From Acanthacorydalis orientalis (Eukaryota > Arthropoda > Insecta > Megaloptera > Corydalidae), in the NCBI GenBank assembly GCA_034766995.1, contig CM068322.1:18001745-18065744 (forward strand): a stretch of DNA of 64,000 bases, written 5' to 3'. A model generated the notes under the pieces. That model ran no database searches and was not told where the DNA came from. It saw only the letters and a list, made by a program, of their open reading frames with translations. Position numbers and translations under genes: made by a program. Positions 1 to 64,000 of this stretch are shown here, piece after piece. The number at the start of each line of letters is the position of its first letter. Position 1 is the first letter of the stretch.

Positions 1-51
1 ATATATATATATATATATATATACCTATCCTAATATAAATCTTTTTTATAG

Positions 52-451
52 ATTTTTATTTGGGTTCACATATAACTACGATTAATAAAAAACTTAATTA
101 TTTCGATTTTTATAAAAATTTCGTCTCAAAAAATGTGCCAGTGCTAATAAAACACGGTATTGAAAACTGGCCGGCAGTTTCAAAATGGAATGCAAATTAT
201 TTTAAGTATGCAACAACATTTATTAAAAGGAACCAAAAAATAAAATTATGTTATTTTAGAGAAAAAATCGGGGCCAAAAAAATAACTGTCTCTATAACAC
301 CTAATGGCTATGCAGATGGAATAGCTTTAAATAATGCTGATAATAGGGATTACTTTGTTATGCCTGAAGAACGCGATATGACAATGTTGGAATTTTTACA
401 CCAAATTGAGTCACCTAAGTATTGAAAATAATTAAAATACACACATACATA

Positions 452-512
<61 letters not shown>

Positions 513-1573
513 TATAAATGATCACCACTAAATAATTTTGGAATTGTATGCTGATCACAATTGTTTGTAGAATATATTTTTGATAATTTCATTATTGGAA
601 TTTTTTCATTGATATTTGTATATTTTTAAAACACTAAAAAACATAAAAGTACACTTATTAATCTTAAAATAAAAATAAATTGATGTATATACCACCAAAC
701 TTTTATTTACTTTTCTGGGTTATTCATAGATAATCTATTAACACATTTTCTAGAGAAAATGAAATTTGTTATATACAAAAACAAAATTCAAACCTAACTG
801 AAGAATTTCCAGAATTGATTAAGGATGTAGAAGTAGATGTTGAATGGGCAAGTAAAGCATTTCAAAAACAGCCTGATGCTGTTAATTTTTGGATGGGTGA
901 TAAAAGGGCTACTACTAGTAGTGAGTATGTATTTATAAAAATTAATGAGTAACATTAGGGTAATTTTTTTTGATTTGAAAACATATTTTGTGATAATATT
1001 CAATTTTGAAACAAAGATTGGATTCACAATGTGTTTTAATTGAAATTGATTTGACATAACAGTATTTTTTATACACTAATTTTGTTGTATCAAACATTCA
1101 TTTTACATACACATTTTTTTTTAGTGCATAAAGATCCATATGAAAATATTTATTGTGTTATTGATGGTTATAAAGAATTCACATTAATACCACCATCTGA
1201 TTTACCTCATATTCCTTACAAAATGTATCCAGTTGGAATTTATAAACAAAATATAAATTCAAAATTTGAAATTATTCCCATGTTTGAAGATGAAGTAGAA
1301 CATTCAATAAAGAGAAAAAAAATGTTACCTTGGATAGCAATTGATCCTCTTAAACCAGACTTCAATAGATATCCTAATTTTCAAAATGCAAATATATATA
1401 AGGTCTTGGTAAATAAAGGTGATTGCTTATATTTACCCAGTTTATGGTTTCATCATGTGTCGCAAAGCCATGCTTGTATTGCTGTAAATTATTGGTATGA
1501 CATGGAATTTGATATAAAATATTGTTATTATAAATGTTTAGAAAATATTTGTAAATATGATAACAGTAATTAA
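52..1573 (+). CDS. JMJD7: JMJD7, JmjC-domain lysyl hydroxylase (5' end outside window)
   Basis: Four exons are read: 52-205, 260-418, 754-920 and 1125-1573 (TAA). All junctions are GT-AG and the phases join cleanly. JMJD7 is a 2-oxoglutarate/Fe(II) JmjC oxygenase that (3S)-hydroxylates a lysine in the DRG1/DRG2 translation-factor GTPases and is also reported to have protease activity; that is family knowledge. Visible are the YADG region, the QKQNSNL block, NFWMGD, then the HKD iron-binding motif (His 1127-1129, Asp 1133-1135). The distal iron-ligand histidine falls in LWFHHV (one of the two His at 1451-1456), followed by the family-typical [16 protein letters not shown]. Iron ligands appear intact. 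About 309 residues are visible; by comparison with human JMJD7 about 30 N-terminal residues lie off the left edge. The 206-259 intron is 54 nt with no stop, so an unspliced reading adds 18 residues absent from the family. It converges with TM9SF4. Confidence 0.93.
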
Positions 1574-2928
1574 ATATATGTACATAATATGCAATATCAG
1601 TTTTCAATTAACTTTTATTAAATAGTACATATGTACATTGCCGATAAAACAAACATCACTTAGAAAAAATTTGTTTCATAATTAAAAATAAAAAATAATA
1701 TACTTACAACTATATGTAATTATATGGAAAGTTTTTTTTTCAGTGATTAATATTAATTGTCTACATAATTATATTGAATTATATTGTATTTACCCAAAAG
1801 AAAAAATACTTATTTTATAACAAATATTTAATCTTGATTTATAAATATATTTTATTATTAACAATGAAATGCTTTCAGTTCTTTATTATCTAAGATGATC
1901 ATAAAACATTTTAATTACCTCTCGCCTTATGAATTAAAAACAATTTTTTCCTTATTTATATAAGTGATTCAATTTGGGGTTCCACATGGAAGTATTAAAA
2001 GGGGGTGTGGGGGTTAAGAAAAGTAATGTTATTTTTTATTTAGTATTTTAGTTCAATTCAATATTAAAATACAATTGAACTAAAATATTAAACAAGGGAC
2101 AACATAGTTTTTTTTAATACTTTCGTGTCGAATTCTAAGTTGAATCAATATATGTTTGTGAAGAGCACTTATTTTTCATTTACACTGTGGTTTATTTAAA
2201 GTCAGAATAATTGTGTTTTCTACATATTTTATTAATATTAATAGAACAACACATTTAATTTCAATAAATAACAAATATTAGACTAGAATTTTCATTGATT
2301 TTAATTAAGTCTTTATAGAATCTTAATATCAGTTTTCTTATCTTTTTGAATTCATACTTTTAGAACTGATCTTTTACTTGAATAAGAAATTTATTTAATA
2401 ATTGAAATTTAATATTTCATAAAAAGACAAGTATATAATTACATAACAATTATGAAAATATTGTGACTTTCTTAATGTTACGGTTGATTTCTAAATTTTA
2501 TAAACATGCTGTTTCAATTGGTATTAACTTATTAAAGTTTGTACTATAATCGAACCAAACTGTAATTACTTTATTTACAATTTGTTTATTTTTTCGAGAC
2601 AAATATTTGTATAAATTATTATTAGTATATGATTATAATTATCTTGCAGTTATTATTCAATAAATATTATATTTTCACAATTATACAACCATAATAAAAT
2701 TATTAAAATAAATATGTTGTTTGAATTGTGAATGAATATCCCTTCAAAGTTTTTTGAACAAATAACAATGCAGGTGTATGTGTATGTATATATATATATA
2801 TATATATATATACGCATACATACGCACACATAAATATTTATAATACAGACTTTTGGATAAATACAATATGTTAATAATAATTTAAAAAATGAGCGATGAA
2901 AATAGGTTCCTATAAATATTTATACCAA
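1574..2928. other. Convergent intergenic region between JMJD7 and TM9SF4
   Basis: This is AT-rich sequence holding both 3' UTRs. An AATAAA at about 1687-1692 is a plausible JMJD7 polyadenylation signal. A foldback repeat lies at 1979-2133 and a short (TA)n/(TG)n tract at 2780-2830. No other gene is seen. Confidence 0.6.
1979..2133. mobile_element. Foldback MITE-like element, family B copy 1
   Basis: The outer arms TTCCACATGGAAGTATTAAA (left) and the complement of AATACTTTCGTGTCGAA (right) are inverted relative to each other. Inside them is a tighter hairpin at 2039-2093, with TTTAGTATTTTAGTTCAA on the left and TTGAACTAAAATATTAAA on the right. A second copy with the same hairpin and the same right arm lies near 57600-57741, which makes this an interspersed family rather than chance. 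There is no coding capacity. I do not recognise a named family. Confidence 0.65.
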
Positions 2929-3365
2929 TTAATCGATTTTGACTGCACTGTAGATTTTTCGAATGAATGAATATGCTGCAAAGAAACCAATAGTGCCTGT
3001 TAACAACCAAAATGTTAAAACCATTAATCCTGTATACGACAAATAAAGTAATGTTGGAATGAATTCTGATATTTCCAGTTTTGTCACGAAATAAAATATT
3101 GAATAAGCAAAAACATATACAGCAGAACCTCCTGATACAATGAAACTTCTCCACCACCAGTGGTAATCCTACAAATACAGAACAAAATTATAATTTTTAC
3201 TAAATTTATGTAAGCAATAAATTAAAACTATGTAACTAGTGAAAAGTTTTACATATTGAATAAATATGTTTCCAAGAAAATAAATTACATAACTTATATA
3301 TTCAATTCTGATTACATATAAATACACATATTCATGAATACATGATATATGTATTTTATGTTACA

Positions 3366-3406
<41 letters not shown>

Positions 3407-5515
3407 AGGTAGATAAAGAATAAATTTGTATATACCTCTCCACACAGTTGAAAATAGACCATAACAATTGATATTTGTGAGCATGAAATAACCAATATAC
3501 AAAATACAAGAAATAAGAATCCAAATAAGTAGTAAAATTGATTTTCCCATATGGCAGTAAATATGAAAAATAATTCGATAAACACAGCACCAAATGGTAA
3601 AATTCCTGCCATTAACGTACTACAACAAAATATATTGAATTAGAAAAAAAATATCTTATTATAATTATAATTCTTACCATAGCATAGGATTCATATACCA
3701 TAACTGATCGGGTACTTGACGAGGTATTTGATTTGTTCTTACTGGATGTTGGTACGGTTGTTTTCGATATCCAAAATAATAGCCTAAATATACTAATGGC
3801 AAAGATATTCCAAACCATAGTAATAGCAATGCCATCATGGTTGAAAAAGGTACAGCTCCACTTGAATCTTTTCCCCAAATAAAAAAGTTTAAAAAGAAAC
3901 AAGTACCAAACACAATAGCTGGATACAATGTAGCAGTCAAAAAAGCAGCTCGTTTCCACTGTCTGCCTTTCATTGTTTTATAAAGTCGAGCAGAGAAATA
4001 TCCAGCAATAAGACCCATAAATACATAAAGAAATATAGCTGCTGTCATTAATGCACCACGAGAAGCAGGAGACAGCATACCCAACATGGCAAAAACTGAA
4101 AAATACATTGACTCATTTATCAGAAAATATAAAAAGATAAAGCAATATTTTTTTTAAAAAAACAACTAACAAAAAAAACTTTCTTACATATAGTAATTAA
4201 TGCCATGAAGAAAATTTGAATTCCGCTTCCAATCACTGATGCAAACAATCTAGAATGTTTAGGAGGCCGAAATACATCACCATGCACTAATTTCCAACCT
4301 GTTTCTTCTATAGCTTCATCGAATCCTTCATCAGCATTGTAACGTGCTATATCTCGACGTAACGTTCGAACCATAATCATGGTCAGTATACCTGATCCAA
4401 TTCAGAGATCAATTAAATTTTCAAATAGCAAAATACAATAATCTTGAGTATATAAATTTTCGTACCGGATAAGAAAAAGACGACTACTAAAGAATTCACA
4501 ATTGAAAACCAATGTATCTGAACATCGTTCATTCCAAGATAAATATCCCACCGAGAAGCCCAACTTACATCCGACACTTCCCATTTAACAGAATATGTAA
4601 AAAATAAAGTTGTACTTGCTTGACCGTCTACTAATTGTGGTTTTACATTATCGGGAAAACTACAGGTATCACCGTTATTAAATTTAATGTCTGAACGACT
4701 TACAGATTGAGCTTCGACTTCAAAACCGACTACACGATATGCATCTCTGAAAATATATTCAACTTACAAACGTATATAATTTTTTCTCGAGTTATACTTA
4801 CGGTGTATGCGAATGATAAAATAACTTAATATTTAAATGATTGTTGATGTAATCCTTGTTTCCCATAGTGTATCCTAAAGGATACCCATGTTCAACTTGA
4901 ACTTCTTGATTTTCAGGATTTATAAACTTTGTTGCTGCTGGTAAATTATCAACGAGCCTATAATAATAATCGCTCATATCAACATAAAAATTAATAATTT
5001 TATTCATAGATTTCCTTACAAATGAACAAAATATGCATATCGTATTCGCTCGATAACTTTCTGTGAAGTTTCAGAATTCCAATTCATAGGATCGTTAGGT
5101 GAATGACATAATAATTTGCATTCAATATTTTCGGCCATTCTTACTTCATACGGTGTGTTAACTATCCGATCACCTCTTAAAACTTCTCCTAAATTTTCAG
5201 ATTTATAAATAAAAGTCCCATTTTTTGGTACACAAAAAGGTAACGAATAATATTCATAAGGTAATTGGGTGTGAACACTGGTCATTTTAACAGCTTTTAC
5301 ATCAATTCTTTGGCCTTTCTTAAATTCAACAGGTGCAACCCCAGGTACATAAAACTGAACCGATAAGTCAATAGTGAATGCTACTATAAGTAGCAAAATT
5401 CTATATATCTGTAAATAAAAAAAATATTTGTTAGGTTAATGCTGTGTATACTTTGATTAGCATATACGCTAAAGGATAAAATAATTGTAATACTCCATCC
5501 ACTTACCCAAAACAT
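2929..5515 (-). CDS. TM9SF4: Transmembrane 9 superfamily member 4 (TM9SF4), complete
   Basis: Eight coding exons on the minus strand: 5515-5507, 5408-5020, 4957-4802, 4746-4466, 4391-4188, 4095-3678, 3619-3436 and 3168-2929. They sum to 1881 nt, 626 residues plus stop, close to human TM9SF4 (642). TM9SF4 is a nine-pass Golgi/endosome membrane protein; the family is tied to membrane-protein sorting, phagocytosis and cell adhesion. Seen here are a signal peptide ([14 protein letters not shown]...), the luminal domain with [19 protein letters not shown] and [15 protein letters not shown], the VHGDVFRPP block, then the hydrophobic C-terminal half with [25 protein letters not shown] and [11 protein letters not shown]. 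The last residues, VKID, match the KxD Golgi-retention signal of the family. The first coding exon is only three codons. The start is supported by the signal peptide it gives. All exon phases agree and no lesion is seen. Confidence 0.95.
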
Positions 5516-5929
5516 TTTTTTAAGGTGAGCATTAATTCTTTTTTACGATTTAAATTTAAAAATAATCATAAGTAAACCTAATTTGTCATAATATACTATT
5601 ATGTTAAAGCACAGAATACCAACTTATTTTATATAAACGTCATGGAAGAAAATGAACAGTTGTACAAAATTCTTCTTACCCTTATAAGAAATTCCCTATA
5701 TCTAAAAATACCGGAAATGTGTATTACATAAAAGAATGTATATATTTTCTCAAAAGTTCATATTTTAATTGAACTATATATTAGATGTATATTATATTAT
5801 CAGAGTGCTATTTACTTCAAAACAGCTTAATTTGCAAGTGTATTTTTTTAATTGAAACTTACTTTTTAATTTACTATATATATATATATATATATTTCGT
5901 ATAGAATCCTTACTAACTTTGATATTGTA

Positions 5930-6230
5930 TCAGGCCATGCAAAATTGTGTCAAACTGTCATATTAGAGGACGCAAACACAATTTTTGAGGGAAAATTTTT
6001 TTTGTCAAAATTGTTGGGGGTTTACGGTGGAAACGAACTTATGGAAATGAGTTTTTTTCGCGTGTAGAAGCGTTTTTAATCATCACGGTAAACCCATTAG
6101 GAGGATTCTTCTAATAATTCTCAATGATTTTCAAATCTCCCAAAATCAGACTTTGTTACGGAGGGGGCAGACGGAGCAACAGGGCGGGAATGCCCTCAGA
6201 CCTACCTCTGACCATGGGCCTGTATTGTAT
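5930..6230. other. Unexplained less AT-rich patch 5' of TM9SF4
   Basis: This is a 300-bp patch with G-runs, including GGAGGGGGCAGACGG near 6160. TTTACGGTGG at about 6020 and its approximate inverse CACGGTAAAC at about 6085 bracket 70 bp. It is unlike the flanking AT-rich sequence. It could be the promoter or distal 5' region of TM9SF4 or the end of an old mobile element. No coding signature or tRNA fold was recognised. Confidence 0.25.
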
Positions 6231-9200
6231 GTATGTATGTGTGTATATATATATATATATAAACATAATTTTAAAAATCAACAAAATAAAAGTTTTGTCA
6301 AAAAACTTACAAAATTTTGTTTGGTATAAAGGAACAAAATCTGCAAAAGGGGAAGAAATAATCTGCAACTTTTATTTATTTCCAAAATAATTGCAAAAAA
6401 CATACAAAATCAAATACAATATTGTAATTAATTCAGAAGCAAAAAAATCTTTAAAATGAAATAAACTGTTCAGTATATGAAAGTGATCAAAAATTAAAAC
6501 ATTTCATATATTTAAGTAAATAATACAATAGTGTATATTATAAAATTAAATAAACATTTTCCATGAACGAAATGTTTATAAAATTTGTTCACTCAACATA
6601 CGAAAACATAAATTTAATGTATATAATTACCATAGGTTATTAATACGATATTATTACTTTTAAAATATTTTGTTTTTAACACGTTGACGAACACAAAAAT
6701 GTCCAAATTTTACTCTACTGAATAAAAGATATTGTTAGATTGAATACTTATTTACACTAACAGCAGTTGAAACACTATAGACATTTCATACTATTCGTAA
6801 TAATAGAATAATTCATTTAATTTGATTCAAATACGAATTTATATTTTCAACGCCTATACAGAATCGATTTTGTATATTTCTTTGAAAAATTCATCAACAT
6901 ATCAAAATAAAATATCATACATATCAAATAAACATAGAAAAAGTATCATTTTATAGACGAATCTTTTACGCATGCAAAAAATGATATCAAATAATTTATG
7001 TCTTCATTTTTCTGTAAATGTTTTTCCTGCCAAATCAAATTATGAACCTGTTATATTTGTTTGGTATGCATATAGTGTGAAATACTACATACGTATAACG
7101 TTGAACATTAAACAATATGCGTTCATTACATTTATTTAAATAAAAAATTAAATTATTCTAAAAAATGGAGTTTTCTAATAATAAATTTAATATATAACAT
7201 ATTAACTAATTTCTTCTGTCTTCATTTCTTTACTTTAAGAATACACTGACCTTAACGAGTTGCTCTAACAGGCACGTCAAATTAAAATACAAATAATATA
7301 CAAATAATCTCACGTTAAATATCAATCAACGGAACCGTAGGCAATGTTTATCAAATTAATTTCAATTATAAATACAATCCAATTTTGGTATGTGTGAAGC
7401 AGATAAGAAATAATCTTATATACAATATCGATGTTGCATACTATTAAATATTATGTAAGAATGACGTAAATAGTTATTTATTATAGAAAAAATATATTTT
7501 TTTAATTATTTTGTACAGATTACAAAAAAATATAATTTCGTATAAAATTAAAAAAAATTGAGATAAATATGAACATTCTGAAATGTGACATAAAATCAAC
7601 AATTAAACAATTTATTATTACATTATATACTTGATTTATTTTATATGAAATAAAGGGCAATAATTTTAAGATATCAAATTACAAAAAAGATTTCAAACAA
7701 TTATAAAAGCGGAAAAGGGTGATTTATTTTAATCGTGTGTTCCGATTTATTATGCACAGTCCTGAAAAAATAGACAACTCTGAAAAGTTTGAATATTTAT
7801 TTATCTTTTAGAAAATAACTTTGAAAAAATCATTAGTAACAACTTTATGTTTTAACCCATTCCAATTAAAGAAAAACAATGATTAAGATTAATCAATCTT
7901 GGTTTCTAATCAAAATTAAATTACTTAATTCTTTTCAAATAACTGTATGCTATTTAATGGTGAGTAATTTATTTACGGTTTAATATTTACTTTTAAATCC
8001 TTAACTTTATTCGATTAAAAAAATATTATCTCATGTGAATTTCCATTATTATTTAATCACACTAAAACGAGTATAGAATTAATTCCACTGTAAGATAAAT
8101 GTACAAATTAAAAGACTGCATTGTGTCGAATAATACTCTTAACAGTTTTGTTGTAAAGAATTGAAAACAAAAAATAATTCCATTTTAATAACTATACATT
8201 AAACAATAATTTCTAAAATTAGGAATTTCATGATATTATATTGAAAATGATTATTTGATATTCATATTTATGTGAGATAAAAATCGAAAATATACATATA
8301 ATAGTTTTAATTTTGACGCACCTGATCTACAAAAATAATAAATTGTAATTACATAGGCACACTTTTATATTACATATGTTAAATGCTGATAAAAAAGAAC
8401 GTTTCTATTAAGTATTTCACTACGAAATACATGCAATCATTATAAACGTTAATATATAATCAACAATATAATTTGTTAGTTCGTATTAATGAGATTTGTA
8501 TAATGAATACAATCTTAATTATTTTATGAATGAATTGTTGTTTAATATTGTTTTAATTATTTGTTAACATTTCCGATCTATAATTGAATTTCTACAAACA
8601 TCTTGTATTATACTTATGTACTTTCTAGTAAATAATTACTTAGACCTAATTAATAATATAACCTATAAATTAATTTATAATTATACTAATGTTTAAAATG
8701 AAACATTTTCCAGTTGCAATTTCAATTCAAATCAATAATAAATAGTAGTTTTTTAACAAATTATTTTTTTTCCTGAACTCTGCTTCAATTGAAGTTTAAG
8801 ATTTTTCAAATATAAATATTAGGTGAACAAAAGAAAACTGTTTAATAGTTAACAAAATAAATAAACTATTACATTTTTTTTTGAAATAAACATTGAACCT
8901 GTAAATAAAGTAAAAGATTATATTTTATAAATATAAACTAAACTTATTTGATTCATTATTTAGAATAAATCGAATATTTAAAAATATTTCATAATTGTTT
9001 ACTTCATTTTTCGTAGGCTTGTCAAAGCAGTTCATTAATTTATTTTTAATACATCACCGTATTAACATAAAAAGAACAAGCAGTAACAAGTAACATAAGG
9101 TTAATGTCTGATGTCAATATTTAAAGAAAGTTTCGAATGTAACAAAAGTTCAAAACGTATTGTAATAAGAGATACATTGAAACAGAAATGCCTTTTTTAT

Positions 9201-9789
9201 TTTTCGAATCGCAAATAAAAATTCATATATATTTAAAGGAATTGTTTCAAGACAGAATATGATTAATATTTATTTAACAGTAGTCACTTTACTGAATGAT
9301 TAATTTGAATCAAATCAAATCGATGTTATCACATGATAGAGTATTTTAAATATATATAAAATAAAAAAAAATCCATTTTTAAAATTCAAATATTTGCAGT
9401 TTGTTATACTATAAGAAAAAAATGATAAATATGTGTGTTAATAATTGACTAGATTTGATGTAATCTAATCATGAAAAATTGTTCAAAAATACTGGAAAGA
9501 AATATAGAAGTGTTAAGTTTTTAATTTTAATCAGTTTTCTTTGCAAAAAATGGTGGTTGCAATTGCAGAAATTAAAATATTTTACTATAATTAAAAAAAT
9601 GAACAGAAATGACGATATTTTTAAATCACAAAATGTTTAAAGAAGATAATAGGAATTAATTTGTAAAATCAAATAACACGTGATTAATTCTAGATTAAAA
9701 TAGATGAAGAAATGAATTAGTACATATGTAAAACAATTTTTGAAAAGTTTAAACTGAACACGTTAATAGAATTTCGAATTGACTAAATT

Positions 9790-9945
9790 CACTTTCACAA
9801 ATGAATTATTCATTTCTTAACAATGCAAAAACTTTTTGATAAAACTGTTTAATAATTGGTTCCTGATGATTTCGATTGTTGCTTATGCGCATTTCGATGG
9901 CGATGCCATCCTCCGTAGAGCACTAAGGTACAGAAGAAATGATAT
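9790..9945 (+). mobile_element. Foldback MITE family A, copy 1 (left arm)
   Basis: It starts with the terminal motif CTTTCACAAATGAATTATT and contains the family core TATGCGCATTTCGATGGC (about 9884-9901) followed by GATGCCATC and CACTAAGGTACAG. The right arm is not clear, so the right limit is approximate. Confidence 0.65.
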
Positions 9946-11092
9946 TTTGACTATTTTCTACAATTTTAAAATGTAAATTTATACATTGTGTTAATTAAAT
10001 TATTAACACAAATATATTATATTCTGTAGTCAATAACTATCGTTTTGCAACAAAATATACACGTTTCTACAATACCTCTTTTTTAAAAAGTTGTCAAAAT
10101 TGATGGCTATACAGAATATATTTAATTTGAATGTATATAAGTTAGTTTAAATATAAAATTATATAAAATAAACTATTTTAACATAAATAAAAGACTGCCT
10201 TATATTTTATGTTATATAAGGAATGTGACTGCATCCTGGAAAATATTTTAAATATTCTTTTAATTAATTTATCTTACCATATATTCTATATAACAATAAG
10301 TAAATATGTTGTAGATATAAAATAAGATTGAATGTAATCGAACATTAAAATAATTAAAGTAATTATTTCTTTATTGTTAAATAGATATTCTTTCGCTTAC
10401 TAGTGATTTTATTCTATTTAATTTATTCATCATTTTATTTAATTATCATTATTGTTCAATAACAAGTTAGGAAAGCAGTTACACTTTTGCTTAAATATAA
10501 TTAACACTTAATTGTATTATCATTATTATAAAATGTAGTTTCATAGAATTAATAATTAATACTAGTATTAATAATTTTGTTTCTCGAGAGAAATGAATAT
10601 ATGTATATATATATATATATATATAAACGAAAAAAATACTTCAAATAGTCACTAAAAAATTAAAGTTTACATCATGACTGAAATAAAATATAGTTTGTTT
10701 TATTTGTCGTTCAAGGACGAATTTGTCAAGTTGTTAAAACAAATTGTTTATATTAAAAATATATAAACCTGTACAATTCATATAAAAACTGTTTTTTTTT
10801 TCTGTACAAAGTCTTCGAATTCATTTGTACTGCCTTCATTATGAGCGGCTACACTAACTCAGTATTTATAGAATCGATACCAAAATGATATTCCAATTTT
10901 ACACTAGTTAAATTAATTAATATTCGTAAGGAACACTCTTTCAATTTATTTTGAAAATATTAATTTCTACCATTAAGCAATTCAACGATCTTTTATTGTA
11001 GAGACTATTAGTTCAGTTACTAAATTAATTTTATTGCTTGTAATAAAAAATCAATGTTTTTAGTGCAAAGCTAATACACGATATATGTATAT

Positions 11093-11101
<9 letters not shown>

Positions 11102-11168
<67 letters not shown>

Positions 11169-11219
11169 ATATATAAATATATATATTATATATGTATATA
11201 TGTATATATATATATATAC

Positions 11220-11289
<70 letters not shown>
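11102..11289. repeat. Long (TA)n microsatellite 3' of mib1
   Basis: Almost 190 bp of TA dinucleotides with a few interruptions (ATTTAT, TGTATA). It lies about 105 bp beyond the mib1 stop codon on the transcribed side. It produces long Tyr-Ile pseudo-ORFs in both orientations. Confidence 0.95.
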
Positions 11290-11292
<3 letters not shown>

Positions 11293-11323
11293 TAAATATA
11301 AACTTGAACACGTACTGCATAAA

Positions 11324-11329
11324 TTTATT
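11324..11329 (-). terminator. Candidate mib1 polyadenylation signal
   Basis: AATAAA on the minus strand, 66 nt after the mib1 stop and just before the (TA)n array. It is well placed, but such hexamers are common in this AT-rich DNA. Confidence 0.4.
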
Positions 11330-11394
11330 TAAAATAATAATACATGTTAAGTATCAATTTGAGGTTAGAACAAGCATCGTGCAAACTTATGTTT

Positions 11395-15604
<4,210 letters not shown>

Positions 15605-16959
15605 CTGAAAGAATAAAAGAAAATATATAAGTATTTAAGTGCTTATGAGATCTTTAATGTTGAAAATTGTTATAAAATTTTTAATGTAATAATTCTTTTT
15701 TATGGATTCAAGACAAAAAATAAAAAAAAATATATAAAAAAGAATTAATTGAAAATTATAAAATTGCAAATTCTGTAAAATTTATTTCTTTAGGAAAACT
15801 AAAATTTTATTTTCATAATTTAAGATTATTAACACGAAATTGGTTTCGAACCTTAAGTATAATTAAAAGTGGATTTTTTTTCTAAACGATACTTCTTATA
15901 ATATCACTGAAAATGGTTGATTTGAAATTTATATAATGTTATAGATAGTTATAGTTGTTGATTAGATATTAATACAAAAAACACAAAAGTAAATGTAAAA
16001 AATCCAGATACACTATTTATTAATTCTTAAAATAACATGATATTTTTCTAAAAAAAAAAAACTATACTCTTTTATTTATGTAACATTTTTTTTACGTGTA
16101 AACCAGTTTCTGGTTAAGGATCATAAAAATATCAAATAAATTCATTCAATATTTTTTTAGAACTAATAACGCTTCATAACGATTTATTTAAAGAAATATG
16201 ATCTAATATAAATGCTTCTTTGATATAATTCATGTAATTTAAATATTTTAACTAAAAATAAATAACTGACTTAACTTAAATTAACTGACCTTCGATAATA
16301 TTTGTAAAAGAATTGGTATCGTTTTCTTTTTTTTAAAAAAAAAGAGAATTTACTTACAATTTAATTCATTTATTATTTTTTATATTTTTCGATATTTCTA
16401 TATTCATTTCAATAATTTCAAATACAAGGAGGATTGTAGTTCGTTAAATATCTGAGATAATTTGTGTTCAATCAAAAGATTACATTACCATAAGGCAAAA
16501 CAGGAATTCATAAAGAAATGATTGGCAGCTCCATGTGTCAAATATTTGGCAATGTTTATTTCAAATAACATTTTTAGCACATCAGAGAAGTCGGAGATTT
16601 CAATTATAACTTTCATGATATTCGATGAAGAAAATAAAAGTAATTTATAAACATTTATTTTGAAGTTTGATTGAAAGAGATGCTTTTTATACGATTTTTA
16701 ACAGTAGTTGATATTCTTTTTAAAAAAATCCTTATTTAACGATATTCTATTGTACCTAAATGTAATGTATAAAGAAGAAAACGTATTTGGTAGAAAAATG
16801 GAACCTTGAGGCGACTGCACCAAATAATCAGTTGTTCCAGCTGTTGAGATATTCATAAAAAGAATATAGGAATGAAGTATAAATGGAATATATGCCAAAC
16901 AATTAATGTTCTACTTTTGAAACACAATTTCAAAGAAGTTTTAAAGGCGAATGGCAAAG

Positions 16960-17110
16960 TGAATAGCGTTTATTATTGCTGACAAAATTAGTGGCGATGA
17001 CCCCAAAGGGGCAGGGCGAGACCCCGCCGACAATATTCATCCGGCGCACGCACTCTTCAATGAATTACTAAACAAACAGTCGCCTTATGTGTGTAGTCAT
17101 GCTCAACAAT
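16960..17110. promoter_or_regulatory. GC-rich island 1.4 kb upstream of the first visible mib1 exon
   Basis: This short GC-rich stretch contains GATGACCCCAAAGGGG and CCGGCGCACGCACTC in otherwise AT-rich DNA. It shows no open frame, splice pattern or RNA fold that I recognise. It is listed because its base composition differs sharply from the flanks; a regulatory role is only a possibility. Confidence 0.2.
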
Positions 17111-17284
17111 AATTCCAATTTCTTTCAATGAAACCCATACATTGTCGACACATTTTATGAGAACGCGAATTTGATTACAGAAGAAATGTTTGTTGTTATT
17201 GTTTTCAATTGATATAATGTTTTGTGCTCTAAAACATTGTTTTTAATCACAAAATGTGTTACTAATATAAACAATTCATACGTT

Positions 17285-17332
<48 letters not shown>

Positions 17333-17714
17333 GTATATATATTAAAATAGCATTTTAATAAATATTATTAAAATGACACAAAGTCATGTAAAGGACTGAC
17401 AATATAAAATTATATGTTCCGTTGTATTTAATGAAATAAATAATTAATTTGAAATTAATTGTTATTTAACAGAGTGCAACGTTATACAACGTAGAAGTAA
17501 AGGACTAATCTTTCTTTGAAGCGCTCTTAAAAAGTTCTGGGAAGAATATACACGAGGTAGGATGATATTTCAAGAGATTTTACTACATTTATCATTTCAA
17601 ACAGATATAGAAATGTATTTTTTAAAATAAATATATACTTATTTGGAATCAAATTAAATTATTTCAATTGAAATATAATTCTATGTCTGGAAGCATATAT
17701 ATCATATTGTGTTT

Positions 17715-17769
<55 letters not shown>

Positions 17770-18934
17770 GGATAATAAAATTAAAGAAAATATTTCAATT
17801 TGGTTTTTATGTTCAGTATAAAAATTAATTAACGCAAGTCTCTATTTACTAGTTTTTAAAAATGAATTAATAATAAAAAAAGATATTAAATTAATTTGTA
17901 TATATTATTCATTTAGAGTATTTATTAACTTATTAAATTGTTATGTTAAATATTTAATTTATCATTTTATGTATGATAATTATCAATTTTTATTAATTAA
18001 ATAGCAATTATCAGTTTCATTTCTAGAACGTTTACTTAGTTTTAATGTTTTTTTTTGTTTTGTTTTGTTTTTATGGTTTAGATATACTGTCTAAAAAGTA
18101 TAAATATACTCGTAAGATATTTTCAGTCTGAACTTATCATTTCAAGTTCAAAACATATTAAAGTACTAAAATATTCAACTTTAATCAGGTCAATGATGAT
18201 AAGATGTCCCAAATTATTATAAAAAATATTATTATAAATAATTCTGAATGAAATATTAACAAAAAACGATTTGAATTTACAGATTACGAATTATATATAT
18301 AAATAAGTAAAATCAATTTAACATAAGATATTAATAAAATTATATTATTAAATTATTCGATTTTCCATAGTTAATTAAAATTTTAAAATTATACCCACTG
18401 TATATTGTAATGTAATTGTTTAATTACTAATATTTAATTTATATGTGAATTAAATAAGGCGTTCGATATTTTTAGCTATTTCTTTTATTTTTATGATTGA
18501 ATAAACATTCATTAACTAAGCAAGTGTTACAAAAAAAAATCTAAAATTTAACGGTATTTTTATATTATAACTTCATGGAATGGCCTTGTAGTTCTCAACA
18601 TATTTTTAAGATGTGCTAAGATTTAGACACTTACTTTAAATCGGAAATTAAAATTATGGACGAGAGAAAAAATCAAGAATAAAATTAATTAATGATTGTA
18701 GCACATTCGTGTAGGGTAAATATCCAATGCTATATTTTAATCAATTCTGGGTGGATAAGTATTTTTTGTTCATATACATTTTTTTTGTAGATTTGGAATA
18801 GATCAAATCTGTTGCCAGTTTTTTCAGAAAAAAAGTTTGTTTTTTAAATTTGATAAAATTATAAAAAAATGAATTATTATTATAAAAGAATCCATTGCTG
18901 CAAAAATAGCTTTTTTTTAAATTCTGTTAAATTC

Positions 18935-19108
18935 GTGTTTACAAATAAACTTTTAACTCCCATGAAACTAAAAAAAATGTTCAATCAAAAATGTTTGAAG
19001 ATTGATTATTTTGATTGTTACTCATACGCACTTAGATGGTGATTGCAGGTGATTATTGATTAGAAAAATGTATAGCTTTTAGTGGACTAAAAAATTCATT
19101 TGTGATAA
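18935..19108. mobile_element. Foldback MITE family A, copy 2 (diverged, short)
   Basis: The left terminus TTTACAAATAAACTTTTAAC and the right terminus AAATTCATTTGTGATAAA are inverted to each other. Between them is a diverged core (TTGTTACTCATACGCACTTA...ATGGTGATTGCA). It is shorter than the other copies. Confidence 0.5.
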
Positions 19109-20044
19109 AAATATTTTTCTTTTTGTTTTAAAGGCATTTCTTATTCTCTTTCAGAGCTACAAAAAAAATATCGAAAATTCTGACATAAATTACAAATTTT
19201 CTATAATCCTCGCATATTTTTTTCTTTTTAATTTCTTAAAACAGTAACGCGTAATTTTCACTTAGTAAAGTTCTCTTTATTTCATTTCTTCAATTGTTCG
19301 TTGTACGTATATTTCATCCACTTTGTTGTTGAAATGCATATCCTCCATCGTAGTAATGAAATAAACTTAAAAAGGAACTGTACAGAAGATTAATAGATAT
19401 TGTAAAATATATTTACTGTCAATAAAGGAAAAAAACTTAATGTAAAATTCACGAATTACTCTGTTAAAAATTCTAAAAAATGATAATCTATGTCTTAAGA
19501 TTTATAATGTATATTTCAATATAAGGAGAGTTACGAATAAAAAGGTGAAACAGTATGAAAAATATATCAAACGTAATATAAAACGTTATTTGTGTATATT
19601 TCAGACGGTTTAAGTAATTTCTTTTTTATTGCCATTACGTTAAAAATTTGAAACATAAGTCCAGTATCATTAAATAAATACAAATTGATGAGAGATCAAT
19701 AAATCAAGACAAGCGGCGTCTGGCAGATTGTTATGATCGTCGTTTTATTAAAATCGCTTGAAAATGTACAGACTGGAAAAAAGTATTTCAATGCGTGCAT
19801 TTAAACATTAAAATGACGTGTCGTTGAACCAAGACGAGGGAATTCATAAACATGGAAATATCTTCGAACCTCTTAAATACAAGTCGAGTTCGTAATACAT
19901 CCTAGACGTATTTCAACAAATGACTGCCAAGCTCGGTACTTGTCAGACTACGATTATAGAATCGAAATATTCTTGTGAAATGCATCCATTATGCATTTCA
20001 ATCTAAATAACATGAGAGTTCGGTTTGTACGTATATTTTTATGC

Positions 20045-20046
<2 letters not shown>

Positions 20047-20101
<55 letters not shown>

Positions 20102-20188
20102 TTTAGAAAAGATCTCACTACAAATAACAATTCTATGCATAAGAAAAATGATTCGTTATTTTTAGAATTTGAAATTTGTTTCTACACA

Positions 20189-20260
<72 letters not shown>

Positions 20261-20283
20261 TTAAATATATATATATATATATA
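20047..20283. repeat. Pair of (TA)n arrays
   Basis: Two TA arrays (20047-20098 and 20193-20283) flank about 95 bp of unique DNA. The second has TATG/TACT interruptions. Short reading frames here are repeat translations. Confidence 0.9.
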
Positions 20284-20672
20284 TTTACATATACATATAA
20301 TACATTAACACAAAATTTTAGTTCGACATAACATTACAAGTTTTTTTTTAAGAAATAAATGTTAAGATTGCTTCATAGAATTTGTATTTATTCTACGATG
20401 CAGAAGATATTTTTGTGTCAATTTTGATGTTGGTGTCGAATTTCTTTTTTATTCATTGTTTATTTTCTTCTTTGTTTTTGTGAATGCTTTTTCTTAAATA
20501 ACATATCTCCTTTTTTATTTTTGACTTGTTATTGTTTCGTGTTTTGTGCAGTAGACTAGGAAAAATTTCAAAAAGTAGATATTTTGTATTTGAATTCAAC
20601 GTTTCACCAGTTGTGCTTATAAGAAATCGATTAGTTGCTCGTTGGCCTTTGTTAAACAAATGATTATTTAGA

Positions 20673-20716
<44 letters not shown>

Positions 20717-21055
20717 TGAAATTATGAAGAATTTGTTGAAATTACTATTTATAATTGATTGTAACAGAGAAGAGAAGTTCTTTCTAATTTTGGCTTATCT
20801 TACAGTACTTTTCAAATTTTGTCTTGACGCAACTTCCTAAATTCTAAATGAATTTCGACCATTTATTTCCTCGCAAGTAAAACAAATTGGGTTAAAATTG
20901 TACAATGAAGAAATGCTTCAATAATTTTTATTTTATTGGAAATAAAACATTTATACAATTTCAAACCATTTTATTTACTTAAAACTTAATTGAAACATGA
21001 TTTTATTTAGTATTGCTTTTAGAAATCTAAATTTCATACTCAAAATAATTGCTTT

Positions 21056-21106
<51 letters not shown>

Positions 21107-21228
21107 CATATATATTCCATGTTTACATTTAAACGATATTTACTATTTATATATTATATACTAATTGTAAAAAATCCTGATTCAAAAAATTATGACGGTG
21201 AAACTTGGATAAATGCGTTCATTTTTTT

Positions 21229-21293
<65 letters not shown>

Positions 21294-22068
21294 CTCAGAT
21301 CCGTTATTCAACAAAACGCACTACTGTACATTTTATTTTTAGTGCGGTCTTTGAAGAGATATCAATGATTTATTTTTTAAAATTCACCCACAACCAGCCG
21401 AGACTTTCTTTTATACGAAGTTAAGAAACTTGATTTTACAATATTTTAGTTTCATTTAATGTCCACACTACTAAATCTTACTGAAATATAAATGATGTTC
21501 AAAAATCAGTAGTATCAATTAGCTAATAAGTACAACTACTATTAAAACAGTGATTTTAGTAGTTAAAATGCTAGAATAGAATTTTCTGACCTGTTTTTAG
21601 TACGATAGTTCTAGAAATGAATTCTTACCAAATATTTTAAATGAAGATTACAGCCATTCTGAAATTCATAAACATTATTTTCAAAATGATCTTTGAATAG
21701 TTTTTAACATTAAGGTATTTCTGAAAGTGTATTTTAACTTTAGAATGGAATGACCATGATTAACAAGAATATATTTAATATAAACTTGAACATATTTACG
21801 AAATTGTTGATAAATATAGAAAAAAATTCATCGTATTATTCAATCATTTCATCAGAAATAATTCATCATACTATTTTGCATCTTTTGATATTCTACATAC
21901 ATATCAAAAGATGTAAAATAGTATCAGTCATATTTAAATATTAATATGTAAATGGCGATTATTTTGTTAAATAACAGAAATTTAACGGTTTGATAAAATC
22001 TTTTTTACATGTTTCATTCTCTTTTTCTTTATACACACACGTGTATATATATATATATATATATACAC

Positions 22069-22120
<52 letters not shown>

Positions 22121-22479
22121 CCGTAAACGTATAAATTCTTTACATGTAGAGTTTCATTGTTACACCATTTTCATGTTCTAGACTTATACTACTGTTTTCC
22201 TGCCGTAACTGAGCTCTTAATGAAAATAATTCTTGCGATTCTTATACATACTGTTTTAATCAGAATTGAATATTGAACTAACACTTCGAGGTTCAAAAAA
22301 AGTTATTGGTGCTTATTTACCAGTGCACCGACGTATACTTGATTTTGTTATCCAACTGCATGTAGGTTTATAAATAAAACACTTCCGTCTTTACTGCCCG
22401 GGTATAATACAATGTCTACGTAATAATTATTATAATTAAATTATATGTGTATATACATGTTGAAAAAAACAGTGTAAGA

Positions 22480-22600
22480 TATTCCTTAATCGTCGAGACG
22501 GTAAATGCCTCGCGGGGGGAGCAGCACTTGACCACATGCATGGTTAACATGTGACGTCAGCACATACATGACACATCACTGACAACTACTGTAATATCGT
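22480..22600. promoter_or_regulatory. Island with a palindromic CRE site
   Basis: A compact stretch of higher GC contains TGACGTCA at 22552-22559, the full CREB/ATF palindrome, next to GCCTCGCGGGGGGAGCAGC and the near-palindrome CCACATGCATGGTTAACATG. It is a candidate enhancer in the desert 20 kb from mir-1. A single 8-mer is weak evidence, but the surrounding composition change supports it. Confidence 0.3.
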
Positions 22601-23059
22601 CTACACACTGTATTAATACATATATTAAACTTTTTAATATGCGGATTTTAGTTTAAATGCGCTACAATACTAGTCGTTATGTATTACTCTCATACATACA
22701 TGCAAACATATATATATATATATATATATATGTCAAGTGTGTGTGTGTGTGCATATATTTGAAAAAATGTCGTTTCACTGTCGTGTGATTTATCATTGAA
22801 CGACACTCAATGTGCGTGTGTGTTTTATATTTCGTTTCAAAACGAACTTATGTTGACAGTCAACAGAATGATATATAGAATTTGGTGGGATATCGAATCA
22901 TTATGTGTGTAGAAACTGTTAAATCGTTCAAAAAATGTATAAAGGATACGTTCTGTAAGAGTATGTATTCATTAATTTTCAATTCTCTTTATTAGTTGAA
23001 CGCTATCTAGTGTGTGCTTTATATCATCTCTGGACATAATTAATATCCATATTTGAAAT

Positions 23060-23118
<59 letters not shown>

Positions 23119-23710
23119 ATGATAGAGTGAGAAGACCCTTTAAGATTTGAGTTATTAATTTTCTTCTAGCTTATCTACTGGTATTAGTTTCATATTGTGT
23201 AAAATGTGTGCTTAATGTGATAGTTAAACAATATGTATGTCATTTCTAATTTAAATGAATAAAAAAAAATAAACGAAAATAATATATTATCTTCAGAGAA
23301 GTATACTAAAATGTTTATGACTTATTTTAAAGAAGAAACCATATTCAGATCGATTATTTTAAATATACATATGTATTTCTGGATATGATGTTTAGATATA
23401 ATATTTAAAATAAATTGTTCGGTACTTCAAAAAGACAAAAATATAATGGAATTCATATGTAAGCAGAAGAACGAATCGGAAATTGAAAATTATTTATAAT
23501 ACGAAAACAAAAATCTAAAATTATATCCTGCAAATTGATACATTTTTGATAAAAAAATGTCAACATGTGAAAATATGTGGTTTCCACTCGATGCTATAGA
23601 AACGATTTTTTTTTGTAGAGAAATATGTTTAATACAAAAATTGTTAAACGCTAGACGGTTTTATCCTGATCAGTGTAACATTTTAAAAATATTTTTTTTT
23701 ACAAAATAAA

Positions 23711-23950
23711 CCATTTTTACAAATGAATTATTTTTATCCCATAAATCACAATTTTTTTTCTAATCATAAATGTTAAAAAAATTATTATTCATAATTTTTA
23801 ATTGTTGTCTATGCGCATTTCGATAGCGATGTCGTTAACTTCAAGGTACTAAAGTACAGAAAAAAATTCTCTTTACCCTTAGTACTTTAAATATGATGAG
23901 AATTTTTCTTCTAATTTATGGAATGAAAGATTAATTCATTTATGAAAATG
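23711..23950 (+). mobile_element. Foldback MITE family A, copy 3
   Basis: It begins CCATTTTTACAAATGAATTA and ends with the inverted TTAATTCATTTATGAAAATG. The core TATGCGCATTTCGATAGCGA lies near 23810-23830, followed by AAGGTACTAAAGTACAG and the mirrored CCCTTAGTACTTTA. Confidence 0.75.
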
Positions 23951-24258
23951 AATTTAGCCACAGTACTAAAACAATAACTTAAAAACCATTTTTTATGAAC
24001 ATAAATGGATATTAGATATCTGTATATTTTATTTATTGACAGTTATATTAAGTTAAAGAGTGATAAATAGTTGAAATAGAAATATTTGAAATTTTTTATT
24101 AGAAAAAAAGTTTATCAAACACATTATACGTGGTAAAACATGAAAAAATCTGAGTAGAAATAAAGAATATTCGAAGAAATAATGAAAGAGAAAACATTAT
24201 GAAAATTTGTAATAAAAAAAATATTAAACTATATTATAGTATAATTTTGACACTGCTT

Positions 24259-24563
24259 TCACTTTCACAAATGAATTTTTCAAAACCCCATAAATCACAA
24301 TTTTCTTCTGATCGAAAATGTATAATAATTAATTATTGATCATTTTTTCATTATTGTATTACTTACTTGTGTTTAATGGCGATGCCATCATTCTCAAACT
24401 ACCCAAGTACGGGAAAAATATTCCTGTATCTTACTACTCTAAAAATAATGATATCGTCATTGAAATGTGCATAAATAACAATAAAATGATCTATAAATAA
24501 TTATTGAACATTTATGATAAGAAATTTGTGTTGTTTGTGGGGGAGTGAGAAATTAATTTCCAT
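24259..24563 (+). mobile_element. Foldback MITE family A, copy 4 (best palindrome)
   Basis: About 305 bp in which the right half is an approximate reverse complement of the left. CACTTTCACAAATGAATTTT at the start mirrors GAGTGAGAAATTAATTTCC at the end. ATGGCGATGCCATCATT in the left arm mirrors AATGATATCGTCATTGAAAT in the right arm. ATTAATTATTGATCATTTTT mirrors AAAATGATCTATAAATAATT. No coding potential. Confidence 0.8.
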
Positions 24564-24885
24564 GGGGCTTATTAAGATAAAATAATGTAATAAATATATT
24601 TTTAAAATTAAAAAGATAAAAACAATCTTCAATTTATTGTAATTATTTACATATATTTGTAACTATGAATGAATGATTATATTACGTTTATAATATGACA
24701 ATTTTTTTATTATGTTTATAATATGAACATTTTATTAATTACTATAAAGTATGTTAAAAAATAAGTGTGTAGTTTATAATGATTTTATTAGAAAATAAAA
24801 CATTTCTAATTTATTATATTCGAAAATATTTAATCAAGCAGAAAAAATGTCAAATAGTTTTATCGTTTATTTTATAACAAAAAAC

Positions 24886-24930
<45 letters not shown>

Positions 24931-27092
24931 ATCATAAGAAAAATTATACCGGGTTTAAATTTATGTACAATAATTGAATAATAAAGTACATGTAGTAAAC
25001 GAACTGTACCTAGAATAATAATTTGATCAGTCGTATTATTGAATACATCTTGTATAGACTATAAAATAATTTCATTCCAAATGAATCTTAATAGATGGTC
25101 TACTATCTTCAATTTAAAACTGAAGGTTATTTTTAAAGCAATTTATGTATTCAGAGAAATGATTAAATAAAAAAATAAATCTTTTACAATTAGTTACGTT
25201 TATTATAAGATGGAATTTATTTATTTATTTAATACTTTATTTTCTTTGTGAAAAATGAGCAAAATAGTGAAATGAAAATTGTTCCATTATATTTTAAATT
25301 GAATTGAAATAAAATCTAAAAAAATGTTTATTCGAACTTATAGATAAAATAATTAAAAAAATACTTTATCTAAGAAATTCATGGAATATGTACGTGAAAT
25401 TTAAGTAAAATAATGTTTTCAAACTATCAAAATATTTGCTTAACTTACTCATTATGAATAATATAGACCGAAAATTAATAAAATGTTAATTCGAATAGTC
25501 TTCATGCATTATTTAATTATTTTTTCAGTCTAAACAATACTGTATGTATATTTAAATTTTAAATTATAATTATGAAAGTCAATACGCAGAAATCTATAGA
25601 TAATAAACGATTGTTTTATATCGTTTTTTTTTGTTTTTTGTTTTTTTTTTTTTGTTACATACACAGAATTAAAATTAAAGAAAAAATGTTGATAAATTAA
25701 ATGACCTGCGGCCAAAAATAAATATTTTCATTGAATGAAATATCATATAGAGTTAGATTAGTAGTAAGTTTTGTGGTTGTTTTTTCGGTTTATTTAAAAA
25801 ATACATAGCATTTATATTTTTAGTACACATTTACATTTCTTTTATGAATATCATAAAAAGGAATATGTATATTATTTTACATGGAAATTGTTTAGTAGAC
25901 TGTTTATTCTTTCTTTTTATTTTTCAATCTAACTGTTTTTTTTTCTATACTATGGTTTTTTTTACTAGTATAGTTTAAAAAGATATATAAAAAAGAATAC
26001 AATACAAGATATGATGCTCTTGTTATAGTAGTATCGTTGAAAATATTTTTGTTTAGATTCACTATTTCCTTATAGTTTGTGGAATTTAGTTTTTAAATCC
26101 GATTATCATTTAAAATTATGATAACGAAAAAAATATCTTAGACATATACAATATAATTGAAGATTAATACAAATTTTAAAAAATTGTAGAACACAGTACA
26201 ATCGAAATTTATTATTTACTATTTAATTTTATTACATATCGGTGAAAATTGAATAAATTAAACATTTATAATGATTGACGATAATGATGAAAAATGACGT
26301 TTAATTCTTAAAGCAGAATAGATGGACAGTCAAAATATGAATTCAGACAAAAATGAGAATTTTTGTGGAACGCAAATGAAATGTATACACTAAGAAAAAA
26401 TTTGATAAATAAATATTCTTCAGCGTCTGATTTCAAACACGTTCAACATTAATTTTCTTATGTATTATAAGTTCATTTTTTTAACGAAAATAGAATTTTT
26501 TATACTTAATAAAACATTTTTAGATTTAAACGATTTCAAAAATCATAATATGCTTTTAATAATAGCAATGTTTATAAATATATTAGAAAAAATGATGAAA
26601 TATAAAAGAACAATAGCTCGGTGGTTTAGATTCAGGTATAAATTCAGGTTACTAGCGTATTAAATATATAAAGCTGGATCATACAGCAATTCTGAATATA
26701 CATACACTTCAATAAAGATCAGATAGAGTAGGAAGTAACGGAGATTATTGCCTTGTTATTTGGATTCCAGCTCTGTAGATTTCATCTGTTAAGCATCTGG
26801 ATGTAAATTGAACCGCCATCTTACATATCTACCCTTGGAGTTACTGAATTATTTACAATAAGGTCTAAATTATGATATCCACTTAATGATAGTTAAATCT
26901 AAGTGTATTTTTGTATTTTTAGTTTTGTTTCAGTGAATTTACACCTTATTAATTTAGTGTAACACATACGATACAGTGGGTTTTGAAATTATTTTTTTTT
27001 ACCAATATGTATTAAGTTTATCCTCTCTTTTTCTCTACCTGTATGTATATACATACATACATACATACATTCATTCATATACATATATATAT

Positions 27093-27169
<77 letters not shown>

Positions 27170-27617
27170 CATATATATTGTGATTTCTGTACGATTCTCG
27201 TTACATGCCGAATGTTGTGACCACAGGTTAGGAAACATTGTGTTACAAGCTAAATTTCAACTTAAAATACTCTTTTATATTCCTGTACTGCCATAATAAC
27301 ATTTATTTTGTAGAATCGCAAAATGATAAAATAATATATTGAAATAGTGATATCCATTCTACAGATACTTTTTCCTAAAATGAAAATGATTAGAATTTTA
27401 TTTATGTACTTCATATATTTTCATTATATAATATACATTTCATAGAAATTTATTCATATATTTCCTCTTTTTACATAGTCAACGGTTTACGAAACTAAGG
27501 AACGGCCAACAATGAAATAATGTTCAAACTTATTAATACAAAATGGTTGGTTTATGACTGAAACGGATTGATTCGATCACAGTGAAGAATAAATTGTGAT
27601 AAGTACATGCGTATATG

Positions 27618-27683
<66 letters not shown>

Positions 27684-28218
27684 GAAATTATTACTTTATT
27701 TTGTATTTGTAGTTTTCATAATAATTGTAATTGAAAATTTTGCAACTGTTTTCATTTAAATTACAGATATTTAACTTCAAATATACCAAAAATATTCTTA
27801 ATTTGATCTGAATAGGGTCAAAAGTTAGAAAGAAGATTGATACATTACATTAATCGTAAATAATTGTAATAGTACGTAGATTAAATTATTATATACAAAA
27901 CGGGCCTATCAAATTTCGTATGAAATTATGAATAACATTTATTTTATATCTGCATACATGTATTATTAAAAACATAACATAAAATGCCAAATGCCGCAAA
28001 TACATAGTGGTGATGAGCAGACATTTGATAACGACACAGTAATAGACAGTTATTTATATCACCGGCATGTGAACAAACATAGTTTAAGAAATATAGTTTG
28101 TTATGCATGAATGTACGATTTTGTCACTATGATTTTATTAAATATAGCCACAGAAAATATTCTTCATTTACATTAATAAGTATATGCACATATGTATACA
28201 ACATCTCGCACACAGCAG

Positions 28219-28222
<4 letters not shown>

Positions 28223-28273
<51 letters not shown>

Positions 28274-28340
28274 ATACACACACATATACATATGTGTATA
28301 TATACATATATATGTGTGTGTGTGAGAGAGAGAGAGTGGG
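28223..28340. repeat. Compound (TA)n(TG)n(CA)n(GA)n microsatellite
   Basis: Runs of TA, TG, CA, TATG and finally GAGAGAGAGAGAGAG follow one another without unique DNA. The array yields overlapping pseudo-ORFs on both strands that are not genes. Confidence 0.9.
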
Positions 28341-28915
28341 TGGTTGTTCGCATACATGTGTATTTAGATCTTGCTAATAATAAAAGTTCATACGAAACCA
28401 AATTACGCCAAAAGTGTATTTCTTAGAATGAGATGTTGTAATAGTCTTAATACATTGAAGAAACTTAATTCTGTTCTGACTTCAATAACTTATTGAAATT
28501 CTTGTACATGTACGTCAGATTTAAGTTTTCAATTTTTGGAATGTAAATGTGAATAATAAATATTAATTTTCTTCTTGCATATAGTATTATGATATTATTT
28601 ACTCTTTCATTACTCCTTCTATTGCATATAATATAAGAAAATATTTGGAAGTCTTGGAAACTAAATAATGAAGTTTCATTTGTACGCCGAGTTTTAATAA
28701 ATGAGAAATGCGGTTTTGAAATACAGTAAGATTACCATAGATTGATTTATTAGTTAAACTATCTAAAATTAAAGGGCCACGTTAATGTATCTACTTTTAT
28801 TTTCTTTAATTGATTAACTAAAAAATGATTTTTTTGCTTTTCAATATATTTACAATGATTAGAAAGATATGATGTGTAATCAGCAAACAATTCTTATGTT
28901 AACATTTATTTGTAC

Positions 28916-28953
<38 letters not shown>

Positions 28954-29115
28954 TTTACGATTCATGATGTAGGTTGCTGATTATATTAAATTTTCGGCAT
29001 GGCATTAAACTACTATCTAGAACGTTCGAACTATAAAGGAAAAATCAAATTAAAGTTTTATTAAAATACAGGGATAGCTCACATCACTGCGTGGTCAAAT
29101 TATCACAACTCGATC

Positions 29116-29177
<62 letters not shown>

Positions 29178-29917
29178 TGTGCGTGTGTGTGTGTGTGTGT
29201 AGAAATGAAAATGAAACAAAGTTAAAACACTTTTTCATAGATATAATAGAAAAATTTACAAGTTTATTGACGAACATCACAACTAATTTTGAAAAATAAA
29301 ATGTTATGTTTATGAAAATAAATAGTAAAGATTATATGTGAAAAATATAAAAGTAATTATAACACATTTATATGAAATATGAATACTCATACCAGTATGG
29401 AATGGAATTATTTGAATTATCTAAATAACATACTTGGTAATTAAGTCATACATTTTTTAAATATTAAATGATTCCTACTTTAAGTTTTAAACATATATTT
29501 CAGAAGAAAAATTAAAAACACTAGTAGTTATTCGTCTTGTAAATTGAATATCATAGATCTATTTTGTGACCAGTAATTAAAAAACACAAAATATTTATCC
29601 AATTTACTAGCATAGTATTATAAACGAAAGCCTAATTTTATTTATTTATTTAGAGAAAGTAAATGGTGTTTTTAATATGTAAAAAATCTGCACTATGAAT
29701 AAAAGGAAAACAAGCGTCAATGGTTTGTTTTATTGGTACATTATTTAAAATAATTTTGTACTAAAAAGTTCAAGATCGATGTTCACTAAATGATATTTTT
29801 ATAAGTAATCTATTTTCATCCAAACAACATATGTTGTATACAATCAGGTTCGAAATTATAAGACAGATGAAGTGTTCACATTATCGACATTCCTGTTGTA
29901 AATTTGTACGTACAATA

Positions 29918-29982
<65 letters not shown>

Positions 29983-30361
29983 AAAAAGAAAAACATTTGC
30001 AAAAAACTGTACAAAACAACTATATTAATAGCTTAGCATGTTTCATGAAATTTTAAATAGAAACAAATTCGACACCGCTTTCGTACAATAAAATTATGCG
30101 TTTAAATTTTAGATAATTATGATTCAACGTACTTTGAATTTTTATATTTTAGCATATTGCATAAACACAGATAAATTATCATAAATAGTATGTTAAAAAA
30201 TAATTTTCGCATTTAGGCCAGTTTACGTAGGCTTAAATAAACATACCATCTCGATGATCTAATTTGTAATAGTGAATCATTACATGGATGCTGGTTACTA
30301 ACTAGCAGCATTGATATTTGATACAATATTTTAGAAACGTAGCAACAATATCGATAATTTA

Positions 30362-30416
<55 letters not shown>

Positions 30417-31589
30417 AAGAGACAATATTCTGTGTGAGTGACTTGAAATAAACAAAAATATTTCTTTATATTTTTAGAAGTGTTTAATTTTGGACTTTTT
30501 ATGAGGCATTCATTAACAGGAAGAAGAAAAAAGAGTGAATAGTGAATATTTTTGTACTAATTATAACAAAGTTAATTAATTTTAAGTGTTCGGTCATTAA
30601 AAATATGTATAAAGTATAAAATCACAGGAAAGTTAATGGTTGCCAAAACAATATAATGATAATAGTATAATGAAGTAAGTTTAGTGATTTATGCGTATTT
30701 TTTTAATAAAATTAATTATTAAAAAGTGATAATTATGCAGTTATTACAATAGGGATTAATATTTTAACATTAACCATTTTCTTGTTAGTGCTTGTAAATT
30801 ATTGAACTTATAGAATGACTAATGACTAAGTAATGGCTGAAATGACTAAAACATATTTTTCAATGAGAAGATGATTAGAAAAATGATTATTATTTTTGCA
30901 CATTCTATAAATTTTATTAAATATTTAGACTTTTTATAGATGTTTTGTTTGAAATTCACATTTAACATAATTGAAATAATATTCTTAAAATAGTATTGTT
31001 ATTTTATTTCGATAATGATGTTATTTACTGTATACATCTTAAATGTAATGATCTGGTCTTATTAAAAATTTACAAAATAAATAAAACATGTAAATAAAGA
31101 CATTTCTAGAAAGTAATAGTTTACTTTATAGTCGAAATAGAATTATTAATACTATTAGAAAATCACATCTTGTTTCTTCGTATGACAATTGACTAAAAGT
31201 CAATACAAATACAACTTGATGAAAAATACAATAAAAGAACGACGTTACATCAACAATCACTGAAAATAAAAACACAATTACAAGAGAGATTTTATTGATG
31301 TTTTCCAAGAAAATTACTAATTGTTAGCGTAATAAAAGCTCCAGTACGGCTGATGGAGTCAATAAAATAAAAAAAATATACGTACAAATAAAATTTACTT
31401 CCAGTAGTAAAAGTTGTAAAAAGGAGGTGTACTAACCCCCATTGAATTAATTTAACACGTTATTAAAGTTGTACTAAAATAGACGCTTAAACTCGAAATG
31501 AAAAATAAATTCGATTTTGGAACGATTATTAGGAGACGATGAAAGGATTTTATCATTGTTAATTTACTTTTTTTCTTTGTATATGCATA

Positions 31590-31641
<52 letters not shown>

Positions 31642-33151
31642 CACACATATATCACATTTATAAAAAATAATATTATTTTTATTGATTTAAATATTATTTA
31701 ATTACATTTCTAAAATTTGAAATAATTATTAGTTTTTAAAAATATCTATTTTTAAGTTTCTTTTCTTTTTTTGATGCGTTTTCTTATGAAATATTCAGTA
31801 TTAATTAAAAATAAAAGAGAGTTTACTAGTTAGTTTCTATGAGGAGTATTTTTTGTAGACATTTTGTAATAACAAAATATTATAAAAGAGTTATGTAAAT
31901 AATAAAATTATTTTTTATATGAAAGAAGCCATAAACTTATAAAGAATTACAGTTTCGTATTATATTTGGTAAATTAAATATATTACTTTAATTAATATGT
32001 TCAATTTTCAAAGTCGGTTGCTCTAGTTAAAAATATGGATACGAATAAGAATTGTACGTATGTATAATTGGTCAGTATTATTTGATACTTATAATTCACT
32101 GTATTGGAATTGGTCCAGTTTATTTTAAGATCGAAGTGTATGTTGGGTAAGTTATATAAACTGGGTATCAGGTGACAATTTTAACCTTTAAATAAGATTA
32201 AATTGTTCATTTCAATTAATATATTAGTTAATGAATTCTGTATGAATATTCTTAAATATTTTTTAATAATGGAATCGTTTTCAAAAAGTAATTCAATAAA
32301 TTTTAAGAATAAATAAACTTATAAAAGAAATCATTAATTTGAAGACTCTTTTTTTAATAAAATTTCATATAATTTTTTATTATTCTTGCATTCATTTCAC
32401 AGAAAAAGCATAGATAATATGTAGATAATTTTTATTTTATTTCTTTAGAAACATAATGTATTATTTTATTAGAATTCGATATATTTTTTACTTAAATTTT
32501 TTTTTACTTATAAGTTATAAAATGATTAAGACTATTTTTGATATTTATTCAAAATTTAAATGTGTTTTTTAATAAATATTTTTTTATCAGCTTTTCTTTT
32601 TATCTGCAACAAATGAAGTGTCGAGATTTAAATTTGTTATTATGATTTGTAACAGTATTTCCTTAATTTTCAATTAGTTTCAGTAACGTTGATTAGTTTA
32701 GATGGGAATGCAAATAAAAAATAACTATCTTTTTTTAGAGTTAAAAATAAAATCGAATTAAGATAACAAATATACCAGAATGGTTTGCAAAGAATGTATA
32801 TTAAACAAATGTAGTAGAACTCAAAATGATTTTTCATCACGTATTTAAATATTACGGTTTTAATAAGTATAAAGTTTCATGGCTAATTTAAAATGATAAT
32901 TACATGTTACTTAACATGTTCTGAAAAAGGTCTGCTATTATGTTTAATAGCCATATAGTTACAATTATATATTTTTCATCTTTATACTTTATTATTAAAG
33001 CATAGTGTTAGTAATAATTAGTAAATAAAATATAGATAATAATTATTAACATTTATTAAAAATAAAAAAATATATTTTAAACGAAAAATTTACGTGAATA
33101 ATAATAAATGTGTAGGTGTAATAAATATTGTTGTAAATATTATATTTGAAT

Positions 33152-33510
33152 TTCATTTCCACGAATAAATTTTTATTTTTCACTAGCCATGACAAAATTG
33201 TTTGACCAAAAATGTTAAATCCTTAATCATTATCGATTATTTTTATTGTTACTTATGCGTATTTCGATGGCTATGCCATTTTATTTTCAGGGTGTCCAAG
33301 TACAGACAAATATTAAGTACAGAAAAAATATTTTTCTGTTCCTTAGCGTTCTAAAGATGATGGTGTTGCTATATAAGTAAAATACAAATGATCATTGTGT
33401 TTATTAATGTATTCATTTTCGTTGTTTAGTTTTATACATAGATTTTAGATTTCTACATATCATCTGTCGATAATAAATGAGAAAATTTTTTATTCTATTT
33501 AGAAAATGAA
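33152..33510 (+). mobile_element. Foldback MITE family A, copy 5
   Basis: The left terminus TTCATTTCCACGAATAAATT, the core TTATGCGTATTTCGATGGC (about 33255-33273) followed by TATGCCATT, and the hairpin GTACAGAAAAAATATTTTTC are all family features. The right arm is degraded but ends in TTTAGAAAATGAA. Confidence 0.65.
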
Positions 33511-33839
33511 TACTTCATACAGCCACAGTATGTATATATTAATATATTTAACAAAAAAGGCATGAACAACGTTTCACTTAACATAATTTATGAGCGCGTC
33601 TGTGTATCTAAAATTACTCTGCATGTCTAACATTCTGCATATTATTAGTTGTGATATAATGTTGAAATCTGCAAATAAACTCGCATACTTGTACAGAAAT
33701 CTATAAGTGTAACATAAAGTAGTAGTTAACTGGAAAAAGACGTACACAGTTAATAATCTAAATCAGGTTCAAGACGTTGATTTAGAAAAAAAGATAGTAT
33801 GCCCTATTCAGGAAATAGCAAAAGATCATGAACACCAGC

Positions 33840-34310
33840 GGGATAGAAATGGGAGCTGAATGGCTGGATGGCTGTCTGTCGCGGTATGTCACAGTCGCCC
33901 CCCGCTTGGGGCCGATCGTAGGGAATGGCTGGTGACCACATGGGTCGGAGACGAACGTAACACATGTGGAAGCCAGGCGGGTATACACATACAAGACGTC
34001 GTCCGCCATGAATCGGGCTGTAATTACAAACACATCGCGTTCTGTCATTCTACGTAATGAAAAGATACGAGATGTGCGTGGTTGTTGAGACGAAAAAGAA
34101 AACAAACAATTACACTGAGTTGTGTCGAGCGAACGAAACGTTAGCAATCCAATTAGATCGACATAGGGGACAAACGACATGCAGACTGTAGTGAAGTTAC
34201 ATTGTGAATTGAGAAAAATGTTTTTAAAGTAGTTGTGCAAGAAAAAGATACATAATGACTGACAGACTGTAGGAGACAAAACGTTCGAGATTTATGAATC
34301 CACGCCTGAA
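33840..34310. promoter_or_regulatory. CpG-containing island, candidate regulatory element
   Basis: About 470 bp of clearly higher GC than the flanks, including GTCGCCCCCCGCTTGGGGCC near 33893-33912 and many CpG dinucleotides. Open frames exist on both strands (65 residues plus, 165 residues minus), but neither shows a domain or biased composition that looks coding. A conserved noncoding element or an unannotated transcript exon is possible. Confidence 0.3.
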
Positions 34311-34788
34311 GACAGGCGCGTGTGTTCATTGGTTTCGTTTGATGAGTTAATCATTTTTTTTAAAGAATGCTTCAGAGAAGAAAACTCTATTTCACAATAT
34401 TTCGATTTGTTGATTTATGAATTTATTTTTGTATCTGATATGTTTATATCTGACTAGATGTTCATTTATAAAATGAATATGATTTCGTTCACGACTCAGT
34501 CATGTGCACTTTTCATTGATGAAAGTTTAATATTTTTTTCATAATACTATTTATATTAGATATATTTTTAAGTTTATATTTAGCAAGAATTAGAAGTACG
34601 CTTTGGAAAAGTAGTTTTAAATATTCAAATATTCGAATAGTATATAAATTTTCCATCAAATGTTGGATTAACATATTTGTGAAAAGGACGCAGTTTTTAG
34701 ACTAATAAAACATTTATTTTTTATTGCTATTATAACTAATCTTTGTGATGTTTATTTATTAAAATATGAAATTCTCTCTCTCTCTCTC

Positions 34789-34836
<48 letters not shown>

Positions 34837-35820
34837 AAGAGAAGTATGTATATGTCTATACGTATAGAGTATTTATTTAATCAATGATTGTTAGGTTTTG
34901 AAAATTGTTTGTGGTAATGGAAGTAACATTTATTATTTTTTTTAAAAAAAATATCCAGTTTGTATAGTTTTCTGAATGCGAATATTTACTTAAATATGAA
35001 TTAGTTTTACCAAAAAAAAATAATTAATTTAAAAATAATAAAATACATTTTTTGTAAAACATATATGAATCTTATGACACTATTTAAAAAATTAACTTAG
35101 TCTCAATCTTTACTTTGAATTTTCTTGATGACAGTTTGTATTAATATAACCTGATTAAATTTATATTTGTGGTTATTTGATTATCTCCTTGTAATAAATT
35201 TAAGAGTTAATATTCTAATATAGATTGTATTACAATTAATAGTGTTTTAATATGGTTGTTTGGTTTTTAAATATTTATCAATAATAATTGAGTATAAACG
35301 ACCGTTTTTAGATTGAATTCTGCATTATTTGCACAAAATTAGAAAAAGTTTTCTTATTTTGATGTTTATTTGCAATATTTGTCTGGTTTCGAGAGCTAAA
35401 ACTAAGTAAAATAAATATCAAATAACCTAATGAAACATGTTTCGTGATATTAAAAATAACATAAGGAACAGATGTAAAATAAATATAAACAAGTTTAATG
35501 TAATGGTTGCTAAATATTATGTGCTACACCTGGAAATTTTTTAAAATAAGAACAGAATGCACCACAGAACAATTGATTAATTTTTAAAAGTACTTTTGTT
35601 TTTATATAAGAGAAAAAATATCATGTTTATATACACGTACACACTCAATAATACCTTGACAATTGTAATATTTTTGTACACAATTTTAATAGAATCAATT
35701 TCAGTTTTATTTTCACTGGTCGTACAACTAATGTTATTTTCTATGTTAAAACAAATCATTCTATATTTAGTAAATGTAAATCTTTTATACCACAATGTAG
35801 TTCCTAGCATGGCGGTACAT

Positions 35821-36056
35821 TTATTTTTATAAATGAATTTTTCACTTGCTCACAAATCAAAAATATAATTTTAAATATTTTTTTTTAAGAATTGTTTGTT
35901 CACAATTTCCAACTGTTGTTTTTAGGAATTTCGATAATGATGTTGTTATCATTCTCGAAATATTTGGATATAAAAATATTTTTTTATTCCCTGTTCGCTG
36001 TTATATTTTCAATTAAATTTAGAAATCATATACTTTTTCCCATTTAATAAATGGAA
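35821..36056 (+). mobile_element. Foldback MITE family A, copy 6 (diverged)
   Basis: It carries the terminus ATAAATGAATTTTTCAC, then CTCACAAATCAAAAATAT, CCAACTGTTGTTTTTAGG and ATTTCGATAATGATG at the core position, ending near CCCATTTAATAAATGG. Order and spacing match the family although identity is low. Confidence 0.5.
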
Positions 36057-36281
36057 AACAACGTTGTATTGCTCTTAATCCAAATATGAATGGAGTGCAT
36101 ATTATTTTTAAAATTAAAGAGAGTTATGAATTAAAAAATCTTGTTTAAAGCATTGGGTTTTATAATGTAATTAAATGAGTAAGATATTTCATTAATATTT
36201 GAATGAAGTTATGGTTATATGATGTCTTTTTTGAAACAAACTACATCTGAATATTTGATCATTAAGGAGTTAATGAAAAGA

Positions 36282-36335
<54 letters not shown>

Positions 36336-36369
36336 TATAAATACGTATAACGTTTATGTATATGTTGTT

Positions 36370-36850
36370 CCTTCCTTTTTTGAGTTTTTTTCACCCTCTG
36401 ATAGTTGCGCTACTGATGTTTCTATCCCAAAACGAATGTTGTGTAAATAAAGATGTCTAATATGTTTCCAGTTAGAGATAGAAAATGTGTATTTCGTTCG
36501 ACAATGACTGAACGTGTGAATTTGTGAATCAAAGGTTGTACGTTGACTCTGTGTTGGGAAGGCCAAAAATGATCCTTGAAAATGTTACGCTGATTCTGCC
36601 GTTGTGTCCTGCGTGAATGTGTGCGTGGTTCGGATGACTGTCTTTCGATGATGCTACTAATCTGCCGGTGCTTATAAGTATAACAACACGCGAGAGTGCG
36701 GATGAACGTAACGGATATAAATATACTATCATAATTGTGTCTGTGTATGTGATTCTAGTCGACGGTGATTCTGATTTGCTGACTAAAGCATCTAATTGAG
36801 TTTTCGGCACAAGAAGATCGTTTTTCTTTCACGAAAATGGACTCGATGGT
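36370..36850. promoter_or_regulatory. Less AT-rich island, candidate regulatory element
   Basis: This is higher-complexity sequence next to a (TA)n array, with CpG-bearing words such as ACGCGAGAGTGCGGATG and TAGTCGACGGTG. Two short minus-strand frames (70 and 93 residues) overlap here but have no recognisable domain. The function is unknown. Confidence 0.25.
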
Positions 36851-37416
36851 CTACGGATTGTTTTATATAGGGAAGAATCTTACACTGACAAAAATGAATT
36901 TTTAAACGTTTGTCTTCTGTAAGTCATGATTATCAGTTGTAAATAATCATTTTCTTTTTTTTTTAAAAAAAATGCATATTCATTAAGGAATATAAATAAA
37001 ATCAAAATATACTTTCATAGCATACTTTTTTTTTTGTAATAAAATATTTTATACCTTATTCAAAACTTATATATTACTAGTAAACTGGTAATACATTTTA
37101 TTTTTTAGAGCACTGTATTTTTGCTCTTTTTTGAAATTTTATTCACCATTCATTATTGTTATTTGTTTTATATCATCAATTAACGGCTTAGGATTGAAAT
37201 ATCAGTAAAATAAAATAAAAATAAATACACACATTAATATAAAAGTATATTAAAAATAGTTTAATGCTGATTTTTAAAACCGTACATTTATATTTAATTA
37301 ATGAATATTGGAGATAGTTTTTTGGGTACTAAATCTGTAATATTTAATTTTATATTTCTAACTTAATATTAGCAATAATTTTTTAGATAAATGGTTAAAC
37401 CAAAAGTATAAGAACA

Positions 37417-37474
<58 letters not shown>

Positions 37475-37829
37475 TAAGGAATTAAATAAAAAAAATATAA
37501 TGGAAATGATTGAGATTAAATTATAGATTTTGTAATCAATCTTTAGATTCAATTCAGATTTTTCAAATTATTTGAGTATATTTTGTAAAACTCTTTTAAA
37601 TATCCATCACGTAAACAAAAGTTACAAGAATTACAAAAAATTTGAAAAACAAAATAAGCAGAAAAATATAATTTTACATAAAAGTATAAAATTGACTGTT
37701 AATGTTACAATAAATGCACTTTGCTACTTTTATATTGTTTAATATTGTTAAAATTTTTATTTGTTTACATCCATGATGTAAATATAAATTCTTAAAAATA
37801 TTTGAAACATGTTACAAACAACTGAGATA

Positions 37830-37909
<80 letters not shown>

Positions 37910-38580
37910 TATAAAATAAATATAAATCTACACGTTCTTGTATTATATTTCAACAGATCATGATCACGTATTGTATTGATACAATATCAGTACATGAAAA
38001 AAAGTAGAAAACTGTAAATGAAATGTAAAATTTCTCACAAACATTTATAGATATATGAACAAGAAAGACTAAAATTATGTTATGTTTGGTATAATTATAC
38101 AAATTAGTAACTGACGAAGATAAAAATAATTTAAAATTAGTTAGTTATAATTTTTTTAAATTTAATTTAAATCATAAAAAGGAACGAACTTCTAGAAGAA
38201 AATAATTCAGGTGTTAGATTTGTCACTTCATATTTTTTAATGTTTTTTTTTCAAAAAAAAAAAATAGCAACGAAAAAGTCATATTATAATCACCGTTTAT
38301 AGTTTAATCATTAAAGTAGAACTCGGAAGTAGGAATTTTAAAAATTTAGCATATAACTGATAAACTTTCGTTAAATCAATTTATCAATAATATTCATCCC
38401 CCTTTTTGTTATATTCAGAATAAAAATTTCTAGTTTACTAATGGTTCTGGGTTTGAAAATCATAATATATTATAATGCTTATATAGTAATACCAATTGTA
38501 AGTACTCCTGTTTAGGACAGTAAATCTGAAAGCTGTGGTCCTTGTCACAAACAGAACTTTCAATTAACACAATTTTCTTG

Positions 38581-38654
<74 letters not shown>

Positions 38655-38841
38655 TATTAAATGATAAATTCAATTATTTATTTAAAAATTCTTCTTTCTT
38701 ATTTCTTAAGAACTTGAAAAGAAGTCAATAATTCATTCAAAGATTTCATTACTTTTGTTGTTTGTTTATTGCGTTTTTGTGAATAAGATTCATAAATTTT
38801 ATGCTTCTGATAATTTTGTAATTTTTAGTGTATGTATACGT

Positions 38842-38918
<77 letters not shown>

Positions 38919-40096
38919 CACAAATATGAAAATAAACAAATATACTGAATGAAAACTAAATGTAATGACGCTGTTTTTTTTATCAATAATAGTAAAAAAT
39001 ATGGAAATCTTTTTTTTTAATAAATGAAGGCCGTATTTCATTGATCGTAAACTTCTTAATAGACAAAACTATAATGACTTAAAATATCTGGTCATAATCA
39101 AACTAATTCCAATATCATACGATTGAGAATTTAGATTCTTCTTTTTTAAATCTCAAGAGCGTTTGAATCACTGAATTTATATATTCTGGTGCCTTATATA
39201 ATTCTCATGCCTTTTTATATTATTATTATTGAAGTGGTTGTCAAATCGGAATAAATTTTAAGAATTATTCCTTTTCATATTGATTTGTGAGTATGTATTA
39301 GTAATAATTAAAACAGCTTTAATCTACAATCTGACTAGGAAATTATTTAAAAAAATAAGTTTTTTTTAATAGAAATGTGGAGTAATTACAAATACCATTT
39401 CATCCTCGTGATTGATTTGTATTTGCAAATATAATTTGTACGTTTTTAAATTTGAATTTTTCAATTAAACTATTCAAATTTGTTCGGATATCACATAGCG
39501 ATATTTTTTTAAAGAATTTTTTTCATTACAAAAATATTATTTGTAAAGAGAAGTAAAAGTATTCACATTTCATTTCATACATTTTTTGGACATATTTTAG
39601 AATGTATTTTTAAATCCAATTCTTATTTATTCCATAACTCATTGAATCCTTCGGTTATAGCGTCTAAGAAATTATTCCAGAACTTACATACTATAGCACA
39701 AATTTCAATTTTCTTATATAATTACAATTGTTTATGAATTTCTAATAATCGAGCTAACATTTTATAAAAAAAAATATTAATACAATTATATTAAACCAAA
39801 CTGCAGAATTTGAGATGCTCTCCCATTGGAATTAAAAGGTTAAAATTAATATGTACTAATTAGTCTTTTAGTATTTTATCAGAAAAGTAATCCCTTAATG
39901 AAAGTTAACATACGGTGTAAGTTATGATATTGCTCAACAATCCAATATTCCAGGTACTTATATAGAATATATAAGAATATAGAAATACAATTTTAGCAAT
40001 TTCTTTGTTTTTCCTGTTTTTATTTTCTTTGGAGAAAAATTATAAAATTTTAACCTGTTATTTGTGTTATTACAAATGTGGTTATTATTAAGCGAT

Positions 40097-40112
40097 ATAT
40101 ATATATATATAT

Positions 40113-40197
<85 letters not shown>
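40097..40197. repeat. About 100-bp (TA)n array
   Basis: A long TA array with one TACATACATA interruption at about 40113-40122. Confidence 0.95.
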
Positions 40198-40201
<4 letters not shown>

Positions 40202-40684
40202 ACATCATACACATAGATCAATTAGTACATGTTTTTATGTCAGGGTTATTTTCATAATAGGCGATTAATTTTGCCATGGCATCGTAGATTTTTTTGTATA
40301 TTTGTGATGAGACGCATTATAGATTCATTTATTTTCACTTTATAAAATAAGTCACTAAACAATTATTTTTTATATATTTTTTAATATATTATTTTAGAGT
40401 CTCATATATATTATGTGAATATATATTTTTAATGAATTATCTTATAACTGGTTATAGTGGTTAATACACTTCATAGAAAAGGGCTAATTTTATATATACA
40501 TAAAACACATATACATACAAAATCATACGTTTTCATGAAACTATGAAGTTATTTTGTGATTAATTTTTAATTCATTAATGTGTGGTGTGTTAATATTACA
40601 TTTAGCTTTTCCAAGTTATACTGTTGACGCATTTATTGTGACCGAATAAATGGTATTTTCTCTCTTTCTCTACACAAACATACA

Positions 40685-40723
<39 letters not shown>

Positions 40724-41212
40724 TTTTAATTGACGATGATGTAAATTTAGCTTCATGCCAATTAAGTGAGAGCCATTTTTGGACAACTAACAAGAATCTG
40801 AAATGTATTTTTAGTTTTATTTTGCAGTGAGAATTTTTTTCCCTAAATTAAGTAACTGCAGTGGTATTAAATACGTGTACATAAATAACTCTTATTTACT
40901 GTGAATGGCTGGTGTACGTAAATGACCAACATTGGCGCATTGTAATTCCGCATCGCATTAATTTTAACATTTCTGACGACATGCTTGTTGATGAAACGAG
41001 TAGAAAATTTATAATTAATAACTGGATCAGGCATTTTAATTATTTTTTTCGCAACGGCGACCGATTGATGATATACACGGATCAATCGTATCAAGTGCAA
41101 TAATATTTTGCCGATGTCGTTCGACAACGTAATCATGTTACGTTACAAAAAATATATGACGTTCGAGTGGACGGCTTCTGTGTAAGTCGATGTAGTTGTA
41201 CATACAGGACTG

Positions 41213-41270
41213 CACCTGCGGTTTTTTCAAATACAGGAGTGGGTATAAATATGTGTTCAGTTCAGGTCTT
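41213..41270 (+). promoter_or_regulatory. Candidate pri-mir-1 core promoter (E-box, TATA)
   Basis: CACCTG, an E-box of the Snail/E-protein type, is at 41213-41218. GGGTATAAATA, with TATAAAT at 41244-41250, follows 26 bp later, and TCAGT initiator-like words at about 41257-41266 come next. The transcript would then enter the GC-rich stretch and the mir-1 hairpin starts about 1.0 kb downstream on the same strand. TATA words are common in AT-rich DNA, but this one sits in an unusually GC-rich context, which makes it stand out. Start-site data would be needed to confirm. Confidence 0.4.
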
Positions 41271-42000
41271 TGCTCGTTTGTAAACATCGGATAGAGCAAA
41301 GGTTCAAACACATTTGATATTGGGACGCAGAGTCTTGCAACGAAGCAGTTGTGTCAAGATCAAGGAGAGGGGACGGGGACGGAACGTCCGTACAAGAACG
41401 GGCATCGCGGCGGCTATAATTACCCGAGCGGCGGGCTGCCATCGTCGCGTGGGGCACGTGCCAAGGAAGGATGACGCGTGGTACACGGACGATGGGATAC
41501 AGCGATCGAACGGGTGAGGGGAACAGATCATAGAGTTGCTTTCGCTGCTGCGGCGTCGACGTCTCATATGCCGCAGCGGATGTATTTCGGGAAAAGACAA
41601 ATTTGGGTAGAAGAGGGGTAGTAACGTTTACGTTTGAGACTAGGTAAGCTTATACTATTCTTCGATGGCGATTCATGAGCCAATCGGATTCAACGGAGCC
41701 ATTTTTAGAATTAAGCTGCGGCCGCTTTTACGTCTACGGATGCTGGTACTGCGTGGAGGGTCGTCGACAATCGTCGTTCTGCCCTGGAGGTGGTCGCGGA
41801 GGACAAGATGCAAGCCGCCTGGATGTATGTGTGCATTCGCGATCTGGCACTATCAAGATGAAGATGTACTCCAAGTGCTTGAGAATCTTATAGGATCTTA
41901 TAACTCGTATAGGGAACTGCCGAGGGAGCAACTGCATAGTCTTCTATTAAACTAGATTCGATAGATTTGATCATCGTTTTCAAGTTATCGCAATGGAATA
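41271..42000 (+). other. GC/CpG-rich stretch 5' of mir-1, possible pri-miRNA exon
   Basis: This is the most GC-rich part of the window, for example GAGAGGGGACGGGGACGG near 41366 and TCGCGGCGGC near 41405, with CACGTG at 41455-41460. A donor-like TAG|GTAAGC at 41641-41649 could end a first exon. Overlapping frames of 96 residues (41665-41955) and 72 residues (41675-41893) on the plus strand have no domain I recognise and overlap each other and minus-strand frames, so coding is doubtful. It is best read as promoter-proximal or 5' exon sequence of the mir-1 primary transcript. Confidence 0.35.
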
Positions 42001-42273
42001 AGAAACGATAATGTGACCTGATTTATTAGTGTTCTTTTTGTGATTAAAATCGCTACAACACGAGTGAGTGCTTTTTAGATGTACTTTGAGAATTCTCTCG
42101 GAGTGATTTTTTGCGTAAATGATAATTACGCTTTTCAATTATTAATTATTACGAAGTTTAATTTAATTTATGAATAATATGTGTCAAATAATTTAGTGAT
42201 ATCTTTTTAGATTGTTATCATTGTTTTTAAAATTAATCAGTGAAGAGAATATACATCGAAACGATAAAGAAAA

Positions 42274-42356
42274 GCCTTTTGTAAGTTCCGTGCTTCCTTA
42301 CTTCCCATAGTGATTTGAACATATGGAATGTAAAGAAGTATGGAGCGATCATAGGC
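42274..42356 (+). ncRNA. mir-1: mir-1 microRNA precursor
   Basis: The 3p arm at 42324-42345 reads TGGAATGTAAAGAAGTATGG followed by AG, identical to the bilaterian muscle microRNA miR-1-3p (seed GGAAUGU). The 5p arm at 42288-42310 starts CCGTGCTTCCTTACTTCCC and pairs with it. The loop is TGATTTGAACATA. The stem continues outward as GCCT (42274-42277) against AGGC (42353-42356). miR-1 represses many targets in muscle differentiation and is driven in flies by Twist, Mef2 and SRF; that is prior knowledge. It is antisense to mib1 and lies about 26.7 kb upstream of the first visible mib1 exon. No miR-133 sequence was found in the window. Confidence 0.98.
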
Positions 42357-43305
42357 AATACATCGAAATACGATCAAAATTGTACATGTGTGAAAAGACA
42401 ACGAGATTCGACATTACTGTTCATATATCGTACGCAGAATCAACACTTCATAAAAAAATTATATGCGACATGAATTGTGAAACTAATATGATGTGATTGA
42501 AAATATACTCTGTGATCTGTTCTCCCATTAACGACATATTTAGTCATGTGATTCAAATGGTGTAGAATTACATTTACTTACGTTGTGCCGTTGAAAATTG
42601 GAGTCTGCGCACATTAACCACGACTCCATATGGTATTCCAGGAAACTGATTTGTGTGTATTTCCGTTCGGCAAGATATTTCGTATACACTTTTTCATATG
42701 AACTCTTTCAAACGTTGCGAAATTTTATGTTTGGATATAAACATTTTTTTTTAAAGAACAACTTAATTTCTATACTGATAATTTATCATTATATCATTAA
42801 ATGGTTTTTAAAATTTATTATACGAACAATTGATTTAAATAAAAAGTAGTCAATTTTAAATGAATTCGCAATAAATAAATTGTATTGAGAAGAACAAGGT
42901 ACAAACATTATTTATTTTTGGTTTATAGAACTGAAAATACATTTATAATTATAAAACAAACCTTTGGAGTATACTTTAGATATAAACTGCAAAAAATCTA
43001 TAATTAATAAAACTATTTTTATACATTTTTGTTTTTGAAATAAACTTTTAGTATAGAAAAGTGTCTAGAATAAATTAAATAAATAAATATATTGATTTAC
43101 TACATGATGAATATTAGTTCTGGCAAGAATTTATATTTGAACTGACTTTTTTGCAAACGCTTTCATTTAATGAAAATAGATGCAGATATAAAATCAAATT
43201 AATTTATATGTATTGTTATAAGTTTACATTGATCAATAAGAAATTTAGATAAAATTATTGATTCCAATATTTTAAAATAAATTTGTAGCTATACTTTTTC
43301 GAATG

Positions 43306-43310
<5 letters not shown>

Positions 43311-43341
<31 letters not shown>

Positions 43342-43342
43342 C

Positions 43343-43389
<47 letters not shown>

Positions 43390-43400
43390 GAGAGAGAGAG
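43311..43400. repeat. Compound (CA)n(TA)n(GA)n microsatellite
   Basis: CACACACACACACA is followed by TA runs around an ACGTGT interruption and then GAGAGAGAGAGAGA. It lies about 950 bp downstream of the mir-1 hairpin. Confidence 0.9.
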
Positions 43401-45660
43401 AAAGGACAGAAAGAAACAGAAAGGCAATAGATCATTATACATTTTAACATATTGATGTATTTTAATATTACTTTCAAGTAAGTAAAATAAAAACACTGAA
43501 TTCTTTCAACTAGATTTTTTTTAAATTCAATATGAAGTTATTTATACGCTCTTTTTTAGTTATTGTACCATACTTCAAAGATAAATGTTCATTTTTTCTA
43601 TTTTTAGAGCAAGTTGATTTCTGAATGAAAGTCGACACGCACGATAAAATAAACTTCAAACTCTTCAAACTCTCTCAGATACTTTAGCATGATCGTTTCT
43701 AGAGAACAAAAATTTGCAATATCTCTAATCTGATGTTAATATGAATTTATAAAATTATTAACAATTTTCATGTTCCTATTTAGATACATGTATAATAATA
43801 TAATAAGTATAGTAATAAATTACTCAAGCATTTCTATAGATATATATTTCAAATTATTTTCAAATTAAATTAAAATTCCTATTTTTTTCTGAAATATTTT
43901 GGATGTTTGATTTTATATTCGAATCGTTTGTTTATAAATTATTATAGTTTAGATTTATTTTTATTTTTAAATTTGTATAAATGTTATCAATGAATCAGAA
44001 GAAGAAATGCACACTAAGGCAGCATTCAACAGAATACAAAAATATATGTTTATATATTTTGGTAAAAATATATTATATTGGGAGTATTATAATAGTTTCT
44101 TTTTATAAAGTGTATTATTAAATTTTCATATAGCAACTTATTTTGCAATTTTAATAAAACTTTTCAAATGTATTTAATACTTATTTATTTAAACATAAAC
44201 GGCTAAACAGAAACTACTCCTTGTATTCAATTCCAAACTGTTAAAAAAATGCATGCATGGTACCATAAACGATGTAAAGTTCTGGGTGTCAACAGATAAA
44301 TTTTAAAAAATATATATAACATCAAAGAAATGAATATTTCAAATAAAGACTTAATTAGATATATAAATAATTTCACTTTTCATTCTTTTTTTAAATTAAA
44401 TTTGTACAATATGACTTAAATGATTTGAATAAAATAACAGGATAAACTTTTTTGAATACCAGAATTCGTTACTGATCAAAAGAAGACTACATAACCTAAT
44501 TTTCAGTATGAATATCTGTAGTTGTTTTACTATAGAATAAATTCTATTAATGAAATTTTTCAGTTCAGCACTAAAATAAAAACATTTCATGGTTTTATAA
44601 TATGTTGGTCTCAAATATGTAATTACATATGAAGTATTTAAAATATTCGTAGGCATTAGCACATATTTGAAGAGATAGATTATATTTTTATGAATGAAAT
44701 GGGATCATGTTAATGTAATGATAAATTTGCGTCAAATATGATGTTTGTAAAAGCATAATTGGAAAACAAAATTCCTTACACTTGAATGAAAATAAAAACT
44801 GAAAATCAATATATGGAATTTACAAAACAATACATGAAAAGTAATAGATTGCTAAATTGAAGAATGAATAAATAAGCCTTGAATTTTTAAAAAAGGTGAT
44901 AGTTTTAGTAGAAAGTTAAAATTTTCAGTGTATGAAATTGAAAAGAGGTTCCGATTAAAACCAGCTAATCATGTTTTATTTAAATGAAGTATGTTAAGTT
45001 AGCTTCCTACTTAAGAGTGTTATCTAGTAAAATTATTTTACATCTATTCTTTGTTTAAAACATATTATTTAAAATGTATATTAAGACATTTATTTATTTA
45101 TATTTTTATAATCTAATATATTTTCATACAGCATATAAAATGTGAATAGATTATTATTAATAGTCTTTTTTGATATATGTCCTATTTACGTAAACAATAA
45201 ATTATGCGAAAATATCAGTAGTTTACAGAAATATTTCATCATACACAGAAAGTTATACATGTTTTATGGTAAACATGCACCTCTACACCAATCTATTAAA
45301 TTATGATTGTGAATACGATAGATGCAACATTCATGTTAATACCAACATTCCATTATATCATATTTAGTTCGTCTACAAAATAACTGTCAGTAATCATAAG
45401 TATCAACAAACAGACGCGTAACTTGTTTATTACACGTGCAATGTTAACTGATATTTATTGTTTATGCGTTCAATTGTGATTCCCAACTTGTTTAGTTTAT
45501 GTCAATATATGTATTGACAACAATACAATCAATAATAAATCCTGTGAAGCAGATATTGAGAACTGTATAATTGAAAGAACGGCTGTATTAAAATGTACGA
45601 TTAATAAAAAACTATTTTAGATATTTATCTAGTGTTTTCTCCGAAATTGACAATTTTATC

Positions 45661-45720
<60 letters not shown>

Positions 45721-45871
45721 ATTAAGTTTAGTACCGAATTAATAATTAGTAATATTTTCTAATAAGTTGCATAAAATTAATACTAATGCAAATTTTGATA
45801 CCTTTTCCAATTATAACTGAAAATGTATAAAATTTTAAAATATTAAGTTTAGTAATATTAATTGTATGTAC

Positions 45872-45910
<39 letters not shown>

Positions 45911-45911
<1 letters not shown>

Positions 45912-46578
45912 GAGGGTCGTTTGATAAGTTTGGTAAAAAAGAAATGTTAAATATCGCTTTTTGGAAAAAAAATCAATTTTATTTCTCAACATACTCTCCA
46001 TTGATGGCTATACACTTGGTCCAGAGAGTCTGCAAAACACGTATTAACGGCGGCGATGACATCTCCATTCGAGGATAATTTCTTTCCATCGAGCTAAATT
46101 TTCAAGTTTGGGAAGAAGCACGGCGCCAAGGCCGGAGAATAGGGTTGATGAGGAATCAATTCAAAGCCTAATTCGTGCAATTTTGCCATTGTGACGTTTG
46201 ATTTGTGGGACGATGCGTTGTCTTGGTGTAAGAGCACTTTTTTGTGAGACAATCTTGGCCGTTTTTGTTTCAGCTCTTCTTTCAAACGGTTCAATAATGT
46301 TGTATAATAGACTCCTGTTATTATTTTCCCATTCGTTAAGTAGTCGATTAAGATGATTCCTTGAAAATCCGAAAAAAACAGTGGTCATCACCTTCCAGCT
46401 GACAAAACGGTATTTGCCTTTTTCGGGGCACTTTCACCAGTCGTTGTTCACTGTTTTGACTGGTACTTCCACTCAGATGTGTAGTGGTGGATCCATGTTT
46501 CATCCACGGTGATGGATCGAAGTAAAAAAGCTTACTCGTTTTTTTGACAACTGCTACCAAACTTATTAAACAACCCAC

Positions 46579-46579
<1 letters not shown>
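45911..46579 (-). mobile_element. Internally deleted mariner inside a (TA)n array
   Basis: Terminal inverted repeats of 25 bp: CGAGGGTCGTTTGATAAGTT then TGGTA (45911-45935), and at 46555-46579 its inverse, matching at 22 of 25 positions. Length is 669 bp, about half a full mariner. Minus-strand frames preserve the C-terminal half only: PSPWMKHGSTTTHL (catalytic-domain start), then FFGFS, LNRLLNEWENNNRSLLYN, KKVLLHQDNASSHKSNVTMA and HELGFELIPHQPYSPALAP. The DNA-binding N-terminus is missing, and frameshifts and stops are present. TA arrays flank it directly on both sides, so it inserted into a TA microsatellite. Confidence 0.9.
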
Positions 46580-46645
<66 letters not shown>

Positions 46646-49189
46646 GTGTATGTGTGTGTTGATGTTATCCTGATAATCTTCCTTTTTTTGGATCACTCGA
46701 AGTTATACTTTATGCAATTAATTTCAGAACGTGTAGCATATTTAGGTTAGATAATTTTAACTCTTTAGATAATTTGGCATCATAAAACGGCACAAGTACT
46801 GAAAAAAATCGTAAAAAATAGGAATTGAACGATTTAGAAGCATGAAGAGCACCAGGACAATACATCAACGAGATTAAAGGTATAAATACAAAATAATTAT
46901 ACTTTTAATAAATTAACTCTAAAACTAGTGCCTTAAATATATTATATAATAAAGAGATGGAAAATATTGCTTCTCTAGTAATCTACTTGAAAATTTTCTA
47001 ATACAAAAAGTAAAAAGATTTGAGAGATGTTCTAAGTAATATTTTTCAAATATATTTTTATTGGAAATTCATGGTTTAAAGCTTAAAAATTATCAGAACT
47101 TCTCATTTTTTAATTTTCCATGAGTTATTAACCAGACTTATTCTTTCTTCAAAACAATTTTGAAAGTAAACTGATTTAATTTTGGTGTTATGTTCTTTGC
47201 CGATTGTATCAGCAGGTGAAATGAGTAAAAACGCAGATGTCTTGGGTATTCAGCACGAAATCCCTGACCCGTGTCTTACGGTGATGCTTGGTGTTAAACG
47301 GATTTAATTTTATTTTAAAGGTTGGTTTAGGAGTCACGGTTTATTTAATGCGTTAACAGAGAATTGATTTAGTTAAATGAACGAATGTAAGATAATCTTT
47401 CAAACAAAAATTTATCAATTAAATTGTAAATATGAAACAATAAAATAAAGATTATCTGAAAGTACAAAGTATCGTTGTAACATTCAATAAGAATAGCAGT
47501 TTATAAAAAAAAAACTTAGAAGATAAGTTAGAACTGATCTAAAAGTAAAATAATAATAATAAAATAAATATATAATTATAATTTATGGAAAAAGGAAATT
47601 AAATGTATGATTTAATTATATAATCATTATTATACTGACTTTCCATGTATTGACTTTTTATTTGAGTTCTTCTTCTCTATGACTGGTTTCGATTTAGTTA
47701 TCTTCAGGTACATTCTGAACTGAGTTTAAATGTTGCATTAAAGAATCAATTAGAACAATCACTTAATTATATTCTCAATTTTGTTACAATTTGAAACTAT
47801 GGTTCAAGAAAGTTGAACATATTTTCAGAAAAGAACGAAATTTAATTTCTAAAAACGCATCAAGTAATTTTTCAAAAACTTATCTATATTTGACTTTTAG
47901 TTCAAACTAAAAATTTCAAGAATTTTGAATTAAATGAAATTTAGATGAAACAGAATTTCTAAAAAATAGATAATACAATATTTTATATTTCCGTTTAAAG
48001 CTCTAATAATGCAAATACGGAAATAAATTCTGATTATGGTGAATAAATTTATTTTTTTTTCTAATAAACTTGTCATATTTTTATGTGTTTCAATAAGAGA
48101 CAATAAAAATAATCGAGGAACCATTACTACGCTAAGCGTTATTATTTAGACACCTCTCAGCATAAAATTTTCTAAGCTAGATCTACGTTTTTTCGTAATT
48201 TATGTGAAACTTTATAGTAAAGGTTCTATATTTTTTTGTAATTCTTTTTTATGGAATATTGAAATTCATCTTTAAACAACAAAGTTTTCTTAGTAATGTC
48301 TATATCCATGAGATTTTTGAGTACATTATTTTTAAGTCAGTATAAAACGGATTATGATTTAAAGCTGTGCAATACCTATAATCTAAAGCATTCATTTATT
48401 TTATTGTAACATGACGTAGAGTTACAAAAAAATATTAATTTATTAATGTAATATCTATACATAAACCGAAAAAAGTTTGATATAAATACTTGTCCAAGAA
48501 AATTCATTAAAGGTTTTAAATTCTGATTGTAATAACAGAAATTTATTTCAAATTGTAATATATGAATAATTTTAAACGGACGTAAATTAAAGCAAGTTAT
48601 GAAAAAAAATTTCAGACGCGAATTACAAAACCTCTCACAAGTAAGATTTGATCTTAGACCTCTAGTCTAGTGGTGTAATACTAACAATTTCAAATTACTT
48701 TTTTATTATTAGTCGTACGTTAAATAATAGTTAAATTTTGTTAAATTGATGTTGTGTAATTTATTGTCCTGTTATCATTTTTGGTCATCAAAAACTGAAG
48801 GTTAAAATTAAGCAGTTTATTGCGTTTAGTTTTTAGATATTAATAATTTTTATGAAAATCAAGAAACGAAATTAAATTTTCTTAAGATTTCATAAATGAA
48901 ACAATTAGTTTTCTTAATGAAAAATTTGATATTTTTTGGGCTTTAAAAGTAACAGACTATTCCTTTTAGAATGGTACAACGTGTATTTTTTAATATGACT
49001 TTAGTTGTACTCCATTGTGTATTTTAATAATGTTAAATATTAAAATAAAGAATAATAATCTATAATTTTAAATAATTATTTGCGTAAAAGTAAATAACCA
49101 ACTAGTCATTTATTTTATAGATGACGCCTGAATACTTTGCATAATTTTAAATCTTTTTGAATAAAATTTAATATGCAAGCAGATCGGGA

Positions 49190-49660
49190 TCAAGTATTGT
49201 ATGTTATCAATAATCAGGATAGATGGTAGTAGAACACTGTACAGCTTATTCTTTATATTTGCCATCCTCGATGAGATGGCAGCACGGACGTTGTATGCCA
49301 ACTTGCGCATCGCCGAACATTATACGCCACTTGAATAATTCATTGGGGTAAATAAAAATTTACACAACGACGATGGCAACTTCATTACGAAAATCGTGTT
49401 AAAATTATTACAATAGCGCTGCGGCAGCGAATTGTATTTTTAAATAGGTCATTTTAATTTCATTTTTCATTTAGCAGGTAAGTGTTTGCATACGAAATTA
49501 GCTGATGACGAGGAAAGTTAGTGCAGATGTGCAGATCAAATGCATGAATTAAATTTGCGTTTATTTTAGAAAATTACCGAGTTCGAATCGTTTATTACAT
49601 ACTGAATGTACGAGATCTTTTTTTCGGTTTTAAATTTGCTCGTCCGTGTTTTGCTGTTTT
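49190..49660. promoter_or_regulatory. Less AT-rich island, candidate regulatory element
   Basis: Words such as GATGGCAGCACGGACGTTG, TTGCGCATCGCCGAAC and GCGCTGCGGCAGCG break the AT-rich background for about 470 bp, about 7 kb downstream of mir-1. There is no plausible coding frame. A minus-strand frame of 66 residues has no domain. Confidence 0.25.
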
Positions 49661-49698
49661 GCGGATAAAGGCCTCACTAATGGCTGGTATATTTTAAG

Positions 49699-49996
<298 letters not shown>

Positions 49997-50811
49997 TAAG
50001 TATTAAGTTTAGTGTGAAATATGAACTTAAAATTTGTCTCTAATTTTTAATCGATTTTAAAAAAATTAATTAGTTTCTACAACAATTTTTTTCTGTTGAA
50101 AGTATTCAAACATTGGATCTCATAGTGAAGTATTTTTAGACAAATTACATTTTCTTAAAAAAATCGAACTTAAATGAATGAATCTCTTTACATACACTAT
50201 GCTCATTTTTTTTAATAAAATTCAACTCAATAAAAATACTGAGTCTATAAATAATAATTTGACAAATAATCTCTTAAAATTTATTTCTAATGTGTTGGTA
50301 AGATATATTTATTTACGATATAGTATTAGTTTCTCACGGTTATAGATATATTTTTTTTTTATTTTGGATCATCTGGGAGATATATTTTGTCATAAGCTAT
50401 TCAAGTTGTAAAATATGTAGTACAATATATTTGTAAATCGGTAGAGTGTTAAACTAATATTAAAAAAACATCACAACAAAGAATTTATTATGGCATTTAA
50501 GGAAAAAGATGGAATATACATTCGAATATATTTTGACGTATTCTTGATTTAAAAAAAATTAGAGAACTAAAGCGTATATGAAGGTCAGTGTCATAATAAA
50601 ATTAAGGTTACAAATGAGTTAACATACCATCTCCAGAGATATTTTAGTATTATCTTTATATGGCGGTGTATAAAATTAAAAAAATAAACCTCATAAAAGA
50701 TTTTTTTCTAAGGTAAACTTTCTTGTTTGTAAAAAAGTAGTTTAGTCAATCATATATTTAACAGCACCTTAAAAGATTTTTAAAAATTATGAAAAATAAA
50801 ATTATGTATTA

Positions 50812-51379
50812 CGTCGGTAGAAAAATAATTGCGGTTTATGACCTTCAAATTAATATACATTTTTCTCTTCTTTGATTTTCATAACTGTTTTAAGTGATTC
50901 AGAACAGTTGGTTGACTAACGCCTAACTTTTGTGAAACCTCTAGAATTGTTGTGCGTGGTTCTGATTCAACTAACGCTTTCAATTGGTTGTTATGAACTG
51001 AAGAAGGATGCCCGTGCCCTTCATTTTCAAAGCTCTCGTCTCCAGTATAAAATTTTTTGGAAACACCATTGCACCGTACGTTCCTTGACAGTACCCAAAC
51101 CAAAAGAATCGTTTAGTTTACGAGCACTTTCTGCTGCTTTAGCACCCGTTTTGAACTCAAACAAAAAAATTTATCTTATTTGCTTCTTTTCCATTTTTAA
51201 TTCAATAACCCAATTAGAAGTAAAATTAATAATAAAACCAAAGCCGATGTTACCAAAATACTGACCGAAAAATGCACTTTAAAATGATATTAGCATGAAT
51301 ACGATGAAATGACACTTTTATTAAAAAAAATAAGATTAGAATTCAGAAAACAAAAACCGCAATTATTTTTTTATCAACC
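50812..51379 (-). mobile_element. Internally deleted mariner, second family
   Basis: The ends share AAAAATAATTGCGGTTT within inverted repeats of about 25 bp (left 50812-50840, right 51351-51379). A TA flanks each end (50810-50811 and 51380-51381). The minus strand from an ATG near 51195 retains only the N-terminal part of a mariner transposase: FEFKTGAKAAESARKLND, ERTVQWCFQKI, then after a frameshift DESFENEGHGHPSSVHNNQL and the helix-turn-helix LGVSQPTVLNHLKQL. The catalytic domain is deleted. It is the complement, in parts kept, of the 45.9 kb relic. Confidence 0.87.
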
Positions 51380-51659
51380 TAACACTTATAAAACTTCAAG
51401 ATGAGAAGACATTTGTTTAAAATATTGTCTTTTGAATAGTTTTAAATGTATTTTAAATACAAACTTACATACTGAAAATAAAACCTATATGTTCAAAAAC
51501 GAATTTATTAAAATAATGTAAGAAAAATGCATTGAGTTAATTAAAATTATTCCTACTTAATTGATCGTTTTTTATTATAAAATATTTGTTTCGAAAAATC
51601 TAACACAAAATTCCGTATTTATATGCAAAAATACGATATAAATGTATAATACGTTTCAC

Positions 51660-52050
51660 AAATAGACTGCGTCAAAATGAATGCAATAAAACCCATGTAA
51701 CAACAAAAATACACAAATATCCTTTATTCATAAACTATGTACGCCTTTTACAGGAAATGTAATAAGAGGAAACATCGTTACATTACGTACGAAAATAAAA
51801 TTGCCGCCATTGAAAATGTTTACCATGTATGAAATTAATTTATTGGTTTCAATGCGATGTTAATTGTCATACATTGCAAATCAAATATTGTTCCCAAACG
51901 AGTGAGTTCCATTGCACACAATCCATAGTGATTTTGCTTATTGTATATGAGTAGTTATGAATCATTTACATGATACCAACTTTCAATATTTACATATCGA
52001 ACGTTGCTTGTGCTAATGCAATGTGTTCGAATTATAACAATGAAACAGTC
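51660..52050. promoter_or_regulatory. Higher-complexity island, candidate regulatory element
   Basis: About 390 bp of non-repetitive sequence with scattered CpGs and a TTGCCGCCATTG word (GCCAT is the Pleiohomeotic core) in the AT-rich desert. No frame, RNA fold or repeat match was noticed. Confidence 0.2.
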
Positions 52051-52091
52051 GATCTAAATAAATGTTTTTTTATTTAGTTTATACAAGTTAT

Positions 52092-52136
<45 letters not shown>

Positions 52137-53469
52137 TAAATATAATTGTTATAAATAAAACTGTGCCCTCATTGATATATTAAATAATATTATATAAATA
52201 CAAAAGTGGAATTACATAAAGCCGTGGGTGTTGAGGAGAAAGAACATTTTGCATCCTGTAGGCAATCCGTTGTATAATATACATAATGAATATACACTTC
52301 TCTGAGACTTAATTTTTTTATACCCTTAAGCTGTTCAGATAAGATTTAATTGCAAAATCATGCAAGAACGCATAGTCAAATCGTCTGAATATTACAGAAT
52401 ATTATACAGAGCGTACATATTTGAACTTGTTCTTCTTTTTCATATTAGATAGTAGATGAAAATTTATCTTGAATAGTTAATAAAATTAATAGTAGTATTC
52501 TTATCATTTTAACTATCTCGTTATGTTAATCACTTTCGTACTTCAGTAATTTTATATAATTATATATTCAAAATTTGGATCGATTAATATTTTAATCATA
52601 CTTTTAATGTATATTTTTTATAAATTTGCAATATAGATTCGTTTTTTATATCGTTAAGAAACAATTCTCTTAATTCGAAATTTTAAAGCGCAATGTTAAC
52701 GAGTCTCTTCTTGTGGGTTTTGAATTTAATTTTTGCAATTGAAAGATTTTTTAATTTAAATTTAAATATGTTCAATATTTATTTTTTAAACAATTGTGAT
52801 ATTCAAATCTTTTTAAAAGTAGTAAAACTGTATCAAATTATTTTTAAAATAGTCTGTAATGAAGAATCTGATATAAAGTTTCTATTTTATTGAAAATAAT
52901 TACAGTTTGTTGACTGATAATATATGTATCCTGACCTACAAATTATGACACTGAATAAATAAAAAAATCGATACGATTTTCTAAAATTAGTTCTTTTCGA
53001 AACGCACTATTAGTGACAGACCTTCCACTCTTAGGAGTGATCACGGAAACATTTTCTTGTGACGATTTTTAATGAATCGATTACAGTTTTTTGGATGCTG
53101 TCGATTACTTTAAAATCATTTTTTTGTAAGCAGTTTTTGATTTTTGTCGAGAAAAAAAAACACAAGTACGGAAAATAAATGCAGAAAAATTACTCTAATT
53201 GAACTAATATAATATCTGACTGGAAAACAAACATGAAACGTATTTAATTTACTATAGGTGTTTACATTTTTCCTATAGATGTCTATTATAAATATTTTAT
53301 TTTATCGAATAAAAAGACTTTACTAAAGTTAGATTATTCTTAAATAGTATAAATTATTTTTTTATATCACTTTATATAGGATTAGAATTTGTTTAAATTA
53401 TCGATGTGATATTGTGATTAAATTCTTTTTTATAAATCATGTTGTATCTACTATCGCTGAAATAAGACT

Positions 53470-54412
53470 ACAAACTTTAAATGTCTGCTGGAAAGCAGCT
53501 TGGCCTAGATTTATTGCAAATAGTGTAACCATTCAAACATCGACATTAACAAATAAGATCATTATTTTGGTACATTAAATTGGAGGAGAAGGTTTTGGTA
53601 CCCTTAGACAAAATGATGACGAATTGCTTGTGGATAATGCCTTAAGTGACGATGATATTATTAGTATAACTTTAGATATCGTCGAAGATCCAGAAAACGA
53701 TAGTGAAGCGTAAGGAAAACCTAACCCCCTCACTGCAGATATAATTCGAGAAGATCTTCAACTTTGCAATAAATTGGAAAATCATTTTCTTGTTCATGAC
53801 ACAAATTTTGAACGAGCCTACAAATTTCAACGTGAACTAAATAAATGTATGTCTGGATGTCGTGAACTGCAGGCAAAATTAGTAAAATCATCATCCCAAA
53901 GTTTAATCACTGATTACATTGCCAGGGGAAAAATCAACACAGAACGAGAGTGAAGTTGACGTTAATTCGGTTTGTGAAGAACCATTGTCTTTACCATGCA
54001 GATCTGACTGACTATCTCTTCTAGTGATGAAAGTGATTTCACAAATGTTCGCATATAGTGCCGAACATTGTCAGATAGTGACGATAATTCTGATGAAAAA
54101 ATGTAAAAAGAATTGTTACTTTTCAATAAAATTAAATGAATAAAGTTTTAAAATAAATTTATTTTAGGCTTTATATCAATTCCTTTCAGAAGGAATCCAA
54201 AGAATTTTTTAGACATTCTCCTTTTCCTGAATTTTCATAAACATTTTTAAGCGATTTTGGGTGTATTTTAACTCATTGCTTTGGTTTTATGCGATTTTAG
54301 AAAATTAAAGAAACGTATCCTTAATTTTTCAACGTAAGTTATGTCTTTTTTGAGTGATTTTTTATGCGGTTTTCTATGGTACGTATCTACCGCATGAAAA
54401 GAGACTTGACTG
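53470..54412 (+). mobile_element. 3' relic of a Tigger/pogo-type transposon
   Basis: The plus strand preserves the C-terminal end of a pogo/Tigger DDE transposase: LNVCWKAAWPRFIANSVTIQ at about 53477-53536, then an acidic tail (DDELLVDNALSDDDIISITL and NKLENHFLVHDTNFERAYKF) broken by several stops. The right terminus is ACCGCATGAAAAGAGACTTG followed by ACTG at 54389-54412 and then TA. Its reverse complement, CAGTCAAGTCTC..., is the Tigger-like end type. No matching left terminus was found within the preceding kilobase, so the element is 5'-truncated. Confidence 0.72.
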
Positions 54413-55864
54413 TACATCTATGCCGCGAGGATGATAGAGTTGATAGTGAAATATGCCAAATAGATCAAAACAGAAAAACTGACAATACATATAATAAAAT
54501 ATTTTTATTTTATTTCAGTTTTTATTATTCTCTAAGATTTTGCACCGTGTTATTTCTTAAAAGTGCTCTAAATTTTGCAGGTTAAATAGAATTTAAATGC
54601 TTAAAACCTAAGTCTAAGAAACACGGGTTATATGCAGATGATTCAAGTTTTGACACCGATTGTAGAAAATAACACAAACAACACCTCAAAAGTGGGTAGT
54701 AATATAATACAATAAGGTTTTAAGTCAAAGAATTCAATATAAGGATTTAAATTTAAAAAAAAAATAAAAGGAACTTTGATAATAGTTAAAGGAGTTTCTT
54801 TTACAATAACTTTCTATAAAGGACATTTTTTATTGAAAGTATATATATATATATATAACTTGCCGAAAGTAATAAATATAATATATGGATATTGATATTA
54901 AAAAAGGTTTTGTCTGGATATTAAAACAAATCTCGTAATTTAATATTGGATAAAATAACAATGAAGAGATAATATTCACCACATAAAAAATCTATTGAAA
55001 CTGATTTGTATAAAATAAACTCTGCCGAAGTAAAGATAAAAATCAAACGAGTTCTAATAAAAAATACATATCTAACTCAAAACCATTTTTATGAACATAA
55101 CAATGCCATTTTGTTCATATATAATAATCGGATTATCGACGAATACCAATATAAAATGTACAATGAAATATAGTATCTGCTTACTATTTTCGGATAGAAA
55201 GAGTAACGGATCAACAACAATGAGAAAGATAGAAACACCAAAATGATGTGATGAAACGACGATGCTCCTTTTGTATTTTCTATCATCCTGTACTTTTGCG
55301 GTTATATTTACGGTAATGATAATAAATTGTCCAATAGAATACGTGATGTCTGTACAAATCGGTGTGGAGTGTCAGTCATCGCAAAATTGTGCTGTCAAAA
55401 TCGATTTCAGAAAGGTAAAAATAATTATCGGACTTGTTCCTTGATATAAAAATGAATTTTATTCAAGGAGCTTCTTTACAGGGTTCGTCATGTTCTTTGG
55501 ACAATTTAAGAAATATTATTTAAAAACAATTATTTTTTAATCTGTTCATAATTTTAATCAATTCAAAAATCACATATTATTTAGTTACAAGGACACAAAA
55601 TGAATATAAAGATTCTGGACGAATTATTTTAAGAAAAATATTTTACTAAAATACAATTTTTGAACTGAGTAAATTAATATTTCAATATCTGGTTTACGTT
55701 ACTAAAAAAATATTTGCATTTCAAAAATATATAAAACTATTAATAGAAAATCTTGAATAGTTAAGTGTAAAGGCAGAATGGATTTTGAAGGTTTAGCGGG
55801 TCGTAGGTATATACTTAAAATATAAATTAATACTTATGAGCGCAACTTACATAGTTTTATACTA

Positions 55865-55867
<3 letters not shown>

Positions 55868-55933
<66 letters not shown>

Positions 55934-55940
55934 TATATAT
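55868..55940. repeat. (TA)n array
   Basis: TA dinucleotides with one TACATA interruption. Confidence 0.92.
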
Positions 55941-56428
55941 ATGAAATTAACTAACGCTACAAGACATTTAATAATCGTCCACTATAAAAGCGTTGCCTAA
56001 TTTACATAGGTTTAATTGGAAATTAAGATTTTCTTTAATTCTTTTGATATTGTGCGTAGTTTTTCTTATTTCTGACATTATTTGTTTAATTTGCTGTTAA
56101 GTACTTTTCTTTTCCAATCGTCACGTTTTGAATTTTCAGAGTTTTTGTATTTTGTAATTATTCACTATTTTTAATTTCAATTTTTAGCTTAGTATCAATC
56201 TTAGCTTAGCAATCAATTACAAACTTTACCTCTCCATTTTTCAATAATTACCTATATTATTGTCACTCTTGTTACACTTTGACATTTTATAAAAACATCT
56301 TTCTAATCTACTTTTGTTATTTTTTATAGAAAAATATTTCCATAGATTCTTAATAAAATTGAGTATAACACCATGTATACTTCTTTTTTTTGCTACATAA
56401 ATAGTTAAAAAAATAGACACTGCTTTGA

Positions 56429-56559
56429 AGATGAAGGAACCGCCATCGAAATGCGCCCGAGTAACAATAAAAAAAATGATCAATAATTAATTATTCAACA
56501 TTTACGATTGGAAAAAATATGGTTTGTAGGAAAAGTGAAAAAATTCATTTATGAAAAAC
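56429..56559 (-). mobile_element. Foldback MITE family A, copy 7 (one arm, reversed)
   Basis: The core appears as its reverse complement, CGCCATCGAAATGCGC, followed by AGTAACAATAAAAAAAATGA, TCAATAATTAATTATTCAAC and the terminus AAAATTCATTTATGAAAAAC. Only this arm is clear, so it may be a solo arm. Confidence 0.68.
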
Positions 56560-56776
56560 AAGAACACGTTGCATACTTTTTGTTAAATTATTTACAACAG
56601 AAATAAAAAATTGTCGAATCTAGATTCTAGGATTTTTTATTAGTTGTTTTGCTGAAACGTTAAAAAAACTTGATTGGAAACCGGTGTTTTAATTATTTTC
56701 GACTATAAAAAATTCCTTCAATTAGCAATTGCTTTTTCTTCGCGTGGTAATAGATTGTTAACTTATTTTCAGATAC

Positions 56777-56779
<3 letters not shown>

Positions 56780-56853
<74 letters not shown>

Positions 56854-56941
56854 TAAAAACACACACATAGGATATATTTTTAATAAATTTCCTTTACGAA
56901 ATCGGTTTTTATTTATTCTAAATTATTGCATATATACATAT

Positions 56942-57013
<72 letters not shown>
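56780..57013. repeat. (TA)n and (CA)n(TA)n arrays
   Basis: A pure TA array lies at 56780-56850. A compound array starting CACACACACACACACACA and continuing as TA lies at 56940-57013. Confidence 0.92.
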
Positions 57014-57017
<4 letters not shown>

Positions 57018-57504
57018 AGAATATATTAAAATCATGTTCAACTGTTATTTTATGGAATATTTGTTTAATTTAAAGCTTTTTATTTAAGACAAACTACAAA
57101 TTGCCAAGAAATAAAAGCAAATAGAAAGACTACAAATTCAATTTAAAACAATGTAACTTAATCAAGTATATTGTTTGGAATCTTTTATTTTCTTTTTAAA
57201 CGTTTTATTTAATTCTTTCTAAGCTTAAATGCCATGAAAGGAATTTAAACAAGGATTAGAATATTCTTTTTCATTATTAACAACGACGATTTTTAAATTG
57301 AAGCTATAAAATAATAAATAAAATCTCCGAGTAAAATAAAAGTTGAATTGACGTTCTTTTCATGTTTCGAAATTGTAAAATCCGTTTATAGAGTATAAAG
57401 AGTTTGATAAAATACTGACAAAAAAATGAATGAAAAAATTCAGTTTTCTTTTTTTAAAAAATAAAAAAAGACATGAAGGTAAATAATTAATATAACTAAT
57501 TGTG

Positions 57505-57562
<58 letters not shown>

Positions 57563-57599
57563 TATACATATAAATATATATATTGTATAAATATATATA

Positions 57600-57741
57600 A
57601 TTAAAAAAAATCATGTCAAATTATATTTAGTATTTTAGTTCAATTTAATACTAAAATACAACTGAACTAAAATACTAAATAAAAAATAACATGATTTTTT
57701 TAATTTTTGTGATTTTTTTAATACTTTCATGTGGAAGCCTA
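57600..57741. mobile_element. Foldback MITE-like element, family B copy 2
   Basis: A hairpin at 57600-57704 has arms AAAAAATCATGTCAAATTAT plus TTAGTATTTTAGTTCAA on the left and the inverse on the right (GAACTAAAATACTAAATAAA then AACATGATTTTTTTAAT). The outer right arm TTTAATACTTTCATGTGGAA equals the outer arm of copy 1 at 1979-2133. The outer left arm is absent, replaced by a (TA)n array ending at 57600. Confidence 0.65.
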
Positions 57742-58479
57742 AATGAAACACATATATACACACACATACACAATGAAAATATATATTTAATTATGATCTG
57801 ATAAGTAGATGTATTTTAAATATTAAGAAAATATTTAGTTTAGGATGAATTTAATACGAAAAAAAGTTATTTTATAATTCATAAAGTGAACAAAAATAGT
57901 AATATATCTTTTAAAAAAGCAGAGCATTATAAAAAAATAACTACCAAAGAATCTAATTTCATCGAAACTCAAAGCTGGAATAAAATATAATCTCGTATTT
58001 AGAACCAGTGCTTTCCCTAATGAATAGACGAAAATCTAGTAACAGACGAAACGAGTAATTCGTGATTAATTAAAAGCCTTGTTTCTGGTAGAAATTCTAA
58101 CCGTTAAATTTGTTGATGTGAGCAGGCGTATCACTATTAATTTTTTTTAAATTTATTATAGAAAATATTCGTTTACATTAAATTATTCATTCAATAAAAA
58201 TATAAATTTGTTTTAACGAATTTATTACCGTCTTTTAATTTAATTTCTGTTGTATAACATTTATAAAGCATACTTGTATACGTTGTACGTGAAATGTAAA
58301 TCAAATTATTTTATTAATTTAATTTTTATTATATTTAAAAAGAAATTCTTTAAGAGAATGACTAAGAAAATATCTGAAATACTTTTCAAGTAGGTTCTTT
58401 TTTTTTAAGTTAGAAAGATTAGTAATTAAATATAGGTAATTAATAACGCATTTATTATTGAATTTGATAAATCATAACA

Positions 58480-59290
58480 TTATACATCGGTTATAATATA
58501 AATGAATGTTTCCTTTGGATGACGCTATTACTTACAATCATGAGTTTTCTTATTGCAATGTTGTGTTCAGAACGAATGTTCGGTTCAAACGTGCATTACG
58601 AGAATCATAGTACGTATTAATTCCAAACTAGGTACATATAATAAGCGCATTAGATGATTAAAGCAAGTTTGTGCATTATGCGCTAATTACTGCACTACAA
58701 GTGCACTAACTTTGCATTAAAGAAACTTTGGACATTTGTGTACGGAATAGAGACCCACATATTTGTAGTCAGATATAGAAGTCAAATATCTTTAACAATG
58801 GCTGACTCATCCAAAGCTCCGCAAACAAGAATTAACAAAGTTTAGTTCAGTAATTAGAGTCACCATAAGAACGGACAAGAACAACTTCATCTAAGTTTCC
58901 TCACACCCAGCAGAAACATTCATCATGCCCGCGTGCGTAGGACAAACGGACGAAGGCTGGCGACTCGAGGTCGGACCCCCTTAATTCGTATACCTAAGTT
59001 AACCTTCATCATCCGGAGTTTTATGAGATTTTTTCAGTTCTCCTTGTCGGCCTGCTCTGTTAGAGTTGTGCCAGAAGAGATAACCTTCTGCGCATAGTTA
59101 AGGGTTGGGGCGGACGCCAAATCGGAGGAGACTAACTCGTCGACGTACACAGTCCACACAACTAGGGTAGATGGAGAAGGTAACGCGTACAAGTCTTCTC
59201 GGCCGTGTTTATCCGCGAACTCAAATTCTGCACACGGATGCCGGTCGTGTCTGCCGATCTACTGCTGTTCACAAGATTATCTAATGACGA
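58480..59290. promoter_or_regulatory. Long GC/CpG-richer island, candidate regulatory element
   Basis: About 800 bp of higher complexity. The left part has homeodomain and octamer-like words (GCATTATGCGCTAATTACTG at about 58673) and TGACTCA (AP-1 type) at 58803-58809. The right part is CpG-rich, for example ACGAAGGCTGGCGACTCGAG near 58950. No long open frame fits. It could be an enhancer, the promoter of an unseen transcript, or a 5' noncoding exon of either strand's gene. Confidence 0.35.
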
Positions 59291-59871
59291 CACGTATTTT
59301 CAAATATAATAGATGCACAACACACATTTTTCCACAGAAACATACACATGCACGCGTGTATATGTATATGTTCAAAAAAAATAAATATTGCAAAAAATAA
59401 ATTTAGATTTAAAATAAAACTATTTAATTATAGTACGTATTGATGCTACTTGTCTCTGCTCCTTCAAGAAAATTAAGGTGATATTCAAATAATAATTTTG
59501 TCAGTATCAAAAACCACAGTTCTGAAGGATGTTTTAATTTATATAGGAAATTTGTCTAGGACACAAGTAGGGAAAAACAAAAAATATTTCTAATTTATTA
59601 AGTTATATTTTAAACACAAAATATATTCTATTTGATTTAAAATATTATTTTGTAATGCTGTAAGTAGTCATCCAATTTTGATAAAAAGGCCTTAATTATT
59701 TTAATTGTATTCATTGTACAAATTTCTCTCAAGAAAATCTAAATAGCTAAATGTTTAATAAAAAAAACGTTATAAGTAAAGAAAAAGTATTTGATTAATT
59801 ATAATACATTCAAATAAAAAATATCTTACTAATAAAATTAAGTAACAAAGGAATGTATACACGGTGGGTAA

Positions 59872-60192
59872 TTGATTTTCACAAATAAATTATTTTTTAT
59901 TCCACAAATTATTATTATTTGTTTTAATAAAAATGTTTCATAAAAAGTTACTGACCATTTCTAATTCATGTTTATGCGCATTTCGATAGCGATGTCACTA
60001 TCCCCAGAACACCAAGGTACAGAAAAAATCATAATTTAATTTATTGAAGATTTTTATGTACCTTATTGTTATGAGGATAATTGAGTCATTTATAAGTACT
60101 AATCAAAAATTAATAATAGACGTTTATTCAAAATTTCGAAGAGAACATTTTTGTAGTTAGTGGAATGAGAAAGAATTCATTTGTGAAAAATG
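59872..60192 (+). mobile_element. Foldback MITE family A, copy 8 (intact termini)
   Basis: Clear terminal inverted repeats: GATTTTCACAAATAAATTAT at the left and AATTCATTTGTGAAAAATG at the right, with ATTCCACA mirrored by GTGGAAT just inside. The core TTATGCGCATTTCGATAGCG lies near 59970-59990, followed by CACCAAGGTACAGAAAAAAT and the mirrored ATGTACCTTATTG. A TA lies outside each end, compatible with a TA target duplication. Confidence 0.8.
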
Positions 60193-60503
60193 TATGTGGA
60201 TATAATATTTATGAAAACCTAAATACAATACACTTTAAAGGAAAATTAAAGTGAATAGTTAAAAGTAGATCTAAGGACAATCTTTTACAACCAATAAATT
60301 TTATGCACTCGTTATAAATAAAATTAATAAACTGTTTATAAATAAAAATAATAATTGTCAATATTACAAAATACTGTCAATTTTTGATACACGTGGGACT
60401 TTGTCAAACTTATTTTAAAATGATTAATTTGTTTAGTTAATAAAAATTGAAAAAGATATAAATAATTGAAATATCTAATGCAACAAATAATAATGAATTT
60501 AAA

Positions 60504-60534
<31 letters not shown>

Positions 60535-60739
60535 GACTGAAAGTTAGAGATAAAATATATTACTCAGGATTGTGATATTAATATGGTTTACTTGCAATTA
60601 ATATTATAGAAGACTTTTAATTAAAAAAAAGACTAATTCGCACAAGAAACGTTAAAAAATGTCAGTTTTTATATTATTCTATAAACACTATATTGTAATA
60701 ATTACAAGAACAGCATGTTAAAAATACAGATTTTTAGTA

Positions 60740-60960
60740 TAAGTAAAATGGCTGGAGTCTGGGAGAGACGGTTGAGATGCGGACACGTGACATGCATAAC
60801 ATAAGGGTTTGTAGAGGTGAAAAACTTCTTCTGAGTGCAGTGGCGTCAGCAACGGTGGAAAAATTGTGGCTGTTGTTGGCGTATTTGTTCGCTTCGGTGG
60901 AGAAGCATCGTTGTTATTGGGATTAACAGTAACGCGTTCTTTGTGAATCTTTATAAGAAA
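60740..60960. other. Less AT-rich patch of unknown nature
   Basis: About 220 bp with CpG words (AGTGGCGTCAGCAACGGTGG, TGTTCGCTTCGGTGGAG). Frames are open on both strands, but the long minus frame runs into a (TA)n array. No domain is seen. Confidence 0.2.
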
Positions 60961-60991
60961 ACTCAAAATAAAATCGTTCATATATGTAGTG

Positions 60992-61066
<75 letters not shown>

Positions 61067-61499
61067 GTAAAACTAAACAGAACGAAAGTGGAATAATAAA
61101 AAAAAGTGAATTTTTGAATATTTGCAAATATAAAATATATTTTTATGAAGTCTAGTTTCACTTTTTTTTTTAAAAAATTAAAATACATATAAAAATTGTA
61201 ACAAATTTTAAAAAGTACAATTAATTACCTTGTGTGTTTTTAATAAGAAGAATAAACATTAAAACTTTTTATACATTTCTCAAAATCAAAAACTGATATG
61301 ACAATTAATAAAGAATATTAAGAAAATATAGTCTGATTTTTTTAATAAATTCTTTTAATTTGAAAACTAATTTATGCTTCAGAAATGAGTATTTAGAAAT
61401 AAATATTATAAATATTTATTTGCAAGTAGATTATATTTTTGTTTTGCTTAAAAATGAAGTTTTTTTATGTAAGGTTTGAACTATTTTTATCGTAAATAA

Positions 61500-62180
61500 A
61501 CTTTGACTCAATTTGAATTAAGATACTTATCTTTGATGTTGCATAGATATGAACGTCTTTCATGTAATATATGTAGTTTAAAAAGCGTACATGAAAAGTT
61601 TTCAGATGTAGACATTTTTATTAACGTATTTCATACAAGATACGATATCACCATCAGCAGAAGTGTCTTTCATCAATTCAGTGTTGGATCATCTCTTTTC
61701 CATAAATTTCCACAAACATGATAATAAGGATACCAAAGATACGTAGATTTATGTGAGGCGTCAACAATATTCAGCTGACAAAACATGTAAAAATATGTGT
61801 CCCGTACGTAATGTGTTAGAAAATAACGACTCCATCGAACCGTTTCCGTCAGTCACTGATTTCAATGTGGTAGTATGGAAGCATATGTTTTCGTTTTTAA
61901 AACATTCACATAATATACTCAATCCCACTACAAGAATACGTCGACATATTCGAAGACGGAAGGGGTTTGTACCGAAAATATATATGAGAAAAATTGCGAA
62001 TAGCCTTATGTGTAATCTGGGAGAGAGGTCACAAAGTTTTCTCGAAGGACCATTCAGTTTTACTGAACGTTTTGAAGGAAGCTTTATGAGCGCACGCCCC
62101 GACAAACAAAGAGCTTGAAGGTTGACAGAAGAATAGTTTGTCGTTCATCCTTTTATTCACCCACCCGTTCTACGGCAATC
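61500..62180. other. Less AT-rich stretch with overlapping unassigned ORFs
   Basis: Plus-strand frames of 72 residues (61503-61721) and 121 residues (61753-62118) lie in different frames, with a 114-residue minus-strand frame overlapping the second. The 121-residue frame is basic (RRHIRRRKGFVPK). No family is recognised and there is no supporting splice or start context. It could be an old insertion, a noncoding exon or a lineage-specific gene. I do not call a CDS. Confidence 0.25.
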
Positions 62181-62287
62181 GGTCCGGCAGCAACTGTATT
62201 AAATTAATAACGGTGAGGTTTTATGCGGATTGAGTAACAGATAACAGAGAAAACAAATTGTTGTGCATGTATCGATTTTACATAAAC

Positions 62288-62320
<33 letters not shown>

Positions 62321-63199
62321 TACACACATATATAATTCTATATATTGGTAAATAAATATTTTTCGTAGACTTAGGAAACACATTTTCGATCGAGGCTTTT
62401 GACTTTTGATACAAATACATTTTAATAAGAATCGATATTTTATTATTTCATTTTAGTCTTGTGTATTGGAGCGCTCATAATTCAATCTATTCAATTCCAT
62501 CAAACCATGATAAATTATTTGACCGAGAAATTAAAGTCCTCAGACAAATTTACATTTATATCTATATACAATTATGAAAATTAATATATATATATATATA
62601 TACAATATAAAACTGTATACATTTTTGTTGTATTTTTTTTATCTGATTTCAGCAATAATGTTCAATACAGCGCGAACGGACGTATTTTAGGTAATTGGTA
62701 TTTTCAGTCATTAAATAAGTCTACAGATAATGGGAAATCGTAAAAGACAGAGTCAAGGAAATAAAAAAAACGTATTAATTTGTATGCGGTTTTTTTACAG
62801 TTTCAATTTATGCATATGATTTTTTTTGAATAATTTATTTAAATTAATTTAAAACCTTGTAAAAGTGAATTGCTTTTTAACGTTTAGAGAATTTTTTTTA
62901 TTAAAGAAAATTTACATAATACTTAATTAGTCGACTTATTATTAATTACTTTATAACCACTTATGCCAATATAAATCCGTCCTTTATAGCTTCCTCTGCT
63001 AATGTATTCACTGTTTATATTTTAAAACATGAAATATTTATAATGAAAGTTATATTTTCAAATGTGATCTCATACTCTAAATAAAATATTTTCGAATTAA
63101 AGTATGTTTGAAATAATGAGATTATGCATTTATTTACAGTGTTTATTTCCACTCTATTACAGAAATTCAAAAGATGTCAAACTATTAAACGAAAGCCTT

Positions 63200-63430
63200 C
63201 TCGCTTATAAACAATTTAAATTAATGAACGTAGTGACATATTATTGATCGTTGATTATGAATAGAACTAAATTTTAATGCAATAGAGCTTACTAGAAATG
63301 CCAACACACTACTAATTTGCATCGTGTTTACACGACATCACTAAGTAATCATTTGATGATGCATCATTAATGATGTATCGCCAGGTGATAATGTTTACAT
63401 GCTTTCAGTTATCTACTTCAAACACAGAAT
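63200..63430. promoter_or_regulatory. Small higher-complexity patch near the right edge
   Basis: It contains the near-palindrome GATGATGCATCATTAATGAT (about 63355-63374) and a CCAGGTG E-box at about 63381. No gene is seen. A regulatory reading is speculative. Confidence 0.2.
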
Positions 63431-64000
63431 AAGTAAATGGAAGTATAATTTCATTCAAATAAAATTGGAAATTATCGTTATTAGGTTGTAATAAAGAATT
63501 ATAAAGCAGTAAATATAAAAAATTCGTATTCTTTTAGTTTTGAATTTAATATTTGTGTTCTTGTCAATATAAAATTTCATTGGAAATGAATACACGACTT
63601 GAATTAAAAAAAATATAAAACAACAAACATTTTAATATAACTTTAGTCTTTTAGTTCTTTACTTTTTGTAGCAATTGAACGTGTATGTACACCAATTCAT
63701 TTAAGTATGTGAACTTAGCCACGGAATAAAACAGCACTAAAAAGAATCTCTGCTTCATATTTCAGAAAAATACTATTGTGTACATTTAAAAAAATCAAAT
63801 TCAGAGATTTAAAAAAATTAAAAAAATACAATAGGCAATTAAAATTAATAATAATATTTAATCAAAAATACACTTTCTTGGGTAATTTTACTTGTATTAC
63901 ATTTACTTTGGAAAAGGAGTTAATCTGAGAAAATGATAGTTTTCTAAGACGTAATTATACTAAAAAAATTATTAAAAATTTGAATTTTTTTATTAATTAT

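Follow-up and report, generated by a model that had tools for sequence, protein, structure and literature searches.

The 64,000-nucleotide stretch of DNA analyzed here (the window) contains on its plus strand a genuine mir-1 gene and, on its minus strand, the C-terminal coding exons of mind bomb 1 (mib1) (Table 1). Regarding the microRNA, an Rfam search of the window scored the plus-strand hairpin at 64.9 bits against family RF00103, above the curated cut-off of 45.6 bits (E 2.1e-11). The hairpin has a predicted folding energy of -35.1 kcal/mol (z -6.0), a value equaled by none of 200 shuffles, and it carries the conserved miR-1-3p with its seed GGAAUGU, this 22-mer being the sole match in the window when up to 3 mismatches are allowed (0.00 expected). 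The initial annotation had placed an exact miR-1-3p hairpin on the plus strand, with which both the family score and the unique 22-mer agree. The minus strand was considered as the mir-1 strand and set aside: its match reaches 51.2 bits with a poorer fold (-25.8 versus -35.1 kcal/mol on the plus strand) and arises because the hairpin is a near-palindrome, which the match simply mirrors. At a loose Rfam threshold, 136 matches were obtained, among which only the two mir-1 rows reached the curated cut-off. The remaining ones, mostly to repeat-like microRNA families (mir-297, mir-1277, mir-3149 and similar), were dismissed as chance; many of them sit in TA/TG repeat stretches, judging by the open frames.

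Table 1. Features of the mir-1/mib1 locus (positions in the window).
Feature	Position	Strand	Evidence
Final mib1 coding exon, with the third RING and the stop	11395-11535	-	tblastn, Pfam, splice sites, frame
mib1 exon, second RING	13857-14192	-	tblastn, Pfam, splice sites, frame
mib1 exon with a phase-2 start, matching mammalian residues 610-862 (final ankyrin repeats, first RING)	14881-15604	-	tblastn, splice sites, frame, Pfam
Putative mib1 intron around mir-1, 48.4 kb or longer, its upstream exon not in the window	15605-64000	-	acceptor; residues 1-609 not found
GC/CpG-rich stretch, candidate promoter or first exon of an antisense pri-mir-1	41001-42000		GC ranks, CpG o/e
mir-1 precursor hairpin	42279-42352	+	Rfam RF00103 64.9 bits, fold z -6.0
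Mature miR-1-3p	42324-42345	+	exact, unique 22-mer

The mib1 gene was recognized with a human MIB1 query, which gave three minus-strand stretches in tblastn, the one at 14881-15604 being 72% identical (E 8e-113). The three exons have AG/GT splice signals, the last one holds the stop codon, and jointly they encode 399 residues that align to mammalian residues 611 to 1006. Pfam identified ankyrin repeats and RING fingers in them (zf-C3HC4_3 in 14881-15604), and the C-terminal ankyrin repeats followed by three RING fingers are those of mind bomb 1. The closest proteins are P0136 (83% identity in the tree tool) and a weevil protein (82% in blastp). A tree built from the Mib1 C-terminus with 35 rows groups the window with eight of them, including five beetles, at a support of 83/78 that lies below the tool's mark, and places it outside a 17-row group containing the tree's 15 Hymenoptera; seven of the 41 rows chosen, including all three hemipterans, had been dropped for want of an anchor motif, and the sampling comprised no moth, fly or lacewing. 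The sequence thus probably belongs to a holometabolous insect close to the beetles, and perhaps to a relative of the lacewings. The encoded protein (15250-15262, minus strand) is devoid of the mammalian 11-residue segment VDAAWEPSKNT, and a gap at this site is common among 177 Mib1 proteins (102 counts at residue 726).

The position of the microRNA with respect to mib1 hinges on the exon starting at 15604. Its first base is the third base of a Ser codon corresponding to mammalian Ser610 (phase 2), and it is preceded by the acceptor TTTATTCTTTCAG, a pyrimidine-rich stretch followed by AG. As this exon opens within a codon and follows such an acceptor, an upstream exon must exist. The hairpin begins 26,674 bp from this exon start and lies on the strand opposite to mib1, i.e., antisense to it; both the minus-strand location of mib1 and the distance of 26.7 kb to its first visible exon had been given correctly in the initial annotation. 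Of the intron interrupting the Ser610 codon, the window contains the 3' end, in phase 2, but not the 5' end.

We searched the whole window for Mib1 residues 1-609 with 177 Mib1 proteins, none of which matched beyond the mib1 exon region at an E-value of 1e-3, and neither the N-terminal MIB/HERC2 and ZZ domains nor the early ankyrin domains were found in the window. The sensitivity of the search was controlled by cutting a weevil Mib1 (P0128) into tiles: 37 of the 38 C-terminal tiles of 25 residues had their best match in the mib1 exons, and 35 of the 38 outscored the best N-terminal tile. Unmasked N-terminal tiles peaked on the ankyrin repeats of the known mib1 exon. Once the exons were masked, the minus strand to the right of 15.7 kb gave N-terminal tiles (60 of 25 residues and 59 of 35) a score of 18.5 bits at most, where the noise level given by C-terminal tiles was 20.0 bits; such tiling could overlook an exon that is very short or poorly conserved, as the three weakest C-terminal tiles illustrate. 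Since no residues from 1-609 were recovered in the window, an intact mib1 would have mir-1 in one of its introns, in antisense. The natural reading is hence that mir-1 lies antisense within mib1, in an intron that spans 48.4 kb or more and whose upstream exon would be located right of position 64,000. In the initial annotation, mib1 5' exons between 15.6 and 42 kb were named as one finding that would place mir-1 outside of the gene; the search recovered none in this interval, with the same reservation for a very short exon.

The first alternative is that mir-1 adjoins mib1 without being inside it, the gene being broken or its 5' exons moved, so that the microRNA would stand between mib1 and another gene. 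Such a state has been reported for the silkworm, in which miR-1 and miR-133 are located between MIB1 and CG30492 and not in an intron (PMC2500172), and the 48.4 kb to the right of the exon indeed yielded no exon for residues 1-609. However, a good acceptor precedes the exon at 15604, which opens partway through a codon and so requires an upstream exon, and very long introns are known at this place, the flanking exons being ~142 kb apart in the sea urchin (PMC11076791). Moreover, only two of the 14 long open frames tested right of 15.7 kb gave a Pfam match, both of them transposon-like. We thus regard a broken gene as rather unlikely and retain the intronic location.

The initial annotation had further proposed that the antisense placement of mir-1 mirrors the one within a MIB1 intron of vertebrates. 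The position of the vertebrate intron was deduced from faulty vertebrate Mib1 protein models, used as exon rulers. The motif ALRGNP followed by at least 14 further residues occurs in 165 of the 177 Mib1 proteins (the motif being absent from 12), and it continues with SAM in 157, with SAV in one, with GAM in one (a priapulid), with SAG in one (P0048) and with R in five, namely P0040 and P0046 (one fish), P0041, P0051 and P0060, representing four species. The five with R and P0048 are models that break off behind the motif, while two other models, P0026 and P0033, resume at Ser610. An exon ending in AG that is misjoined can yield only R or S at this position, and the vertebrate intron is therefore most likely also in phase 2 in the Ser610 codon. 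Regarding its rank, a survey of 73 models, mostly vertebrate, in which breaks common to at least two genera within one residue were considered and lone breaks elsewhere left uncounted, places boundaries before residue 609 near 76, 133, 177, 212, 302, 334, 364, 412, 457, 493 and 559. Ser610 is accordingly the twelfth boundary, or the thirteenth if a break at 236/237 is included, which two fish show (P0043, around a stretch of 8 residues, and P0001, as an insert). Several breaks do not fit this scheme: those at 378 and 588 come from a single species each, that at 603 from a single genus, and those at 611 and 642 from a single model each. With a count of 12 or 13, the Ser610 boundary is consistent with the intron 12 given in PMC2500172, an agreement that falls short of proof. 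The proposal is thus supported, and the shared position narrowed to the codon and, by deduction, to the phase, while the upstream exon was not found in the window. Other routes to the intron position were less informative: a literature search for variants of human MIB1 affecting the splice site at Ser610 returned nothing useful, the sea urchin primers said in PMC11076791 to flank the miR-1 intron matched, once translated, at most four of six residues in the five Mib1 proteins tried, and in the passages of PMC3777988 and PMC4240597 no primers were found for the exons on either side of the microRNA in mouse Mib1.

Since the mature sequence is on the strand antisense to mib1, miR-1 is not cut from the mib1 pre-mRNA and a separate antisense primary transcript is needed. 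When 255 windows of 500 bases are ordered by GC content, ranks 1, 2 and 4 go to those that begin at 41251, 41501 and 41001, and the interval 41251-42000 has a GC fraction of 0.496 and a CpG o/e of 1.34, versus a mean of 1.13. A promoter of mir-1's own, or the first exon of its primary transcript, may lie in this GC-rich sequence immediately upstream of the hairpin. Muscle-factor motifs near the hairpin are not clearly above chance: on both strands of 41000-42278, there are 16 E-boxes for 7.9 expected (as many in 13 of 200 block shuffles), four MEF2 motifs for 1.4 expected (33 of 200) and two CATATG for 0.6 expected (54 of 200), and no CArG motif was found there. An open frame at 41644-41955 (plus strand) was considered as a peptide encoded by the primary transcript and rejected, having no Pfam match and, for its inner part 41668-41952, no homologue (no candidate in the search had three words in common); the overlapping frame 41648-41893 also gave no Pfam match.

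The usual partner of mir-1, mir-133, was not found in the window, neither at the curated Rfam threshold or a loosened one (E up to 5) nor in a scan for its 22-mer that tolerated as many as 3 mismatches, which covers 21.6 kb to the right and 42 kb to the left of mir-1. No mir-133 in the same orientation thus stands nearby in the window, and it could sit beyond position 64,000. Its absence from the window bears on the mir-1/mir-133 pair and not on mir-1 itself. In animals the two microRNAs are described as clustered, with a linkage at >10 kb in the fly (PMC3763532), and the mir-1 cluster has been termed ancient (PMC1388199).

The arrangement in itself is already known. Indeed, a 2008 report places the miR-1/miR-133 pair of honey bee, flour beetle and vertebrates in intron 12 of MIB1, in antisense (PMC2500172), and the cluster has been placed in Mib1 in fish, with intron 11 given for spotted gar, elephant shark and horse (PMC4177693). 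The locus described here resembles the vertebrate miR-1-2/miR-133a-1 system (PMC2500172, PMC4177693, PMC3777988) by its microRNA family, its antisense orientation and, most likely, a mib1 intron at the same codon, with the phase deduced as above, and differs from it in that mir-133 was not found in the window and by a putative intron of at least 48.4 kb. Compared with honey bee and flour beetle, it would be the same arrangement in another insect, again with no mir-133 found in the window and with a mib1 that falls in the tree outside the bees and the sampled beetles, among which there is no flour beetle. In the sea urchin, a PCR product from cDNA spans the exons ~142 kb apart, so that miR-1 likely lies in a very long Mib1 intron (PMC11076791), as would be the case here; this animal is however an echinoderm, and miR-1 is treated as possibly co-transcribed with Mib1, the strand not being given in the passages available from this source. 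The silkworm pair is likewise linked to mib1 on the opposite strand, but is reported outside of the gene (PMC2500172). What is added here is the match of the intron at the level of the codon (Ser610), a phase obtained by inference, and one more insect lineage.

Taken together, the locus is very probably a genuine mir-1 gene with its own promoter, located antisense in the mib1 intron by which the Ser610 codon is interrupted, in an ancestral arrangement kept by control elements. According to this explanation, mir-1 would be transcribed from the strand opposite to mib1 within this intron (intron 12 of vertebrates in the literature), and its primary transcript would probably start at about 41.0-42.0 kb, where the sequence is GC-rich. 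In the mouse, a separate antisense transcript has been described that begins close to miR-1-2 (PMC3777988). The arrangement would have been inherited from the bilaterian ancestor, and its persistence would most likely be due to mir-1 control elements lying among the mib1 exons and hard to move, and not to mutual regulation of the products.

This last point departs from the initial annotation, which had suggested a shared or interlocked regulation. Under that alternative, mib1 and mir-1 would control each other, by antisense transcription or through miR-1 acting on the mib1 mRNA, and stay together for this reason; a functional link via Notch has been proposed (PMC2500172). A single 7-base miR-1 seed match is present at 10220-10226 (minus strand), 1,168 nt past the mib1 stop codon, where simple shuffles predict 0.08 per 3 kb, and it may belong to the 3' UTR; however, AATAAA signals precede it, at 65, 359, 397 and 444 nt. 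Furthermore, Mib1 level and splicing are reported as normal in mouse embryos lacking both miR-1/133a clusters (PMC3777988) and as unchanged in mice lacking the miR-1-2/133a-1 cluster alone (PMC4240597). Interlocked regulation thus finds little support, and we consider it improbable. As for a hairpin that would be a chance or decayed mir-1 copy instead of a working gene, this can hardly be the case, the match being full-length with both arms, an exact mature sequence and a strong fold, at the location expected from other animals.

Returning to an ancestral mir-1 kept in place by its control elements, we tentatively propose a more specific form of this explanation, which in our view falls slightly short of an even chance. 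The intron splitting the Ser610 codon would be a bilaterian regulatory block, in which muscle enhancers and the mir-1 promoter (here at 41.0-42.0 kb) have kept mir-1 antisense, at the same codon and in the same phase, since the ancestor of insects and vertebrates, mib1 being a bystander host. A microRNA and its host intron kept together from insects to vertebrates would illustrate how control elements can freeze gene order, in this instance for over half a billion years, and the window pins this position, in one further insect lineage, to a single codon with a deduced phase.

The mean CpG o/e of the window, 1.13 (255 windows), indicates no CpG loss of the kind left by DNA methylation, and many long TA repeats are present. 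Mariner-like pieces lie at 46094-46433 and 50879-51112 (both minus strand), with a Pfam Transposase_1 match in 46094-46384 and a helix-turn-helix at 50879-51112. Another mariner-like piece, within 12200-13220 (minus strand), sits in a mib1 intron; the segment 12216-12467, to which Pfam gave no match, is presumably mariner-like. A 79-residue open frame at 53714-53953 (plus strand) has no Pfam match, and we take it to resemble part of a pogo/Tigger-type transposon. Finally, an endomembrane protein 70/TM9SF gene is represented by frames at 2929-5435 (minus strand; Pfam EMP70 in 3674-4153, the single frame tested, the rest recognized by eye), and a cupin_8/JmjC-type protein, presumably JMJD7-like, by frames at 39-1573 (plus strand), past the mib1 3' end, with a Pfam Cupin_8 match in 1055-1573.
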